From Paenibacillus daejeonensis DSM 15491 (GTDB lineage: Bacteria; Bacillota; Bacilli; Paenibacillales; Paenibacillaceae), in the NCBI RefSeq assembly GCF_000378385.1, contig NZ_KB899659.1, forward strand, positions 89,418 to 153,417: a DNA stretch of 64,000 bases, given 5' to 3'. This document shows positions 1 to 64,000 of the stretch, in pieces. The position numbers and the translations under genes were made by a program. The notes beneath the pieces were generated by a model that worked only from the letters and a program-made list of their open reading frames with translations, searched no databases and was not told the origin of the DNA. Within the stretch, counting starts at the first letter, position 1; every line of letters begins with the position of its first letter.

Positions 1-29
1 TTCGAGGCTCCAGCGGTCTGTTTGGCCAC

Positions 30-56
30 AATAGGCGCATATATGGCCGTTAGAAA
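30..56 (+). repeat. Intergenic repeat unit, family A
   Basis: A core reading AATAGGCGCATATATGGCCG followed by TTAG. The same core, with variation, recurs at 80-94 joined to 1961-1974 and four times at 54445-54633. The CCGTTAG of this copy begins at 47. If the insertion sequence and one 5 bp target copy are removed, the next CCGTTAG begins exactly 50 bp later. Function unknown. Confidence 0.7.
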
Positions 57-94
57 TGATGAGCTACCTTTTCAGGGCAAATAAGCGTATATAT

Positions 95-109
95 GAGAGT
101 GTCGATTAA
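95..109 (+). repeat. Left terminal inverted repeat of the IS
   Basis: GAGAGTGTCGATTAA, exactly complementary to 1946-1960. Confidence 0.9.
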
Positions 110-177
110 TTCCGCGAAATCTATTAAATTATCACGTGTGTCCTCACCTGCGTGATAAAATAGTGATAACTTATAAA

Positions 178-1851
178 ATGGGGGCGTTTTGGTTGGCACA
201 GACGCGTTATAAGCAGTTGAATCAGATTTCATTTGCTGATCTGGAGGTGTACTCGGTGTTGCCCGAGCATCCCATCTGGAGTCGGGCGGCCGAAGTGCTG
301 GATTTCAGTTTTGCGGATGAAATCTGTGCGCCGCTCTATGCTTCGCGTGGACCCAAACCCTACGCCCCTTCGTTGAAACTGAAATTGCACCTGGTACAAC
401 GTTATTACAATCTCTCTGACCGCGCGATGGAAGAGCGGGTCATCGGTGATCTGTTCATCAAGCGTTTTCTGGGGCTTCCCGTCAGCTTCATAGGCTTCGA
501 TCACAGTACCATTGCGCTGGATCGGGAGCGGATGGGCTCGGATTTGTTCGACGCCTGTCATCACCACATCCTTGCGCAAGCCAAGCAGAAAGGCTTGTGG
601 GGAGGGGAAAAGGACGTCTGGCTCATTGACTCCTTTCACACAGACGGTCGTGTTCCTAGGCGCTCATCTTTCCGCCTCATCAAGCAGGCTGTGTTACGGG
701 TCATGAATCATCTCAAACGCGCGCATCCGCCCCTATATCGTCAATTGAACCTTGATCTAAAACTTGATGTGCTCTCCGATAAACTGCCAGCGACAGCTAC
801 CCCGGAGGACGTCGCCGCCTTGTACAGTCAGCTCGTTGTTTTTGCTTATGGGCTCCTGCATTGGTTTGAAAAACCGGCGATTCGCAAGCTATTCTGGTCG
901 TGGGAGAAACAGGATCGTCAACTTGAATCCCTCGTGCGTCAAGGAATTTTGTTTCGTATTCTCAACGAAAACACAATGCCCGAAGACCCTGAAGATCCGG
1001 AGCGTCCGTACGAGAAACGCCCACGCTCCAAGCGTCCGACCGACCGTCTTCTTAGCAGCGTGGACCCCGATGCGCGGGTCGCGAAGAAACGGGGTAAGAC
1101 GTATTTCGGTGATAAGACTCAAGTGTTGATGTCCACCGAACACGATATGGTGTTGCTTGCAGAACCGTTCCCTTGTAATGAGCATGATGGGCAAAGTTTA
1201 CCCGAGATCGTCGAGGCTGTATGGTACATTCATCGGGTGACGCCGGAAGCCGTAGTGGGTGATTCCGCGTACGGGTATGGTCGCCATCGACGAAGCTTTG
1301 CTAACGGGAGTATGAAGTTGGTGGCTCCCTTGCAGGCCGTCCACGACAATCCCAAAGGGTTATTCTCTAACAAACGTTTTACGTACGACAGCGAGGCGCA
1401 AACCATGACCTGTCCCGCAGGCATCGTGACGAGCAAGCATCATGACAACCGCCACTTAAAGGGCACGCAGTTCACCTTTCCGAAGCAGGCTTGCATGACA
1501 TGTACCTTGCGTGAATCTTGCACGACAAGCGCCTCTGGCCGAAGCATTTTCATCAGTGACTATTATGAAGAATTTCAAGCAGCCGAAGCTTTTAACGAGA
1601 CGGATGAAGGCAAACATTTACTCAAGCAGCGAAACGCCGTGGAACGCAAAATTAATGAAATGAAGAATGCGCAAGGTCTGGGTCAAGCACGCACCTGCTC
1701 AAGAGAAAGACGCCGCCGAGACGTTAAGCTCGTATGCATGGTCGTGAACCTGAAACAGTTCATTAAACAGGCGACAAACAAGTTGACCTTGGGGTTTGTT
1801 CGAAAACGGCCCCTTAGGCTTAGTGCGCCCTTTTCGGGAAAATTAGCCTAA
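178..1851 (+). CDS. IS1182-family transposase
   Basis: A DDE transposase of about 557 residues that would cut and paste the surrounding element. The N-terminal region (residues ~10-115) is the IS1182-type domain, ending near the GFDHSTIALDRERMG stretch. Candidate catalytic acids are in WLIDSFHTDG, in VVGDSAYGYG, and in NAVERKINEMKNAQG near the end. A cluster of cysteines (CPAG, ACMTCTLRESC) sits between the second and third acids, as in other members. ATG 178 is chosen because homology-like sequence begins there; the frame is open back to a GTG at 136, and no clear ribosome binding site marks either start, which is common for transposases. Confidence 0.88.
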   Translation: MGAFWLAQTRYKQLNQISFADLEVYSVLPEHPIWSRAAEVLDFSFADEICAPLYASRGPKPYAPSLKLKLHLVQRYYNLSDRAMEERVIGDLFIKRFLGLPVSFIGFDHSTIALDRERMGSDLFDACHHHILAQAKQKGLWGGEKDVWLIDSFHTDGRVPRRSSFRLIKQAVLRVMNHLKRAHPPLYRQLNLDLKLDVLSDKLPATATPEDVAALYSQLVVFAYGLLHWFEKPAIRKLFWSWEKQDRQLESLVRQGILFRILNENTMPEDPEDPERPYEKRPRSKRPTDRLLSSVDPDARVAKKRGKTYFGDKTQVLMSTEHDMVLLAEPFPCNEHDGQSLPEIVEAVWYIHRVTPEAVVGDSAYGYGRHRRSFANGSMKLVAPLQAVHDNPKGLFSNKRFTYDSEAQTMTCPAGIVTSKHHDNRHLKGTQFTFPKQACMTCTLRESCTTSASGRSIFISDYYEEFQAAEAFNETDEGKHLLKQRNAVERKINEMKNAQGLGQARTCSRERRRRDVKLVCMVVNLKQFIKQATNKLTLGFVRKRPLRLSAPFSGKLA

Positions 1852-1945
1852 CCGCAGGCTCGTAGCGACTACTGCAACTGCCTCTAAACTGTGGAAAAGC
1901 GCTAAAATGAAGCAACGGCGGCAGCAGAACTGCTTTACTCCATGT

Positions 1946-1960
1946 TTAATCGACACTCTC
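1946..1960 (+). repeat. Right terminal inverted repeat of the IS
   Basis: TTAATCGACACTCTC, the exact complement of 95-109. Confidence 0.9.
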
Positions 1961-2082
1961 TATATGGCCGTTAGCAGGGAGGGCAGCGAGGAGGCGCAGG
2001 GTAGGCAATGCCTAACAGTAGGTCGGCGGCTGGACAACCACCCTCCTCTGCTCTAACGGCCACCCCATGTCCGTTAGAATTC
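1961..2082. repeat. Family A repeat remnants right of the IS
   Basis: Gene-free. It begins with the second half of the unit split by the IS (TATATGGCCGTTAGC), then has an inverted copy (CTAACGGCCAC from 2053) and a further direct copy (ATGTCCGTTAGAATT, 2067-2081). The flanks GGCCGTTAGCAGGGAGGG and CCCTCCTCTGCTCTAACGGC are imperfect inverted repeats of each other, so the stretch between could fold. Confidence 0.55.
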
Positions 2083-2108
2083 CAACCGAAAACTTACGCT
2101 ATAATACC

Positions 2109-2146
2109 AAAAAAGCTACCCGGATGACTCATGACTCCGGGCAGCC
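2109..2146 (-). terminator. Terminator of the first stalk-protein gene
   Basis: On the minus strand a stem GCTGCCCGGA pairs with TCCGGGTAGC around a short loop and is followed by TTTTTT. It lies 26 bp past the stop at 2172. Confidence 0.85.
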
Positions 2147-2171
2147 TTCTTCTTTGCTAACTTAGGCTAGA

Positions 2172-3020
2172 TTATACCGCATCATTGCTGATGACTGTTA
2201 CGAAACCGTTAGCCTGCGCACGCTCAATGATGCCGCGAATCGCATCGGGACGCGCGTTGTCCAGCGCAAACCACTCGTTGCTAACTGTGTCGTGAACCAA
2301 ATACCCTGGCAGATCCTTAATCAGCTCCTCGGGAAAGCCCTGAACACGAGCATATAGCCCGAAGCCAGCCAGCTTCTTGCCGTCTTTGTCAACAAACTCA
2401 TAATCCGCAAACTGCTGGTAAGCACCGGGATTATCGATGAGAGCATGCCAAGCGTAATGCTCAGGCGCCTCTACCTTCTCCCCAAGGTGTTCAGTCAAGT
2501 AGTGATACAAGGCTTCCCGATTGGCTGAGCCATGAATATCTTGTACCACTCCGCCCATGATCATCCGATACTCATAGAGCAGCGAGGCAACGGGTACTCC
2601 GTCAATCTTAAGTGACGGGGCTTGTACACTTACCTGGCCGTCTTTATAATTCACACCCGCTCCAAAAGCTTCGGCAATCAAACGAATCGGTACCAGCAAG
2701 CGATCATTGGACAGATATGGCTTGGCATCCACCTGCAGCGGAGCGCCGTTTTTCATCACTTTGCCATCTGCTAATGACAACGTGATCTTCAAATCGTTTT
2801 TGGTCAACGTCACCTGACCAGTTGTCCAATCGACAGTAGCCCCCAGATTCTCGCTGATGACGCGAAGCGGCACCATTAGTCGGTCATTTTTCATCTCAGG
2901 CTTTACTTCTGAAGTCAGAGTCACGCCATCGATTTGGATCGGATAGGTAGCAGCAAAAGCTGTAGCAGAAGACAGCGCCAGCGATGCGGCAAGCGTAAGG
3001 GATAGGATTGTTTTTTTCAT
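2172..3020 (-). CDS. Secreted copper amine oxidase N-terminal (stalk) domain protein
   Basis: A 282-residue exported protein. Residues 1-24 are a signal peptide ending AFA. Two stalk repeats follow (about 28-75 and 85-135), each with the hallmark phrases DRLMVPLRVISENLGA and DRLLVPIRLIAEAFGA. The C-terminal half (about 140-282) is not recognised. The domain family is abundant in Paenibacillus cell-surface proteins and is thought to be structural, not catalytic; no copper chemistry is implied. The start has a ribosome binding site (AAGGAGTGACC). It is a full-length paralogue of the upstream gene 3099-3950 and lies 78 bp behind it, so the pair looks like a tandem duplication. Confidence 0.85.
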   Translation of the reverse strand: MKKTILSLTLAASLALSSATAFAATYPIQIDGVTLTSEVKPEMKNDRLMVPLRVISENLGATVDWTTGQVTLTKNDLKITLSLADGKVMKNGAPLQVDAKPYLSNDRLLVPIRLIAEAFGAGVNYKDGQVSVQAPSLKIDGVPVASLLYEYRMIMGGVVQDIHGSANREALYHYLTEHLGEKVEAPEHYAWHALIDNPGAYQQFADYEFVDKDGKKLAGFGLYARVQGFPEELIKDLPGYLVHDTVSNEWFALDNARPDAIRGIIERAQANGFVTVISNDAV

Positions 3021-3098
3021 GTGAGGGTCACTCCTTGGCTAGATTTGGTTGTTTCATTCCCTAATCTAGACGTTGGAGGACCACCTGAGGTTGCATAC

Positions 3099-3950
3099 TT
3101 ATGGCATAGTACTGCTTATAAGACTAACCAGTCCTTGGTCTGCAGCCCGATCGCTGATTGTGTAAATATCCTCAAGAGCCGTGTGACTGAAGGCATACCA
3201 CCTGTCGGCCTGGACATCGTGTAACCGGAACTCTCTTTGCTCGGAAGATCCGATGCCATCTAAACTGTCGTGGTAAATATCATATTGGGCTAACGATTCC
3301 CCATGGGTATCTAGAAACCGCAGTTGCAGTGTCTTTTTAAAGGCTCCTTGAATACTTAAATTAGGACTCCAGGAATACTCCGTTGGAGCAGCAACTGCCG
3401 CGGACGTGTTCCCCTTTAACACATGATACATGGCAGAGAGGTGAACATTGCCTGAGATGTGCTCAACAGTCCCGCCGAACGTATACTGGTACTCCTTTTC
3501 AATGATCTTTACCTGTCTGCCTTCAATAAAAAGTGGCGCACTGTACAGATGAACCATGCCCTTCTCATAATGCACCTTGGCTCCAAAAGTCTCGGCAATG
3601 ACCCGGAGAGGGACGTAGATCCTGCCATTCTTAAGGTAAGGCTTGACGTCCAGCACGTAAGGGGCTCCGTTTTTGGAAGCATTCAATTGGTTGACCCTCA
3701 GTTGGAGGAGCACGTTATAGTTGGTAATGGTAGCTGTGCCGTTGGACCACTTGACATCCGCCCCCAGATACTCGCTGATCACGCGGATTGGCACCATCGT
3801 CCGGCCCTTCTTCACTTCTGGCTTAACATCCGACACCACACCTACGCCATCAATGATGATGCCATATTCAGTGGCAGATAAGGCTGGCGAGGCCCCGCAC
3901 AGGAACAGCACAGTCATCATCAACATTAACGCTCTCTTCATACTCAACAT
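3099..3950 (-). CDS. Secreted stalk-domain protein, tandem paralogue
   Basis: A 283-residue protein with a signal peptide (residues 1-26, ending ALSA) and two copper amine oxidase N-terminal repeats (GRTMVPIRVISEYLGA and GRIYVPLRVIAETFGA). The C-terminal half is collinear with that of the downstream neighbour (for example LHDVQADRWYAF here, VHDTVSNEWFAL there), so the similarity runs the whole length. ATG 3950 is supported by AGGAGG seven bases upstream. Probably surface-located; no enzymatic residues are evident. Confidence 0.82.
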   Translation of the reverse strand: MLSMKRALMLMMTVLFLCGASPALSATEYGIIIDGVGVVSDVKPEVKKGRTMVPIRVISEYLGADVKWSNGTATITNYNVLLQLRVNQLNASKNGAPYVLDVKPYLKNGRIYVPLRVIAETFGAKVHYEKGMVHLYSAPLFIEGRQVKIIEKEYQYTFGGTVEHISGNVHLSAMYHVLKGNTSAAVAAPTEYSWSPNLSIQGAFKKTLQLRFLDTHGESLAQYDIYHDSLDGIGSSEQREFRLHDVQADRWYAFSHTALEDIYTISDRAADQGLVSLISSTMP

Positions 3951-3967
3951 TCCACATCCTCCTAAAA

Positions 3968-4000
3968 GTTTTCCGAAGGAAAACTCACTTCGGAAGCATA
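3968..4000 (+). repeat. Hairpin plus 14-mer element, short copy (family D)
   Basis: A perfect hairpin GTTTTCC-gaa-GGAAAAC is followed by ACTTCGGAAGCATA. The same 14-mer, again directly after a hairpin, occurs at 38221-38234. The copy lies just upstream of the stalk gene start. Confidence 0.6.
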
Positions 4001-4066
4001 GACTACATCTTCCATAATAAGACGGTAGTAACAGAAAATAGTTGCGCGAGTGTTACCAAGAAGCAC

Positions 4067-4100
4067 AAAAAAACCACTCCATGGTCATCCATGAAGTGGT
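4067..4100 (-). terminator. Terminator of the cyd operon
   Basis: The minus strand reads ACCACTTCATGG-atga-CCATGGAGTGGT followed by seven T. It is about 155 bp past the cydC stop; no gene lies between. Confidence 0.85.
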
Positions 4101-4254
4101 CTCCAAATAGAGGGAAATCATCAGCTTGCTTCGTTAACGCCTGTGACACGACCTTAGATGGCAAAACACATCACTCTAAAAACCATACGCCGTTAAGGCT
4201 GGCTGGCAAGCGTTAGCGAAGGATGGGCACTGTTGAAGCAGGAGCCCCCGCTCA

Positions 4255-5976
4255 TTACCCGCCCTCCACGACCTCACGTTCAATTTGTTTCATCTCGTAG
4301 AAGTATCCGCGGCGTGCCATTAGCTCGTCGTAGGTGCCTGCTTCGACCACTTGGCCTTGTTCAAGCACAATGATTTGGTCCATGGTCTCCAGACCAGCGA
4401 GGCGGTGGCGAATCCAGATCATCGTGTCGTCTTGTCCAATCGTGTTCACCACATCGTTCACCTGCTGCTCGGTGACCGCATCCAGCGAGGATGTCGGCTC
4501 ATCCAGCAGCCACAGCCGGCCGCCCTTCAGGATGGCACGTGCCAACGCAAGACGCTGTTTCTCCCCGTCAGAGAGATTCTCGCCTTTCTCGAATACCGGG
4601 TCGTTCAAGCCTTTGGCTGCCAGCTTGACTTGGGATAGCACACTCTCCATAACCTCGTCGCTCAGCGATGCATCACTCATCTGCAGATTATCGCGGATCG
4701 CACCGCGGAAAAAATGATTGTGCTGCAAGACGACGCGGCTATGTGCCCAAATGCTCTCTTCATGCAGCTCAGTAGTGGCAATCCCATTCAACCGGATCTC
4801 ACCGTGCGTTGGCAGATGCAGCTTCAGAATCAGCTCCAGAATCGTCGTCTTGCCGGCCCCACTAGGTCCGACAATCGCCGTCTTGGACCCTGCCGGGATC
4901 TCCAGGTTCACACCGCGCAGGGTTGGACGCCACGCTTCGTCCGGCTGATAGGTTACATCGCGTAGGCTGATCGCTACCGGCCCCTCAGTTGCCAACGTAC
5001 CGCTCGGCTGAGGCGGACCTGCGTCCACTTCATCTACAGTCTCGGCCAAGCGGCGGGCGGCATGCTCACTGTCCAGCTTGTAAGAAGGCAAATTCGCCAC
5101 TCCAGCTGCTTCTTCAAACATCGTCTGCGCCACCAGCACCAGCATCGCGAGGAAGACGCCTGCTAACTCTCCTTGCGTAATCAGATACGCACCAAGTGCA
5201 AGAACGCCCCAGGATACGGCATGCGTCAAAAACGCATGAGCGGATTGGCCAACCAGCAAGTTGCCTGCTGCCTTTTGCTGTGACCGTGCCAGCTCATCCG
5301 ACGCGAGCTGCAACTGCTCCTCTCGCATCTCCAACTGGCCGTATACCTTCAAATCCCGGTAGCCGTAGAGCAGCTCCGTAACCTCTGTTGAGAGTGCAGC
5401 CCGCTGCAGCCGCACCTGCCTGTAGACCTCGCGCTGACCAAGCAGCGCCAACGACGGGAGCAGGATCGCAGCTGCCAGCATAGCCAGAACCAGCAACAGG
5501 GCCACCCAGATCGAGAAAGCGGCGGCGAACACAATCGTCGCCAGAAACACCAAGACAAGAATAACGGGCGGGTAAGCTACCCGCAGAAAATAATGCTGCA
5601 GGCTCTCCACGTCCCCAACGATGCGGGCCAGCAAATCGCCGCTACGCTGTTTGTTGAAGATTCTCGGGGTTAGGGGAGCCAGCTTGGCAAAAAACGACGT
5701 CCGCAGTCGGCTCAGCATCGAGAACGTAGCCCGGTGCGAGAACAAGCGCTCACCGTACCGGCTTGCGGCTCTAATGATACCTAGAATCTTCACGAGTGAG
5801 GTGAGGACAATCAACGTATAGAGCGGCGGCAGAAATGCGGCCTGTGAGATCATATAGCCGCTGGCCGCGAACAAGCCGACCCCGCCGATCCCTGCTATAA
5901 AACCACAGAGGATGGCAATCAGGATGTCCTTGCGCTCATGCAGCATGGCCCGAGCCATAACCGACCATTCGCTCAT
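4255..5976 (-). CDS. cydC: Thiol reductant ABC exporter subunit CydC
   Basis: A 573-residue half-transporter that partners CydD to export cysteine/glutathione-type thiols needed for cytochrome bd assembly. Residues ~1-300 form the six-helix membrane domain (LFAASGYMISQAAF, SRYGERLFSHR are typical). Residues ~330-570 are the ATPase, with Walker A GPSGAGKTT, signature LSDGEKQRLALARA and Walker B LWLLDEPTSSLD. The switch histidine region reads MIWIRHRLAG. It overlaps cydD by 4 bp (ATGA) and is the last gene of the operon. The ribosome binding site is GGGAGGTGG. Confidence 0.92.
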   Translation of the reverse strand: MSEWSVMARAMLHERKDILIAILCGFIAGIGGVGLFAASGYMISQAAFLPPLYTLIVLTSLVKILGIIRAASRYGERLFSHRATFSMLSRLRTSFFAKLAPLTPRIFNKQRSGDLLARIVGDVESLQHYFLRVAYPPVILVLVFLATIVFAAAFSIWVALLLVLAMLAAAILLPSLALLGQREVYRQVRLQRAALSTEVTELLYGYRDLKVYGQLEMREEQLQLASDELARSQQKAAGNLLVGQSAHAFLTHAVSWGVLALGAYLITQGELAGVFLAMLVLVAQTMFEEAAGVANLPSYKLDSEHAARRLAETVDEVDAGPPQPSGTLATEGPVAISLRDVTYQPDEAWRPTLRGVNLEIPAGSKTAIVGPSGAGKTTILELILKLHLPTHGEIRLNGIATTELHEESIWAHSRVVLQHNHFFRGAIRDNLQMSDASLSDEVMESVLSQVKLAAKGLNDPVFEKGENLSDGEKQRLALARAILKGGRLWLLDEPTSSLDAVTEQQVNDVVNTIGQDDTMIWIRHRLAGLETMDQIIVLEQGQVVEAGTYDELMARRGYFYEMKQIEREVVEGG

Positions 5977-7757
5977 CGAAAACCACCTCCCTGATGGAGA
6001 TTGACCATCTCGGCATATTGTGGCAGCCGCTTAGCTAGTTCCTCATGCGTGCCGCTATCGATTAACTGCCCCTGTTCCATGAAGAGAATCCGGTCTGCCC
6101 CACGGATCGTATGCAGTCGATGAGCGACTGTGATCATGGTGGCCCCTTGGGACAGCTCAGTGATCGAGCGCTGCAGCACACGTTCGGTATGCAGGTCCAG
6201 TCCTACGGTGGGTTCATCGAACAACAGCAGAGCAGGCCGGTTCAGGAAAGCCCGGGCAAGTGCCAGTCTCTGCTTCTCTCCACCAGACAGTCCGCGTCCT
6301 CCCTCACCTACCGGCGTATCCAGCCCGTGTTCCATCTCCTCGATTAACGGTGCCAGTCCGGCCTCCTCTGCAGCCTGCTTAATCGCTTCGCGGCTAGATT
6401 CGCGACGGGCCCCGATCGCAATATTCTCTGCTATGGTACCCGAGAAGATATAGGGGTGCTGTGTAATGTAGCTCATCTGTCCGAACCATTCAGCCTCTGA
6501 ATATTCCTGGAGCGGCACTCCATTGATGAGCAATTCACCCGAACCCGGACGCAACAATCCAGTAATCAGATGCAGCAGTGTGGTCTTGCCCGATCCACTG
6601 CTACCTACGATCGCTACATGCTCGCCACTGCCAATGGTCACGCCTCCCGCATGCAAGCTGAACCCTTCTGCACCATAGCGGAAGCTCACATCTGCAAGCG
6701 CGATGGATGGTGGTCCTGCATCCAGCGAATGGCTCTTTTCCGCCAAACCCGCTTCAGACACACCCAGCTCAGCTTGATCATCTGCACTAACGCTGTCCTG
6801 CAGCAGCTCCTCCACCTTCTTCACCGCCCCCATACTCGTGCGGCCGCTATGGAAGGCTGTGCCGAGGTTTTTAATCGCACTATAAAATTCAGGCACTAAC
6901 AGCAAGATAAAAAAAGCCGTCCCGAAGGAAAGCGTCTTGTAGATGAGCATCTGAAACGCGAGATCAAGTGCAATGACCCCGATGCTCAGCATGACAATCA
7001 GCTCCAGCATAAAGGTATTCGTGAAGGCGACCCGGAGAATGCCCATCGTTGCATCACGGAATCCAAGCGAGCTCCGCTCAATATCTTGCTCCTGACGCTT
7101 CACCTTGCCGAATATCTTGAGCGTAACCAGACCTTGCAGCGCGTCGAGAAATGTGCCGGAGAATTCAGCCAGCTGGGCGAACTTCTCCTCGGATTTGGTC
7201 TTCGTACGGAGACCTACCAGTATCATGAAGATCGGAATGAAGGGCGCGGTCAGCAGCATGATCAGTCCCGAGTGCCAATGTTGAGTGAAGACAACGATCA
7301 GGAGCATGAGCGGGATAAAAGCCGTCTCTGCCATGCGCGGGATGTATTGGCTGTAGTAGCTGTCTGCTTCATCGACTGCGTCCATCACAAGACTTACCTT
7401 GCCGCCTGTTTGTCCGCTTAAGGAAGCCGGCACCGTAGCATGAGCCAGGTGCCGGATTGCTTTGCCGCGGATGGTTGATTTGGCTCTGGCCGACAGAAAC
7501 TGTCCGATCCGTCCGTTGCCATAGAAACTGAGTGAACGCAAGATGATAACGGCCAGCAAGGCAGCCAGCATGGCAGTCACCGCTTGGACCGTTGCTTCCT
7601 GAACAAACACCCGGTTCACAATGGTGGAGATAAAGGCGGCCTGAGCGATGATAGCCGCACCTGCGATCAGGGAGAACACCCCGAGCAGAAGACGAGCTGT
7701 TCGGTACGGGGCAATCGCTTGGGTTAACAAGCTGGAGCCACGGGATCTTCTACTCAT
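5973..7757 (-). CDS. cydD: Thiol reductant ABC exporter subunit CydD
   Basis: A 594-residue half-transporter, partner of CydC. The membrane domain covers about residues 20-330. The ATPase domain carries GSSGSGKTT, signature LSGGEKQRLALARAF, LLLFDEPTVGLD and the switch phrase TVAHRLHT. The order cydA-cydB-cydD-cydC matches Bacillales operons, where the third and fourth genes have been named in either order. AAAGGAGG precedes the ATG by nine bases; the gap after cydB is 15 bp. Confidence 0.92.
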   Translation of the reverse strand: MSRRSRGSSLLTQAIAPYRTARLLLGVFSLIAGAAIIAQAAFISTIVNRVFVQEATVQAVTAMLAALLAVIILRSLSFYGNGRIGQFLSARAKSTIRGKAIRHLAHATVPASLSGQTGGKVSLVMDAVDEADSYYSQYIPRMAETAFIPLMLLIVVFTQHWHSGLIMLLTAPFIPIFMILVGLRTKTKSEEKFAQLAEFSGTFLDALQGLVTLKIFGKVKRQEQDIERSSLGFRDATMGILRVAFTNTFMLELIVMLSIGVIALDLAFQMLIYKTLSFGTAFFILLLVPEFYSAIKNLGTAFHSGRTSMGAVKKVEELLQDSVSADDQAELGVSEAGLAEKSHSLDAGPPSIALADVSFRYGAEGFSLHAGGVTIGSGEHVAIVGSSGSGKTTLLHLITGLLRPGSGELLINGVPLQEYSEAEWFGQMSYITQHPYIFSGTIAENIAIGARRESSREAIKQAAEEAGLAPLIEEMEHGLDTPVGEGGRGLSGGEKQRLALARAFLNRPALLLFDEPTVGLDLHTERVLQRSITELSQGATMITVAHRLHTIRGADRILFMEQGQLIDSGTHEELAKRLPQYAEMVNLHQGGGFR

Positions 7758-7772
7758 GCCGCTTCGCCTCCT

Positions 7773-8786
7773 TTATTTTTTGCCTTTTACATAATCTGCA
7801 TCAAACAGGAACAGCTTAAACACCAGAATCAGCGATGGAATTAACAGACACAGACCGCCGATAAAGGCGATAACCAGCGCAATCCCCATCGACTCGTGCG
7901 TGGCTCCTTCCTGAATCGTAATATACGGATCCAGGATGAACGGGTAATGCCCGATACCATACGCGAAAAACGCGCAGAAGAATTGCAGCATGACGCTAAT
8001 GAAAGCCAAACCGTATCGGCGGCCACTGTAGAGCAGCCACATCGATAGCATAAAGAACGCAACGGATAATCCCAGCAGCCACCACATCTCCATCATGTTG
8101 GCAGCATGTCGTTCATTATGCTGACTGAGAAAGATAAAGGCCGTCAGGGCCGCAATAATCGTCGGTGTACTCCAGAACAACGCGTACGATCGCAGTAGCT
8201 TCAATGCAGGCTGATCATCCGCGCGGGAAGCATAGAACGTCAGGAACGTCGCACTGATGAACAAGACGGATACGATGGCCAAGGCAACGATACTCCAGGA
8301 CAGCGGACTGGTGAAGAGTGTTAGATACTCCAGTGACACCCGGCCACTCTCTTCCACGATAAATCCACCCTCCGACAGCGTCAGGGCTACGGACAAGGAT
8401 GCGGGAATGAGCAAGCCGGTCGCGCCGTACAAGAACAGATAGAGCGTATTGTCCTTGGAGCCATAGTTCTCAAACGCATAGAACGAACCGCGGATCGCCA
8501 GCAGGATGATCGCGATACTGCCGGGAATCAGCAAGGATGAGCCATAATAGTACGCTGTATCCGGGAAGAAGCCCACGATGCCAACGAAGAAGAAAACAAA
8601 GAATACATTCGTAATCTCCCATACAGGAGACAAGTAACGAGAAATTAGACGGTTGATTAAATGGTCCTGCTTGGTCACCCGGGCAAAGTAAGCGAAGAAG
8701 CCGGCGCCAAAATCAATCGACGCCACAATCAGGTAACCGTAGAGAAAGATCCACAGGACAGTGATTCCGATCAGTTCATAACTCAT
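7773..8786 (-). CDS. cydB: Cytochrome bd ubiquinol oxidase subunit II
   Basis: A 337-residue integral membrane protein with about eight hydrophobic segments, the second subunit of the cytochrome bd oxidase that reduces O2 to water at low oxygen tension. The N-terminal phrase DFGAGFFAYFAR and SPVWEITNVFFVFFFVG match CydB proteins. The start overlaps the cydA stop by 4 bp (ATGA), so translation is likely coupled. Confidence 0.92.
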   Translation of the reverse strand: MSYELIGITVLWIFLYGYLIVASIDFGAGFFAYFARVTKQDHLINRLISRYLSPVWEITNVFFVFFFVGIVGFFPDTAYYYGSSLLIPGSIAIILLAIRGSFYAFENYGSKDNTLYLFLYGATGLLIPASLSVALTLSEGGFIVEESGRVSLEYLTLFTSPLSWSIVALAIVSVLFISATFLTFYASRADDQPALKLLRSYALFWSTPTIIAALTAFIFLSQHNERHAANMMEMWWLLGLSVAFFMLSMWLLYSGRRYGLAFISVMLQFFCAFFAYGIGHYPFILDPYITIQEGATHESMGIALVIAFIGGLCLLIPSLILVFKLFLFDADYVKGKK

Positions 8787-10147
8787 GATGGCTCACCACC
8801 TCCTGCAGCTCGCTGCTCGATCTCCTTCACATGCTTCTCCAGCTCCGCCTCTGCGGGATTGTTGCGGAACAAGCGCCGCAGCACGATCACGCACAATGTG
8901 CCCAGGATAATATACAGCAAGAGGAAGACGAAGAAGAGCCAGATGACATTAGGTGAAGAGGTAGCGGCTTCTTCGACCCGCATATACCCCCTAATAATCC
9001 ACGGCTGCCGGCCAATCTCTGCATAGAACCAGCCCAGCTCGACACCAAGGAACGCCAGTGGCACGCTCGCCACAATCCCCCGCAGCAGCCATTTGTTATA
9101 CTCATTGCGTTTCTTCCAGAACAAGAAGAGGAAGTACAGCGCAGAAATCCCCAGAATGATAAACCCGACACTTACCATCAAGTCAAACAGATAGTGTACG
9201 AGCAACGGCGGCCATTCGTCTTGAGGGAATGCCTCCAGACCAATCACTTCAGCGTTGAAATCCCCAAAACCAAGGAAACTAAGCGCGTTAGGGATTCTAA
9301 GAGCTCCCGTGGGCTCCTGATTTTCGTTAAGCCAACCGAATACGAGCAGATCCGCCCCACGCTCGGTCTCAAAATGCCACTCGGCCGCTGCCAGCTTCTC
9401 CGGCTGATGCTTGGCAAGGAACTTGGCAGAGAGGTCTCCGGCAACAACAGTCAGGAGACTGAATACCAGCGTGACCGCCATCATTAATTTAAGTGACTTC
9501 TTGTAGTATTGACTGGCGCCCTTTTTGAGAATCATAAACGCAGCAACACCAGCCAGCAGCGCGGCTCCTGTCATATAAGCCGAACTGAGAACGTGAAACA
9601 CCTTGGACGGGGTCGCCGTATTCAGCATCGCAGCAACCGGATTGACTGCGGAGAACGCCCCATTTTCCAATACGAAGCCTTCCGGCTGGTTCATGAATCC
9701 ATTCACCGTGGTGATGAAGAAGGCAGACATCCCTGCACCGATCACAATCGGGAAAGTGAGCAGCCAGTGGGTGTACGGGTTCTTGAACCGATTCCACGTA
9801 TAGAGATAGATCCCAAGAAAGATTGCTTCAAAGAAAAACGCGAACACTTCCATAAAGAGCGGCAGCGCAACCACATTGCCCGCCAACTGCATAAAGTTCG
9901 GCCATACCAGCGCAAGCTGCAAGGCGATCGCCGTACCGGTCACCACGCCTACCGCAACCGAAATAATAAAACCGCGCGTCCAGCGTTTGGCCATCAGAAT
10001 ATAATGAGGGTCCTTCTTCCGAATGCCGACGAATTCGGCAATGGCAATCATAAGAGGAACGCCTACCCCGACCGTGGCAAAAATAACATGAAACGTTAAC
10101 GTCAACCCAGTGAGCAACCGGCTCCAAAGCACCGTATCAATATCCAC
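8783..10147 (-). CDS. cydA: Cytochrome bd ubiquinol oxidase subunit I
   Basis: A 454-residue haem-bearing subunit of cytochrome bd in the cytoplasmic membrane. Visible hallmarks are the axial-ligand helix around LTFHVIFATVGVG, the conserved GRQPWIIRGYMR stretch and the short quinone-binding loop typical of Gram-positive enzymes. The start codon is GTG; GAGGAG lies ten bases upstream. First gene of the cydABDC operon. A TATAAT box at 10188-10193 and a Rex-like site at 10287-10304 lie upstream, consistent with induction when NADH rises under low oxygen. Confidence 0.93.
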   Translation of the reverse strand: MDIDTVLWSRLLTGLTLTFHVIFATVGVGVPLMIAIAEFVGIRKKDPHYILMAKRWTRGFIISVAVGVVTGTAIALQLALVWPNFMQLAGNVVALPLFMEVFAFFFEAIFLGIYLYTWNRFKNPYTHWLLTFPIVIGAGMSAFFITTVNGFMNQPEGFVLENGAFSAVNPVAAMLNTATPSKVFHVLSSAYMTGAALLAGVAAFMILKKGASQYYKKSLKLMMAVTLVFSLLTVVAGDLSAKFLAKHQPEKLAAAEWHFETERGADLLVFGWLNENQEPTGALRIPNALSFLGFGDFNAEVIGLEAFPQDEWPPLLVHYLFDLMVSVGFIILGISALYFLFLFWKKRNEYNKWLLRGIVASVPLAFLGVELGWFYAEIGRQPWIIRGYMRVEEAATSSPNVIWLFFVFLLLYIILGTLCVIVLRRLFRNNPAEAELEKHVKEIEQRAAGGGEPS

Positions 10148-10187
10148 TATAAGCCGTCTCCTCTCCTATGATCTACATCACATGAAC

Positions 10188-10193
10188 ATTATA
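10188..10193 (-). promoter_or_regulatory. Candidate -10 box of cydA
   Basis: TATAAT on the minus strand, about 40 bp upstream of the GTG start. No convincing -35 hexamer is seen, which would fit an activated or repressed promoter. Confidence 0.4.
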
Positions 10194-10286
10194 AACACTA
10201 GTCACAGCTTAAGTATAATCATTCGCGTGCCTCTAGGAAAGCTAATCGCGATAGCTCCAAAAAAGGTTCATATCTTTCTTACAACA

Positions 10287-10304
10287 TTGTGAAAATAATA
10301 ACAA
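10287..10304. promoter_or_regulatory. Candidate Rex operator
   Basis: TTGTGAAAATAATAACAA. The left half matches the Rex consensus TTGTGAA exactly and the right half matches TTCACAA at five of seven positions. Rex is the NADH-sensing repressor known to control cyd operons in Bacillales. It lies 140 bp upstream of the cydA start and directly before the divergent gene at 10321. Confidence 0.6.
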
Positions 10305-10320
10305 GCGAGTGAAGGATGTC

Positions 10321-10962
10321 ATGAATCTGTCACGAATCTGCTCCAGTTTGTTACAAGTTAGTGACGCTGCAACGAATTCTTCGGTCCTTCGTACTACTAT
10401 TCAACAAATAAATTCCATGTACAGAGGTGAGGGAGCGATCATCAGGCAGAGCTTAAATATCCTAGCTGGAATTGTAGTGACACTGAATTTTTTGGCCATC
10501 TGTGCTGCGATCGCTATGGTCTCTAAAAAACGCGGCGGCAGAGGCTGGTTAATACCAGATTATAATGAAGCCATTACTGTTGCAGGCTGGATAGCAATCT
10601 CGGCTTTTGTTATCTGGCTGTTGTTTTCGTGGTATCAGCTGGAGCGCTACTATCGAGGATCAACTTACGTCATTCAGGTCATTATAACCTTGACAGCGGG
10701 TGCAGCGATCGGCATGGTTATCGTCCGTCTTGTCAGTCAGTACTCCCATCAACCGTTCGAGAGGATGACACTACTGTCTATAGGGCTTCTCCTGCTTGCT
10801 TTTGTTGGTCATCTGCTGCTAGCGATATACCTCCGGCGGCGTGCCAAGCAGCGGTATCCAGAGGAGCAGTCGCACCGAACACGCACTGTCACCCATGGTC
10901 CTGCTCGCCAATCCCGTCCTTCCAACCGCCAACATCGCAAGAAAAAGCACGGACGTCCCTAA
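10321..10962 (+). CDS. Four-helix membrane protein with basic tail, unknown
   Basis: Not recognised. From ATG 10321 the product has 213 residues. Four hydrophobic segments are visible at about residues 45-67, 83-103, 116-137 and 148-171 and a strongly basic C-terminal tail follows (RRRAKQRYPEEQ then KKKHGRP). The start is uncertain: the frame is open from GTG 10309, ATG 10321 has GAAGGA only four bases away, and ATG 10417 would give a shorter protein that begins closer to the first helix. It is divergent from cydA and the Rex-like site lies just upstream, so it could respond to the same signal. Confidence 0.5.
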   Translation: MNLSRICSSLLQVSDAATNSSVLRTTIQQINSMYRGEGAIIRQSLNILAGIVVTLNFLAICAAIAMVSKKRGGRGWLIPDYNEAITVAGWIAISAFVIWLLFSWYQLERYYRGSTYVIQVIITLTAGAAIGMVIVRLVSQYSHQPFERMTLLSIGLLLLAFVGHLLLAIYLRRRAKQRYPEEQSHRTRTVTHGPARQSRPSNRQHRKKKHGRP

Positions 10963-11000
10963 TTGATGATGCACGAAGTAGGATTGATGGGTACTGCACA

Positions 11001-11035
11001 GTGAAGGCCGCCAACGATAACGTGGCGGCCTTCAC
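11001..11035. terminator. Stem-loop between convergent genes
   Basis: A perfect 13 bp stem (GTGAAGGCCGCCA with TGGCGGCCTTCAC). There is no T-run on either side, but its place between convergent genes suggests a shared terminator. Confidence 0.6.
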
Positions 11036-11092
11036 TGCTAGATTGTGATGAGTACTTGTACGGATGGGAAGTCTGGTAGTTTCAGGTGTTCC

Positions 11093-12430
11093 TTATGGAC
11101 CTCCATCCAACACGGGAACCTGTTCTTCTACAGCATTCAGCTGCAGGGTCACGCTCAAAATCTGGTGATTGTCGATCTCGTTGATGAACCAGCGGTGACG
11201 GCCATGATCCACAGGCACCGTCGGATCGTCCTGAAGATCCGTATGGATCTGCAGCCAACCGGCAATCGTGTCCACGTTCTCGCTGTTCTCGAAGACGATG
11301 CCGAACCGGTCCTGAATCACGCTGAGCAGGACACGCCCGTTGATCAGATAGCGCTCCGGCGTCTGCTCGGCGATGTCCTCCACTTCGTCTTCATCGAACT
11401 CGTCTCGGATCTCGCCGACGATCTGCTCGAGAATATCCTCCATTGTGATGAGACCGGCCGTACCGCCAAACTCGTCGATGACCAGCGCCATATGCACGCT
11501 GTTCTTCTGCATCTTCACAAGCGCGTCATGCAGCGGCGTCGACTCATGGATGACATAGATGTCATGGATATGCTCGTTCACATCCTTCAGCCTTCCCCTG
11601 GCGATCAGCATCACTAGCTCCTTCGCATTGAGGAAGCCGATGATGTTGTCTTTGTCGCCATTCTCAGTCACTGGAAAACGCGTGTAACGATGCTCGTCGA
11701 TCAGTAGTAGAATTTCCTGCGGATCTGTCTCGCGGTCAACGGCCATAATCTGTGTGCGAGGCACCATAACATCCTTGGCAATCCGCTCATCAAAGGCGAA
11801 GATGTTCTGCAGATAAGCCAGCTCCGTCTGATTGATCTCGCCGCCCTGGAAGCTCTGGGTCATGATGATCTTCAGCTCTTCCTCCGAGTGCGCCTGCTCG
11901 TGCCCTGCCGGCTTGACGCCGAAGACCCGCAGCAGAATCTGGGCTGAACCATTCAGGAGCCAGATCAGTGGGAAGAGGAGTGTACCAAACCACACAAGCG
12001 GTCGCGCCAGAATCAGCGTCATCCGTTCAGCGAACTGAATGGCCATTGTCTTCGGTGCCAGCTCGCCCACCACGACGTGCAAGAAGGTCATAATACCCAG
12101 CGCCAGCGCGTAAGAAATGAACGTACTGACGGCTGCAGCCATGCCCCACTCATTAAAGATTGGCTCCAACAGTCGTTCAACTGTCGGTTTGCCGAGTGCA
12201 CCCAGGCCGAGTGCGGTGACGGTAATACCCAGCTGACAAGCGGACAAGTAATAGTCAAGATTCGTGACAATCCGTTTGGCAGCCAAAGCGGTTTTGTTGC
12301 CTTCCGACACCAGCTGATCGATACGACTCAATCTGACTTTGACAACAGCAAATTCCGAGCCGACAAAAAACGCGGTCAACAAAATCAACAATGCAGCAAT
12401 GCCCAGATTAATGATAATGGATAAGTCCAA
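11093..12430 (-). CDS. HlyC/CorC family transporter (CNNM-CBS-CorC)
   Basis: A 445-residue membrane protein of the CorC/CNNM family, members of which move Mg2+ or related divalent ions. Residues ~1-200 are the DUF21/CNNM membrane domain, ~215-335 a CBS pair (VMVPRTQIMAVDR, HMALVIDEFGGTAGLITMEDILEQIVG), and ~350-440 the CorC C-terminal domain. The start codon is TTG 12430 because an in-frame TGA lies 12 bases before it; GAGGG six bases upstream could serve as ribosome binding site. A stronger GGAGGTGA further upstream is paired in an inverted repeat. The leader of about 130 nt contains a possible 30-codon ORF, so regulation in the leader is plausible. Confidence 0.85.
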   Translation of the reverse strand: MDLSIIINLGIAALLILLTAFFVGSEFAVVKVRLSRIDQLVSEGNKTALAAKRIVTNLDYYLSACQLGITVTALGLGALGKPTVERLLEPIFNEWGMAAAVSTFISYALALGIMTFLHVVVGELAPKTMAIQFAERMTLILARPLVWFGTLLFPLIWLLNGSAQILLRVFGVKPAGHEQAHSEEELKIIMTQSFQGGEINQTELAYLQNIFAFDERIAKDVMVPRTQIMAVDRETDPQEILLLIDEHRYTRFPVTENGDKDNIIGFLNAKELVMLIARGRLKDVNEHIHDIYVIHESTPLHDALVKMQKNSVHMALVIDEFGGTAGLITMEDILEQIVGEIRDEFDEDEVEDIAEQTPERYLINGRVLLSVIQDRFGIVFENSENVDTIAGWLQIHTDLQDDPTVPVDHGRHRWFINEIDNHQILSVTLQLNAVEEQVPVLDGGP

Positions 12431-12435
12431 TAAGT

Positions 12436-12460
12436 TCCCTCAGGTGAGGGTTTCACCTCC
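12436..12460 (-). promoter_or_regulatory. Inverted repeat over ribosome binding sequence before the CorC gene
   Basis: On the minus strand AGGTGA-aaccc-TCACCT pairs part of GGAGGTGA with a copy just upstream of the TTG start region. It could mask translation signals; this is inference. Confidence 0.35.
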
Positions 12461-12545
12461 ATAGAATGTGGATTACGTAGGATTCCAGAGTGACAGCAAC
12501 AACACTGCTCGTTCCGATACTGTTACTTTTACCTCCCCAACACAT
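12453..12545 (-). CDS. Possible 30-codon leader ORF
   Basis: Begins ATG TGT TGG directly after AGGAGGTGA (spacing only three bases, which is short) and runs 30 codons to a TGA that lies within the GGAGGTGA in front of the CorC gene. The peptide would be about MCWGGKSNSIGT then hydrophobic. It starts within about 20 nt of the predicted transcript start. Magnesium transporters in other bacteria are known to be controlled by leader peptides; a link here is inference. It may be chance. Confidence 0.3.
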   Translation of the reverse strand: MCWGGKSNSIGTSSVVAVTLESYVIHILWR

Positions 12546-12569
12546 TCACCTCCTGTTCGTCTCGCTCCT

Positions 12570-12598
12570 ATTATATTATTTATTCTTATGATAAGCAA
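12570..12598 (-). promoter_or_regulatory. Promoter of the CorC-family gene
   Basis: Minus strand TTGCTT at 12593-12598, 17 bp spacer, TATAAT at 12570-12575. It gives a leader of about 130 nt before the TTG start. Confidence 0.6.
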
Positions 12599-12736
12599 AA
12601 TAAGCCGATCTTCTAACGGGAAGTTAAAATTCAGCTTCTGGTCTATGAGAATCGTGTGATAGGAATTATAAAAGAAGCTTATATAGAACATCGGGGGTTT
12701 GAACAGCGTCAATACTGCAGCTCAAACCAAGCCCGC

Positions 12737-13447
12737 TCAGACACTGTCCTGATCAGCCGGCAAGGGCTCGCCCGATTTTTTGCGGCGGAACAAAATGCGG
12801 CCGGAGCGCATGAGATAGATGACAAGCAGCATCCAGACGCAGACCGAGATCAGGAACATCACGACATTGAGGCTAACCTGGACCTGACTGATGAACGTTC
12901 CCACGAGAATGAACAAGACGATCTTCGGAAACGAACCCAGCAGGGATGCGATGATGTACCGTTCATATTTGGCGTTAGCAGCCCCAAGCACAAGACTGAC
13001 AGCTTCAACGGAGAGCGGGGCCAGACGGGCCCAGAAAATGCCGGAGAATTCATTGGTTTTGTAGAGAGAAAACCATTTGCGCAGCTTGTCGTTTTTGGCG
13101 ACCAGGCCATCGACGGCTTTGCTGCCGGCCCATTTGCCAAAATAATAGGTCAGCGTAATCTCAATCATCAATCCGACCAGGCACAGCAAGATGGCAGCCT
13201 TCATGGAGAACATAATACCTGACGTGATATAAATCAGTTGAATCGGCAGAAAAAATAACACAGACTTGATCATCGAGAGACCGATAATCAGACTCATGGT
13301 TACCCACCAATCCCTTGGCATCAGAATCCAGGCCTTGATATCCACTTGGTTAATGGCGTCCCAGGAGAAGAGAAGGATAAGCAGGAGTATCGAAAAAAGT
13401 ACGATCTTGATTAATGTCGATCCATTTATAAATCTTCGCACCGGCAT
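12737..13447 (-). CDS. TVP38/TMEM64 family membrane protein
   Basis: A 236-residue polytopic protein with the VTT (SNARE-associated/DedA-like) domain. Six or so hydrophobic segments are seen; hallmarks are FFLPIQLIYITSGIMF, the glycine-rich re-entrant region, and FWARLAPLSVEAVSLVLGAA followed by ASLLGSFPKIVLFILVG. Relatives are thought to act in lipid scrambling or membrane homeostasis, but the substrate of this protein is unknown. It ends KKSGEPLPADQDSV. It lies 15 bp downstream of nothing coding on its own strand except the CysC fusion gene behind it, and may be transcribed with that group. Confidence 0.82.
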   Translation of the reverse strand: MPVRRFINGSTLIKIVLFSILLLILLFSWDAINQVDIKAWILMPRDWWVTMSLIIGLSMIKSVLFFLPIQLIYITSGIMFSMKAAILLCLVGLMIEITLTYYFGKWAGSKAVDGLVAKNDKLRKWFSLYKTNEFSGIFWARLAPLSVEAVSLVLGAANAKYERYIIASLLGSFPKIVLFILVGTFISQVQVSLNVVMFLISVCVWMLLVIYLMRSGRILFRRKKSGEPLPADQDSV

Positions 13448-13462
13448 CCCTCCCTCTCCACT

Positions 13463-14830
13463 TTACCCGATCCGCTTAGCCATTACCATCCATTCGTCGA
13501 TGTGAAGACTCGTGATCTCCCCATCATTTAATTGCAGACCGATATACGCTTGCAGTTCAGGATCCGCTTGCAGGATGAACTCCGTGACGCGGTCCGCCTC
13601 CTCTTCACTCCTGGTCGTCCTGCGCACCCACACAGGGTAATCGTAGGGTTTCTTGCGCACGCGGGACCGGACAATACTCAGACCAGCTGCACTCATCCAT
13701 CCCTCCCACTCGTCAACATGACAGCATCGCACGTGACTCTCGTCTCGCAATTGTTCCATTTTATTAACGAAGTGGTCGATCTCTGGCTTGTGTGGAACAA
13801 TGTTATCGATTAGCAGCAGCTGTCCCCCAGGCTTCAGGACACGGGAAACCTCACGCAGAAACTGATCGGGATGGGGAAAATGATGAGCAGCAATCCGGCA
13901 GGTAACCGCATCGAACGTTCCATCCAGGAAGGGGAGCTGCTCGGCATCTGCAATGACGAAGAGAACGTTCGGATGCGCTTCTTGAATATGGGCTCGGGCC
14001 TGCTCCAGCATGCCTGGCGTCAGATCCGCAGCAACGACGTGTCCGACCTCGGGTGAGATTTTTTTGGCCACATGACCGCCACCTGTAGCTACGTCCAGTA
14101 CCATCCATTCGGGCTGTGGCTCCAACCATTCGACTAACAGATCCAGATCAGTCCCCCGGGCATGCAAATCACTCGTGACATAGGCAGCTGCTGCGCGAGT
14201 GAATTGGTTGCGGACCAGCGCTTTGCGATCCTCATCTTCCTGCTTCATCTGCTCATCCTCCCATCCTGACTTTGCTTTGTATCTGCGCTCGATTTGATCG
14301 GCCAATGTCTGTGCGCTGGATTCAATAGACAGATGCTCTGTATCAATAATCAGCTCCGAAGCCTCCGGCACTTCATATGCGGCATCAATGCCCGTAAACT
14401 GCCGGATTTCCCCACGTCTGGCCTTGGCGTATAAACCCTTGGGATCTCTGTGCTCGCACACGGTGAGCGGGCACTTCACATACACCTCGCTATAATCTGC
14501 AGCGTTGTAGAGGGAGCGTATCCGCAGTCTTGCCTCTCGTGCTGGCGAAATCATCGGGAGCAGAACAATGTAGCCTTCCTCCAGGAAAAGCGATGCCACC
14601 TCGGCAGCGCGGCGCATGTTCTCTTCCCTGTCAGCCTCCGAGAAGCCGAGGTCTCGATTCAATCCCGCACGCAGCTGATCGCCATCCAGAATAACACTGC
14701 GAATGCCACGAGCATCCAACAAGCTACGCGTGTGTCGGGCAAGTGTGGATTTGCCGGCGCCGGATAAGCCGGTGAACCACAGGATACCGCCCTGATGTCC
14801 TTGTCGCCGCTCGATTTCATGCCTATCCAT
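13463..14830 (-). CDS. cysC: APS kinase fused in frame to a class I methyltransferase
   Basis: A 455-residue two-domain protein. Residues 1-190 are adenylylsulfate kinase (APS to PAPS): P-loop GLSGAGKST (21-29), DGDQLRAGLNRDLGFS (~49-64), and RDPKGLYAKARRGEIRQFTG. Residues ~200-455 are a UbiE/YcgJ-like SAM-dependent methyltransferase: LDVATGGGHVA (~245-255), AADLTPGMLEQA, ISR..HHFP region and RVLKPGGQLLLIDN. The frame is unbroken across the junction. ATG 14248 (Met195) is preceded by GGGAGG with an 8-base spacer, so a separate methyltransferase could also be made. The start at 14830 overlaps the MBL gene stop by 8 bp. No other sulfate-assimilation gene is in the window. The frame stays open upstream of 14830 but that part is the shadow of the MBL gene. 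Confidence 0.82.
   Translation of the reverse strand: MDRHEIERRQGHQGGILWFTGLSGAGKSTLARHTRSLLDARGIRSVILDGDQLRAGLNRDLGFSEADREENMRRAAEVASLFLEEGYIVLLPMISPAREARLRIRSLYNAADYSEVYVKCPLTVCEHRDPKGLYAKARRGEIRQFTGIDAAYEVPEASELIIDTEHLSIESSAQTLADQIERRYKAKSGWEDEQMKQEDEDRKALVRNQFTRAAAAYVTSDLHARGTDLDLLVEWLEPQPEWMVLDVATGGGHVAKKISPEVGHVVAADLTPGMLEQARAHIQEAHPNVLFVIADAEQLPFLDGTFDAVTCRIAAHHFPHPDQFLREVSRVLKPGGQLLLIDNIVPHKPEIDHFVNKMEQLRDESHVRCCHVDEWEGWMSAAGLSIVRSRVRKKPYDYPVWVRRTTRSEEEADRVTEFILQADPELQAYIGLQLNDGEITSLHIDEWMVMAKRIG
14249..14262 (-). promoter_or_regulatory. Internal ribosome binding site in the fusion gene
   Basis: GGGAGG followed by eight bases and ATG 14248 inside the open frame. Its quality suggests the methyltransferase was, or still is, also translated on its own. 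Confidence 0.5.
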
Positions 14831-15788
14831 TGCCCATTTCCTCATCAGTGGGCGATGCGGCCTGCTGCTGATTCGACCAATCCAGCGTCCGCCCAAGCTC
14901 CATCGTCCATAGCTGATCGACAGGCAGCTTACGTCGTGTCCATTCCGCATGTAGACGGTCCAGCGCTTCCTTGGGCGTATCATCAGCCAAATGGTAGGCA
15001 TCGTAATGCATCGGCACCATGAAGCCGGCACCCAAGTCCGCGAACGCCTGGACGGCCTCTTCTGGAGACATATGCGCATCCCGCATAAACCATTCCGGTT
15101 CATAGGCACCGATCGGCAAGAGGGCGACTCGAATCGATGGATACCGCTCGCCAATCTGCGCAAACAACGGATCATACCCGCTGTCACCAGCAAAGTACAG
15201 GCAATCCTCGCGATGCTGCAAGACCCAACCGCCCCAATGGGAGGAGTTAGTGTCCCATAGGGTACGCCGCGTCCAATGCTTGGCTGGGACAAAGGCAAAG
15301 GTCACGTCTCCGACGGCCGCTTCCTCCCACCAGGTAAATTCTCGTACCCGCGAGAACCCTTTGCGTGTTAGCCATGGACCTAGTCCCTCGGGCACCAGCA
15401 GTTCAAAGTTGCCCGGCAACCGGCGCAGACTTGCCAGGTGGAGATGGTCATAATGCGCATGCGAGAGCAGTACGACATCGATCGGCGGCAGCTCATCGAT
15501 GGATAGACCCGGGGCGGATAACCGCGGACTGAAGCCCATCCGGTTCGCCCAGACGGGGTCAGTCACAATGTGCAGTCCGCCAAGCTGAATCAGAAAGGTA
15601 GAGTGACCGATGAACGTGACCGTCGGCAGGCTGCGGTTCGCGGCCAGCTTCACCGGATCTGGCGACGTCCGGGGGACGGGATACGAGAGATCCTTCTTTT
15701 TCGTCCGGCGTTCCTTCTGCCACTTGCGCATATCCGCGAAGGATTTAATATTGCTAGAACCATCTAAATTTACATATCGCTTAGCCAT
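14823..15788 (-). CDS. MBL-fold metal hydrolase, NAPE-PLD-like
   Basis: A 321-residue metallo-beta-lactamase fold enzyme. The metal site motif is SHAHYDHLHL (HxHxDH); further ligands are likely in AGDSGY and in MHYDAYH. The layout (GHSTFLIQLGG, DPVWANR, GGWVLQHREDCLYFAGDSGY, PIGAYEPEWFM) resembles the N-acylphosphatidylethanolamine phospholipase D branch, whose bacterial substrates are mostly unknown. ATG 15788 has AAGGAG 12 bases upstream; an in-frame GTG at 15809 would include that ribosome binding site and is rejected. It follows kptA by 60 bp and overlaps the CysC fusion start. Confidence 0.85.
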   Translation of the reverse strand: MAKRYVNLDGSSNIKSFADMRKWQKERRTKKKDLSYPVPRTSPDPVKLAANRSLPTVTFIGHSTFLIQLGGLHIVTDPVWANRMGFSPRLSAPGLSIDELPPIDVVLLSHAHYDHLHLASLRRLPGNFELLVPEGLGPWLTRKGFSRVREFTWWEEAAVGDVTFAFVPAKHWTRRTLWDTNSSHWGGWVLQHREDCLYFAGDSGYDPLFAQIGERYPSIRVALLPIGAYEPEWFMRDAHMSPEEAVQAFADLGAGFMVPMHYDAYHLADDTPKEALDRLHAEWTRRKLPVDQLWTMELGRTLDWSNQQQAASPTDEEMGNG

Positions 15789-15848
15789 GTGGACGCTACG
15801 CTCCTTCACGTTGACCTATGTAATATTATGAAAATTGAGCGGCATGGG

Positions 15849-16391
15849 CTATGGATTTACCTTCAGATACGCGGGACTGACGGCATCCGCCAGCCAGATC
15901 ATATGATTGCCACGGTAAAAAGCAACACCCTCCGCCCATGCTCGTGCGGCATCCACCTGTAGGATGATAGGTGAATCATCCTTGCGTTTCCCGACAGTGA
16001 CAGCAGTTTGTATATCAGACGAGAGATGCACATATTGTCTGTTCATCGGCTTCAGACCATCCGCCCTGATCCGTTCTATTAATCGTCTGGCTGTGCCATG
16101 ATACAGGACAGGCGGTGGTGCTTCCGGGGTCTTGCTGATTTTCTCCGGTACGGAGTGGCCGTAGAGTGCGCGAATCTTACCGTTTAAGAGCTCGTGCCTT
16201 TTCTTATCGGATCGTTCAATCATCAGGACTAGATCCTCCTGCTGCACGCCGTCCCATTGCTTCTCCTCATTCAAGGCTGACAACAGCTGCTCCACGGGAA
16301 CCCACCCTTCCGTATCCAGCTCCAGTTCATACGCCCAGGGAGCATGCCGCAGCGCATAGGATACTTCTTTGCTCAGCTTGCTGTAATCCAT
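15849..16391 (-). CDS. kptA: RNA 2'-phosphotransferase KptA/Tpt1
   Basis: A 180-residue Tpt1/KptA enzyme, which removes an internal RNA 2'-phosphate using NAD+ and releases ADP-ribose cyclic phosphate. Motifs seen are LSKEVSYALRHAPW (Tpt1 N-terminal helix with the conserved R-H), LYHGTARR, YVHLSSDIQTAVTVGKR and FYRGNHMIWLADAV. AGGAGG lies five bases before ATG 16391; the open frame extends further upstream but without such a site. The bacterial role is unclear because most bacteria lack a matching tRNA splicing pathway. It is the first gene of a probable kptA-MBL-CysC/methyltransferase unit. Confidence 0.9.
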   Translation of the reverse strand: MDYSKLSKEVSYALRHAPWAYELELDTEGWVPVEQLLSALNEEKQWDGVQQEDLVLMIERSDKKRHELLNGKIRALYGHSVPEKISKTPEAPPPVLYHGTARRLIERIRADGLKPMNRQYVHLSSDIQTAVTVGKRKDDSPIILQVDAARAWAEGVAFYRGNHMIWLADAVSPAYLKVNP

Positions 16392-16632
16392 ACCTGCCTC
16401 CTCCCCAGCGGTTCGTAGCTTGCTACTTTGTTTTCTAAGTGTACCATTTGTGGAATGAACCAAGCAAAAGTACCGCATCCATCTCAGGGAGCGGTAAAAG
16501 ATTTGACAACCTGCTAAATGGCCACGGGATAATCTCAACCAGAGAGGGTAGTTGCTATGAATTTAAGTAATATGTCTCTTTTTTTCCACTAAGCTGTCCG
16601 AATCGCACAAGAAATAAAAATTAGGGCTTCTA

Positions 16633-16760
16633 TTTTCCGCTATATGTTGCAAATACTAAGGTAACCAATGGTTAGTTTTCCAATAACGGAACATATGTTC
16701 CATAAATCCAGCAGTACCCTCGTTTTGTAACAAATAACGGAACATATGCACCATAACCAT
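16633..16760. repeat. Intergenic repeat, family C
   Basis: AATAACGGAACATATG occurs at 16682-16697 and again at 16733-16748, exactly 51 bp apart, each followed by a CCATAA-like end. A weaker inverted relative (TTTTCCGCTATATGTTGC) lies at 16633-16650. The stretch 16539-16899 carries no gene. Confidence 0.6.
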
Positions 16761-16899
16761 CTGCCATATCCCCTATCGTTCTTCCTCATTTACACTTTGA
16801 TAATAACCTACGATTAGAGCGCCACAACATCATATAAGTGTTAACCGCGAATTTGACCTATCGACTAACCTCACTCCGTATTGCCGCCCTAAACCAACG

Positions 16900-16935
16900 C
16901 AAAAACCTTGAAAGCGAATGGCCTCCAAGGTTTTG
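16900..16935 (-). terminator. Terminator of the GMC oxidoreductase gene
   Basis: Minus strand AAAACCTTG ... CAAGGTTTTT stem with a 15-base loop, ending in T residues, 22 bp past the stop. Confidence 0.8.
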
Positions 16936-16956
16936 TGCTTCATATTTTATTCTAGA

Positions 16957-19134
16957 CTACCCCTGCTTCACCAGATTCTCTGAGGTTCGGAAGGCCAGCG
17001 CGAGAATGGTCAGCACTGGATTCACGCCGCCATTGGTGACGTGAACAGAGCCGTCACATACCCACAAATTGCGGTACCCGTGGACACGACCGAGGGGATC
17101 GGTAACGGAGCTCGCCGGATCATGGCCCATGCGAAGTGTACCCGCCTGATGCTGTCCTCCGCTCAGCGCGCCACCCGGCTTGGTCCGCCAGACCCGGTAA
17201 GCACCGGATGCGAGCAGCCACTGCTCGGCTTGTTCTGCCAGATAGGCAGCAGCCCGCAGGGATTCGGGATGGACGCCGCCGGAGAGCTGCACGACCGGCA
17301 GTCCGTAACGGTCCTTGACCGTCTGCGACAGACGGACGCGAGCATCAGCCACTGGAATCTCCTGAATTGGCCCTTGAATTTGGCTGGTGTGCAGATAACT
17401 TTTGCGCATGGCAGTTTTGCCAGCCAGACCCCAGCGCGGCGCATCCGGTGCGAGCGCGCGGTACCAGTGAAGGATCGGGAGGCGCGTAAATTCGTTGGCA
17501 AGCAAGCCTCCCCCGATAATGCCGCTGTCTGCAGCATGCTCATGACGGAACGTAGCCACACTCACCCCAGGGCCCTGCCCATCTTGTACCGGCTCCTCGA
17601 ATAGACCGTAGGCTCCCGCATACACATGGCCTTGCAGATGCCTTCCCACTTGCCCGCTCCGATTGCCAATGCCATCTGGCTCGCTGGCGGTCGCAGAGTT
17701 CAACAGTAGCCGGGCGCTCTCAATGGCGCCTGCGGCCAAGACGACATGGCCGGCCCGAATCTGTCGTCGCCGAGTCTGACCACCTGCCTCTTGAACGATA
17801 CGAACGCCGGTGGCCGTTGTTCCACCCTCTGTCTCAATGCGCTCCACCAGCGTGTCACATAGCAAATCGCAGTTCCCCGTCGCCAAGGCGCGTACCAGCA
17901 TGGTGTTATGTCCACCATTCTTGCTGTCGCTCGGACAGGCGAAGCCGACGCACTGCCCGCAGCGGATGCAGGCGCCGCGTCCGTCACGCGCAACCGAATT
18001 GATCAACAGAGGTACCGGCCCGGCGTGCCATCCCAGCTTGGCCGCCCCGGCTGCAAGTCGACTGCCTTCACGAGTCTGCGACAGCGCAGGCATTGGATAG
18101 GAACGTTCGCGCTCGCCGCGTCCGGAATGTGCGTTACCTTCTCCGGAGACCCCGACTTTCCACTCTGCCCGGTCATAGTATGGCTCCAGGTCCTCATAAC
18201 GGATGGGCCAATCTATCAGCGAGCTGCCTTCGGGAACTCCGTAGCGGCTTGCCATCCGAAAATCCTCCGGATGAAAACGCCAGGCCTGCGCCCCGTAAAT
18301 TCGGGTTCCGCCGCCGACTGTCATTGCATTGTTATGATAATCGCCCTCATGAGGCGCACTCACCCTCTCATTGCCCTGCGCATCCAGCATGGTCCGCGGA
18401 TGACCGTTAAGGTCCGGACCGGTATTATGTCCATATCGGGTAAACCGGTGATTGCGCAGATGGTCGGCACCGATCTGATCATAGCGCAGCCAACTGCCCC
18501 GTTCCACGACCAACACGCGCAGACCCGCCTCGGCAAGCTCGGCCGCAGCTACCGACCCGCCGGCCCCAGCTCCGACAACCACCGCGTCATACGTGTCCTG
18601 CAGCTGCTCCCACTCTGCCTGTTGCAGGTCGGTTTCACGAACCGGCGGGTAATCACCGTTGGGACCGCCAGGGAGAAAGCCAATCATCTTCCAGGCCTCG
18701 CCCCCCTTATTTCCGCCTGCTTCCGGAGTTCCGTAGTAACCTTCAATGATGATAGCAGTTAGTGATTCGACGAATTGCTTCGGAGATACTGTCCAAGCCG
18801 AACGTGTGTCATGAGGAGCAATCGTTGCGAGAAGCTCGTGACACGCCTCGGCTGAGAGCTCTGATACAGGTTGGCCGTATGTGGACATGGCTTCCTGATC
18901 CAGGGCTCGAAGTCCCGGTCCAATCAAGGTCTGCCACACAGCAGGAAATTCCGCCGCATATCTTGCTAGCACGGTCAGCGCACCCGACTCCGTTGCAGAT
19001 GGCCATGCATCTGCAGGAACAATAGTATCTGCAATCGCTTCCAGTGACAGACGCACAGACTCCGAGAAATAAGTTTCCACATGTCTCAACTCCGATTCGT
19101 GTAGGAAATGATAGCTCCAATGACGGTTTGACAA
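16957..19134 (-). CDS. GMC oxidoreductase with gluconate dehydrogenase subunit 3-like N-terminus
   Basis: A protein of up to 725 residues. Residues ~20-170 resemble gluconate 2-dehydrogenase subunit 3 (LEAIADTIVPADAWPSA). Residues ~185-725 are a GMC-family FAD enzyme: dinucleotide fold VVVGAGAGGSVAAAELAEAG, IRCGQCVGFACPSDSKNG, and the C-terminal HQAGTLRMGHDP and TNGGVNPVLTILALAF. It probably oxidises a sugar or polyol alcohol. Fusion of the two subunits in one chain is notable. The start is uncertain: TTG 19134 opens the frame but lies only about 7 nt after a TATAAT (19148-19153), while GTG 19080 has GGAG nine bases upstream. Confidence 0.85.
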   Translation of the reverse strand: MSNRHWSYHFLHESELRHVETYFSESVRLSLEAIADTIVPADAWPSATESGALTVLARYAAEFPAVWQTLIGPGLRALDQEAMSTYGQPVSELSAEACHELLATIAPHDTRSAWTVSPKQFVESLTAIIIEGYYGTPEAGGNKGGEAWKMIGFLPGGPNGDYPPVRETDLQQAEWEQLQDTYDAVVVGAGAGGSVAAAELAEAGLRVLVVERGSWLRYDQIGADHLRNHRFTRYGHNTGPDLNGHPRTMLDAQGNERVSAPHEGDYHNNAMTVGGGTRIYGAQAWRFHPEDFRMASRYGVPEGSSLIDWPIRYEDLEPYYDRAEWKVGVSGEGNAHSGRGERERSYPMPALSQTREGSRLAAGAAKLGWHAGPVPLLINSVARDGRGACIRCGQCVGFACPSDSKNGGHNTMLVRALATGNCDLLCDTLVERIETEGGTTATGVRIVQEAGGQTRRRQIRAGHVVLAAGAIESARLLLNSATASEPDGIGNRSGQVGRHLQGHVYAGAYGLFEEPVQDGQGPGVSVATFRHEHAADSGIIGGGLLANEFTRLPILHWYRALAPDAPRWGLAGKTAMRKSYLHTSQIQGPIQEIPVADARVRLSQTVKDRYGLPVVQLSGGVHPESLRAAAYLAEQAEQWLLASGAYRVWRTKPGGALSGGQHQAGTLRMGHDPASSVTDPLGRVHGYRNLWVCDGSVHVTNGGVNPVLTILALAFRTSENLVKQG

Positions 19135-19147
19135 CTGCTTTATATTT

Positions 19148-19153
19148 ATTATA
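19148..19153 (-). promoter_or_regulatory. Candidate -10 box of the GMC gene
   Basis: TATAAT on the minus strand. No good -35 is seen. Its nearness to TTG 19134 argues for the internal GTG start at 19080. Confidence 0.35.
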
Positions 19154-19198
19154 ACGAAGATTGCTGGAGCATGCGGGGGATATTTTATATAGATTCGG

Positions 19199-19235
19199 AT
19201 AGCCGCAGCCGGATTCTTGTCCAGACTGCGGCTAT
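19199..19235 (-). terminator. Stem-loop after the GH43 gene
   Basis: ATAGCCGCAG pairs with CTGCGGCTAT (10 bp) 28 bp past the GH43 stop. The T-run is poor, so efficiency is doubtful. Confidence 0.5.
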
Positions 19236-19262
19236 ATAAATCAGGCGCTGAACCACAAGAGA

Positions 19263-21080
19263 TTACAGCTGGACTTTTTTCAGTTTGCCGTCCTCGCCGA
19301 ATGCAAGCGGGTCGATGCAGGTTTCACGGTGGAAGCCCTTGCCTTCTGAAAAGCGAGTGAGCGGCGTCACGAACCTGTGATACGCGATGTAATAGCGGTC
19401 TTCCCCAGGCTCCTTCAGAATGGAATGATGTGCCGTGCCCAGCATCCCTTTGGCCGGATTCTTCTCCAGGACCGGATAATGATACGTTACCGGACCGAAA
19501 AGGCTGTCCGAGGTTCCATAGTTTACGTGATAATCCTCGCTTCCCGTGTCGTCGCAAGACCAGGTAAAGTGGTAGCGGCCATCCCGCTTGAGCACAGTTA
19601 CCGCTTCCCTGAAATCATGCAGCCCCTCCAGATTCACCATGGTCTCCTCCAAGATGCCCGTCATGTCGTCCGTCAGCTGCACAATTGCGCCAAAACCGTT
19701 GCCGAATAACAAATACGGAGTTCCGTCCTCCTCGATGTAAATCGACGGGTCAATCGCTTGCCACATGCTGAGACCGAGACGGTGCGTCTGCTCTAGGGTA
19801 ATCAGCGGTTCAGGCAGCGCTTGGAATGGCCCCTCGGGCTGGTCAGCTACCGCGACGCCAATCGCACTCTCACCGTGAGCCTGCTTGCCGCAGAAGTAGT
19901 AATAATATTTATTATTGCGTGTTGCAATGGCAGGTGCCCAAGCACTGCCAATCGCCCAAGGCACGTCATCCGTTGCCAGATCGAGAATAACCCCGTCATC
20001 ACGCCATACCTTCCTATCCTCCGAAGAGAAGACATGGAATGGTGTGCCGGACCATCCTTCGAAGCCATCTGTCGTTGGATAGAGGTAATATCTGTCCCCG
20101 AACTTGGCCAGATCCGGGTCCGCGAATTGTCCTGGCAGAACCTGGTGCCCATCGCCAAACGCAGCTATGAGCTGGCTGCACTCTTCACCATAGATGGGCA
20201 ATACGCCACCATGCCGTTTTTTATTGGCTCCGAGGTCGAAGGCTTCATCCGCAAGGATCTGGAATTCACCGCTTGCCAGATCGGTGGTGATGAGCGGAAG
20301 ATAGCCCTTGCCTTCAGCGAAGCGGTCAACAATCAGACACCATGCCTCACGATCGTGCAGCTTGTAGATCTGTGGTCCTTCCACCCCTGTTAACGCTTCC
20401 AATACTGGCGCATGAACCGGAGAAAATGCGTCTTTATCCAGGGACTCACCTTTTTCGACGCGAATATTCTTGGTCGTCTCATCCTTGGAATAGCGGAAAA
20501 ACGCTCCGCCATGCTCGATGATAGTCGTATCAATTATATGGTTGTCCCGTTCAATATACTTCTCGGCTGGGGAGAATTGGCGGAAATCGCGGGTGCGCGA
20601 GCTGTAGATTTTGTGCTTGCGTTCCGACTCGTGCGTCTCTTGTGTAGCGGATGCCCAAAAGACCAGAAATTCGTCGGTTGCTTCATCATAAATCGCTTCT
20701 GGTGCCCACACGCAGCCGGCCCCTGGAATCCCAACGGTCACAGCCCAGGGCTCGGACCAGTTCACCAGATCATCCGACTCCCAGATGATGATGTCCCGGC
20801 TTCCTTCATGAACAGCAACATCCCAGCCCTTGCCGTTTGCAATACGCAAATCGGTCGCAATCAGATAACTTTTATTGTCCTTGGGCGAGCGGATCAGGAA
20901 GGGATCTCTTACGCCTCCTTCACCCTGCTCCCATCGCAGAACTGGAGCACCGCCATTCAGATCCTTCCAATGCAAGCCATCCTCGCTATACGAGAAGTAC
21001 ACTTGTTCCCCATGCTCTTGCTCTCCAATAAAATGAGCAAGCAAATAACCGGATATCTTGGTATGATGCAGCGAGTTCAT
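19263..21080 (-). CDS. Two-domain glycoside hydrolase family 43 protein
   Basis: A 605-residue protein with two GH43-like five-bladed propellers. The first (~1-310) has VRDPFLIRSPKDNKSYLIATD and CVWAPEAIYDEATDEFLVFW. The second (~315-605) has FADPDLAKFGDRYYLYPTTDG, WAIGSAWAPAIATRNNKYYYYF and AIDPSIYIEEDGTPYLLFG. The family includes arabinofuranosidases and beta-xylosidases acting on plant polysaccharides. No signal peptide is visible, so it probably works on imported oligosaccharides. ATG 21080 is chosen with GAGAGG nine bases upstream; ATG 21089 is an alternative. Its own promoter is likely at 21143-21172. Confidence 0.85.
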   Translation of the reverse strand: MNSLHHTKISGYLLAHFIGEQEHGEQVYFSYSEDGLHWKDLNGGAPVLRWEQGEGGVRDPFLIRSPKDNKSYLIATDLRIANGKGWDVAVHEGSRDIIIWESDDLVNWSEPWAVTVGIPGAGCVWAPEAIYDEATDEFLVFWASATQETHESERKHKIYSSRTRDFRQFSPAEKYIERDNHIIDTTIIEHGGAFFRYSKDETTKNIRVEKGESLDKDAFSPVHAPVLEALTGVEGPQIYKLHDREAWCLIVDRFAEGKGYLPLITTDLASGEFQILADEAFDLGANKKRHGGVLPIYGEECSQLIAAFGDGHQVLPGQFADPDLAKFGDRYYLYPTTDGFEGWSGTPFHVFSSEDRKVWRDDGVILDLATDDVPWAIGSAWAPAIATRNNKYYYYFCGKQAHGESAIGVAVADQPEGPFQALPEPLITLEQTHRLGLSMWQAIDPSIYIEEDGTPYLLFGNGFGAIVQLTDDMTGILEETMVNLEGLHDFREAVTVLKRDGRYHFTWSCDDTGSEDYHVNYGTSDSLFGPVTYHYPVLEKNPAKGMLGTAHHSILKEPGEDRYYIAYHRFVTPLTRFSEGKGFHRETCIDPLAFGEDGKLKKVQL

Positions 21081-21142
21081 GTCGTCCATCCTCTCACCTA
21101 TAAGTTGGTTCCTCGCGTCTCCTTGCGAAGGTTCACTAGGTG

Positions 21143-21172
21143 AGAATACCACATCTGACGAAGTTCAGCCAA
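21143..21172 (-). promoter_or_regulatory. Promoter of the GH43 gene
   Basis: Minus strand TTGGCT (21167-21172), 18 bp spacer, TATTCT (21143-21148), about 60 bp before the start. Confidence 0.45.
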
Positions 21173-21211
21173 GCGCTCAATCTCAAGGTATGGAGAGCTT
21201 GGCTGACCTTA

Positions 21212-21712
21212 TTAAACGGAGGAAGTCTCGTCTGCTTGTCCTGGCGACTCCATCTTGTTGCAGCAACGTCCGACAGCACGAAGGATGCCTCCATAGCCTG
21301 TGCAGCGGCACAGGTTGCCAGAGAGCCCCTGCAAGATTTGCTCCTCCGTAGGCTCAGGATGCTGCCCGAGCAGCGCTTGGACAGACATAATCATGCCAGG
21401 GGTGCAGTATCCACACTGAAATCCGCCCTCCTCCATAAACGCCTGCTGAACCGGATGGAGCTCTTGTGAGGCAAGCCCTTCAATCGTTGTAATCTCCCGA
21501 TTCTGGCACTGGTACGCCATCACCAGACATGCATTGACGGCCATGCCATCCACCAGCACCATGCAGGCCCCGCAGCGGCCGAGTCCGCAGGACAGCTTGG
21601 TCCCCGTCAGCTCCAGCTCCTCACGGAGCAGGGAGAGCAATAGCCGAGTTGGAGGCACTGACAACTGAACCGCTTGACCGTTCACAACAGCCCGCCACAT
21701 AAGTGCCTTCAT
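21212..21712 (-). CDS. pucE: Xanthine dehydrogenase [2Fe-2S] subunit
   Basis: A 166-residue iron-sulfur subunit of a molybdenum hydroxylase. Both cluster motifs are present: the plant-type CGLGRCGACMVLVDG...NAC and the C-terminal CGYCTPGMIM...CRCTGY. It passes electrons from the molybdopterin subunit to FAD when hypoxanthine and xanthine are oxidised to urate. It overlaps the large subunit by 4 bp and is the last gene of the purine operon. Substrate assignment rests on the neighbouring uricase. Confidence 0.88.
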   Translation of the reverse strand: MKALMWRAVVNGQAVQLSVPPTRLLLSLLREELELTGTKLSCGLGRCGACMVLVDGMAVNACLVMAYQCQNREITTIEGLASQELHPVQQAFMEEGGFQCGYCTPGMIMSVQALLGQHPEPTEEQILQGLSGNLCRCTGYGGILRAVGRCCNKMESPGQADETSSV

Positions 21713-23997
21713 AGCGTCTCCTCACCTCCAGTCTGCCCGGCCAAGCGCATGATGAGATCCTCCCTGCGAACCGGAAGTCTGTCGATCCGCCTTCCTGTCG
21801 CACGATAGATCGCGGCCGTAATCGCCGGTGCCAGCGCAACAGAGCCTACTTCCCCGATCCCCCGCGGTCCGTAAGGATCGCCTGGCGGCAGCTCTTCAAT
21901 GGCATGAATACGGAATGTCGCTTGGCTATCTGCAATGGTCGGCAGCATATACGTATCCAAATTTTCTGTCCGGTAACAAGCCTCCTCCATCACTGCATCC
22001 TCCATCAGCGTGTACCCCAACGCCATTGATGCGCCACCTTCAATCTGGCCAATGTAGCCCATCGGATTAACGACGGGTCCGGCTGCTACGGCATGCGCCT
22101 GTTCCAGCACGCGGACTGTTCCAGACCGTGTATCGACTTCAACGCGGACAGCTGCCGCCGTGCAGGTATAGAGAAAATGGGCGCCAGTGACGGGGTCGGG
22201 AGTAACCGGGAAATGGACGGCTGCTTCATAACAGAGACTGCCGCTTGTGCGTGCCGCAAGCTCACGGTAGCTGATGATCGGGCCTTCACCGTCCTCCAGC
22301 CAGATGCCCCCGCGACCTGTCACCAAGCATGCTGCATCATGGCCTGATGCTTCTGCCGCTGCCACCAGCATTGCTGCTGTCAACTTCGGATGCAGCTCGC
22401 TCAGCGTCAGATGAGCAATGGTGGTTGAACGTGAGGCCGTACTGGAGCCGCTGTGCGGCGCTTTGTCCGTGTCGCCGATCATTAGATGCAAGTCCTCGGC
22501 GTCACACCCGAACAGCTCCATCAGCATAATCTCCAGCGTCGCCATGATGCCTTGTCCGAACTCCTCGAAGCTGAACGCAGCCTCCAGCTTACCTTCAGCA
22601 TTCAAGCCCAGTCGGCCGCCCCCGGGATCGGGAATGCCGTAACCCAGGCCCGAGCCGTGCATCGCCATCGCCGCACCGAAGCCCAGACGCAACCACGGAC
22701 GACCCGGGACATGCTTCTCCCCTCCCTCTGATTCTGCGGCTTGCCACAGCTTAGAGGTCTGAATCTCTTGCCATACCTGAGCAGCTCCATCCGTCGGCAT
22801 CACGGTATTGCCCAGCGGTCCGGGATCTGTCGGTTGTCTCAAGTTTCGTCTGCGAAGCTCCCAGGGTGGGATGCCGGATTGGGCTGCCAAGCGATCGAGC
22901 TGGCTCTCCAGCGCGAAGATGACCTGGTTTCCGCCGAAGCCGCGAAACTCTCCCGACACGCCGTTGTTGGTGAATACAGATCGTCCTTCGACGAGGACGT
23001 GGTCCATGCGGTAAGGTCCCATGGCGTGCTCCGTAGCGAAGTTCAGCACCGGCGCCCCAAGCGTCGCGTAAGCGCCTGTGTCTGCGATAATCCGGACACT
23101 GTGAGCCACCAGCTTGCCATCGGCATCAATTCCCGTTTTCATCGTCACTTCCATCGGGTGTCGCTTCAACCCGGCGCGGACCGACTCGCGCCGCGTATGA
23201 TGAATTTTGACGGGCTTTCCGGTGCGCAGGGCAAGCAACGCCCCGTAGGGCTGGACATTCAGTTCATCCTTGCCGCCGAACGAGCCGCCGATCGGACTGG
23301 AGATAACCCGAATTCTCTCTTCCGGGACCGCCAGGATGCGTGAGAGCTGCATACGGTCTTTGTAACCATGCTGCGTGGCTGCCTGAACGGTCAGCCTGCC
23401 ATCTGCGTCCCACGAGAACAGTCCGCCTTCCGTCTCCATATAACCATGCATCTGGCGTGGCGTCCGATAGGTAGCCTCTACGACATAGGCGCACGCGTGG
23501 AAGGCCTTCTCGACGTCTCCTCTGGCATAATGTGTCCGATGCAGCACATTGCCCTGCGGATGAAGCATAGGTGCTTCCGCCCGAAGCGCGGCGTCAGGCG
23601 AGTCGACTACTGGCAGAGGCACGTAGTCCACCTCTATCAGGGACAACGCATACGCCGCAATCTCCGGACTCTCGGCTGCAACCGCAGCAATCGCGTCTCC
23701 GACATAACGAACCCGGTCCTCGCACAGGACGGGCTGATCCGGGATCACAATCCCAAACCGGTTAAGCCCCGGCACATCCTTATGAGTCAGAACGGCATGG
23801 ACGCCTGCCAATGCTTCTGCTCGTGCAGTGCGAATACTCACCAGTTGCGCATGAGGCATCGCACTGCGCAATACTTTGCCATAGAGCATGCCAGGCGCCT
23901 TCAGATCGGTTAAGTATCTCAACCGTCCGGTTACCTTTTCCATTCCGTCTGGCCGCAGATGCCAACGTGCACCAGCTGTTGATTTGTCGAGCAGCAT
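21709..23997 (-). CDS. pucD: Xanthine dehydrogenase molybdopterin subunit
   Basis: A 762-residue molybdenum-binding subunit. Domain order is the small a/b hammerhead (residues ~20-130), then the molybdopterin domains with IGGSFGGKDE, GEFRGFGGNQVIFALE and the C-terminal GPRGIGEVGSVALAPAI, whose glutamate (GIGE) is the catalytic base in this family. It hydroxylates hypoxanthine/xanthine in the cytoplasm. GAGGAGGGAG precedes the ATG. It follows the FAD subunit by 31 bp. The XdhC-type maturation protein and the MobA-like protein found in the Bacillus subtilis puc operon are not present here. Confidence 0.9.
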   Translation of the reverse strand: MLLDKSTAGARWHLRPDGMEKVTGRLRYLTDLKAPGMLYGKVLRSAMPHAQLVSIRTARAEALAGVHAVLTHKDVPGLNRFGIVIPDQPVLCEDRVRYVGDAIAAVAAESPEIAAYALSLIEVDYVPLPVVDSPDAALRAEAPMLHPQGNVLHRTHYARGDVEKAFHACAYVVEATYRTPRQMHGYMETEGGLFSWDADGRLTVQAATQHGYKDRMQLSRILAVPEERIRVISSPIGGSFGGKDELNVQPYGALLALRTGKPVKIHHTRRESVRAGLKRHPMEVTMKTGIDADGKLVAHSVRIIADTGAYATLGAPVLNFATEHAMGPYRMDHVLVEGRSVFTNNGVSGEFRGFGGNQVIFALESQLDRLAAQSGIPPWELRRRNLRQPTDPGPLGNTVMPTDGAAQVWQEIQTSKLWQAAESEGGEKHVPGRPWLRLGFGAAMAMHGSGLGYGIPDPGGGRLGLNAEGKLEAAFSFEEFGQGIMATLEIMLMELFGCDAEDLHLMIGDTDKAPHSGSSTASRSTTIAHLTLSELHPKLTAAMLVAAAEASGHDAACLVTGRGGIWLEDGEGPIISYRELAARTSGSLCYEAAVHFPVTPDPVTGAHFLYTCTAAAVRVEVDTRSGTVRVLEQAHAVAAGPVVNPMGYIGQIEGGASMALGYTLMEDAVMEEACYRTENLDTYMLPTIADSQATFRIHAIEELPPGDPYGPRGIGEVGSVALAPAITAAIYRATGRRIDRLPVRREDLIMRLAGQTGGEETL

Positions 23998-24028
23998 GCG
24001 TTCTCCCTCCTCTCATCCTTTAGATACT

Positions 24029-24922
24029 TCAAGGCGCCTTGAAGTCTTTTATCTGCCAAAGATGGGCCGCTACGAGGTTCGCAGCAGCCTCAGCCCGATA
24101 TTCCGCCCCGGCGAACGCATCCGATGCAGCCTGATACTGATTGCGAATGGCATCGGAGACCGCAAATAACCGCTCCTTACTGAGCTGCCCTCCCTCCAAT
24201 AGGTTCTCCGCCGCCGTCAAACGTTGTGCTGCTGCTCCGCCGCCTCCAGCTACGATTCGGATTCCCCTCACCGTCCCGTTCTTCGTAAACCTTCCAGCGA
24301 CTGCAACGGTCACAAGCGAGGCGGTGAAGGCTTGTCGCCGTCCAACCTTGGCATACATGGCGAGAGATAAACCGTCTTCTGCACCATCTGCAGCTGGCGG
24401 CACATAGATCCGGCAGAGCAAGGCATGCGGGTCCCGTGTTGAAGTGTTCAGCCACGCGTCCAGCGGAAGCCGAAGCTGTTTTCCCTCAGCATACACGCTA
24501 ACCTCCGCGTCAAGCGCCAGCAATGCAGGCAGGACATCGCCGGACCAACTGCATACATTACCGCCCAGTGTAGCCAGGTTGCGCACGGCAGGAGCAGCGA
24601 TTTGCCGCAGCGCCTGAATGAGCTGGGGGGCAGACCTGGTCAGCAATGGATCAGCAATACATTCGTTTAAGGTTGACATGGCGCCGACCTCCACCATTCC
24701 GCCATCGCTCACATGGATGCCTCGCAGCATCTTCAGGCGGTCGAGAGCGATCAACTGAAAGGGGACGGGTTGCACCTGGTTCTCCCATTGCGTGCGCAGC
24801 AGTGTTCCGCCTCCGCTGTAGACCGCCCGCTCTCCCAGCGAACGCTTCAATTGCCACGCCTCCTGCACCCCTCGGGGCAGTGCGACATGCGGCAGTTTTT
24901 CAGGCAAACCGGGTAACACCAT
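24029..24922 (-). CDS. pucC: Xanthine dehydrogenase FAD-binding subunit
   Basis: A 297-residue flavin subunit of the CoxM/XdhB type. The FAD-binding region reads YSGGGTLLRTQWENQ and NLATLGGNVCSW; the C-terminal CO dehydrogenase flavoprotein domain begins near residue 170. It receives electrons from the iron-sulfur subunit and passes them to NAD+. ATG 24922 is chosen over the more upstream 24946 because GAGGAGGTGA lies five bases before it. It sits 31 bp after the amidohydrolase gene. Confidence 0.88.
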   Translation of the reverse strand: MVLPGLPEKLPHVALPRGVQEAWQLKRSLGERAVYSGGGTLLRTQWENQVQPVPFQLIALDRLKMLRGIHVSDGGMVEVGAMSTLNECIADPLLTRSAPQLIQALRQIAAPAVRNLATLGGNVCSWSGDVLPALLALDAEVSVYAEGKQLRLPLDAWLNTSTRDPHALLCRIYVPPAADGAEDGLSLAMYAKVGRRQAFTASLVTVAVAGRFTKNGTVRGIRIVAGGGGAAAQRLTAAENLLEGGQLSKERLFAVSDAIRNQYQAASDAFAGAEYRAEAAANLVAAHLWQIKDFKAP

Positions 24923-24953
24923 CCCCTTCACCTCCTCACATAGCAAGATTCCC

Positions 24954-26273
24954 TTACTTATGCAGCAGCCGCTGGATGCTCCGATCCGCTTCGGTCAGCA
25001 CCTTGCTCTTGTCTACCGTGAGCATCAGGCGGTCCCGCATGACGAAACGGCCATCAATCATGACGCTGTGGACATCGCTATATCCAGCGGAGTAGACGAT
25101 CCGGGAATACGGGTCGACTTCGTGTGACGGGTAGGTGTGAAACTCGTCTAGGTCAAGCATGATCAGGTCAGCCTGCTTACCTGCCTCAATGCTCCCGATC
25201 CGCTCATCTAGCCCCAGCACCCGCGCTCCGCCCATGGTCGCCATCCGCAAGACAGACCGCGCATTCATCGCCGTTGGACCATGAAGTGTCTTCTGGATTA
25301 GAGCCGTCAACCTCATTTCCTGGAACATATCCAGCGTATTGTTGCATGGCGCACCATCAGCTCCAATGCCGACATCAATCTGACGATCTAACAGATCGGG
25401 TACCTCGGCAATACCGGAGGCCAGCTTCAGGTTGGAGCCTGGACAGTGAGTCACTTTTACACCACGTGTGCGGATAATCTCCTTTTCGACTTCGTTGAGC
25501 CAGACGCAATGCGCCAGGATGAGATCGGGCGAGGCCAGACCCAGATGGTCGAGGTAAACAACATTGCGCATGCCGCGTTCCTGTTCGACTAGAGCAATCT
25601 CTCCCCGATTTTCTGCTGCGTGGGTATGCACTTTGACCCCATACTGGCGTGACAGATCGCGAACCCCGACCAGGAGCTCCTCTGTACACGAGACAACAAA
25701 TCGCGGCGAAAAAGCATATTGAATCCGGCCATTGTCCCGTCCATGCCAGCGCTCCAGCAGCTCCACGCTTTCCTGTAGCGACTGCTCCGTCTGCTCCTGC
25801 AATCGCACGGGCACCTCCGTGCCGTAATCCATCATCACCTTCCCGGCAATTGCCCTGATGCCACTCTCCTCAATGGCGCGAAAAGCAGCGTCCGTATGGT
25901 GGACCGTCTCCATATCCAGAATGGTTGTCGTCCCGCTGCGGATCAGCTCCCCAATGCCGAGCATCGCCGAATAATACAAGGATTCCTCATCATGGGCTGC
26001 TTCCATCGGCCAGATGCGGGCCTTGAGCCAGTCTAGCAGCTCCAGGTCATCTGCCCGCCCCCGGAACAGGGTCTGACACAGATGAATATGTGTCTGGATG
26101 AAACCCGGCAGCAGGGTTTTGCCCCGAGCATCGATGACTTCATGGCCCGTCTCATCGATATGCTCAGCCACAGCTGCAATACGGTCCCCTTCGACCAGCA
26201 CATCTCCGATCAACACGGTATCTTGTTCGTCCATCGTTACGATTTGTGCTTGCTTGAAAACTATGGATGTCAT
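24954..26273 (-). CDS. Amidohydrolase, guanine/8-oxoguanine deaminase-like
   Basis: A 439-residue zinc amidohydrolase of the SsnA/TrzN/ATZ type. Metal ligands are visible in FIQTHIHLCQT (HxH), the middle histidine in VHTHAAENRGE, the next in LAHCVWL and the aspartate in IGADGAPCNN. Relatives deaminate guanine, 8-oxoguanine, 5'-deoxyadenosine or hydrolyse triazines. Its place between uricase and xanthine dehydrogenase makes a purine deaminase feeding xanthine most likely, but exact substrate cannot be read from sequence. AAGGAGG lies eight bases before ATG. Confidence 0.8.
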   Translation of the reverse strand: MTSIVFKQAQIVTMDEQDTVLIGDVLVEGDRIAAVAEHIDETGHEVIDARGKTLLPGFIQTHIHLCQTLFRGRADDLELLDWLKARIWPMEAAHDEESLYYSAMLGIGELIRSGTTTILDMETVHHTDAAFRAIEESGIRAIAGKVMMDYGTEVPVRLQEQTEQSLQESVELLERWHGRDNGRIQYAFSPRFVVSCTEELLVGVRDLSRQYGVKVHTHAAENRGEIALVEQERGMRNVVYLDHLGLASPDLILAHCVWLNEVEKEIIRTRGVKVTHCPGSNLKLASGIAEVPDLLDRQIDVGIGADGAPCNNTLDMFQEMRLTALIQKTLHGPTAMNARSVLRMATMGGARVLGLDERIGSIEAGKQADLIMLDLDEFHTYPSHEVDPYSRIVYSAGYSDVHSVMIDGRFVMRDRLMLTVDKSKVLTEADRSIQRLLHK

Positions 26274-26326
26274 TCTAGATCCTCCTTCGTCGTAAGCCGC
26301 ATGTAGTAGTGGATGTCCTGCTTCCT

Positions 26327-26686
26327 CTAGCTCCCTCTATACGTACTATACCCGCCAGGCGCAATTAGAAGAGGGATATGATAATGTTCGTGCGTTCGCT
26401 CGATCGTGAACCGGATGGGAACAGCTTCCCAGAGCAAAGACTCGGTCCATTCCGGTTGCACGAGACGATAATAAGCACCAACCTGAAACATCAATTCGAA
26501 CGTTCCTGCGAACAGCTCGCCCGCCGCGAGCAGCGGTTCATCCAGCCGCCCGTCTTCGTTAGTTACAGCTGCGCACACATAGTTCAAGCCTCCTGCAGCC
26601 GGAAGATGATATAGCTCAACTGCCATGCCCCCTGCCGGTCTGCCCCGCGCGGTATCCAGCACATGGGTTGTCAATCGGCCGCTCAC
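26327..26686 (-). CDS. pucM: 5-Hydroxyisourate hydrolase
   Basis: A 119-residue transthyretin-like enzyme that opens 5-hydroxyisourate to OHCU, the second step of urate breakdown. The diagnostic N-terminal LTTHVLDTARGRPA and C-terminal YRGS are both present, plus the HYHIPLLIAPGGYSTY strand. The start is GTG 26686, which overlaps the uricase stop (GTGA); upstream residues in the open frame are uricase shadow. Length is normal for the family. Confidence 0.92.
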   Translation of the reverse strand: MSGRLTTHVLDTARGRPAGGMAVELYHLPAAGGLNYVCAAVTNEDGRLDEPLLAAGELFAGTFELMFQVGAYYRLVQPEWTESLLWEAVPIRFTIERTHEHYHIPLLIAPGGYSTYRGS

Positions 26687-28206
26687 TTGCCTTCCCCTTG
26701 CACGGGCAGATCGTCTCTCGTCAGCGAGAAGCCCTGAAAGCCGTATGGGGGTCGTGGCTCCGTGAAGACGCCGCCGTGACCGTTTGCCGTCTCCTCGGTT
26801 ACCGTCTCCCAGGTGCGGTTGTTGGATTCGAACCACACCTTGTCAAGCTGCGGAAACCGCTCCAGCACCCGCAGGCCAATGTGATAAATCAGATGCTGGA
26901 TCGACGGGGAATGCAGGGCGTGGAATACGGTTGCCGCGATATCTCTTACCTGCTCTGCCGGGACATACCGCAGCCGACCTGCCTCCAACGCATCCTCCGG
27001 GTCTGTGTACCTCCACCCCATCTGCAGATAGATGAACAGCGGCCGATCCGATGCCTCAGGCAATGTTGTATACTCATCCCAGACATAGCCTTTGAAGGAG
27101 CTGCCCTTCACCTTCAACAGCCGCAGGCCCGTAAGACCACCCGTATGCTCCGCTATCCCGATCGCATCCCCTGTCCGGATACACTCCACCATGCAGGTTG
27201 GTGCTTCATTGCGGGAATAGTTAAAGACAAGATCACTCGGTCGTTGAAGTCCATCCTCCAGCACTGGCATGGCCTCGAACGGCACGTGCTCCGCTTCCAT
27301 GCGGATGCCCGTCATCTGCGGATACTTCTCTAAGAGCCGGCGGGAAATCATCGCAAGCAGTCCATCGACGGTAGCGCCAGTGTACAACGCGGTCTGACGC
27401 AGGATGAAATTTTTCATCGAATCCGTTGCTACAATCAGGCTATTGTCCCCTTCCGTAAAGGAAGGTAAAAACCGTTCGCCGCTAACGGCAATCCGGATAT
27501 TCACTCCAATGACGGTATGGGGGCTTCCCGTGTAGCTGGATTCCGGGATGGCTTGCACCCGGAGCGGTGTCCCATAGGTACGAAACACCCAGACATCACC
27601 TTTGCCATAGTACATCATTCGCTCTGCAGTGGCGCGTTCCTGCCGGGTTTCTGATGGTGTAGCCTCGTTTGCGCTCATGCTGCTGCCCCCCTTTCTCTCA
27701 GAAATGACCGCTTTTGTCGCAGCCTCCAATCGAAGCCTGGCGATTCGGCATACCTCCTGCAGTGCCGTCTGTCGTTCATCTTCCAGCGAGTTGGCTGACC
27801 GCTGCTGCAACAGCGCCAGAATTTGATCTTTGGTCTTGCCACGAACCGCTACAATAAAAGGAAAACCGAACTTGGTCCGGTACGTATGATTCAACCGTTC
27901 AAACTGTAGTCGCTCGTCAGCTTCCAGGGATTCCAGCCCAGCTCCCCGTTGCTCCAGACGGGAATCCGTCGTCATCGGTGCGGGCAACCCCAGCTCTGGA
28001 TGGGCGCGTAACAAATCCAGTTGCTGCTCTGGTCCAGCCGTATGCACGATGGCGGCCATGGTCTCGAACAGGTGTGACAGGCTGTGAAAAGGACGCTCTT
28101 GCCAGGCCTGGCGGGCGACCCAGGGCGAGCGCTCGAACAAGCTGCCGAACCGGATGACAAACGCAACCTCACTAAGCCCGTTCCAGTCGTCGCCATTTCT
28201 TATCAT
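26683..28206 (-). CDS. pucL: Bifunctional OHCU decarboxylase-uricase
   Basis: A 507-residue fusion as in Bacillus subtilis PucL. Residues ~1-165 are OHCU decarboxylase (FERSPWVARQAWQERPF, LRAHPELG, FPFIVAVRGKT). Residues ~185-507 are urate oxidase with the two T-fold repeats: VFRTYGTPLRVQ, NSLIVATDSMKNF (the catalytic T/D region), and QHLIYHIG..FPQLDKVWFESNNRTW. It converts urate to 5-hydroxyisourate and, after PucM, OHCU to S-allantoin. First gene of the operon and coupled to pucM by a 4 bp overlap. No PucR gene or convincing PucR box was found. Confidence 0.93.
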   Translation of the reverse strand: MIRNGDDWNGLSEVAFVIRFGSLFERSPWVARQAWQERPFHSLSHLFETMAAIVHTAGPEQQLDLLRAHPELGLPAPMTTDSRLEQRGAGLESLEADERLQFERLNHTYRTKFGFPFIVAVRGKTKDQILALLQQRSANSLEDERQTALQEVCRIARLRLEAATKAVISERKGGSSMSANEATPSETRQERATAERMMYYGKGDVWVFRTYGTPLRVQAIPESSYTGSPHTVIGVNIRIAVSGERFLPSFTEGDNSLIVATDSMKNFILRQTALYTGATVDGLLAMISRRLLEKYPQMTGIRMEAEHVPFEAMPVLEDGLQRPSDLVFNYSRNEAPTCMVECIRTGDAIGIAEHTGGLTGLRLLKVKGSSFKGYVWDEYTTLPEASDRPLFIYLQMGWRYTDPEDALEAGRLRYVPAEQVRDIAATVFHALHSPSIQHLIYHIGLRVLERFPQLDKVWFESNNRTWETVTEETANGHGGVFTEPRPPYGFQGFSLTRDDLPVQGEGK

Positions 28207-28291
28207 GTCGCGTCCCCCTCATGCCTACTGCAACCTTGTAGTATGTTATATTTACTCACATGATGCTTTTCCTATGACAGTGAATCTTTAA

Positions 28292-28339
28292 GAAATAGAA
28301 AACAAGGAGACATTTGCCGAGGGCAAACAGCTCCTTGTT
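28292..28339 (-). terminator. Terminator of the acetyltransferase gene
   Basis: AACAAGGAG pairs with CTCCTTGTT, with a second inner stem (TTTGCC/GGCAAA); TTTTCTATTTCTT follows on the minus strand. Confidence 0.75.
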
Positions 28340-28369
28340 CGATTTGTTTCTCGTGTCCGTCCCTCATAC

Positions 28370-28777
28370 TCAATGGTCGGATCTGGTCCATAATCCTCCG
28401 CCAGATGTTAAAAACCCGCATCGTTCATAGAAATCGCCGTTTCGGGGATCGAAACTGACCGTAATGATACCGATTTTGCGAGTATTCGCTTCTTCCAACA
28501 AGCGTTGAACAAGTGATTTTCCAATTCCCTTGTTCTGAAATTCTGGGTGAACAATGATGTCTTCCATGTATCCATGAGGCATACCTGGTCCAGTTATGTA
28601 GCCAAATCCGATCAGCCGCCCCACCTCGTTTCGTACACCTGCCCAGAAGATCGTACGATGAAGTAATTCCGGGAAGTATTGATCGTGACGATCCCAACCG
28701 ATGGATTCTCGCAAATCTGGCACCTCGTAGTCCTTGAGCGGCAAATGAATGACGACAGGATACAGACTCAAATTCAC
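28370..28777 (-). CDS. GNAT family N-acetyltransferase
   Basis: A 135-residue acetyl-CoA-dependent acyltransferase. The central motif A is clear: MEDIIVHPEFQNKGIGKSLVQRLLEEA (Q/RxxGxG/A pattern), followed by ITVSFDPRNGDFYERCGF. The substrate is unknown. The start overlaps the upstream phosphotransferase stop by 4 bp, so the two are probably translated together and may share a small-molecule substrate. Confidence 0.85.
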   Translation of the reverse strand: MNLSLYPVVIHLPLKDYEVPDLRESIGWDRHDQYFPELLHRTIFWAGVRNEVGRLIGFGYITGPGMPHGYMEDIIVHPEFQNKGIGKSLVQRLLEEANTRKIGIITVSFDPRNGDFYERCGFLTSGGGLWTRSDH

Positions 28778-29784
28778 TGCCCCCTTTTACTAACATTAGA
28801 TAATACACGTTTCAGTTCATTGCCATGCTCCGCCAACCACCGGTCCCGCTCGATGAATTGATCAATGATGTAGGAGAATGCCTCAGCAATGTCTTTACCA
28901 GCTCGATGCTGACCAATGTAAATATGCAACAAGGCGATATGGTAGAGACGGGTTAAGGTACGCAGATGATCCAGCTCTTCACGCGTGAAGGTTCGGAAAT
29001 TAGCATGTCCTTTGATGAAGGCTTCCGCCATCTGCAACGAGCCACCCGATAACTGCAGTACATGGTTGAGACTGATGACAAAATCCAGAGATCCAATATC
29101 GAGACCAATAAAATCAAAGTCCAGCACTCCGGTAATTCGATGATCCACAGCTAACAAATTGTAGACAAGGACATCATGATGCACCAATTGACGGGGTAAT
29201 GTGAGCAATGCATCAAGCTGCGACGTAACGGAAGCCACTATTTGATCATACGTTTGCTTTTGCACGTCTGTCACGGGAAAAGGCGGCTGCGCCCAGAACG
29301 AAGCAATCTCTTCCACACCAGCTAATGGATGCAGACGATACAGATCCGTAAAAGGAATGCCTTGAAACGCTAACGATTCCGGTCCCTTGTATTTTTCCAA
29401 CTTCGCACTGAGTTCGCCCACCACACTACCAAGTGTGTAGGCATCTGCTTGAGTATCTAGTTTAGGTGCCTTACCTGCAATAAATGATATGACAGCACCT
29501 AATGACCCGTCTGACAAAGTGACATACTGATCTCCCTGCTTGGTTGCCAGAAAAGATGGAATTTCAAAGGACAAATCGGATTGCTCCAGAAACGCTGTCA
29601 CTTTGATTTCCAAGTCTAAACTGTTAAGCGACTTCGTATAGCGATTGTAATGACGAGCCACATAGGTACGACCGTTTCCCTTGACGAACCAGGTGGTATT
29701 TGTAAGTCCGTAGGGTACCTTTTCAATATCAGGTTCCTCGTGTGGGAAATAGGCATTAATAATGGACGCTAAGGCATCTACCAT
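28774..29784 (-). CDS. Aminoglycoside phosphotransferase/homoserine kinase II-like kinase
   Basis: A 336-residue protein-kinase-fold phosphotransferase (APH superfamily). The catalytic loop is HHDVLVYNLL (H-x-D with Asn five residues on) and the metal-binding aspartate is in GVLDFDFIGLD. The N-lobe nucleotide region is LTNTTWFVKGNGRTYVARHYN. ATG 29784 has AAGGGGG nine bases upstream; a TTG two codons earlier is less likely. Substrate unknown; resistance should not be assumed. Confidence 0.8.
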   Translation of the reverse strand: MVDALASIINAYFPHEEPDIEKVPYGLTNTTWFVKGNGRTYVARHYNRYTKSLNSLDLEIKVTAFLEQSDLSFEIPSFLATKQGDQYVTLSDGSLGAVISFIAGKAPKLDTQADAYTLGSVVGELSAKLEKYKGPESLAFQGIPFTDLYRLHPLAGVEEIASFWAQPPFPVTDVQKQTYDQIVASVTSQLDALLTLPRQLVHHDVLVYNLLAVDHRITGVLDFDFIGLDIGSLDFVISLNHVLQLSGGSLQMAEAFIKGHANFRTFTREELDHLRTLTRLYHIALLHIYIGQHRAGKDIAEAFSYIIDQFIERDRWLAEHGNELKRVLSNVSKRGQ

Positions 29785-30068
29785 AGGCAAGAGCCCCCTT
29801 TCTTTGTCTTCCCTATTCAGTTAGACGTTTGAGTAACGTAGAAAGCCACAGCAGACAACAAATTTTTTGACCCAGTTAACTGGTAGCGTTCAACACGCGT
29901 TAGTCAAAGACAATCTGCACCTACATCCCAAGGTTCACTATCGTTAGGCTCGCAGCGTCAAATGTGACAGATCTACAGATCAGTAGAGCAAGAAAAGTGC
30001 GTTACAGCCGGCGGTTAACCGGGAGACCTAAACACAGCATACAAAATCAACATTTCCCAATCAACAAT
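29785..30068. other. Gene-free stretch
   Basis: No ORF with a ribosome binding site and no convincing repeat or operator was seen between the phosphotransferase start and the terminator at 30069. Confidence 0.6.
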
Positions 30069-30108
30069 AAAAGCGGCGCAGCTCGTCATTAGCGAGTGCT
30101 ACCGCTTT
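30069..30108 (-). terminator. Terminator after the 75-residue ORF
   Basis: Minus strand AAAGCGGTAGCACTCG ... CGAGCTGCGCCGCTTTT forms an imperfect stem ending in T residues, 18 bp past the stop. Confidence 0.7.
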
Positions 30109-30126
30109 CTGTTGAGATTTATCCGG

Positions 30127-30354
30127 CTATCGAACCCGGCCTTCAACAATGTCCTTGATTCGTTGCCGCTCAGAGGTCACCAACTCTTTCAGTTCCTCGG
30201 TCCCATGAGCACCGGGAGATAATACATTTGCCTCGGGATAGTAGCCTACATGAACGGAAGTCCCGTCAACCAGCTCAATACGCAAGGAAAATCCCGGTTC
30301 GTCTTGTCTTTTTGCACTAATCGCCTCATAGCCTACAAAGTTCAGCTCCAACAA
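30127..30354 (-). CDS. Small protein of unknown function
   Basis: 75 residues, no recognised domain; soluble and acidic, with strands at the start (LELNFVGYEAIS, FSLRIELVDGTSVHVGYYP) and a C-terminal helix (ELKELVTSERQRIKDIVEG). The start is TTG 30354, three bases after the stop of the lipoprotein gene, with AAGGA overlapping that stop. The tight coupling suggests the two products work together. Confidence 0.6.
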   Translation of the reverse strand: MLELNFVGYEAISAKRQDEPGFSLRIELVDGTSVHVGYYPEANVLSPGAHGTEELKELVTSERQRIKDIVEGRVR

Positions 30355-30357
30355 TCC

Positions 30358-30858
30358 TTATATAAAAGCCGCTGCGCTCTCCTCTGTAAAGTCTCCAACT
30401 GGATCATCTCTCCCATTGCTTAAACTGACACGCTTCACTTTGTCTTCGATGTCCCAGAGTTCGCCAATCGTCTCTGCCTGCGGATTACGATCCACCTGAT
30501 ACATGGTGTTGTGTGCAATCACTCGAAATGCGGGGTCATATCCTCTCATCTCATAAATTTCCGTTCCTGGATGCAATAACGTTGCATCTCCATTTCGCAT
30601 CGTGTGATTGGAGCAGGCATTCCCTGCCATTCTGTAAGTAATCTCACCGACTTGCTTCCCTTTTTGTTCTTCAAGCTGCGGGTCTGGAGGATCGTAAGAT
30701 GAGGAATACGTAACATCATTGACCTTTAAGACATTAGCCCAATCAATTTGCGAATCTTTGCACAAGAACGGCGCAGAAGTTGTTATTTTGCACCCCGCCA
30801 ACACCATACAGACCAATCCCAACATGATTCCTAATCGCAATTTTTGTATCCACATCAT
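30358..30858 (-). CDS. Lipoprotein of unknown function
   Basis: 166 residues with a lipoprotein signal peptide ending LAGC (Cys23), so it is probably anchored outside the membrane. The mature part has no recognised domain; it carries three further cysteines (FLCKDS, NACSNH). GAGGG lies about seven bases before ATG. It is followed at once by the 75-residue ORF. Confidence 0.7.
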   Translation of the reverse strand: MMWIQKLRLGIMLGLVCMVLAGCKITTSAPFLCKDSQIDWANVLKVNDVTYSSSYDPPDPQLEEQKGKQVGEITYRMAGNACSNHTMRNGDATLLHPGTEIYEMRGYDPAFRVIAHNTMYQVDRNPQAETIGELWDIEDKVKRVSLSNGRDDPVGDFTEESAAAFI

Positions 30859-30930
30859 AAGCGTTCCCTCGCTTTACCCCCGGGCGCTATTCCACCTGAG
30901 CAAGGTTCTCTTGTTTATACTCGCTTCTTC

Positions 30931-32121
30931 TTACTTATGTCTATCGTACAAGACACGATTGTAATCAATGTATTCAGGTGCGAACGGGCTCTTGTAGAAG
31001 AAAATCAATGGATTGGTGTCCATCCACGAATCATAGCCGATGTAGCGCAGATCATCACCCGCGTAAGGGTCCTGCCGGTTACTGAAATAGTCAAGGTCGC
31101 GTCCGGTCAGCAGATGTTTGTATAACTCCACAACCGAATCATCATTCAGATCTACATAGGTCAAAAATCCACTCTGGTTTGGTCGAACGATAAGAAAGTC
31201 CTCCATGACACCTTGTACGGAGTAGACCTCATCTTTGCCTACAAGCGCCGGAAGATCATAGGACTTAATCTCTGTACCTTCTGTGTCGTAGACAGTTACG
31301 ATTTTACCGTCAGTCAATACAGCCCGCTGGATCCAACCGTCAGGATCATAATACTGGTAGGAGCTGAGGTTTGGCTCATAACGTTTATAATACGACGCAT
31401 TGTTTTGCTTAATAATCTTCTTGTTATGAACCAAGACGCTGTACGTATCATAATACTCGCCTGCTGAACCGTGATTATCGACGAAAGTAATGACGCTAGG
31501 TGTAGGACGAATTCCACCTGATTCGAAAGAAAGCTCGCCTTTAAAATCCATATCGATCTTGCCTGCATGAACTGGAGATTGTTCATAAGATCTCGCGATA
31601 TAGAGCTCCCCTAGCTGGCTATGAAGCCAAATCGTTTCATTGTTGCCCGTGAATTGAATGAAATCATTGGTTTTTTGGATATGTACGGTCTTACTTACCG
31701 AATTCCATACCACCTCAGCCCCAACAACCTCCGAAAAAAACCGCAAGGGCGCATACATTTTGCCATCGACTGTTTTCAACGGTGCAGTTAAGGACACTGG
31801 CTGTCCGTTCACCGTTGCTTCTACAGCACCATTTGTTAATCTTACGGTTAGCTTGGGATAAGTCATGGTTACGAAGTTAGAGGAAGCATGCCAGAATACC
31901 ACAGTTCCCAGCAGTTCCCCCATCTCCCGTACAGGAAAGTAAGTCGTACCTTGATACACAAAGGGTGCCGTCTCCGTCTGATAGGCTTCACCATTCAAAG
32001 TAAGGCTTATCTGAGTCCCCGCTGACATATTACTAAGTGCAGAGACTTGAGATGCCATGGGTTGAAATGTGCCCCCTAAAAGAACAGCCGCCAACAATGT
32101 ATATCTTACTTTTCCCAACAT
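30931..32121 (-). CDS. Stalk-domain protein with C-terminal beta-propeller-like region
   Basis: A 396-residue secreted protein: signal peptide residues 1-~29, stalk domain ~35-160 (TYFPVREMGELLG, KMYAPLRFFSEVVGAEVVWN), then ~170-396 with repeated strand patterns such as YDTYSVLVHNKK and VLTDGKIVTVYDTEGTE. The C-terminal part is not firmly recognised. ATG 32121 is chosen because AGGTG lies six bases upstream; the frame is open 13 codons further. Third stalk-domain protein of the window. Confidence 0.75.
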   Translation of the reverse strand: MLGKVRYTLLAAVLLGGTFQPMASQVSALSNMSAGTQISLTLNGEAYQTETAPFVYQGTTYFPVREMGELLGTVVFWHASSNFVTMTYPKLTVRLTNGAVEATVNGQPVSLTAPLKTVDGKMYAPLRFFSEVVGAEVVWNSVSKTVHIQKTNDFIQFTGNNETIWLHSQLGELYIARSYEQSPVHAGKIDMDFKGELSFESGGIRPTPSVITFVDNHGSAGEYYDTYSVLVHNKKIIKQNNASYYKRYEPNLSSYQYYDPDGWIQRAVLTDGKIVTVYDTEGTEIKSYDLPALVGKDEVYSVQGVMEDFLIVRPNQSGFLTYVDLNDDSVVELYKHLLTGRDLDYFSNRQDPYAGDDLRYIGYDSWMDTNPLIFFYKSPFAPEYIDYNRVLYDRHK

Positions 32122-32216
32122 CCAACACACCTGCCTGTCATTAGTTTCATAACATTCCATTATCTATTAAACGAACGATCCCGGACCAAAGTTTCACTAT
32201 CCGAACCACAAATTTC

Positions 32217-33068
32217 CTATCTACTCCCAGAGGTTTCATCGGGGTACGCCTCTGTCTTGGACAAGCGGATCATCTGATCTGGGAAGAACTTGCGGAAATA
32301 ACGGTCGATGCGCAGGTGGATATCCTCGGCGTACCAGGCTTCCAAGCCCTCTTGGGCGAACAGCTCAGGCATGCCAAGACGTTTGGAGCGCCGCCCCATG
32401 GTACCGTCACCGATTCGGAGTGTGTCGATCCAGATCCGGTCAACAATCCCTTGAAGCAGCTCTGGAAATGCTGGCGTGAAGGGTAAAACGGGCGACAATG
32501 CCGCCTGAGTCGTGATCCCCGCATCGTGCAACGCAGTGAGCGTCTTCAGGCGCTGCTGGATGGCGGGGGCATGCGGCGCAAATAACCGCTTCATGTCTTC
32601 CCGATCCGTCTCTACCGTGAGCGATACGAGCAATTGACATTGCCCGTTCAATAGGATCAGTAAATCCAGATCACGTCCAACTAGTGGGCTGCGGGTCTGA
32701 ATCTGCAAGAAATCCGGTGGCGCATCCAGCATGGCTTCCAAGAGTTGTCTCGTCAATTTAGCCTCTCGCTCAATCGGCTGGTAAGGGTCTGTTGCAGAGG
32801 ACATAAACAAACGCACAGGTTCGTTCTTGCGGCGCAATCGACGGACTTCTTGTACATAGAGCTCAGCGGCATTGGTTTTACGTTCCACCCAATCCCCCCA
32901 GGGTTCATCCTTGAACGTTTGGACCGGCATTTCACGAACATAGCAGTAACGACAAGCGAAGGCACAACCGCTGTACGGGTTCAAGGAGTGCGTAAAACCG
33001 GTGTCCAGGTAGCCACTGGCTCGGCTAAGAATGGTTTTGGCTTGCTTATCTGAATAGATCGTTGGCAT
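32217..33068 (-). CDS. SPL-family radical SAM protein
   Basis: A 283-residue radical SAM enzyme related to spore photoproduct lyase/Rv2578c-type proteins (COG1533). The cluster motif is CAFACRYCYV (Cx3Cx2C). Other family phrases are THSLNPYSGC, FMSSATDPYQPIE, IQTRSPLVGRDLDLL and SLTVETDRED. Members have been linked to DNA repair, but this shorter group lacks a proven reaction. AAAAAGGTGA lies six bases before ATG. Confidence 0.85.
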   Translation of the reverse strand: MPTIYSDKQAKTILSRASGYLDTGFTHSLNPYSGCAFACRYCYVREMPVQTFKDEPWGDWVERKTNAAELYVQEVRRLRRKNEPVRLFMSSATDPYQPIEREAKLTRQLLEAMLDAPPDFLQIQTRSPLVGRDLDLLILLNGQCQLLVSLTVETDREDMKRLFAPHAPAIQQRLKTLTALHDAGITTQAALSPVLPFTPAFPELLQGIVDRIWIDTLRIGDGTMGRRSKRLGMPELFAQEGLEAWYAEDIHLRIDRYFRKFFPDQMIRLSKTEAYPDETSGSR

Positions 33069-33152
33069 ATGGACTCACCTTTTTGTGAACAGAATTCAAT
33101 TCGTTCCTCTTATTATATACGAACATTTGTTCCATATCAATCAGGCAACGAC

Positions 33153-33189
33153 AAAAAGGCTTCCGAGAATAATTCCCAGAAGCCTTTTG
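33153..33189 (-). terminator. Terminator of the short stalk-protein gene
   Basis: Minus strand AAAAGGCTTC ... GGAAGCCTTTTT stem with inner GAAT/ATTC pairing, 10 bp past the stop. Confidence 0.75.
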
Positions 33190-33198
33190 GTAAGAGTC

Positions 33199-33879
33199 TT
33201 ATTTATAGTATGAAGTTGTCAACGGGATAAAATAGCCGCCGCTCCGATCTTTGTTCACTCTGACGACCAGCGTTTGTGTCCCTGTAATATCGGCCTCTAT
33301 GGTAACCAGCCCGTCCTGCGGTGTGATTAGTCCATGACGCTTAAGCACGAGCTTTTCTTCATGATCACTAATCTCAACGGATTCGATATCCTTATCCAAT
33401 GCAGCGACCTGAATGTAGATCTTCTGATATTTGCCTCGAGGTTCGTAGAAAGTAGTGAAGACATTGGTCCCTGCGGGACTGTAAATCACTTCGCCATAAT
33501 TGCGTCCACCATATGTCGTATGTGCAGGGTCCGTCGTGCGAAGTTGTGTCTGATGGATACGCTCCTCGACTAAAGCGACGCCTTCCAGCCGTTCGCCAAG
33601 GACGACTTCTTTGGCTGCTTGGTCATAGTGAACGTTAATGTTCAGAACATCCGATACGGCACGTACGGGAAGATAGGTCGTTCCATTGTAGGTAATCGGC
33701 AGGACATTATGTCCTGAGCTGTCATTAAGCTGCTGAATCTGTCCATTCACTCGGATCTTCAACTCACTGTTCAGATAAGCCCGAATTTCCTGTAGATGCG
33801 GACTTGCATAGACACCAGCTCCGAACACTCCCACTAGTACCGTCACGCCAGCTACAACAGAGACGATTTTTTTCTTCAA
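33199..33879 (-). CDS. Secreted short stalk-domain protein
   Basis: 226 residues with an N-terminal membrane segment/signal (KKKIVSVVAGVTVLVGVFGAGVYA) and one copper amine oxidase N-terminal type repeat (TYLPVRAVSDVLNINVHYD). The C-terminal ~110 residues are a beta-rich region (IYIQVAALDKDIESVEI). The start is set at TTG 33879, preceded by GAGAGGGGAAG; an ATG at 33939 would add 20 charged residues and has no good binding site. Function unknown. Confidence 0.7.
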   Translation of the reverse strand: MKKKIVSVVAGVTVLVGVFGAGVYASPHLQEIRAYLNSELKIRVNGQIQQLNDSSGHNVLPITYNGTTYLPVRAVSDVLNINVHYDQAAKEVVLGERLEGVALVEERIHQTQLRTTDPAHTTYGGRNYGEVIYSPAGTNVFTTFYEPRGKYQKIYIQVAALDKDIESVEISDHEEKLVLKRHGLITPQDGLVTIEADITGTQTLVVRVNKDRSGGYFIPLTTSYYK

Positions 33880-34172
33880 TTGTCCGACTTCCCCTCTCGC
33901 TAATAAGGATTTTGTATAAGTATACTTATTTTTCCTCATTTATGCATCCAACGAAAGGGCCAAACCTTTCCAGATTTTTCTCGCGAGCTTCTGCAGCATT
34001 AGCGATTGTTGCCATCGGTCCCCGATTTCCAAGGCTACACCTGAGTGGTCGATGGTTGTTATCGCATAAGGGGGTGGTCCCAGCTCACATACAAAGGGCA
34101 GACGTGTCTCCATCATCCAGCCCCGTCATCCCCCACCACGACATCAGGACTTCCAATCTGGGCGGCATCGTC

Positions 34173-34982
34173 TCAATGTGGATAGAGGGCTTCAAATTCG
34201 ACACCGCATGGACCTCCATCGGGATTTTCGATCAGACGTACTTCCGAGCCATCCGGGCGGTACAGGGGTTGATAATGTTGTCCGATTTGCGTCGCCGAAG
34301 CATTGGCATAATGACAGATAAATGCGCGACGGAACCGGTCCTGTGTACGATTACGATACGAGCCGTGAATCAGATTACCGTTGAAGAACAACACATCTCC
34401 CGCATCCATGACGACAGGCACTGCCTTCTGATCCTTGGGTGGTTTGACGTAATGGGTCGTAAACGACTCCTTGGCGTCAGCGGCATCCGGACATACAATA
34501 TCGTAATCGTGTGTTTTAGGTACGACCAGCAGGCCGCCATTATTTTCATCTGCCGCATCAACCGCTGTCCAGGCGGCAATACAGTTGCCCGGCTCGACCT
34601 TTAGATAAAAATTATCCTGGTGCAGCGCCTGGCCGCGTGCCCCTGGAGGTTTGTAATAGAACATGCTTTGCGCAGCCAGCGCTTCCTCTTCGTAGAGATC
34701 ATGCAGAACTTGCAGGACCGGCTCATGCAGCATATAGTTTTTGGCCTTCTCGTTAAAACGGTGCGGGTGCATCACGCGCGGGTACCTTTTCAAGGGGTCG
34801 CTGTTCTCCGGACTAATATCCGGTTCAAAATACCCGGGCACGCTATTTTCGCTCAGTGTCTTGAATTCAGACTTGATATCCTCCAGCTGATCACTGGTGA
34901 ACAATCCCTTTACGATGAGGAATCCCTCGTTTTCAAATTGTCTTTTTTGCTCTTCCGTAAGGGTTGCCAATTGATAGGTCAT
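34173..34982 (-). CDS. Phytanoyl-CoA dioxygenase (PhyH) family protein
   Basis: A 269-residue Fe(II)/2-oxoglutarate-dependent dioxygenase. The metal triad is likely in LHQDNFYLK (HxD) and in LIHGSYRNRT (His), with the following arginine binding 2-oxoglutarate. The substrate is unknown; many Bacillales paralogues act on small secondary metabolites. It is divergent from an AraC regulator at 35144, which probably controls it. Confidence 0.85.
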   Translation of the reverse strand: MTYQLATLTEEQKRQFENEGFLIVKGLFTSDQLEDIKSEFKTLSENSVPGYFEPDISPENSDPLKRYPRVMHPHRFNEKAKNYMLHEPVLQVLHDLYEEEALAAQSMFYYKPPGARGQALHQDNFYLKVEPGNCIAAWTAVDAADENNGGLLVVPKTHDYDIVCPDAADAKESFTTHYVKPPKDQKAVPVVMDAGDVLFFNGNLIHGSYRNRTQDRFRRAFICHYANASATQIGQHYQPLYRPDGSEVRLIENPDGGPCGVEFEALYPH

Positions 34983-35143
34983 GGTGTTGCTCCTCTCCTG
35001 CGATATGGCTTCAGTATAGATGCCAATTGCAGGAGATAACAGTATGAATCATGCTAAACAATCACACAATCCTGCTGCTGCTCTGGTTTCTTTGATCGGG
35101 ATAAGGTATGCTCAATTCATTAAGTACAGTGAGGAGGAAAACC

Positions 35144-35965
35144 ATGAATCTACGCGAAGGCCACATCTCCACAGACGGCTCTATGGATGGCGTTGTTATT
35201 GCGGGTCATTTTCAAGAGGATGACAGCTATGTGACCAAGCGGCCTGCTGGCAGAGAAGATTGGCTCATTCTGTACACGTTGGGTGGTCAGGGCTATGTGC
35301 GGACATCAGATGGAGAGCGTTTCTGCAGTTCCGGCGAGGTGGCGCTCATCAAGCCGGGTACGGCGCATCAATACGGCACAGTTGCAGGTGGGAGCTGGCA
35401 ATTCGTATGGGCGCATTTCTCAGCACGGGATCTGGAGGCTTCGCTGCTGCCGGTAGACGCGCTGACGATTCAGCAGTTGGAAAGTGGACAAGTGCGCAAA
35501 CGCGTGTATCGCGCATTTCGCCATATGATTTCTGACTTGCGAGAGCGTCCCGATTATTGGCGTGAGCTGGCCATGGGCTCGCTCCGGGATATCTTGATGC
35601 TGCTGGCACAGCGCCGCAATCGCAAGCTCGATCCCCGGATTGAGGAGACATTGCATTATTTGACGCTGCATATGCGTGAATCTGTTCGCATCGAGTTACT
35701 GGCCCGCACCGTCGGCCTCTCTGCCTCGCGGTTGTCCCACATGTTCAAAGCGTCGACCGGAGCCTCGATCATCGACACACTGAACCGGATGCGCATCAGA
35801 CAGGCTGCCTTATACCTGGAGCATACGGACCGTACCGCTTCTGAGGTTGCCTATGAAGTAGGCTTTCATAATTACAACCACTTCATTCTGCAATTCAAAA
35901 AGTGGTACGGGGAGAGTCCGTCAGCGTACAAGAAACGACTGGAAGGCATCACTGGTAATCAATAG
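35144..35965 (+). CDS. AraC family transcriptional regulator
   Basis: 273 residues: N-terminal cupin-like sensor (~1-140; GGQGYVRTSDGERF, GEVALIKPGTAHQYG) and two C-terminal helix-turn-helix motifs (~175-270; ELLARTVGLSASRLSHMFKASTGAS, ASEVAYEVGFHNYNHFILQFKKWYGESP). The start at 35144 has GAGGAGG in front. It is divergent from the PhyH gene across 160 bp, the usual arrangement for a local regulator. The ligand is unknown. Confidence 0.87.
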   Translation: MNLREGHISTDGSMDGVVIAGHFQEDDSYVTKRPAGREDWLILYTLGGQGYVRTSDGERFCSSGEVALIKPGTAHQYGTVAGGSWQFVWAHFSARDLEASLLPVDALTIQQLESGQVRKRVYRAFRHMISDLRERPDYWRELAMGSLRDILMLLAQRRNRKLDPRIEETLHYLTLHMRESVRIELLARTVGLSASRLSHMFKASTGASIIDTLNRMRIRQAALYLEHTDRTASEVAYEVGFHNYNHFILQFKKWYGESPSAYKKRLEGITGNQ

Positions 35966-35979
35966 ACATTGAAAGTCTT

Positions 35980-36417
35980 CTAATCTTCGGTTGCGTGTTG
36001 ACCCAGCTTCTTCAACAAATCGATCGTCTGCAGCTTCTCCTCGGGAGAAAGTCCTCCCATGGCATCATCTAGCGCCTGCGCATGCAGCGGAAAAGCATCA
36101 TCCATCCATAGCTTGCCCGCGTCGGTCATCTCGGCATAGATGACCCGCCGGTCTGCTGCGCTTGGCGCACGGCGCAGCAATCCTTTTTTCTCGAGTTTGT
36201 CAATGTTATACGTGATGCTTCCGCTGGTGATCAGCACTTTATCGCCGATCTGCTGCAGCGGTGAGGGGCCTTTGTGATACAGCAATTCCAGAATCATGAA
36301 TTCTGTTGAAGATAAGCCGTGACGCTTCATATCCTGGACTGCCTGATCCATCATCGCTTTATGGACCTTGGAGAGGACAACGAACAGCTTCAGGGACAGC
36401 TCTTGGGAGGAACTCAT
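35980..36417 (-). CDS. mhqR: MarR-type repressor MhqR
   Basis: 145 residues, the same length as Bacillus subtilis MhqR, which represses quinone- and electrophile-detoxifying genes. The winged helix covers residues ~40-110 (TEFMILELLYHKGPSPLQQIG, ITSGSITYNIDKLEKKGLLRR, DRRVIYAEMTDAG). It is encoded with MhqO and MhqN homologues, and an MhqR-type palindrome overlaps the promoter of mhqN, so the operon is probably autoregulated. It overlaps mhqO by 4 bp. Confidence 0.87.
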   Translation of the reverse strand: MSSSQELSLKLFVVLSKVHKAMMDQAVQDMKRHGLSSTEFMILELLYHKGPSPLQQIGDKVLITSGSITYNIDKLEKKGLLRRAPSAADRRVIYAEMTDAGKLWMDDAFPLHAQALDDAMGGLSPEEKLQTIDLLKKLGQHATED

Positions 36418-37361
36418 GATGAGCTTCCTTTATCCAACTCCCGCACCTCGATCGGCAGCAGATTCGCTTCAATCTCCGCTCTCGCCTTCTCATACCAAGC
36501 TGGCAGCATGAGCTTCTCTCCCAGCGAATCCGCCGGCTCATCATGAGCGAAGCCTGGTGGATCTGTGGCAATCTCGAACAGGATGCCTCCCGCCTCGCGG
36601 AAATAAATGGCGTTGAAATATTGCCGGTCAATGATTGGCGTCGGCTGGTAGCCGGCTAGCTGCACCTCGTAGCGCCATGATTCATGCTGCTCATAGTCGT
36701 CCGCCCGCCAGGCGATGTGATGGACGGTCCCTGCACCACCCGCGCCCCACTCCATGTCCGATTCCGGTACATCAATGAGATTGCCAAGGTCTCCAGTCGC
36801 TTGGAATCGGGTGTAGCCTTGGTCACTGCCAACCTTCCTTAATCCCATGACATCCTCTAGTACGGACATGGTTTGTGCCGACTTCGTACTGAATAGAACA
36901 GCTCCGCCAAAGCCTTTGATTGCTTTATCTGCGGGTATGCCTCCGAACGACCACTCACTCTCTGCCCCTTCGCTGCGTGCGACAATCTCCAGCCGCAGCC
37001 CCTCATTATCCGAGAATTGGAGATAGGCTTCCCCGAAGCGTTCTGCCTTCATGACCGAGATGCCCAGACGCTGTAGTCGTTCCTCCCAGAATGGTAGGGC
37101 TCCGGCTGGAACCACATAGGTCGTGATGCCGACTTGTCCTCCGCCCACCCGACCTTTGCGGGAATCAGGCCAAGGGAAGAACGTGATGATGGTACCGGGG
37201 TTGCCCGCCTGGTCACCGAAGTACAAATGATAAACCTCTGGAGCATCAAAATTAATCGTGCGCTTAACCAGTCTCAAACCCAGCACCCCGGCATAGAAAT
37301 CGACATTAGCCTGTGGATCTCTTGCAAAAGCCGTAATATGGTGAATACCTGTTGTTTGCAT
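36414..37361 (-). CDS. mhqO: Ring-cleaving dioxygenase MhqO
   Basis: A 315-residue protein with two vicinal-oxygen-chelate (glyoxalase/extradiol) halves. The start reads GIHHITAFARDPQANVDFYAGVLGLRLVK and the second half GTVHHIAWRADDYEQHESW; the metal-binding residues H (GIHH, VHHIAW) and E (LFEIATDPPGF) are present. Family members are predicted to open hydroquinone rings and are induced by quinones. AAAGGAG precedes ATG. Between mhqN and mhqR. Confidence 0.88.
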   Translation of the reverse strand: MQTTGIHHITAFARDPQANVDFYAGVLGLRLVKRTINFDAPEVYHLYFGDQAGNPGTIITFFPWPDSRKGRVGGGQVGITTYVVPAGALPFWEERLQRLGISVMKAERFGEAYLQFSDNEGLRLEIVARSEGAESEWSFGGIPADKAIKGFGGAVLFSTKSAQTMSVLEDVMGLRKVGSDQGYTRFQATGDLGNLIDVPESDMEWGAGGAGTVHHIAWRADDYEQHESWRYEVQLAGYQPTPIIDRQYFNAIYFREAGGILFEIATDPPGFAHDEPADSLGEKLMLPAWYEKARAEIEANLLPIEVRELDKGSSS

Positions 37362-37392
37362 GATTCATTCTCCTTTGTTAACCAGTGTTAGA

Positions 37393-38016
37393 TTAGAAGC
37401 TGTTCGTTGTGACGAATTCGCCGACAGGCTTCCGATAGCCCCGGGGACGTCCGCTGGTGGTATCTTCTTTGCCAATGGCGATGAGCAAGGCGGGGACCAG
37501 ATGATCAGGTACGTTTAGCGCTTGTCTCATCTGCTCGGGATTGAAGCCTATAATCGGACAAGTGTCCCAGCCTTTGTCCTTGGCAATCAGCATGAACGAC
37601 ATGGCTGACAGACTGGCATTGCGAATCGCTTCTTCTCGCATGAAGGTCTCTCCACGCTGGAGGTAGAAATCGGTGACGGACTGGATAGTCAAATCATATT
37701 CTTGCTTACTGAGGATACCAAGATGCATCAATCCTTCGTTAATCTGTCCTGCTTCCTGATAAGCCAGGGTGTCACCCAGTACCAAGATCGCTGCGGATGC
37801 AGTCTTTACTTTATGCTGTTTTCCGGTTGCTTCATACACTTTGTCCTTCACCGATGGGTCCGTGACCACCACGTACCGGGCATGCTGAAGATTGAACGCA
37901 GACGGCGTATATTTCACGAGCTGGAATATGTCGTCTAGCACTTCTTGCGGTATCGACAAATCGGGAATAAATTTAGCAGCAGAACGTCTTGTTTTTACAA
38001 GTTCAGTGAATTCCAT
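37393..38016 (-). CDS. mhqN: Nitroreductase family protein MhqN
   Basis: A 207-residue FMN-dependent NAD(P)H reductase. The N-terminal TRRSAAKFIPDLSIP and YTPSAFNLQHARYVVV are FMN-binding hallmarks, and DTCPIIGFNPEQMRQAL the C-terminal one. It reduces quinones or nitro compounds in the MhqR regulon. First gene of mhqN-mhqO-mhqR; the promoter and operator are directly upstream. Confidence 0.88.
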   Translation of the reverse strand: MEFTELVKTRRSAAKFIPDLSIPQEVLDDIFQLVKYTPSAFNLQHARYVVVTDPSVKDKVYEATGKQHKVKTASAAILVLGDTLAYQEAGQINEGLMHLGILSKQEYDLTIQSVTDFYLQRGETFMREEAIRNASLSAMSFMLIAKDKGWDTCPIIGFNPEQMRQALNVPDHLVPALLIAIGKEDTTSGRPRGYRKPVGEFVTTNSF

Positions 38017-38044
38017 TGGATGCGCCCCCTGGCGGTGAATTATT

Positions 38045-38085
38045 TATCTTGAATTTAAGATATATGATTTCAAGATACTTGTCAA
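38045..38085 (-). promoter_or_regulatory. mhqN promoter with MhqR-type operator
   Basis: Minus strand TTGACA (38080-38085), 17 bp spacer, TATCTT (38057-38062). The -10 is part of a near-perfect palindrome TATCTTGAATTTAAGATA (38045-38062), close to the known MhqR site TATCTCGAATTCGAGATA. A further half-site (TTCAAGATA, 38069-38077) lies in the spacer. Binding would block RNA polymerase. Confidence 0.8.
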
Positions 38086-38110
38086 TAGATTCTTTTCTCC
38101 CCTACTTCAT

Positions 38111-38149
38111 AAAAAAACAGCCTCCACGCTATTAGATGCGCAGAGGCTG
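38111..38149 (-). terminator. Terminator of the QorB-like gene
   Basis: Minus strand CAGCCTCTGCGC ... GCGTGGAGGCTG followed by TTTTTTT. It lies about 220 bp past the stop; the repeat element 38202-38307 lies between. Confidence 0.8.
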
Positions 38150-38201
38150 ATCGTAGACTGTTGATTTAAGGCCGGAGAGGCACGGAATCGAATCTGGTCA
38201 A

Positions 38202-38307
38202 CGCTTTCTGAAAGAAAGCGACTTCGGAAGCATACGCTGCGAAGCGTTCGCCTTTGTCCCCGGATTTCACCCCTAAAAGGGGTAAAACCAAAGAAATCTG
38301 GGGACAA
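38202..38307 (+). repeat. Large inverted-repeat element with 14-mer (family D)
   Basis: It starts with a hairpin (CGCTTTC-tgaaa-GAAAGCG), then ACTTCGGAAGCATA (shared with 3987-4000), CGCTGCGAAGCG, and then a 15 bp inverted repeat (TTGTCCCCGGATTTC, 38254-38268, against GAAATCTGGGGACAA, 38293-38307) enclosing a second hairpin ACCCC-taaaa-GGGGT. It is transcribed as the 3' untranslated part of the QorB-like gene. Confidence 0.65.
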
Positions 38308-38367
38308 CAGCGATCGGAAGATCGATCCGTGACTGTAGGCTTTTCTTATCAACAGCCTGATAAAATT

Positions 38368-39225
38368 CTAGGCTTCAATTAGCTGACGCAATGCGGTTTG
38401 AATCGGTGTGACGGGACGCCCCAGCACGTGTTCAAAATCACTGCTGTCTACAGCTAGCGAGCCCTCGCGGATACTTTGCTGGATGCCTACGACGATGGGC
38501 AGAACAAAGTCAGGGAGACCGGCCTGCTTCATAATATCGGCATACGCTTCATCATTGACTTGCTGAACCGAAACATCCTTGCCAAGCACCTTGCCCACCT
38601 CTGCGGCCAGCTCTTCTTGCGTCAACAGCGGACCCGATAGCTCATACGTTTTATTGTCATGCCCTTCACCAGTCAATACAGCTGCAGCCGCATCAGCATA
38701 ATCCTGACGCAATGCCCAGCCGACCTTGCCAGATCCCGCGGACGTAACCCACGGCGCCCCGGCTTGGACCGCTTGAATGGAGCCCAGCTCATTCTCCAGA
38801 TACCAGTTATTGCGCAGGAAGGCATACGGAATGCCACTCTCGCGGATCGCACGCTCTGTCGCCTGATGTGGCGGCGCCATGAGATTCGTGCTGACATCTG
38901 CCTGAGCCAGACTCGTATACGCAATGAAGCCCACCTTGGCCCGTACAGCAGCATCAACCGCATTGCCATGCTGACGAATCCGGGTCTCGTTGTCTCCATC
39001 CGCGGAGATGATCAAGAGCCGGTCAATTCCAGCAAAAGCAGCGTCAAGTGTAGCGGGTTGGTCAAAATCGCCTTGACGTACCTCTACCCCCTTCGTCCGA
39101 AGCGCTTCCGCTTTCTCCGGATTACGGACACTAACTGCAATATCACTAGCAGAGACCTTGGCAAGCAGCGAATCGACGACTTTTGCACCTAAATGTCCTG
39201 TTGCACCAGTAACTAAAATTTTCAT
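38368..39225 (-). CDS. NmrA/QorB-like NAD(P)H quinone oxidoreductase
   Basis: A 285-residue atypical short-chain dehydrogenase, the length of E. coli QorB. The Rossmann motif is VTGATGHLGAKVV; other family phrases are AYTSLAQADVSTN, IPYAFLRNNWYLEN and the DYADAAAAVLTG stretch. It probably reduces quinones or azo compounds. GGAGGA precedes ATG. An operator with the same 8-7-8 design as that of the neighbouring Rrf2 gene lies at 39261-39283, so it is likely that regulator's target. Confidence 0.82.
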   Translation of the reverse strand: MKILVTGATGHLGAKVVDSLLAKVSASDIAVSVRNPEKAEALRTKGVEVRQGDFDQPATLDAAFAGIDRLLIISADGDNETRIRQHGNAVDAAVRAKVGFIAYTSLAQADVSTNLMAPPHQATERAIRESGIPYAFLRNNWYLENELGSIQAVQAGAPWVTSAGSGKVGWALRQDYADAAAAVLTGEGHDNKTYELSGPLLTQEELAAEVGKVLGKDVSVQQVNDEAYADIMKQAGLPDFVLPIVVGIQQSIREGSLAVDSSDFEHVLGRPVTPIQTALRQLIEA

Positions 39226-39260
39226 TGTATACTTCCTCCTCTTTGGTTGTTACTACATAT

Positions 39261-39283
39261 GTTATAACCGACATAGTTACAAC
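39261..39283. promoter_or_regulatory. Rrf2-type operator at the QorB-like gene
   Basis: GTTATAAC, 7 bp, GTTACAAC. It overlaps a possible promoter on the minus strand (TTGTAA, 17 bp, TATGTA). The design is identical to 39764-39786. Confidence 0.65.
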
Positions 39284-39332
39284 AAATCTATAGATAAAAG
39301 CTCTTCTCTTCGCCAAGATTCAAAAAGAGCTT

Positions 39333-39749
39333 CTATTCAAATTGATGTATCACTTTCGCCAGGGTTGTTCGCTCCAGCCGCCGCTCCATTTCGGATTGCG
39401 CGGCCTGAAGTTCCTCCTGCAGCACACGCTCAATGTTGCGTCCTACCGGACAATGAATATTGGTATCGGTGTGCACGCGGAACAATTGGTCCTCATCTGC
39501 TGCATGAACTGCGCGGTACACATCCAGCAGCGTGATTGATTCCGGATCTCTTCGCAGCGAAGCACCGCCAATACCTGGCCGAACCTCAACCAGACCCGCT
39601 TTCTTTAGCATACCCATGATCCGGCGAATGACGACAGGATTCGTATTCACGCTCGCCGCGATATAATCGCCCGTGCTATCATTAGGGTTCATCGAGATCA
39701 GCGACAGCGTATGGATGGCCATAGAGAATCGAGTACTAATTTGTTTCAC
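39333..39749 (-). CDS. Rrf2 family regulator (YwnA-like)
   Basis: 138 residues, winged helix of the Rrf2 group (~10-70: YIAASVNTNPVVIRRIMGMLKKAGLVEVRPG). It lacks the three-cysteine iron-sulfur motif of IscR/NsrR and has one cysteine in HCPVGRN, as in YwnA/HypR types that sense electrophiles through a thiol. The start codon is GTG 39749. The operator over its own -10 box indicates autoregulation, and the same operator precedes the QorB-like gene. Confidence 0.82.
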   Translation of the reverse strand: MKQISTRFSMAIHTLSLISMNPNDSTGDYIAASVNTNPVVIRRIMGMLKKAGLVEVRPGIGGASLRRDPESITLLDVYRAVHAADEDQLFRVHTDTNIHCPVGRNIERVLQEELQAAQSEMERRLERTTLAKVIHQFE

Positions 39750-39763
39750 AAGTCATCACCACC

Positions 39764-39801
39764 GTTGTAACCATTATAGTTACTACGCAAATAAAAGTCA
39801 A
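39764..39801 (-). promoter_or_regulatory. Rrf2 gene promoter with operator
   Basis: Minus strand TTGACT (39796-39801), 17 bp, TATAAT (39773-39778). The operator GTTGTAAC, 7 bp, GTTACTAC (39764-39786) covers the -10 box. Confidence 0.75.
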
Positions 39802-39852
39802 CATTTGAATTTCTCCCTCTTCTATGCTGTGCTATGCTAAGAGGAACCATGT

Positions 39853-40830
39853 ATGAGCGAGGAGTTAACTTGGATGAAGCTGGACCGTTTATTGGCCATT
39901 GTCGTGCTCTTAATGAACAAACGGATGGTGCAGGCCAAGGAACTGGCCGACCTCTTCGAGGTCTCTGTTCGTACAATCTATCGTGATGTAGAAGCCATTG
40001 ATCAAGCTGGCATTCCCATCGTCACCTATCAAGGTGCAGGAGGCGGCATCGGTATCGAAGAAGGCTACCGGCTGGATCGCAATCTCATGACCAATGATGA
40101 ATATGCTGCCATTGCAACGGCCCTTCGGAGTGTCGCCACCACCTACGACGGGCACCGCAATCATATGCTCCTGGAGAAAATCAGCAGTATCATAGCTCCC
40201 GCCCGGATGGAGGAATTCCGGAACAAGAGCCATCATGTGTTAGTGGATTATTCACCTTGGGGGATGTCCGAACCGTTGGAGGCACGGCTGGAGGAGTTTC
40301 GTATAGCGATTGAAAAGCAGCGCGTGGTTTCATTTGCATACAGCAGCTCCCAAGGCGAAGTGACTTCCCGGTGCGTGGAACCCCATACCCTGCTCATGAA
40401 GGGAAGACAATGGTATGTGTACGCGTACTGCAAGACAAGAGAGGAGTTTCGCTTGTTCAAGCTGATGCGTATGAAGGAACTAACCATACAGAAAGCCACC
40501 TTCACCCGCCGTCCGCTCACCATCGGCGCACAGCCCTGGGATCAGGAGTGGAGCCGGGCGGATCATGTCATTTCACTGACCTTACGATTCCATACGAGGA
40601 TCAGGCATTTGGTCGAGGAGCAGTTCGGAGCCGAAGTGTTGGTAGAAAATGTCCCGGGCAAGCTGGATGTGGCCGTCGCCTATCCCGAGGATCGCTGGCT
40701 CTATGGCTTCCTTCTCAGCTTCGGAGATAACGTCGAAGTGCTGCATCCTCCCCATCTGCGCGAGTTGATCCGCAGCCAGGCCGCTGCGATCACGCGAATA
40801 TATGAATCATCGAATGGAAACATGACATGA
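39853..40830 (+). CDS. YafY-type HTH and WYL domain regulator
   Basis: 325 residues: N-terminal DeoR-like helix-turn-helix (~8-65; VQAKELADLFEVSVRTIYRDVEAIDQAGIPI) and a WYL domain (~145-220; VSFAYSSSQGEVTSRCVEPHTLLMKGRQWYVYAYC) plus the WCX extension. WYL domains bind small ligands or nucleic acid. ATG 39853 has AGAGGA seven bases upstream; ATG 39874 with GAGGAG nine bases upstream is equally possible. It precedes the zinc ribbon protein by 57 bp and probably controls it. Confidence 0.85.
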   Translation: MSEELTWMKLDRLLAIVVLLMNKRMVQAKELADLFEVSVRTIYRDVEAIDQAGIPIVTYQGAGGGIGIEEGYRLDRNLMTNDEYAAIATALRSVATTYDGHRNHMLLEKISSIIAPARMEEFRNKSHHVLVDYSPWGMSEPLEARLEEFRIAIEKQRVVSFAYSSSQGEVTSRCVEPHTLLMKGRQWYVYAYCKTREEFRLFKLMRMKELTIQKATFTRRPLTIGAQPWDQEWSRADHVISLTLRFHTRIRHLVEEQFGAEVLVENVPGKLDVAVAYPEDRWLYGFLLSFGDNVEVLHPPHLRELIRSQAAAITRIYESSNGNMT

Positions 40831-40887
40831 GGTTGTCTAGTTCCCTGTTCTATACTGGGTCTATCCCAGATCAAGGAGTGATTCATA

Positions 40888-41661
40888 ATGGAACAAACGC
40901 TATGGTGTCAGAGCTGCTCGATGCCACTCAACGACGAAGCCGTATGGGGAACAGAAGCTGATGGCACTAAGACAAGCGAGTATTGCGTGTATTGCTATCG
41001 GGATGGCGCCTTTATCCAGCCGGACATCACGATGGAGCAAATGCTGGAGAGCTGTGTCCCGCATCTGGTGAAGGATGGTCTGGAAGAGCAGCGTGCCCGG
41101 GAGATATTGCAAGGGGCGCTGCCCCATTTGCGGAGATGGTCATCCGGTTCGTCGGCCCCATTCTCGCCGGTGGTGCCTGAGCTCGTACAGTTGGGTCCAA
41201 TGACGCTTGCAGGGCTGGCGGTGCGAACGAGCAATCAGGCCGAGCAGACCGCACAAGCCGCAATCCCGCAGCTATGGGCAAGCTATGAACAATCGGTACA
41301 GAAGCATATTACATCGCTGGAATCGGGGGTTGTCTATGGATGCTACACCGACTATGAGGACGGCATTGCTGGTGCATACACGGTGCTTGCTGGCCAACAA
41401 GTAGATGCCAATGCTCCAGTTCCTGCGGAGTGGTCCATTGTACAGCTTCCTGAATCCACTTACGCTGTGTTCACCTCAGCCCGAGGGCCGATAACGCGTG
41501 TGGTCATTGAGACCTGGCAGGCCATCTGGCGCTGGCAAACCGAAACGTCCTTCGTCCGCACGTATACCGGAGATTTTGAGCGTTATGATGACCGCTGCGT
41601 GAATGCCGAGGATGCGCAGGTCGATATCTATATTGCCATTGCCCCTGTTCCTTCGACTTAA
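40888..41661 (+). CDS. Zinc ribbon protein with GyrI-like effector-binding domain
   Basis: 257 residues. Residues 1-~80 form a putative zinc ribbon (WCQSCSMPLNDE ... YCVYCYRDGAFIQPD) with four cysteines. Residues ~105-257 are an AraC-effector-binding/GyrI-like small-molecule binding domain (LAGLAVRTS, YTVLAGQQVD, YAVFTSARGPITRVVIETW). Such proteins bind hydrophobic ligands. AAGGAGTGA is eight bases before ATG. Directly downstream of a WYL regulator. Confidence 0.82.
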   Translation: MEQTLWCQSCSMPLNDEAVWGTEADGTKTSEYCVYCYRDGAFIQPDITMEQMLESCVPHLVKDGLEEQRAREILQGALPHLRRWSSGSSAPFSPVVPELVQLGPMTLAGLAVRTSNQAEQTAQAAIPQLWASYEQSVQKHITSLESGVVYGCYTDYEDGIAGAYTVLAGQQVDANAPVPAEWSIVQLPESTYAVFTSARGPITRVVIETWQAIWRWQTETSFVRTYTGDFERYDDRCVNAEDAQVDIYIAIAPVPST

Positions 41662-41671
41662 ATAATGAAAC

Positions 41672-41703
41672 GAAAAAGGAGACCGATTTGGCCTCCTTCT
41701 TCG
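41672..41703. terminator. Stem-loop between convergent genes
   Basis: AAAGGAG pairs with CTCCTTC across a short loop; T-rich sequence on the minus side and CTTCGTTCGTT on the plus side. Probably terminates both genes. Confidence 0.6.
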
Positions 41704-41717
41704 TTCGTTGTAACACA

Positions 41718-42140
41718 TTATGAGCCCTGCTCTAAAAAAACAGCTATGCGTGAACGGATGGCGTCCCGAACCAACCGAAATTGGGCCATAATCTCTTCCT
41801 CGCTTCCTATTGCCTTAGCCGGATCATCGAACCCCCAATGCCATCGAACGGCTGCCTTATTAGGTACGTGCGGACAGTGCTCGTCGGCATGGCCGCAGAG
41901 CGTGATAATGTAATCAGCCCGGCTCAGCAGCGCTTCATCGATGACATCGGAGGTGTGCGCATCAATATTTACACCTGCCTCCTCCATCACCAGCGCTGCC
42001 CTCGGATTGAGACCATGAGCCTCCAACCCCGCACTTCGCACTTCATACTTGTCGCCGCCCATGGCGCGCATGAAACCGTCTGCCATCTGACTACGGCAAG
42101 AATTGCCTGTACACAAAAAATAGATCAATGGTTTTCCCAT
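41718..42140 (-). CDS. arsC: Arsenate reductase, thioredoxin-coupled
   Basis: A 140-residue low-molecular-weight phosphatase-fold arsenate reductase. The P-loop is [10 protein letters not shown], with the second redox pair in [11 protein letters not shown], and the general-acid region WGFDDPAKA. It reduces arsenate to arsenite for export. Last gene of an arsR-arsB-arsC group; the arsB in front is frameshifted. Confidence 0.93.
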
Positions 42141-42159
42141 ACCATTCCCGCCTTCCTTA

Positions 42160-43451
42160 TTAATGAATAATCCACAGCCATAAGGCCAATCCGCCCAATG
42201 TGATGAGCAAGGTTGGTACCGTCAGAATGACCCCGACCCGGAAGTAATAACCCCACGTAATCTTGACCCCTTTGCGGGATAAGACATGCAGCCATAATAA
42301 CGTCGCCAGAGAGCCGATCGGCGTAATCTTGGGCCCCAGATCAGACCCGACGACATTGGCGTAGATGAGTGCTTCCCGAATGATGCCATCCGTACCCGTA
42401 CTCTGGATCGCCAGCGCGTTGATCATGACAGTTGGGAGGTTGTTCATAAAAGACACAACAGGGTCGCGATCAGACCCATCCCCATCGTGGCCACCAGCAG
42501 TCCATGGTCCGCGACTCGATCAATGAGCAGAGCCAGTTGGTCCGTCAGTCCGACATTTCTTAGCCCGTAGACAACCACATACATGCCAATGGAAAACACA
42601 ACGATCGACCATGGTGCTTCCTTGATGACGCGTTTCGTCTCCACCGCCCGACTGCGGCGTGAGGCCAATACGAATAGAACTGCTACAATCATAGCCACAA
42701 TTGAAACTGGCATATGTATGAATTCACTAACGAGGTATGCGACCATAAGCAGGGCCAATATGACCCAAGATAAACGGAACAGCCGAGGATCCTTGATGGC
42801 CTCACGAGGGGCTTGCAGTTGGCTGACATCGTAGTTTCTCGGGATCTGCTTGCGGAAGAACACAACCAACACAATAATACTGGCTGCCACGGAGAACAGG
42901 TTCGGTACAATCATGCGGCCAGCATACTCGAGAAAACCGATGCCGAAGTAATCGGCCGAGACAATGTTGACCAGGTTGCTGACGATAAGCGGCAGTGATC
43001 CGGTATCTGCAATGAACCCGCTGGCCATAATGTAGGGCAGAATCATCCGATCGTCCAGCTTCAACGCCCGGACCATAGACAGCACAATCGGCGTCAGGAT
43101 AAGCGCAGCACCGTCATTGGCGAAGAAAGCCGAGACCAGCGCCCCTAGCAGGATGACATAGATAAACATACGCAAGCCATGACCACCAGCCAGACGTGCC
43201 ATATGTAAAGCTGCCCACTCAAAAAAGCCGATCTCATCGAGGATCAGCGAGATCAGAATAATGGCGATAAAGGCCACCGTAGCATTCCAGACGATCAGCG
43301 TCACATCCTGAACATCCTGCAGATTAACGACGCCGAGTAAGAGTGCAAGCAAGGCACCTCCCGCTGCAGGCCAGCCAATGTTTAGCCCCTTGGGCTGCCA
43401 GATAACGACGACTAGCGTCGCAATGAATATAATGGATGCAATGATGACCAT
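42160..43451 (-). pseudogene. arsB: arsB arsenite efflux pump, frameshifted
   Basis: The ArsB/NhaD-like pump is split: 43451-42444 encodes the first 335 residues (about ten helices, [22 protein letters not shown]) and ends at TGA in ...[10 protein letters not shown]; 42456-42160 continues the protein in the -1 frame ([17 protein letters not shown]...). One missing G after ACCCTGTTG would restore [12 protein letters not shown], so a single-base deletion is the simplest cause. The break leaves TTATGAAC, where stop TGA overlaps an ATG, so the C-terminal piece might still be translated by coupling. A sequencing error cannot be excluded. Confidence 0.85.
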
Positions 43452-43501
43452 AAGTCCCTCCAGCTATAAATCTAGCAATCTACTTCATTCATTATACTCA
43501 T

Positions 43502-43525
43502 ATAATCATATAAGTAAATGATTAT
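43502..43525. promoter_or_regulatory. Candidate ArsR operator before arsB
   Basis: ATAATCAT, 8 bp, ATGATTAT, a perfect 8 bp inverted repeat. A minus-strand TATAAT follows at about 43491-43496. It suggests arsB has its own controlled promoter. Confidence 0.5.
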
Positions 43526-43566
43526 TTATTGGTCGCGGAATAGCCTTATTTTTCTGTAACGCCTGC

Positions 43567-43893
43567 TCACTCACATACCGAAATTTCTTCCTGTTGGTCC
43601 AACCATTCAATGCTTGATGCCTGTGAAGGAATACTCGTAAGAATTGCCTGAACATATGGTTTATCTTCCAGGTTGAGTGAATAGTAGGTCCATTTGCCTC
43701 TCCGGTCCTCATGAACCAAACCAAGCGCCTTCATCTTGCGCAGGTGCTGACTGATGCTGGGCTGCGACATGTTCAGAATATCGACGATGTTGCATACGCA
43801 GAGCTCCCGTTCTTTCAGCAGACCAACAATTCGCAGCCTTGTCTTGTCGCCGAGCAGCTTGAAGATGTCCGCCATTGTATCCAATGTATGCAT
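43567..43893 (-). CDS. arsR: ArsR family arsenic-responsive repressor
   Basis: 108 residues, winged helix with the arsenite-binding ELCVC motif at the start of the recognition region (ERELCVCNIVDILNMSQPSISQHLRKMKALGLV). The start at 43893 has AAAGGAGG in front; the 11 upstream codons are dropped. It is expected to release DNA when arsenite binds the cysteines. First gene of the ars group. Confidence 0.9.
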   Translation of the reverse strand: MHTLDTMADIFKLLGDKTRLRIVGLLKERELCVCNIVDILNMSQPSISQHLRKMKALGLVHEDRRGKWTYYSLNLEDKPYVQAILTSIPSQASSIEWLDQQEEISVCE

Positions 43894-43990
43894 GCACAGC
43901 GCCTCCTTTCCTTTCATCCTATTCAAAATTATAATCCGGACCTCCGAAAAAGTCGAACAGATTACGTTCGACCTTGCTCAGACCCATCAT

Positions 43991-44581
43991 TTAACCGCGG
44001 ATATGCTTGAGCATCACAAGGAGCCGATCCATACCGCGACGCAGACGATTACGATTGTCAGGCTGGAGCGTCAAGCCGCTCCGGCTTGCGATCTCCTCCA
44101 CAACCTCACGGATATTCATTGTGTCCGTCATAATTTTTTCCTCTGTCAGCGTTTCGTTAAAGGCACGGATACAGCGGTCGATCTGGGCTCTGGGCCAGCT
44201 GTTGGCGCGCTCCAGCCGTTTGCTCAGCCGCCGGTTTAGCGTTTCTTTGCTCGCGTAGAGGATATAATGCCGGATGGGCGTCCCTTGTGCTGCAGCAGCG
44301 GCAGTTATTTCTTCATAATATTGGGCATTGGTTACGGTCATCGGGACAATCAGGATGCCCTCATATTCGCGAGCCATCCACCTCAACAATTCAGCATTGA
44401 AGCTCCGCCATTGATTATAGTGCTGAAAATCTGATTTGTGCGTCGAACGCGGCGTGTTCTTCCATATGAAATAGCCAATATTCTCAGGATCATACACATA
44501 GGAGTCTGGCAACCGTCGTTGCAGCTCATACGCAGTCGTCGTCTTCCCTGATCCGAAGGCTCCATTTAACCATATAATCAT
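43991..44581 (-). CDS. tmrB: TmrB-like ATP-binding tunicamycin resistance protein
   Basis: 196 residues, matching Bacillus subtilis TmrB (197) closely along its length as I know it. Walker A is NGAFGSGKTTTAYELQRRLP; also SYVYDPENIG, GILIVPMTVTNAQYYEEI, LYASKETLNRRL and NSWPRAQIDRCI. TmrB is thought to bind tunicamycin at the membrane in an ATP-dependent manner and so protect the cell. GGGAGGGGG precedes ATG. Follows btr by 41 bp but probably is independent in function. Confidence 0.88.
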   Translation of the reverse strand: MIIWLNGAFGSGKTTTAYELQRRLPDSYVYDPENIGYFIWKNTPRSTHKSDFQHYNQWRSFNAELLRWMAREYEGILIVPMTVTNAQYYEEITAAAAAQGTPIRHYILYASKETLNRRLSKRLERANSWPRAQIDRCIRAFNETLTEEKIMTDTMNIREVVEEIASRSGLTLQPDNRNRLRRGMDRLLVMLKHIRG

Positions 44582-44622
44582 GACAAACCGCCCCCTCCCC
44601 CAATAGTCACCCTGTTATCGTC

Positions 44623-46230
44623 CTAGCCCAAGGCATGCAAGACATCCGAGATTTTGCGGCTGTGTGACAGAACCCCGTAGTTCATCCAGCTGAGAAAATC
44701 CACCTCATACACCTGCCCGCGCTGAACAGCAGGCAGACTGCGCCAGAGCTCCGTCTCCAGCAGCTCCCTGCCCTCCCCTTCCTCTTTGTCGAAGGTAATG
44801 AACAGATGGTCGGCATCCAGCTCCGCAAGCTGTTCGTTGGTAAGATCAACCCGGCGCTGCGTAGACGCCAATCGTTCCACAAGCATGGCTGGCTTCAGAG
44901 CCAAATCATCATATAGGACAGGGCCCGCATACCCTTGCGAGGGCCCGCCATACAGACATACACGCTGAGCGGAAATGCGCAGCAAAGCTACCGTCTGACC
45001 GGCTGTTCGCACACGAAGGTGATCGCGGGCACTATCAGCCTTCGCCTGATACTGCTGGATGACCCGCTCTGCCACATCACTCTTGCCGAACTGGTCTGCC
45101 ATCATGTGCAAGGCTGCACGCCAATCCTCGCCATAGAACGGCATCCGCAAGGTCGGCGCCAACAGGGTACAGGCGTCCAGCCCCCAACGTTCTGCCCCTT
45201 CATCCAATACGATGAAATGCGGCGTCAGGTCCCTCAACTGCTCGGAGACAGCAGCATCGACCTTGTATTCCGAGACGCCCAGTAAGCCAAGATAGTCTTG
45301 CTTGCCCCATTTGGAATGCGACATCTGAGCAACCGGCTTAAGACCAAGCGCAACCAGATAGTCCTCCAGAAAGGGAGAGAATATGCGCGGGATCTCCCGG
45401 TGATTCCGACGGTATTGTCCAGGCGATACGCCAACGGTCTGTTTGAAGCGGCGGCCAAAATAATACTCATTGCTGAAGCCGACGTGCGCAGCAATTGCGT
45501 GCATGCTGTCCTTGCTAGAGCTCAGCAATTCCTTGGCTTGTCCAATGCGCAGGTTGTTCAGATAAACCAAAGGTAGCTGTCCTGTGGCTTCCTTGAACAA
45601 ACGGGTGTAATGTGTGCGGCTGATTCCAGCCATTGACGCCAGTTCATCTACGGTCACCGGCTGGTCATAATGACGGTTAACGTAATCCAGACTGTCCTGG
45701 AACGCTTGGCGGCTACCCGACGCATTCAACTGCCCTTGATCTTCAAGCAAAAGCATGATCAACTCGCTGAACACCATCTGCCCCTTCAGCTGTTCATGCC
45801 AATCGGAGGACTCTCGCAAACGAACTAGCTCGGTCAACAGTTCGGAGCAGCGGGCAAATCGATGACATACAAGGGCTCCAGCAACAGGAAATGGGGGCAG
45901 TTCTTCAAGGTCTGTACTGATTGTATCAGCTGGAATGAGGGGAATAAAGAACAGCCTGTGAAAGGAAAGGCCTTCTGTTCCCACAGATAACCGGTAACTC
46001 TGCTTGGTGTTCATAATAAAACAGCTTCCTTTAGTCAAGGGCAGGTCCTGCTCACCATACTGTAGACGACCGCAACCAGCTGCCACGCTGATCAGCACAT
46101 ATGCTGCCCTGTTGCTCTGTCCAGTTTCAGAGTGAACCCTCTTACCGGACCATTCCGTATAATCAACGCCTGTCCATCCCCACCAGCGCATGGCTGCCTT
46201 GTTCTTTTGTCCCTGGTTGACCTGATTCAT
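44623..46230 (-). CDS. btr: Btr-like AraC regulator with siderophore-binding domain
   Basis: 535 residues: cupin-like N-terminus (~1-160), two helix-turn-helix motifs (~185-290; VDELASMAGISRTHYTRLFKEATGQLP, HAIAAHVGFSNEYYFGRRFKQTVG) and a periplasmic-binding-protein-like C-terminus (~300-535). The same three-part layout and length occur in Bacillus subtilis Btr, which activates siderophore uptake when ferric siderophore binds the last domain. Here it lies behind a siderophore-binding lipoprotein gene, and a Fur-like box precedes it (46255-46269). Confidence 0.88.
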   Translation of the reverse strand: MNQVNQGQKNKAAMRWWGWTGVDYTEWSGKRVHSETGQSNRAAYVLISVAAGCGRLQYGEQDLPLTKGSCFIMNTKQSYRLSVGTEGLSFHRLFFIPLIPADTISTDLEELPPFPVAGALVCHRFARCSELLTELVRLRESSDWHEQLKGQMVFSELIMLLLEDQGQLNASGSRQAFQDSLDYVNRHYDQPVTVDELASMAGISRTHYTRLFKEATGQLPLVYLNNLRIGQAKELLSSSKDSMHAIAAHVGFSNEYYFGRRFKQTVGVSPGQYRRNHREIPRIFSPFLEDYLVALGLKPVAQMSHSKWGKQDYLGLLGVSEYKVDAAVSEQLRDLTPHFIVLDEGAERWGLDACTLLAPTLRMPFYGEDWRAALHMMADQFGKSDVAERVIQQYQAKADSARDHLRVRTAGQTVALLRISAQRVCLYGGPSQGYAGPVLYDDLALKPAMLVERLASTQRRVDLTNEQLAELDADHLFITFDKEEGEGRELLETELWRSLPAVQRGQVYEVDFLSWMNYGVLSHSRKISDVLHALG

Positions 46231-46254
46231 AGCTGTTCTCCTCTAGCTTCCCGG

Positions 46255-46269
46255 CGATAATTATTCTCA
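46255..46269. promoter_or_regulatory. Candidate Fur box before btr
   Basis: CGATAATTATTCTCA matches the 7-1-7 Fur consensus TGATAATNATTATCA at 12 of the 14 fixed positions. Confidence 0.55.
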
Positions 46270-46329
46270 CTTCGTAGTGTACAGCAAGCCTGAATACCCG
46301 ACAATAGCCTAACTCGTGGAAAACGTTCA

Positions 46330-46367
46330 AAAAGCTCCAAAACGTGTATGTACACGTTCGGAGCTTT
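46330..46367 (-). terminator. Terminator of the siderophore-binding lipoprotein gene
   Basis: Minus strand AAAGCTCCGAACGTGTA ... ACACGTTTTGGAGCTTT then TT; partial T-run, 16 bp past the stop. Confidence 0.75.
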
Positions 46368-46383
46368 GAATTTATCGTTACTA

Positions 46384-47388
46384 CTATTCCGTCATGACAC
46401 GAAGCAGATCCTCTGCCTTAAGCAGATTCGCGGTCATGCCCCCGGATTGCCAATGGGTGCGACCCATAATATAGACGTGCTCGTTCTGGACAGCAGGAAG
46501 GGACTGCCAGAGCGGCTGATCCAGCCATTGTACCGCATCTTTGTTCGTCTCGTCTTCCCAGGAACCATCGGAAGGGAACAGGATAATGTGGTCTGCGTCC
46601 AAGTCGGCAATCGCCTCATCTGACAATACCTCCTGGAAGCCCTCCATATCTCTCGCCCAAGGATGCGGTGTTAATCCCATTTCATGATAGATGTTGCCCG
46701 TATAGCGATTGTTCATACCGAATAGCGCCAAGGTTTTATCGCCGACATTAAGCCGGACGACCGCCACCGTTTCCTCTCCTACCGCTTGCTGCAGCTGCTC
46801 CGAAGTTTCTTCCATCGTCCGTTTATAATCCGAGATCGCTGCACTGGCCTTCTCTGGTATGCCCAGCACGTCAGCGATTTGTGTCAGGATGGCCTCAGGC
46901 TCCAACAGAATGGCTTCAGGAAGCCGATAGGTTGGTGCGATTTTGGACAGTGTGGCATACGTGTCAGCGTCTATCGCGCCGTCCGCGATAATCAGGTCAG
47001 GTGCCAGCTCCAGCCACGCTTCCGGGGTACTGGTGGCATCGAATAAGGGCACATCCAAGTCGAGGTAATCCTGCTGCCCCCAGTTGGGATGATACCATTG
47101 CACCACAGGTTCAACACCAAGCATCGACAGGTAATCCTCCAGATATAGAGCAACGATTCGTTCCGGATGTGCAGGCACCTGTACCTCACCGAACTCATCC
47201 TGAAGAATTCGTACATCCTCCTTGCTTTCCGCCGCTGGTTCGGGCTGCTCCGCCTGTTCATTGGAGCTTGCAGCTGCTTGATTGTCCGCTGACTCTTCCG
47301 CAGGTTTACCCTCGTTTGTGCCGCAAGCTGCAGTCGTCAGGAGGATAAGGCTCATTGCCAAGATCAGACCTGCTTTTTTCTTCATCAT
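46384..47388 (-). CDS. Iron-siderophore ABC transporter substrate-binding lipoprotein
   Basis: 334 residues of the FeuA/FepB type. The signal peptide ends TTAAC, so the protein is lipid-anchored; an acidic linker (residues ~25-60) precedes the two-lobed binding domain with EAWLELAPDLIIADG and the C-terminal DADHIILFPS. ATG 47388 has GGTGGAG in front; the GTG three codons earlier is less likely. No permease or ATPase gene is adjacent, so it must borrow a translocator encoded elsewhere. A strong Fur box lies upstream. Confidence 0.88.
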   Translation of the reverse strand: MMKKKAGLILAMSLILLTTAACGTNEGKPAEESADNQAAASSNEQAEQPEPAAESKEDVRILQDEFGEVQVPAHPERIVALYLEDYLSMLGVEPVVQWYHPNWGQQDYLDLDVPLFDATSTPEAWLELAPDLIIADGAIDADTYATLSKIAPTYRLPEAILLEPEAILTQIADVLGIPEKASAAISDYKRTMEETSEQLQQAVGEETVAVVRLNVGDKTLALFGMNNRYTGNIYHEMGLTPHPWARDMEGFQEVLSDEAIADLDADHIILFPSDGSWEDETNKDAVQWLDQPLWQSLPAVQNEHVYIMGRTHWQSGGMTANLLKAEDLLRVMTE

Positions 47389-47439
47389 GTTCTCCACCTC
47401 TACCTTATAGCTATAAAATACCGGTATGCCAAAAGATAT

Positions 47440-47454
47440 TGATAATCATTCTCA
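47440..47454. promoter_or_regulatory. Fur box
   Basis: TGATAATCATTCTCA matches TGATAATNATTATCA at 13 of 14 fixed positions, 52 bp before the lipoprotein start. Indicates iron repression. Confidence 0.8.
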
Positions 47455-47549
47455 TACCATGTGATAGCATTATAGCAGACAGGATTCAGGTCTCACAATA
47501 CACAAACGAAGCGCATTTCTTATACAAACGCAAAGCGCAATGAGACGAA

Positions 47550-47590
47550 GCAGTCCAAATCTTCAGTAAGACACCGAAGTCTGGACTGCC
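47550..47590 (-). terminator. Stem-loop after the methyltransferase operon
   Basis: GCAGTCCA pairs with TGGACTGC with inner CTTC/GAAG. The following minus-strand sequence is only moderately T-rich. Confidence 0.5.
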
Positions 47591-47599
47591 CCGTCGCAT

Positions 47600-48355
47600 T
47601 TATTTTTCTGCGCAAATCATGAACATCGGCGTGGATCGGCTAAGTACCTGTTGGCGCTCACCCAGGACACGGGCATTCAGATCTTCCAGGACATGCACAT
47701 GCCGGCAACCTAAGCTCTCCAGCACCTGGACATCCCATGCCGGCCGCCATTCATGCGTGAGTGGCAACAGCAGGCTCAACCGGTCCGTCTCTTGCGTATC
47801 CACATGATGCGGCGGTTCACCCCAGCCCCGGTTACGGTAGGCTTGCTGGTCCTCTTCATGGCGGCTCTTCATGTCCTCATCCCACAGATGGCGATTCCAA
47901 TTGGCATCGAAAATCAGGAGACGTCCTTGCGGCTTGAGCACCCGCAGCCATTCCCGATAGACGCGTTCGGGCTCCGCCAGGCTCCATGTCACATTACGAC
48001 AGACGATCAGATCGAAGCTGTCATCCGCGAAGTCCAGCTGATGATTGTCCATCTGTCGGAACGACGCTTCTACTCCTTCTCGTGCTGCATGCTCTCTGGC
48101 TTCACCCAGCATATGTGCTGCACAGTCGATCCCGGTCACGCGATGACCTGCGGAGGCTAAGATGACGGAGAAAAAACCTGGTCCACAGCCCGCATCCAGC
48201 ACGTCTAGCTGTTTTCTTTGCGGGGCATGCTCCTGAATCAACGCCAGCCACGCCTTCCGCTCAAATCCGTCCAATTCTGCCCGGATGCCCTCGCTATATA
48301 ACTCCGCTTCCCCTTCCCAATACGTCGCGACTTCTTCTTTCATACCCATGGACAT
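47600..48355 (-). CDS. Class I SAM-dependent methyltransferase 2 of the transporter operon
   Basis: 251 residues, SAM-binding fold: LDAGCGPGFFSVILASAGHRVTG (motif I), DSFDLIVCRNVTWSLAEPERVYREW, LKPQGRLLIFDANW. The latter two stretches parallel those of the upstream methyltransferase, so the pair is paralogous (their C-terminal thirds differ). The stop of the upstream gene directly abuts ATG 48355 (TGAATG); ATG 48349, with GGAG nine bases upstream, is an alternative. Last gene of a seven-gene operon. Substrate unknown; not a nicotianamine synthase type. Confidence 0.85.
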   Translation of the reverse strand: MSMGMKEEVATYWEGEAELYSEGIRAELDGFERKAWLALIQEHAPQRKQLDVLDAGCGPGFFSVILASAGHRVTGIDCAAHMLGEAREHAAREGVEASFRQMDNHQLDFADDSFDLIVCRNVTWSLAEPERVYREWLRVLKPQGRLLIFDANWNRHLWDEDMKSRHEEDQQAYRNRGWGEPPHHVDTQETDRLSLLLPLTHEWRPAWDVQVLESLGCRHVHVLEDLNARVLGERQQVLSRSTPMFMICAEK

Positions 48356-49138
48356 TCACTCCTTCTCGTCTTTATCTTCGACTGGCGGTTTCACAGCCAT
48401 AATCTTGAAACGGTTGGCATTCTGGTGACCATATTTAAGATAATGCATAGGCATTGCGCCAGCAGGCATAAACCCTCGTTGAATCTGGACCCCTCCAAAA
48501 CCCGCGGCTGCCAGCGCTTGTTCATCGGCATCGGGACGCAGCACCTGGGTATAGGGCAGCTCTCGCAACAGCCCCTCGTCTTGCTTGCTGCGCCGCCGGA
48601 TTCGCTTCTCTGTCACCAGAATCAATACCCATGAGAGTCCCTTCCATAACGTGCGAATCGGTGTCCGCCGATCCTGATACAGATAATTTCCATCAAAAAT
48701 AATGAGCTTGCCGCCTGGCTTCAGGATTCGATGCCATTCGGCATAAGCTCGCTCTGGATCCGGCAGCGTCCAGACGACATCGCGACTGACGATGACATCG
48801 TAGCTGTTATCCGCTTCGCGGCTGAGATCCGCAGCATCACCGACATAAGCATGAACTGGACAACCATATTCGTGAAAATTAGACTGCGCGCGCTGAATCA
48901 TCCCTTCGGAGGCATCCACTGCAGTCACCCGGTGCCCCATTCGGGAGAGGAGGATCGAGAAGAAGCCCGGACCCGTACCGACATCCATTACCTGCTGGCC
49001 TGTCCGATCACCGAGCTCTACAGCAAGAAGGCTCTGCCAGAAAGCGACGGTGCGTGGGCTGCCGAATTGATTGCGGATCACTTGATCATAACCTGCAGCA
49101 CTCGATGTCCAATACGAAGAGATGGATTTCAGCATCAT
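48356..49138 (-). CDS. Class I SAM-dependent methyltransferase 1 of the transporter operon
   Basis: 260 residues. Motif I is MDVGTGPGFFSILLSRMGHRVTAVDAS; also SYDVIVSRDVVWTLPDPERAYAEWHRILKPGGKLIIFDGNY. ATG 49138 shares its A with the TGA of the binding-protein gene (TGATG), which ties its expression to the transporter. It probably modifies the transported metal-binding ligand or a molecule used with it; this is inference. A basic stretch (RIRRRSKQDE) follows the core. Confidence 0.85.
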   Translation of the reverse strand: MMLKSISSYWTSSAAGYDQVIRNQFGSPRTVAFWQSLLAVELGDRTGQQVMDVGTGPGFFSILLSRMGHRVTAVDASEGMIQRAQSNFHEYGCPVHAYVGDAADLSREADNSYDVIVSRDVVWTLPDPERAYAEWHRILKPGGKLIIFDGNYLYQDRRTPIRTLWKGLSWVLILVTEKRIRRRSKQDEGLLRELPYTQVLRPDADEQALAAAGFGGVQIQRGFMPAGAMPMHYLKYGHQNANRFKIMAVKPPVEDKDEKE

Positions 49139-50781
49139 CAACGATCACCAACCTTCAGCTCTTGCCAGAGAATCGGACGGAAGGTGGAATGCCCGAAGGC
49201 AAAGTCTGATACCCGTTGGTTCACAGCGACGATCTCTTCCGGATAATACACTGCAGCGAACATCGCCTGCTCGTACATTCTCGCAAAGATCGCATCATAC
49301 GTCGCCTGACGCTCCTCCAGATCCGTTGAGCCTACAGCGGTATCAATAAGCGCCTCCAGCTCCCTGTCAGACCAAGCGACGGCCGGCGTATCTGCCGTCT
49401 TGCGGAACAGGGATAGCAGAAACGAGTGCGGGTTATAGGCATCATCGTACGTGCGGTACAGGATCAAATCATATGCCTTGGTCGTCCATAACGCATCATA
49501 ATAGCTATTAGGCTCCAGCATTTGCAGCTTCAAATCAATGCCAATCTCCTGCAGCTCATATTGCATGAGCTCGCCGATCGCTTTCCATTCCGGGAATTCG
49601 GCTTGCTGCAGAACCAGATTGAGTGTCAGCGGCTGACCGTCTTTCTCAACGACTCCATCCCCATCGGCGTCCGTATATCCGGCCTTAGCCAGCAACTGTC
49701 TCGCCTCCTCGGGATCGTACCCGTACCATTGCTGGTTGGTCTCCGTTACATAGGGGACGGTTAGCGGGAACAAGCCCTTTGCCTCATGTCCGACACCATC
49801 CATCAGATCCTCGACGATGCTTGCTTTATTAATCGCCAGATTAACAGCTTGTCTCACGTGGAGATCCTGCAAGGCAGTCACAGCGGGATTGAAGATCATA
49901 AAATGCGAATTGGTTCCTTCCGCGGACAGTAGCTCCAGAGCATCGTCTCCCTCTATCACCGGCAGACTCTCAACAGGCAGGCGGCCCAGCTGTGTACCGG
50001 CAATGTCCACCTCGCCGCTCTGCAATGCCATGACGCGGGACTGTGGATCTGGAATGACCTTCAAGACGATCCGGTCTACCTCAGGTGCCTCGCCCCAATA
50101 ATGAGGATTGGGCACCAGGATGGTTTCGCGGTCACGCACATAGCTCTCGACCATCCAGGCTCCTGAACCCACGGCCTGAATAAACTCGCCATTCACATCC
50201 CCGGCAGGTTCAACAGCAGACGGACTGAGTATTCGGACGGGCCGTGCAAACGACAGCTCCGTCAAAAAAGGATAATAGGCTTTGTTAAACGTCATTGTGA
50301 AAGTATGCTCGTCCACTGCTTCGATGGCTTCCAATGCAGTTGCGATTTGAAGAGAGTTGGCCGGATCGTGAATCCAGCGTTCGAAGGAAAAGACAACCGC
50401 TTCGGCATTCAAGGCCAGGCCATCCGAGAATGTAACCCCTTGGCGCAAATGAAACGTATAGACTGTGCCATCTTCTGAGATTTCCCATGATTCAGCCAGG
50501 CCAGGCACAATTTCGCCTTTTTCTCCGTACTCCACCAGACTGTCGTAAATCATGGCCTGCACATGCATGGAACCGTTGTACGCCCCGGCATCCAATTGGT
50601 CGATACCTGCATCCGATGTCATGGCGACGGTGAGGGTTGTCTGTTCCGAAGATGCAGTCTCACTTGTTTCCTCAGGCCGAGTTGTGGCATTGCTGCATGC
50701 GCCAAGCACCAGCGCAATTGCTAATGTGAGTAGTACCCAAGCTAAAAATAAACGACGGGATCGGTTCAACATGTTGTTCAT
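49138..50781 (-). CDS. Nickel/peptide-type ABC transporter substrate-binding lipoprotein
   Basis: A 547-residue family 5 (SBP_bac_5) protein resembling NikA/CntA. Lipobox LVLGAC sits near residue 29. Typical stretches are GLAESWEISEDGTVYTFHLRQGVTFSDG, AVNLAINKASIVEDLMDGVG and NPHSFLLSLFRK. It delivers the ligand to the two permeases encoded upstream. Family members carry peptides, nickel or metal-metallophore complexes. The downstream methyltransferases and the metal-box-like operator favour a metal or metallophore ligand. Confidence 0.87.
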   Translation of the reverse strand: MNNMLNRSRRLFLAWVLLTLAIALVLGACSNATTRPEETSETASSEQTTLTVAMTSDAGIDQLDAGAYNGSMHVQAMIYDSLVEYGEKGEIVPGLAESWEISEDGTVYTFHLRQGVTFSDGLALNAEAVVFSFERWIHDPANSLQIATALEAIEAVDEHTFTMTFNKAYYPFLTELSFARPVRILSPSAVEPAGDVNGEFIQAVGSGAWMVESYVRDRETILVPNPHYWGEAPEVDRIVLKVIPDPQSRVMALQSGEVDIAGTQLGRLPVESLPVIEGDDALELLSAEGTNSHFMIFNPAVTALQDLHVRQAVNLAINKASIVEDLMDGVGHEAKGLFPLTVPYVTETNQQWYGYDPEEARQLLAKAGYTDADGDGVVEKDGQPLTLNLVLQQAEFPEWKAIGELMQYELQEIGIDLKLQMLEPNSYYDALWTTKAYDLILYRTYDDAYNPHSFLLSLFRKTADTPAVAWSDRELEALIDTAVGSTDLEERQATYDAIFARMYEQAMFAAVYYPEEIVAVNQRVSDFAFGHSTFRPILWQELKVGDR

Positions 50782-50817
50782 TGTACAGTAGGCTCCTCTA
50801 TATGTGTTGTTCTTGGG

Positions 50818-51654
50818 CTAGTAATGGTTTGATTGCACCTGCAGTGGCGTCTTGCGCTGGGCAGGATGTTGGATTGGCACCGCTGCGAGTAATTGCCGAG
50901 TATACGGATGACTGGAATGCTTGAGCAGGTGCACACTGCTATATCGTTCTGCAATACGCCCGCGTTGCAGGACGGTCACACTGTCACAGAACCGCTGGAC
51001 AAGCGAGAGATCATGACTGATGAACAGATAGGACAAGCCGAGCTGGTCCTTCAATTCCTGCAGCAGTGTCACCATTTGCTTGCGAATCGTTACATCCAGA
51101 CTGGAAAATGGCTCATCGCAGACGATCAGCTCCGGGCGCAGTGCCAAAGCCCTGCCAATCCCTACGCGCTGCAGCTGACCGCCACTCAGCTCATGCGGAT
51201 ACTTGTGAGCTGTTGAAGCTGCCAGGCCAACTTGTTCGAGTACCTCTCTTATTCGCTGTGTTCGCATTTCAACAGAATCACAATCATAATTTCGCAAGGG
51301 CTCATCAATAATCTGTGCTACGGTGAACATCGGATTGAAGGCAGCATAGCTGTTTTGAAAAACCATCTGCAGCTTGCTCCGGATGCCGCGCATGTCCTTC
51401 ATCCGCAGATCCGTATAGTCGATTCCCCGATATCGCACACGGCCGAACGTCGGTTTTTCCAGGCCAAGCAGCAGCCGTGCCAAGGTGCTCTTGCCACTCC
51501 CGCTTTCGCCGATCAATGCGGCGTTTTCACCCGGTGCAATCGATAGGGACACCCCGTCGATGGCGGTCAAGCCGGGCTCCCTGCCTGAGCGGCCAAGCCA
51601 GGAATGACGCGGATTGTAAACTTTGGACAGGCCGATCGCTTCCAACACCTTCAA
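50818..51654 (-). CDS. ABC transporter ATPase, OppF/NikE type
   Basis: 278 residues. Walker [22 protein letters not shown]-loop MVFQNSYAAFNP, signature LSGGQLQRVGIGRALAL, Walker B LIVCDEPFSSLDV. Second ATPase of the transporter. The start is set at TTG 51654, five bases after AAGGAGG; the GTG at 51672 would place that ribosome binding site inside the gene. It ends 36 bp before the binding-protein gene. Confidence 0.88.
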   Translation of the reverse strand: MKVLEAIGLSKVYNPRHSWLGRSGREPGLTAIDGVSLSIAPGENAALIGESGSGKSTLARLLLGLEKPTFGRVRYRGIDYTDLRMKDMRGIRSKLQMVFQNSYAAFNPMFTVAQIIDEPLRNYDCDSVEMRTQRIREVLEQVGLAASTAHKYPHELSGGQLQRVGIGRALALRPELIVCDEPFSSLDVTIRKQMVTLLQELKDQLGLSYLFISHDLSLVQRFCDSVTVLQRGRIAERYSSVHLLKHSSHPYTRQLLAAVPIQHPAQRKTPLQVQSNHY

Positions 51655-51692
51655 TTCCCCCTCCTTTGTCACCTGTCTTCTATGTAGCTGGG

Positions 51693-52490
51693 TCAGTCTA
51701 CCGCTGTTGCTGCTGAGAGCAGCTCTTGCGTATACGCCTGAGCGGGGCGCTCGAATACGTTGTACACCGACCCGGACTCTACGATTCGGCCGTCCCGCAT
51801 GACATAGACCTCATCAGCCAGCTCGGCGACAACGCCAAAATCGTGGGTAATCAACAGAATGCCAAGTCCCTCCTCATCCCTTAGCCGCCGCAGCTCGTCC
51901 AGAATTTGAGCCTGAACCGATACGTCGAGTGCGGTCGTAGGCTCATCGGCGATCAGTAATCTGGATTCCGAGGCCAGCGCTATAGCAATCATGACACGCT
52001 GGCACATCCCTCCACTAAGCTGGAATGGATACTGGTGATACAGCTTCTCGGAATTCTCCAAGCCCGCACGCTGCATGAGCTGAAGGGCCGATCGTCGTGC
52101 TGCCTGGCCTCGCAGCCCGCTATGCCGCTTAACCGACTCCAGAATCTGCTTGCCCACGGTCATTAAGGGGTTTAATGCATTCATCGGATCCTGAAAAATG
52201 ACCGCCATCATTTTGCCCCGCAGCCGGGCATACTCTCGTTTCGAGCACCTACGCAAATTATGCTCACCCAGCCAGATCTCCCCTTGTTCTATGCGGCCAC
52301 CATGACCGAGCAATCCAAGAATGGATAAGGCGGTGGCACTCTTGCCGCTGCCGCTTTCACCGATAAGAGCCACAATTTGACCTGCACGGACCTGAAGACT
52401 GACGTCATGTACGACAGTGACTGGTTGACCCTGCTGATGATAACTGATCTGCAAGCCATTGACGGTTAGTAAGGCTCTTCCCGGAGTCAC
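51693..52490 (-). CDS. ABC transporter ATPase, OppD/NikD type
   Basis: 265 residues. Walker [20 protein letters not shown]-loop [17 protein letters not shown], signature [16 protein letters not shown], Walker [17 protein letters not shown] 52490 is the likely start because AGAGGAGG lies ten bases in front; GTG 52511 contains that site. Works with the OppF-type ATPase beneath the two permeases. Confidence 0.88.
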
Positions 52491-52523
52491 TTGATTCTGA
52501 CCTCCTCTCACCCGTTATTGGTT

Positions 52524-53342
52524 CTATGCCGCACGAGCATCCTTGCGCTGCTCACGCAGTCCTTCGCCCACCAGATTGAATCCCAGTACCGCAATCATGA
52601 TCGCTATGCCGGGATAGAGCAGCAGTCTTGGCTCGGTCTGCATGTAGGGCCGGCTGTCGCTCAGCATGACTCCCCACTCCGGGACGGGCGGCTGCGCGCC
52701 AAGTCCCAGGAAGGACAAGCCTGCAATCGCCAGCAAGATCGTCCCGACCTCGACCGAAGCCAGCACGAGAATCGGCCGGGCGGCATTGCGCAGAATATGA
52801 CGCACCATAATCGTTCCATGAGAACTGCCGGAGGCAATGGCCGCCTGGATATAGTCACGGCTTCTGATCTGCAGTACGACACTGCGAATGACCCGGGCGT
52901 AACCGGCCCACCATACCGCAGCGAATGACAGCAAGAGGTTGGGCATGCTAGGCCCAAGCATAGCGGTAATCGCTAGTGACAGGATCAGACTGGGAAAGGC
53001 CAACAAGACATCAATGAGCCGCATGATGGCTTGATCGATACGTCCACCTGCGTAGCCAGCAATCAGTCCGACGGGGATGCTAATGGCAAAGACAGACGCC
53101 AGGACTGCCAGTGTATAAAGAAGTGAAGTACGCGTGCCGTAAATGAGCCGCGACAACACGCACCTGCCCAGATGATCCGTACCCAGCGGATAACTCCAGG
53201 AGGGAAGCTCCAGCTTATGAGACATCTGAACGTGCAGCGGATCGGCCGGAGCGAGCCAGGGAGCGAACAAGGCAATCAGTCCATAGGCCAGGACGATGAC
53301 TAAACCGAGCCGGATCCCGTAATTGTTTTTGATTCCAGACAT
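52524..53342 (-). CDS. ABC transporter permease, OppC/NikC type
   Basis: 272 residues with an N-terminal helix, the loop PLGTDHLGRCVLSRLIYGTRTSL and five more helices. The EAA-type loop is near AIASGSSHGTIMVRHILRN. Forms the membrane channel with the OppB-type permease. GAAGGGA precedes ATG; 27 bp after the upstream gene. Confidence 0.88.
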   Translation of the reverse strand: MSGIKNNYGIRLGLVIVLAYGLIALFAPWLAPADPLHVQMSHKLELPSWSYPLGTDHLGRCVLSRLIYGTRTSLLYTLAVLASVFAISIPVGLIAGYAGGRIDQAIMRLIDVLLAFPSLILSLAITAMLGPSMPNLLLSFAAVWWAGYARVIRSVVLQIRSRDYIQAAIASGSSHGTIMVRHILRNAARPILVLASVEVGTILLAIAGLSFLGLGAQPPVPEWGVMLSDSRPYMQTEPRLLLYPGIAIMIAVLGFNLVGEGLREQRKDARAA

Positions 53343-53369
53343 GATGTACGTTCCCTTCAGTAGCTTCCA

Positions 53370-54302
53370 TTAACGCAGTCTTAGACGCGGGTCCAGCAGC
53401 AGTTGGATGAGGTCCACGATCAGATTAACCATCACAACGATAACGGCCATCATAAATACATAGCCCTGGATCACGATATAATCCTTGGCAAAAATCGCAT
53501 CCACGGCGTACTTTCCAATACCCGGCCAAGAGAAGATGCTCTCGATGATTACGGATCCCCCTAACAGGCTGGCCGTTTGGATACCCAGGAGGGTAAGGCT
53601 TGGCAGCACAGCATTCCGGAGGGCATGACTGCTAATGATCTGCCATTCTGGAAGCCCCTTGGCTCTGGCAGCTGTGACGTACAGCTTGCCCAGTTCCTCC
53701 AGCAGATTCGCACGAATGAGTCGGATATAGATACCCGCCATGCCGCAGCCCAACGTTAAGGCGGGCAACACGATGCTTCGAGCGCCCTCCATACCCATTA
53801 CGGGAAACAGCTTCAGCTTGACGGCACCGTAATACAGCAGCAGCAAACCCAGCCAATACCCCGGCATCGACGCACTGGCCATAGCGATTAACCTGCCCAG
53901 CCGATCCAGCCAACTGCCGGGATACAGGGCAGATCCAATCCCAAGGGGCAAGGCGATCAACATCGCTGCAGCCAACGCGCCTCCTGCGAGCAGTGCTGTG
54001 GCCGGAAACCGCATCATCAGCTCCGACATGACCGGTCTCCCACTGCTATACGAGATGCCAAGATCCAGCTGTAGCAGCTGAACCAACCAGCTCAGATATT
54101 GTTCAGGAATGGAGCGGTCGAGTCCCAGTGTAATCCGGGTCATTGCAATAGCTTCCTGAGTAGGCTGGATGCCATCGGCTCGTAACATAATTTCGGCTGG
54201 ATCACCGGGTGTCAGATGCATCAGGAGGAAGGATATCGCCGAAATGCCCAGAAGGACGGGGATGACTTGTCCAATCCGCTGGATCAGATAACGAGCAAAC
54301 AT
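53370..54302 (-). CDS. ABC transporter permease, OppB/NikB type
   Basis: 310 residues, starting MFARYLIQRIGQVIPVLLGIS with the family phrases LTPGDPAEIM, LGLDRSIPEQYLSWL and AARAKGLPEWQIISSHALRN (EAA loop), GIGKYAVDAIFAKDY. First gene of the seven-gene operon permease-permease-ATPase-ATPase-binding protein-methyltransferase-methyltransferase. AAGGAGTGGC precedes ATG. A TATAAT and a palindromic site lie just upstream. Confidence 0.88.
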   Translation of the reverse strand: MFARYLIQRIGQVIPVLLGISAISFLLMHLTPGDPAEIMLRADGIQPTQEAIAMTRITLGLDRSIPEQYLSWLVQLLQLDLGISYSSGRPVMSELMMRFPATALLAGGALAAAMLIALPLGIGSALYPGSWLDRLGRLIAMASASMPGYWLGLLLLYYGAVKLKLFPVMGMEGARSIVLPALTLGCGMAGIYIRLIRANLLEELGKLYVTAARAKGLPEWQIISSHALRNAVLPSLTLLGIQTASLLGGSVIIESIFSWPGIGKYAVDAIFAKDYIVIQGYVFMMAVIVVMVNLIVDLIQLLLDPRLRLR

Positions 54303-54321
54303 TCAGCCACTCCTTACATTG

Positions 54322-54344
54322 TAATCGTAACGATTATCATTATA
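54322..54344 (-). promoter_or_regulatory. -10 box and palindromic metal-box-like site of the transporter operon
   Basis: Minus strand TATAAT (54339-54344) is followed at once by TAATCGTTACGATTA (54322-54336), a perfect 7-1-7 palindrome. It matches the Zur and Fur consensus sequences about equally (11 of 14 positions for an overlapping 15-mer), so a Fur-superfamily regulator is likely but not assignable. Confidence 0.55.
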
Positions 54345-54444
54345 ACACGGGTTTTAAAAATGAAAAGACCCTGCATCCAATTTTCTAGATGAACGCTAGT
54401 CCTAGATGGCCGTCATTCCTCAGTTCTCCCTAAGCCCCCTCCAG

Positions 54445-54633
54445 CTCTAACGGCCACCGAGACGCTTATTTCACCGATTTGATAGTGGTTTCAGGGCTAA
54501 CGGACACAGTTGCCGCTATTTGACCCAAATCCGTTGGCATGCTCTCAAAAAAGTAGAAATAGGTGCGCTCATGTCCGTTAGAATCTCAAACAGCCAATTC
54601 CGAGCTGAATAGGTGCTGTGGTGGCCGTTAAAG
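54445..54633. repeat. Family A array: two direct and two inverted units
   Basis: CTAACGG begins at 54447 and 54497 (50 bp apart); the inverted CCGTTA(G/A) begins at 54575 and 54625 (again 50 bp apart). Each core extends about 25 bp, ending in a TATTT/AAATA-like part. No gene or ribosome binding site lies in 54345-55059. Confidence 0.7.
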
Positions 54634-54780
54634 TTAACGACGCGTTAGCAAAACACTGAGAGGGAAATTGTGCCAACACCACTGTGCAACCCGCATTTCA
54701 TAATGTTCATCAGTGTTTAAAGCTCCGGACGAGCGTTCTATGAAGCGGCTTGTTTGGTCCAGGAATAGATTTACGCCCAT

Positions 54781-54970
54781 TAAAGACAAAAGTACAGTTA
54801 CTAGCTCACGATACTAGCGACGAAACGCAGTTAGAGTCAAAAGTACAACTATTTCGCTCGTTTATGGAATTATATGGTTATATCAGCGATATTAACTGCA
54901 TTATTGTCCTTACGAGCTGGATCATCGTCACTGTGGCTAGATTTAAGTGTATTTTTGTCCTTATTAGCTC
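54781..54970. repeat. Family B array: two direct and two inverted units
   Basis: CAAAAGTACA begins at 54787 and 54838 (51 bp apart); TTGTCCTTA begins at 54904 and 54955 (51 bp apart) within inverted copies of the same core (TAACTGNATTNTTGTCCTTA). Same period and symmetry as family A, different sequence. Confidence 0.7.
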
Positions 54971-55060
54971 AACAACCTACTATCTACTCTTCCCCCACCC
55001 CGCCGCTTAACCATCCATACCCACTCAAACCCTACAGAACCCTAAGATGATTTAGAATAC

Positions 55061-55083
55061 AAAAAAACCGCGATCTCTCGCGG
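55061..55083 (-). terminator. Terminator of the YdhK-like gene
   Basis: Minus strand CCGCGAGAGATCGCGG followed by TTTTTTT, 11 bp past the stop. Confidence 0.85.
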
Positions 55084-55093
55084 CTTCCTCTCT

Positions 55094-55627
55094 TTACTCC
55101 AAATCGGCAAGCTCCGATTCGGTAACCCATTTGTGATTGCGGACCTGCTCTCCGTCTGTTGTTTGTTCGTAGTCAACCATATAGACCGTGGTAGCTTCCG
55201 CAGCATCAATTGTTGCTACGGCTCCCTCCATTCCTGCCATATGATCTGCCTCGAGAGTGACTTGATCGCCTGGACGATAAGACTCGGGGGCCGCATCTGC
55301 AATCTCTTCATGGATGACCCATTGATGACCGGTAACCGGCTCCCCGCCTGACTGAGGCGAATACGAAACAATATAGACTATTGTTTCATAGGCCCCAACG
55401 ATAGTGGCCTCTGCCCCGTCCATCCCCGGCATGTGATCCGCCCGGATGATGGCTCGACTACCTGCTGGATAACGGGGGGCCGCTGCCGTCTGCAAGCCTT
55501 CTGGGAGATCGCCAGATGATGAATGGTTCATCGCATCGTGTCCGTCATGATCTGCTGGCCCTGCTTTGCCGCAAGCACCTAGCAACAGCATCACTACGAG
55601 AACGATGCTTATCCAACGCCAATTCAT
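55094..55627 (-). CDS. YdhK family lipoprotein with two DUF1541 repeats
   Basis: 177 residues with lipobox LLLGAC (Cys19), a short His-rich stretch (DHDGHDAMNH) and two YdhK/DUF1541 repeats of about 55 residues (GSRAIIRADHMPGMDGAEAT and GDQVTLEADHMAGMEGAVAT). Each repeat has His and Met pairs (ADHMPGM) that could bind copper. ATG 55627 has GGAGGCG in front; the open frame upstream is copA shadow. It follows copA by 41 bp, probably in one transcript copZ-copA-ydhK. Confidence 0.85.
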   Translation of the reverse strand: MNWRWISIVLVVMLLLGACGKAGPADHDGHDAMNHSSSGDLPEGLQTAAAPRYPAGSRAIIRADHMPGMDGAEATIVGAYETIVYIVSYSPQSGGEPVTGHQWVIHEEIADAAPESYRPGDQVTLEADHMAGMEGAVATIDAAEATTVYMVDYEQTTDGEQVRNHKWVTESELADLE

Positions 55628-55668
55628 TATATTTTCGCCTCCAGATTCGTATGGTTCGCCTAGTTGGC

Positions 55669-58095
55669 CTACAGCTTGACCCGCTGCAACCGCAGCGCAT
55701 TCAGCACAACCGAGACGGAGCTGAAGGCCATCGCTGCGCCTGCGACCCATGGAGCCAGCAGGCCAATGGCGGCAATCGGAATGCCACCTGAGTTATAAGC
55801 AAGTGCCCAGAACAGATTCTGCCGGATATTGCGCATCGTCTTGCGGCTCATCCCGATCGCATCGGCAATGCTGTTCAGATCCCCTCGCATCAATGTGACA
55901 TCTGCCGCTTCCATGGCTATATCGGTTCCGGTCCCCATCGCCATCCCGATGTCTGCAGCTGCCAGCGCAGGCGCATCATTGATGCCGTCACCTACCATAG
56001 CCACCTTTCGCCCCTGGGCCTGCAGTTTGTTCACCTCGTCGGCTTTTCCTTCCGGCAGCACTTCTGCCAGTACATGATCAATCCCTGCCTGTGAGGCAAT
56101 GGCCTGGGCGGTGCGGGCATTGTCGCCGGTGATCATGATTACTTCCAGTCCCATACGTTTCAACCGGCTAACGGCTTCTCTGGAGGTCGCTTTGATCGTA
56201 TCCGCAACGGCAACCATCCCTGCATACTGCCCATCTATGGCCACCAGCATCGCCGTTTTCCCCTGCTCTTCCAGACGGGTCATTGTATCCAGCGCGTCGG
56301 CCGGGTAGACTTCGTATTTGGCCATCAGGCGGCGGGTGCCAGCCAGAATGGTTCTTCCTTCTACAAGGGCTCGAATCCCATGTCCGGGTATAGCCTCGAA
56401 TTCGGTAGCTTCCGGCAGATGGATGCCCCGCTCCTGCACGCCTCTGACAATCGCTTCTGCCAGCGGATGCTCAGACCCCTTCTCAGCGGCACCGGCAAGA
56501 CGCAGCAGCTCATTCTCGTCCAAGCCTGCAGTCACGACATCCGTTAGCTCCGGTTCGCCCTTGGTCACCGTCCCCGTCTTATCCAGGATGATTGTGTCAA
56601 TCCGATGCGTGGATTCCAGATGTTCACCACCCTTGAACAGGACGCCCATTTCGGCGGCTCGTCCAGAGCCAGCCATAATGGAGGTCGGGGTCGCCAGACC
56701 AAGCGCGCAAGGGCAGGCAATGACCAGGATAGCAATGGCAATTTCCAGAGCATTTCCGAACTCGCCTGGTGTAACTAGCAGGTACCAGATGGCGAAGGAA
56801 ATGAGCGCAATGGCTACCACCACAGGAACGAAGATACCCGAGATCCGGTCTGCTACGCGCTGGATAGGTGCCTTCGAGCCCTGCGCTTCCTCGACAACCT
56901 TAATAATTTGGGCCAATGACGAATCCTTTCCGACTTTGGTCGCGCTTAGCTTGAGACGTCCATTCTTGTTAACCGTTGCACCGATTACAGCATCGCCTGG
57001 ACGCTTCTCCACTGGAATACTCTCACCTGTCAGCATGGACTCGTCTACAGCAGAGTTCCCCTCCAGCACCTCACCGTCCACAGGGATCTTCTCCCCGGGC
57101 TTGACCAGGATGAGATCGCCGGCCACAACTTCCTCCAGAGCCACCGATTGCTCACGACCGTCCCGTATGACTAGTGCGGTCGTTGCGCGGAGATCCATCA
57201 GTTTCTTGATCGCCTCCGACGTCCTTCCCTTGGCTCTTGTCTCGAACAATTTGCCAAGCACGACCAGTGTGATCAGCACAGCACTCGTCTCAAAATACAG
57301 ATCCGGCCCGTGATGTCCAGGACTCCCCTCTGCTGCCCAGAGGATGGACAAATACACACTATAGAAAAAAGCAGCAGATGTGCCTAACGCGATGAGAACA
57401 TCCATATTGGCGCTCTTATTGCGCAGCGCCTTGTAGGCCCCTGTATAGAACGGGAGTCCGATATAGAACTGGACCGGTGCCGCAAGGACCAGTTGAAACC
57501 ATGGATTCATGAATAAATCGGGCATCCAAATCCAGGAGGTGAACGAGAAATGAGTGACCATCGCCCATAACAAAGGGACCGACAGGATAGCCGAAATGAG
57601 AAACCGCCGCCAACCTCGTGCAATGTCCTGCGACCGTCTAGTCTCTTGATCGGGTTGATCCTGCTTTGGAGCTGCTTGGTAACCAAGCTTTGCCACACGC
57701 TGTTGGATTTCTCCCACCGTTACATCCCCTGGATGATACGAGACATGAGCAGTCTCCAAGGCAAAATTGACTGTCGCGTCTGAGACTCCAGGCAGCTTGT
57801 TCAGCCCCTTCTCGATTCGGGTGGCACAGGCAGCGCAGGTCATGCCGGACAGTACCAATTCAACACTTTCCTTAACCGTTCCATAACCGAGCTTTTCTAT
57901 CCTTTGCTCTATGGCTTCCGGACTGGTCTGAACTGGATCATAGGAAATTGTGGCCCGTTCCAACGCAAAATTGACATTGGCTTGTTCCACACCTTCGAGT
58001 CTGCCGAGCCCCTTCTCAATCCGGTTGGCGCATGCAGCACAGGTCATCCCCGAGATCTGCACAGCGCTTTGTTTAAGCTGTGATGGTTGTTGCAT
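55669..58095 (-). CDS. copA: Copper-exporting P1B-type ATPase
   Basis: 808 residues. Two N-terminal heavy-metal domains, both with GMTCAACA/T (CxxC), then eight helices, actuator [13 protein letters not shown], the metal-channel motif [12 protein letters not shown] in helix 6, phosphorylation site [11 protein letters not shown], the HP of SEHPLAEAI, and hinge [16 protein letters not shown]. The last helices have [10 protein letters not shown] and [15 protein letters not shown], typical of Cu(I) pumps. It receives Cu(I) from CopZ, encoded 37 bp upstream. Standard length. Confidence 0.94.
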
Positions 58096-58132
58096 CTGTT
58101 GATCACCCCTGTCCGCATCTGGTTGCTGCTCA

Positions 58133-58342
58133 TTACCCGGCGCTGACTACTTCATAACCCTGCTCTTCAATCGCTTCTTTGATAGCAGAGACGCTAATCT
58201 TGCTCTCTTCATATGTCGCACTGACAACTGCCTGTTCCAGGTTGACCTGACCCTTCGCACCAATCTCGGTCAGTGCTTGTTGAATGGCATTGGCGCAGTG
58301 CCCGCAAGACATGCCCTTAACATGTAAAGTAATAGTTTGCAT
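58133..58342 (-). CDS. copZ: Copper chaperone CopZ
   Basis: 69 residues, a single heavy-metal-associated domain with [11 protein letters not shown] (CxxC) near residue 12. It carries Cu(I) in the cytoplasm to CopA. AAGGAG precedes ATG. A good promoter with a CsoR-like half palindrome in its spacer lies 70 bp upstream. Confidence 0.93.
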
Positions 58343-58410
58343 GGTATATCCAGCTCCTTCTACTGATTAGTATGGCAAAAAGGGGAATTCCCTTTCACTC
58401 TCATGCCACT

Positions 58411-58440
58411 TACTATACCCCCCTACACTATATTTGTCAA
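58411..58440 (-). promoter_or_regulatory. copZA promoter with CsoR-like site
   Basis: Minus strand TTGACA (58435-58440), 17 bp, TATAGT (58412-58417). The spacer and -10 contain GTAGGGGGGTATAGTAA, close to the right half of known copZA CsoR operators (GGGGGTATGGTAA). CsoR itself is not in the window. Confidence 0.7.
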
Positions 58441-58441
58441 T

Positions 58442-58472
58442 AAAAAAAGAGTCTCCACAAATGTAGAAACTC
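58442..58472 (-). terminator. Terminator of the metal-sensor gene
   Basis: Minus strand AAGAGTTTC ... GAGACTCTT followed by seven or more T, 6 bp past the stop. Confidence 0.8.
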
Positions 58473-58478
58473 TTCATC

Positions 58479-58844
58479 TCAGCCATGCTGCAAATGACTC
58501 ATTGTCTGCAGGAAAATCTGTTTGACATGTTCATCATCAAGTGAGTAATAGACTGTCTTGCCTTCTTTGCGACGCTTGACGATCCGGACATTGCGCAGGT
58601 AGCGCAGTTGATGGGATACGGCTGACTGAGCCATCCCCAGCACCTCGCAAATATCGTGGACGCATAACTCATGGTCGAGCAGAGCGTGGATCATCTTTAC
58701 GCGTGTAGGATCGCCGAGCGCTTTGAACAAATCCGCTAACTCGACCGCTGTATCTTCCTCCAGGCGCTGGGTTCTCAATACCTGTACATTGACCTCAGTT
58801 CCCCCACAGGTATCTTCACATTGCTCATCCAAGGTTTTGTTCAT
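58479..58844 (-). CDS. ArsR/SmtB-family metal sensor, CadC-like
   Basis: 121 residues. N-terminal cysteines (CEDTC) and ELCVHDICEVLGMAQSAVSHQLRYLR resemble the cadmium site of CadC, while the last helix LDDEHVKQIFLQTMSHLQH has the D-x-H and H-x2-H pattern of a zinc site. So both metal sites seem present. It is expected to repress efflux genes until Cd/Zn/Pb binds. Sites of the right 12-2-12 or 10-2-10 design occur upstream of the CzcO-like gene and the CadA-like ATPase, both nearby, but none was seen before its own gene. Confidence 0.85.
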   Translation of the reverse strand: MNKTLDEQCEDTCGGTEVNVQVLRTQRLEEDTAVELADLFKALGDPTRVKMIHALLDHELCVHDICEVLGMAQSAVSHQLRYLRNVRIVKRRKEGKTVYYSLDDEHVKQIFLQTMSHLQHG

Positions 58845-58943
58845 CGTCCAACACCGCCTTTCGTTCGTCTCTCTATTATATCAGAAAGATTACACTTAAG
58901 GCAGTGCTTCGTCAAATTCGCAGAGGTCGAACCTTGCATTGAA

Positions 58944-59603
58944 CTAGCGCTTTCGCCTGCTTGCCCGGCTCAAAACCAATCCCAGTGCTACAACTACGAC
59001 TGCGCCAACTACGACCCAGATCCAGGTTGAGTTAGCCGAAGCCGTGGCTTCCTCTGATGACTCATGGGCTGGCGCTTCGTTTTCTGTAGTTCCAGCGTTG
59101 TCTGGTGCCGCTGGATCGGTGACTCCCTCATTGGTTGGCTCCAGATTTGCATCATTTTGTACGGGTTCCTCGGCAGGCTCTTCTGCTGGCTGCTCTGCTG
59201 GTTCGTCTACCGGTTCTTCTGCCAGCTCTGGCTCGGGAGCAGACAGGGTGAAGCCATATTCACTTTGAATAGGATGTCCATCCTCGCCGACGATTCGCCA
59301 GGCCACGTTATAATCACCATTGGGCAGCGGCTGATCGATTACCCCGCGTACATATTGTCCTTCGACCTCAATTGAACCCAATGCCTGCTCGGCTCCGTCC
59401 AACAAAAGCGTAAATGTGCTTGTTGCATCAACATCCGTGTTAAACGTCAGCACAATCTCCTGCAGTTCTTCCGTTACTGTCGAGTCCGGCTCCGGGTTAG
59501 CCGAAGTCAGTGTAGTATGCGCGTAGAGACTTCCGGTTCCGAGCAGCCCCCACGTGATAATCGCAATGATTCCCAAAGTCAGCCAACGAAAACGCGTGTT
59601 CAT
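58944..59603 (-). CDS. CopC-domain membrane-anchored protein
   Basis: 219 residues: signal peptide ending LYA, then the CopC fold starting with His (AHTTLTSANPEPDSTV), about residues 27-120, with VAWRIVGEDGHPIQSEYGF. The N-terminal histidine and the DGH motif are the Cu(II) ligands of the family. A Pro/Glu-rich linker (PVDEPAEQPAEEPAEEP) leads to a C-terminal helix and basic anchor. ATG 59603 has GAGG in front; the open frame upstream lacks a signal peptide. Confidence 0.85.
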   Translation of the reverse strand: MNTRFRWLTLGIIAIITWGLLGTGSLYAHTTLTSANPEPDSTVTEELQEIVLTFNTDVDATSTFTLLLDGAEQALGSIEVEGQYVRGVIDQPLPNGDYNVAWRIVGEDGHPIQSEYGFTLSAPEPELAEEPVDEPAEQPAEEPAEEPVQNDANLEPTNEGVTDPAAPDNAGTTENEAPAHESSEEATASANSTWIWVVVGAVVVVALGLVLSRASRRKR

Positions 59604-59685
59604 TTCCTCAACCTCACATTCTATGTAGATAGGTTCATTATAACAAATCGAGAGACACGGGTCTGAGTCGATATTATGAAAATTA

Positions 59686-59707
59686 CATATGAACACTTAT
59701 TCACATA
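59686..59707. promoter_or_regulatory. Candidate ArsR/SmtB operator before the CzcO-like gene
   Basis: CATATGAACA, 2 bp, TATTCACATA; seven of ten positions symmetric. A possible -35 TTCACA overlaps it, with TATGAT 18 bp further (plus strand). Confidence 0.45.
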
Positions 59708-59759
59708 TTGGCATATGTTGTGCTATGATGTTCCTCAATATGGTTCAGGGGGATTCATC

Positions 59760-60818
59760 ATGAATGATGTGTATGATGTGATTGTTGTTGGTGGCGGTCA
59801 AGCCGGCTTGGCCGCAGGTTATTACTTGGCACAAACGGATCGACGTTTTCTTATTCTGGATCTTCATCACAAGGTAGGTGATGCGTGGCGCAATAGATAT
59901 GCGTCCTTGGTGTTATTTACCCCCCGGGGGTACAGCAGCTTGCCTGGCATGCCATTTCCCGGGTCGCGGGACGGGCTGCCAACCAAGGACGAGACCGCGG
60001 ATTATTTGGCTGCTTACGCCGATCATTTTAATTTGCCTATTCAACTGGATAGTCAGGTCCTCTCGATTGAAACGAAGGGTTCTGTTTATCTCATTCAGAC
60101 GAAACATGCCGCTTATCGCGCGCGCCAAGTTATTATTGCCACAGGTCCGTTTCAAGAGCCCCGTGTGCCTGATTATGCTAGCATGCTGCCTGAATCGGTT
60201 TTCCAGGTCCATTCTTCGGAATATCAGAACCCCGAGCAGTTGAGAAAAGGGAACGCCCTCGTTGTCGGAGCCGGCAATTCTGGCGCACAAATAGCATTGG
60301 AATTATCTAGACTTCACCAAGTATCCATTGCAACGGCCCATAATCCCGTATCGCTGCCGCTTCGGTTGCTGGGCAAGAGCATTTTTTTCTGGTTCGATAA
60401 ACTTGGTCTATTGTCCGCTTCTCCCGAGTCAGCGATCGGGCAACGGATACGAAAACGGCCGGATCCCATATTCGGCATGGCGTTCGGGCGTGCGATCCGC
60501 CGCGGCGTCATTCGCCAAGTTCCCAAAGCAGTGGGCGTAAATGGAGACTCGATCGTGTTTGAGGACGGTAGCAAGGGGCGCTACGACAACATAATCTGGA
60601 GTACTGGATTTAGACCGAATTATCCCTGGATTCACGTACCTGGTGCATTAGATCATAATAGCTCATTGATTCAGCATGGTGGACGCTCGCCTGTTAATGG
60701 ATTATTCGTTATCGGTCAGCCCTGGCAGACCCGCAGAAGCTCTGCCCTCCTCGGCGGCGTAGGGAAGGATGCCCAAGCAGTTGTTCATATGATTATCGCT
60801 GATCAGCGGCCTGTCTAA
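59760..60818 (+). CDS. CzcO-like flavin-dependent NAD(P)H oxidoreductase
   Basis: 352 residues. FAD fold VIVVGGGQAGLAAGYYLA at the start, NAD(P) fold NALVVGAGNSGAQIALELSR in the middle, and the linker phrase IIATGPFQEPRVPDY. It resembles CzcO (TrkA) and ArsO-type flavoproteins that accompany metal efflux genes, whose exact substrate is not settled. ATG 59760 has CAGGGGG in front; 28 codons of open frame upstream are dropped. Between the copC-domain gene (divergent) and the CadA-like ATPase. Confidence 0.83.
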   Translation: MNDVYDVIVVGGGQAGLAAGYYLAQTDRRFLILDLHHKVGDAWRNRYASLVLFTPRGYSSLPGMPFPGSRDGLPTKDETADYLAAYADHFNLPIQLDSQVLSIETKGSVYLIQTKHAAYRARQVIIATGPFQEPRVPDYASMLPESVFQVHSSEYQNPEQLRKGNALVVGAGNSGAQIALELSRLHQVSIATAHNPVSLPLRLLGKSIFFWFDKLGLLSASPESAIGQRIRKRPDPIFGMAFGRAIRRGVIRQVPKAVGVNGDSIVFEDGSKGRYDNIIWSTGFRPNYPWIHVPGALDHNSSLIQHGGRSPVNGLFVIGQPWQTRRSSALLGGVGKDAQAVVHMIIADQRPV

Positions 60819-60864
60819 ACGTTTCATACAAACATAGGAATGTACGGGACGGGGAACGCTACAA

Positions 60865-60914
60865 TTGACATTTTTCGCGTGCTCGTATATTATATGAGCA
60901 AATGTTCATGTATT
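60865..60914 (+). promoter_or_regulatory. Promoter and 12-2-12 operator of the CadA-like gene
   Basis: TTGACA (60865-60870), 17 bp, TATTAT (60888-60893). Overlapping the -10 is ATTATATGAGCA, two bases, TGTTCATGTATT (60889-60914), nine of twelve positions symmetric: the classic ArsR/SmtB design. The CadC-like protein encoded at 58479 is the likely ligand. Confidence 0.75.
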
Positions 60915-60934
60915 AACTGAAAGGCGGTGGCCTC

Positions 60935-63112
60935 ATGAATGAATATCGGATTAAAGGCCTCTCCTGTGCAGGCTGCGCCCAGCGCATTGAAGACGAACTC
61001 AAGCAGCTGGAGCATGGCGGCGAGACCCGACTCAGCTACAATTCCGGCAAATTAACGGTCCATCCGGGAGTGTCAATGACTGAGGTAAAGCGAATTCTAA
61101 AATCGGATGGCGCCTATATATCCTCTAGCTTGTCGCAGGCACACGAAGAAACGGCTGCAGCAGACGAGGGACACGCAACCCACGGGCACAGCCACAGTCA
61201 TTCTCACGCCCATAGTGGGCATGACCATGATCACGAACATGATCACAGTCATGCCGGAGGCAACAAGATGCTGAAGCTGCTCATTGCCTCATCTGTCATC
61301 TATGCGGCAGCTCTTGTTTTGGACGGCACGTTGGAGAGGCAGGCGGTAATCCTTCTGTATCTTGCCGCAACCGCCATTAGCGGATACACGACGTTCCTGC
61401 GCGGACTCAAAAACCTGTTCCGATTCAAATTCACCATTGATACGCTCATGACCATTGCACTGATCGGAGCCGTTGCAATTGGTGAATGGAAGGAAGCTAC
61501 GCTGGTTGCCATTCTCTTTGGCCTCAATGAATTGCTCGAAGGGTACGGTATGGAGAAGGCGCGTCGTTCTATGGAAACTCTTCTGCAAGTCGCACCCAAG
61601 GAAGCGATTCGCATTCAGGGCGGGCAGGAGCAGGTCGTTCCCATTGCTTCACTTCAGGTAGGCGATCTCGTCAAAATCAAGCCGGGCGACAAAATTCCAT
61701 CCGATGGTATCGTCTCTGAAGGTAAGAGCTCGGTGAACGAAGCGGCGATTACCGGTGAATCGCTCCCTATTGAGAAAGAAGCCGGCGAATCGGTCTATGG
61801 CGGTGCCATCAACAACGAAGGTCTGCTTCTCGTAGAGATAACCAAAGCCTATGAAGACTCCTCCCTGGCCAAGATTCTGCATCTTGTCCAAGAGGCCCAG
61901 GAAACCAAGACGCCGACTGAGCTGTTCATTAACCGGTTTGCCAAGTACTACACGCCGCTTATTATGGTCGTCGCACTGCTGGTTATGGTCCTGCCGCCCC
62001 TCCTAGCCGGAGGAGACTGGCAAACCTGGCTCTATCAAGGTCTATCGGTCCTGATTGTCGGTTGTCCCTGTGCCCTAATCCTCTCTTCACCTATTGCCAT
62101 TGTGTCGGGAATTACGCGCAATGCAAGGAACGGTGTCCTCGTCAAAGGCGGCGTCTTCCTGGAGCAGTTGGGCAAAATCGATACATTGGCCTTTGACAAA
62201 ACGGGTACGCTGACCAAAGGTGAACCGCATGTCGCCCGCATGGAAAGCTACGACGATACGAACTTCCTGCGCTTTGCAGGCGCCATCGAGCAGTCCTCCT
62301 CCCACCCGCTGGCCAAAGCCATCATGCGGGAGGTTGAGCAACACAAGACTGTATTCACTCCGGCCGATGAAATCCGTACCCTCAGCGGACGCGGCATTCA
62401 AGCTCGGATCGACGGCGAAGAGTACTGGCTCGGTAACGAAGGCAGCATACGACATATCGAGATTCCACACCACGTGCAGCAACGAATTGATGAGCTGAAG
62501 CAGGAGGGGTTGACGCTTGTATTGGTAGCGGACAGCTCCCGCGTCCTCGGACTATTCGGCATTGCCGACGAAATCCGCTCCGAGAGTCGTGGGGTCATTG
62601 CTGCTCTGCATAAGCTGGGGATCAAGCAAACCGTCATGCTGACGGGAGATCACCAGAAGACAGCAGAGAAGGTCGCGGCTGCCGTCGGCGTCTCCAACTA
62701 CTATGGCAGTTTGCTGCCAGAGGATAAAGTAAGCCGGATCAAGGAGCTTGCAGCCAAGGGGCAAGTGGCCATGATCGGCGACGGCATCAATGACGCACCT
62801 GCTCTCGCCTCGGCCCAGCTTGGCATTGCAATGGGCAAGGGCACCGACAGTGCGATTGAGACGGCGGATATTGTGCTTATGCAGGACCACTTAGGCAAGC
62901 TGCCGGAGGCCGTATCTGTCTCCCGGCGGGTCAATCGCATTATTCGTTTCAATATCATTGTCTCCCTGGGACTCAAGATCATTGCGCTGCTCCTCACCAT
63001 TCCGGGGTGGCTCACCCTCTGGATCGCGATTCTCTCTGACATGGGCGCGACGATCTTCGTCACACTGGTCAGCCTGACCATTCTCATCCAGGGCAAGAAG
63101 CAATCAGACTGA
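60935..63112 (+). CDS. cadA: Cadmium/zinc/lead P1B-type ATPase, CadA-like
   Basis: 725 residues. One N-terminal metal domain with LSCAGCAQRIE, then a His-rich loop (HGHSHSHSHAHSGHDHDHE, about residues 83-105), eight helices, actuator TGESLPIEKEAGE, channel motif VGCPCALILSSPIA, phosphorylation DKTGTLTKGEP, SSHPLAKAI and hinge [16 protein letters not shown]. Helix 8 ILSDMGATIFVTL carries the Asp of Zn/Cd pumps. The His-rich segment may buffer zinc. A 12-2-12 operator overlaps the promoter. Standard length. Confidence 0.9.
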   Translation: MNEYRIKGLSCAGCAQRIEDELKQLEHGGETRLSYNSGKLTVHPGVSMTEVKRILKSDGAYISSSLSQAHEETAAADEGHATHGHSHSHSHAHSGHDHDHEHDHSHAGGNKMLKLLIASSVIYAAALVLDGTLERQAVILLYLAATAISGYTTFLRGLKNLFRFKFTIDTLMTIALIGAVAIGEWKEATLVAILFGLNELLEGYGMEKARRSMETLLQVAPKEAIRIQGGQEQVVPIASLQVGDLVKIKPGDKIPSDGIVSEGKSSVNEAAITGESLPIEKEAGESVYGGAINNEGLLLVEITKAYEDSSLAKILHLVQEAQETKTPTELFINRFAKYYTPLIMVVALLVMVLPPLLAGGDWQTWLYQGLSVLIVGCPCALILSSPIAIVSGITRNARNGVLVKGGVFLEQLGKIDTLAFDKTGTLTKGEPHVARMESYDDTNFLRFAGAIEQSSSHPLAKAIMREVEQHKTVFTPADEIRTLSGRGIQARIDGEEYWLGNEGSIRHIEIPHHVQQRIDELKQEGLTLVLVADSSRVLGLFGIADEIRSESRGVIAALHKLGIKQTVMLTGDHQKTAEKVAAAVGVSNYYGSLLPEDKVSRIKELAAKGQVAMIGDGINDAPALASAQLGIAMGKGTDSAIETADIVLMQDHLGKLPEAVSVSRRVNRIIRFNIIVSLGLKIIALLLTIPGWLTLWIAILSDMGATIFVTLVSLTILIQGKKQSD

Positions 63113-63125
63113 CCCCTCCCCGATC

Positions 63126-63158
63126 CTCCCCGCCATCCGTATGGCGGGGAGTTTGTTT
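63126..63158 (+). terminator. Terminator of the CadA-like gene
   Basis: CTCCCCGCCAT pairs with ATGGCGGGGAG, followed by TTTGTTTA, 14 bp past the stop. Confidence 0.85.
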
Positions 63159-63341
63159 ATAATGACGATACTCTCCGCTAATCGTTTCCTTAGCATTCAA
63201 AACTGCCCAATTAGAACCCAATAACGTTACCACGTTTCGTTAGCCAAGCCTCCAGAGTACAACCACCATACAGAGGAGCAAACCTGTGGTATGATAGCCT
63301 TTGTGTGATTACTAATGCAGCTATCTGAACGTGAGGATTAA

Positions 63342-64000
63342 ATGATGAGAGAGAAAATGGAACGATACCAAATCCCCGTATATCTTCTTGCTCTGCTACT
63401 CGCCGGAATCATCGGGTGGCTGTGGCCCGACACGGGGGCCTGGTTCGGTACGGCCACCCCGGTCATTCTGGGGCTTTTACTATATGGGATGTTCTCGCAG
63501 ATCCCATTCTTAAGCATGGGCGAGACCTGGACCCAGCGGCGATTCATGGTCGCGCTGATGGTTGCCAATTACATCGCTGTTCCCCTGCTCGTCTGGGGAC
63601 TTGCGCAGCTGCTGCCGGACCACCCACCACTGCTGCTCGGGGTATATCTGGTGTTGCTCACACCCTGTATTGACTATGTTATTGTGTTCACCCATCTCGG
63701 CCGCGGCGATGCCAAGCTCATGCTGATGGCGACACCGATGCTATTCGTCACTCAGATGGCATTGCTGCCGGTGTACCTATGGTTATTCCTTGGGAGGGAT
63801 GCTGCATCCCTGATGCAGTTAAAGCCGTTTATGGAGGCTTTCCTTACATTAATCGTGCTTCCTCTCCTGCTTGCCATTGGTTCGCAAGCTTGGGCTCGCC
63901 GACACCCACAGCGAGGGCCGCAGCTCATGGAAGCAACGGCCTGGCTGCCGGTACCCTTCATGGCACTGACCCTACTTGCAGTTGTTGCTTCTCAGATTGG
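63342..64000 (+). CDS. ACR3/BASS-family arsenite carrier, 3' end cut off
   Basis: The frame is open from ATG 63342 to the end of the window, 219 codons. GAGG lies five bases before the ATG; ATG 63345 is an alternative. At least six hydrophobic helices are visible, beginning RYQIPVYLLALLLAGIIGWL, and the stretch LLTPCIDYVIVFTHLGRGDAKLML is typical of ACR3-like arsenic resistance proteins (the Cys of TPC is the arsenite-binding residue in the family). It lies next to heavy-metal genes and might compensate for the broken arsB. Confidence 0.75.
   Translation, partial: MMREKMERYQIPVYLLALLLAGIIGWLWPDTGAWFGTATPVILGLLLYGMFSQIPFLSMGETWTQRRFMVALMVANYIAVPLLVWGLAQLLPDHPPLLLGVYLVLLTPCIDYVIVFTHLGRGDAKLMLMATPMLFVTQMALLPVYLWLFLGRDAASLMQLKPFMEAFLTLIVLPLLLAIGSQAWARRHPQRGPQLMEATAWLPVPFMALTLLAVVASQI

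Follow-up and report, generated by a model that had tools for sequence, protein, structure and literature searches.

We found that positions 54447-54631 of the analysed window (the whole 64-kb stretch of DNA) are probably, at odds that we put at about two in three, one copy of a dispersed, non-coding module of ~185 bp, at which a site-specific DNA-binding protein docks and the DNA is wrapped (or strongly bent). The putative protein would form a two-fold symmetric assembly on the four cores of the module and would wrap or loop the DNA, with the A/T minor grooves turned towards the protein. In the least certain step, the complex might act on chromosome architecture or supercoiling between genes, by analogy with BIME-2 and gyrase in Escherichia coli. 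The best reading of the sequences is that the module is mobile-derived and that its core decamers have been kept; the protein and the host function are both inferred.

The complete element at 54447-54631 (185 bp, no strand assigned) consists of two direct and two inverted cores around a dyad at 54539. The outer core c1 (54447-54471, plus strand, CTAACGGCCACCGAGACGCTTATTT) is followed after 50 bp by the inner core c2 (54497-54521, plus strand, CTAACGGACACAGTTGCCGCTATTT), and the inner inverted core c3 (54557-54581, minus strand) is followed after 50 bp by the outer inverted core c4 (54607-54631, minus strand). Within the 185-bp unit, spacers of 25 bp separate the outer from the inner core on each side, and a centre of 35 bp separates the direct from the inverted pair; the cores (~24 bp, TAACGGMCA...TATTT) are mirror-symmetric and stand at fixed offsets. 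The initial annotation had placed CTAACGG at 54447 and 54497 and the inverted CCGTTA at 54575 and 54625, and all four positions were confirmed. The spacers and the centre (54472-54606, made up of 54472-54496, 54522-54556 and 54582-54606, no strand assigned) carry A/T patches phased at ~10.1 bp, a phasing established on the family as a whole, to which this copy belongs. The copy is the first row of the gap-free alignment A1, and profile R1, a sequence-only profile built from 41 copies that align gap-free, matches it at 54447-54630 with 112.9 bits (E 3.6e-34). It sits in a 791-bp gap between two minus-strand genes, upstream of 53370-54302, which is oligopeptide-permease-like as named from its translation, and downstream of 55094-55750.

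A second four-core element at 54780-54964 (no strand assigned, dyad at 54872) is built on a different core, TAAGGACAAAAATACACTTA. Its plus-strand cores at 54784 and 54835 and its minus-strand cores at 54909 and 54960 are 51 bp apart on both sides, its A/T ladder has an amplitude of 9.8 and a phase of 0.0 relative to the dyad, and R1 matches it weakly (54836-54959, E 0.005). The inner word of this element, AAGGACA, forms an exact pair at 35-55 bp in one other place of the genome, which looks like chance, and judged by its word the second element may be single-copy in this genome.

At the start of the window lies a partial copy (18-94, no strand assigned), bounded by the window start and an insertion sequence (IS), with the inverted core c3 and most of c4; R1 matches it at 18-95 on the minus strand (E 4.9e-8). 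The IS (95-1960, plus strand, 1,866 bp) lies within core c4, has the ends GAGAGTGTCGATT and AATCGACACTCTC, is accompanied by a duplication of the 5-bp TATAT, and carries a transposase frame at 196-1851 that matches Pfam DDE_Tnp_1_6, DUF772 and DDE_Tnp_1 above cut-off. The last bases of the partial copy resume at 1966-1974. Removal of the 1,866-bp IS by script brings the CCGTTA that follows the one at 47 to position 97, exactly 50 bp further on, as had been proposed. Similar IS-like junctions, with TGTCGAT adjoining a core, occur at loci L012, L066, L013 and L245, and the same kind of IS end is found inside or beside cores at other copies, as if the IS prefers these elements. At 2050-2080 of the window, CTAACGGCCACCCCATGTCCGTTAG consists of two cores joined head to head in a short palindrome, perhaps the deletion product of an element.

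The core is strongly enriched in this genome. CTAACGG occurs 13 times in the 64-kb window, compared with a mean of 4.03 in 100 shuffles, and the core pattern TAACGGMCAN{5,11}TATTT has 208 matches in the genome searched (7.46 Mb, 36 contigs), compared with 1 for the reversed-pattern control, showing that the enrichment is not due to chance. Profile R1 gives at least 151 strand-wise matches in this genome, corresponding by hand count to at least 101 distinct places; the search scored the best 150 candidates at most, and these copy numbers are lower bounds. Among core pairs no more than 300 bp apart at the extracted loci of this genome, a spacing of 50 bp is found in 67 of the 102 ++ pairs and in 59 of the 104 -- pairs, and one of 132, 82 or 182 bp in 228 of the 282 +- pairs. 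The preferred ~50-bp spacing and orientation expected from the locus are therefore seen genome-wide. The core-to-core length is 183 bp in 35 of 42 copies here and 182-185 bp in all 42. The view that the fixed spacing does not fit a simple duplication holds for the 185-bp unit, but whole units do occur in tandem, in 262-bp steps at L006 and in 254-bp steps at L108. By crude ORF calls, the genes flanking 99 elements are convergent in 31 cases, codirectional in 57 and divergent in 11; four of these 99, and 6 of all the elements examined, overlap ORFs of at least 300 nt. The elements are dispersed, non-coding and mostly intergenic.

The spacers had been described as unconserved. Their sequences do diverge, but the pattern of A/T versus G/C is conserved between copies and is helically phased. 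The top period of the A/T profile over 185 columns is 10.1 bp, both in 41 copies from this genome and in 42 copies from other species chosen by their cores alone. Copies more than 85% alike were removed before the folding, partner and A/T-period tests (41 copies here and 42 elsewhere, earlier 29), a rule that excludes the Paenibacillus macerans/Paenibacillus oralis set from the 42. When the cores are masked, the power observed between 10.0 and 10.8 bp is attained in 0 of 2,000 shuffles. The per-copy phase coherence is 0.978 in the 41 copies and 0.973 in the 42, with mean phase angles at the dyad of -0.07 and 0.06 rad, respectively, while the coherence of the flanks is 0.116 here (n=156) and 0.06 in other species (n=158). 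The ladder also crosses the centre, with an A/T content of 0.95-0.98 at columns 81-83 and of 0.93-0.95 at columns 92-93. Because the patches are phased at ~10.1 bp, the 50-bp step amounts to about five turns of the helix and that across the dyad to about six, which places all four cores on one face. Within the patches, A runs and T runs interchange (AAAA/TTTT), indicating that it is the shape or bendability of the DNA, not its sequence, that is kept. In a static wedge model, the end-to-end ratio is 0.901 and 0.885, compared with 0.923 and 0.927 for shuffled sequences, and only 5% and 14% of copies lie under the 5th percentile. The model predicts only weak intrinsic static curvature, a point against our reading, and with such weak curvature the ladder would read as a fit to a protein surface, not as a strong bend of free DNA.

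Phased A/T in intergenic DNA would also be expected of strong gyrase sites, at which the phased arms would wrap on the GyrA C-terminal domains and the dyad would be the cleavage site. In an account of the E. coli gyrase motif (PMC6379681), the motif spans ~130 bp with phased G/C content and gyrase sites are enriched in BIME-2. The same account gives it a non-periodic 36-bp centre between two 47-bp periodic arms, whereas the ladder found here spans the centre and extends over ~185 bp. Strict, lineage-specific core words are also not expected of a universal enzyme, and we consider a gyrase site unlikely.

Two readings of the repeats had been left side by side in the initial annotation, a transcribed structured RNA and a protein-binding array, and only the latter fits. 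A structured RNA, an attenuator or a long-hairpin element would agree with RNA folding that is far more stable than that of dinucleotide shuffles (mean z -5.2 and -6.2), with the column shuffle across species (z -12.4) and with the terminator-like hairpins that adjoin some subfamilies. However, inverted cores, together with core words that differ between species, would by themselves give stable folding and a cross-species signal, and within this genome the column shuffle yields z +1.5. In the 41 gap-free copies, the 75-pair hairpin has 65.9% paired cells, compared with 67.1% after shuffling, and 500 of 500 shuffles equal or exceed the observed value; the covariation score of 0.098, compared with 0.108 in shuffles, gives no compensatory changes. 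Nor are hairpin partners more alike within a copy than between copies: the z values for c1:c4, c2:c3 and s1:s2 are -1.9, -2.2 and -1.4 in the 41 copies here, and -1.4, -0.9 and -3.7 in 32 of the 42 other copies, permuted within species, named species with a single copy being left out. Rfam gives 0 matches at the gathering score in the 64-kb window. The within-genome tests lead us to reject a structured RNA as very improbable, despite the single-sequence and cross-species shuffles. A protein-binding array fits the fixed offsets, the dyad symmetry, the helical phasing and the finding that the core decamer changes more slowly between orthologues. Directly repeated neighbours are more alike than expected, with z values of +3.6 here and +1.2 elsewhere for c1:c2 and of +0.1 here and +2.3 elsewhere for c3:c4, which hints at local exchange or joint recognition.

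Many near-identical copies are present in P. macerans MER 50.2 (G056) and P. oralis KCOM 3021 (G058). Identity to the query locus is 87.3-95.5% in the 39 further copies that were compared with it, and their number is a lower bound, the search having taken the best 20 candidates per genome. The repeated unit in these species, at ~350-370 bp, is longer than the four-core part: a terminator-like hairpin and ~60 bp precede the four-core module, and a pyrimidine tract and then an A/T-rich end follow it, so that the cores are internal. Among ten loci tried, one is clean: G056 and G058 have the filled site and G055, G065 and G066 the empty one, and on the right the element borders on the A-tract of a terminator-like hairpin next to it; the other nine have gaps of other sizes or unmatched flanks. 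In the youngest subgroup of this genome, homology ends on the right within a few bases of the outer core and on the left 0 to ~100 bp further, and at L245 it ends at the outer core on both sides. The outer cores c1 and c4 form terminal inverted copies that are 71.5% identical on average here.

The dispersed near-identical copies, the filled and empty site, the homology ends at the outer core and the patchy exact-core copy number are consistent with a miniature non-autonomous transposon. Its outer cores would be terminal inverted repeats and its inner cores subterminal transposase sites; it would have no host function, and the phasing would be needed only for the short DNA to loop and its ends to be brought together. 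However, none of 161 flank pairs shows a target duplication (the best of 576 offset/length combinations reaches a mean flank identity of ~0.34, compared with 0.25-0.30 expected), and no recurrent transposase is found beside copies among the 25 largest neighbour clusters, whose translations read like transporters, regulators and other common families. The internal position of the cores in the longer P. macerans unit also speaks against a transposon that ends at them. We regard such a transposon as possible but doubtful; it overlaps with the docking and wrapping module that we prefer, since each of the two requires a protein on the phased DNA. Half elements on either side of a gene would be the sign of an autonomous element, but the cases seen were all IS interruptions, divergent arrays or chance pairs from genomes that are unrelated, and no recurrent transposase was seen at them. 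At L128 (Paenibacillus sp. D2_2), another, different IS-like gene starts directly after a truncated element.

We compared the cores and spacers of seven orthologous P. macerans/P. oralis pairs. The core decamers carry substitutions at 6/280 positions and the spacers at 58/651 (p 6e-5), while the remainder of each core, with 35/364, is conserved no more than the spacers are. Between paralogous copies the contrast of decamers and spacers recurs (0.016 versus 0.094). Spacer divergence is 0.089 between orthologous and 0.094 between paralogous copies; orthologues are thus not more alike, as after a burst shortly before the split or after exchange between copies. These sequence comparisons make selection in place on the core decamers likely, although transposition or exchange between copies could also explain the contrast between decamers and spacers. 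In the 40 near-identical copies of P. macerans and P. oralis (L202-L241), the middle of the inner cores, about six bases, varies far more than do the outer cores and large parts of the spacers. The spacer ATTTCCCGGGTATTT, seen between c1 and c2 at L113 and in copies in L202-L241, resembles the Noc-binding site ATTTCCCGGGAAAT.

The four-core unit is found well beyond this genome. It occurs at 52 places in named contigs (80 of at least 105 stretches read, 175-195 bp allowed), and its length is 183 bp at 42 and 182-185 bp at 51 of the 52. It is present in many Paenibacillus species, in Fontibacillus and in Cohnella, and with 185 bp in Bacillus sp. Marseille-Q3570; the odd length, 195 bp in Cytobacillus depressus, belongs to a tandem array of another build. 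Many of the listed stretches from unrelated phyla look like chance pairs. The two-core pattern is found in 4 of 398 sampled genomes of the phylum, where besides this genome only G782 has several two-core matches, with a different spacer. Tandem arrays of 51-52-bp units are seen at L074 (C. depressus) and at L177, L180 and L182 (G782); each unit carries TAACGGACA and an inverted TGTCCGTTA or TGTCCGATAG, and these arrays are perhaps a distant relative of other build. On the minus strand of L123 (Paenibacillus vini), from ~3034, at least five degenerate direct units follow one another ~50 bp apart, compared with the usual two.

Across 394 Paenibacillaceae genomes, exact-core counts range from a background of 0-3, like that of the control, up to 237 in P. 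oralis (G058), followed by 163 in P. macerans (G056) and 82 in G169; these counts underestimate the elements, as congeners are missed. Such a very patchy exact-core copy number is odd for a housekeeping role and limits our reading in this respect. With the exact core pattern, six congeners look empty. R1 gives strand-wise matches in four of the six (at least 119 in G003, 147 in G005, 50 in G004 and 4 in G001) and zero in G002 and G006, so an absence from congeners was rejected as an artefact of the exact pattern. The congener cores are CTAACGGTTGCCACAGCGGC in G003, TAACGCTCGCC and TAACGCTTGCC in G004 and CGGMCACACGTTCCGCTATTT types in G005. Centred by their own symmetry, the congener places have phases of ~0 and coherences of 0.988 in G003 (10 places, several near-identical), 0.984 in G005 (10 places) and 0.711 in G004 (6 places, one mis-centred near a contig end), which is weaker evidence than that from the core-picked set, as these places were found by R1, which holds A/T columns. 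In these sequences, the geometry is kept across congeners while the recognised core word changes, which suggests that the recognising protein would drift in specificity.

A more far-reaching proposal, which we put forward only tentatively, is that the element represents a new class of nucleoprotein element: a nucleosome-like positioning module of ~18 turns, dyad-symmetric, with four sites and ~100 intergenic copies, bound by a lineage-evolving architectural protein that would wrap the DNA and partition or buffer supercoiling in Paenibacillus. Literature searches found no paper describing the element. If the wrapping reading is true, many intergenic regions of Paenibacillus contain sites prepared for DNA wrapping, and alignment would hide their conservation, since nothing but helical phase and A/T content is kept. 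The reading would also predict a protein that wraps or bends DNA at specific sites in this family, which comprises soil, plant-associated and industrial bacteria, and lineages with other core words and the same geometry would be natural replicate experiments on the co-evolution of protein and site. Before the spacers of bacterial repeats are described as unconserved, their shape should be tested.

The element shares features with several known systems. Like the REP/BIME elements of enterobacteria (BIME-2 with gyrase), it is dispersed, intergenic and mosaic, comprises a few units of fixed orientation and has a proposed function in DNA topology. It differs from them in having four ~24-bp cores in the order direct-direct-inverted-inverted, a fixed length and a ladder throughout, and in lacking the GTAG tag and, above cut-off, a RAYT. 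Like REPIN/RAYT (TnpA-REP) systems, it comprises short inverted doublets multiplied without coding capacity. The RAYT model NF047646 exceeds its cut-off in 0 of 40 genomes; below cut-off it matches 5 of the 13 high-copy genomes and 5 of the remaining 27, a split between carriers and non-carriers that is blurred by exact-core undercounting, and it has no match at all in this genome (G000) or in G056, G058, G356, G357, G352, G239 and G251. REPs are defined, in PMC3733652, as palindromes of 20-40 bp tagged GTAG or CGTC, and neither tag is found at the core ends in the 41-copy consensus, which begins CTAACGG. With no RAYT over cut-off in the 40 genomes and no tagged 20-40-bp palindrome, a RAYT/REPIN origin was ruled out. 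The E. coli gyrase motif likewise has helically phased A/T on either side of a dyad, but it is 130 bp long, has a non-periodic centre and is without strict words (PMC6379681). Bacterial MITEs resemble the element in their terminal inverted repeats, dispersed near-identical copies and empty sites; the element differs in its fixed length across genera and its phased interior, and no target duplication was found for it, nor a partner transposase beside copies or at half elements. Because REP/RAYT elements, target-duplicating MITEs and the E. coli gyrase motif each have tested defining features that it lacks, we file it under none of them. Nucleosome-positioning DNA has A/T steps about every 10 bp and dyad symmetry, with base identity free, and is not known to have strict cores; the element has the same steps and the same symmetry, and strict cores besides. 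In function, by analogy, the element would work like BIME-type elements.
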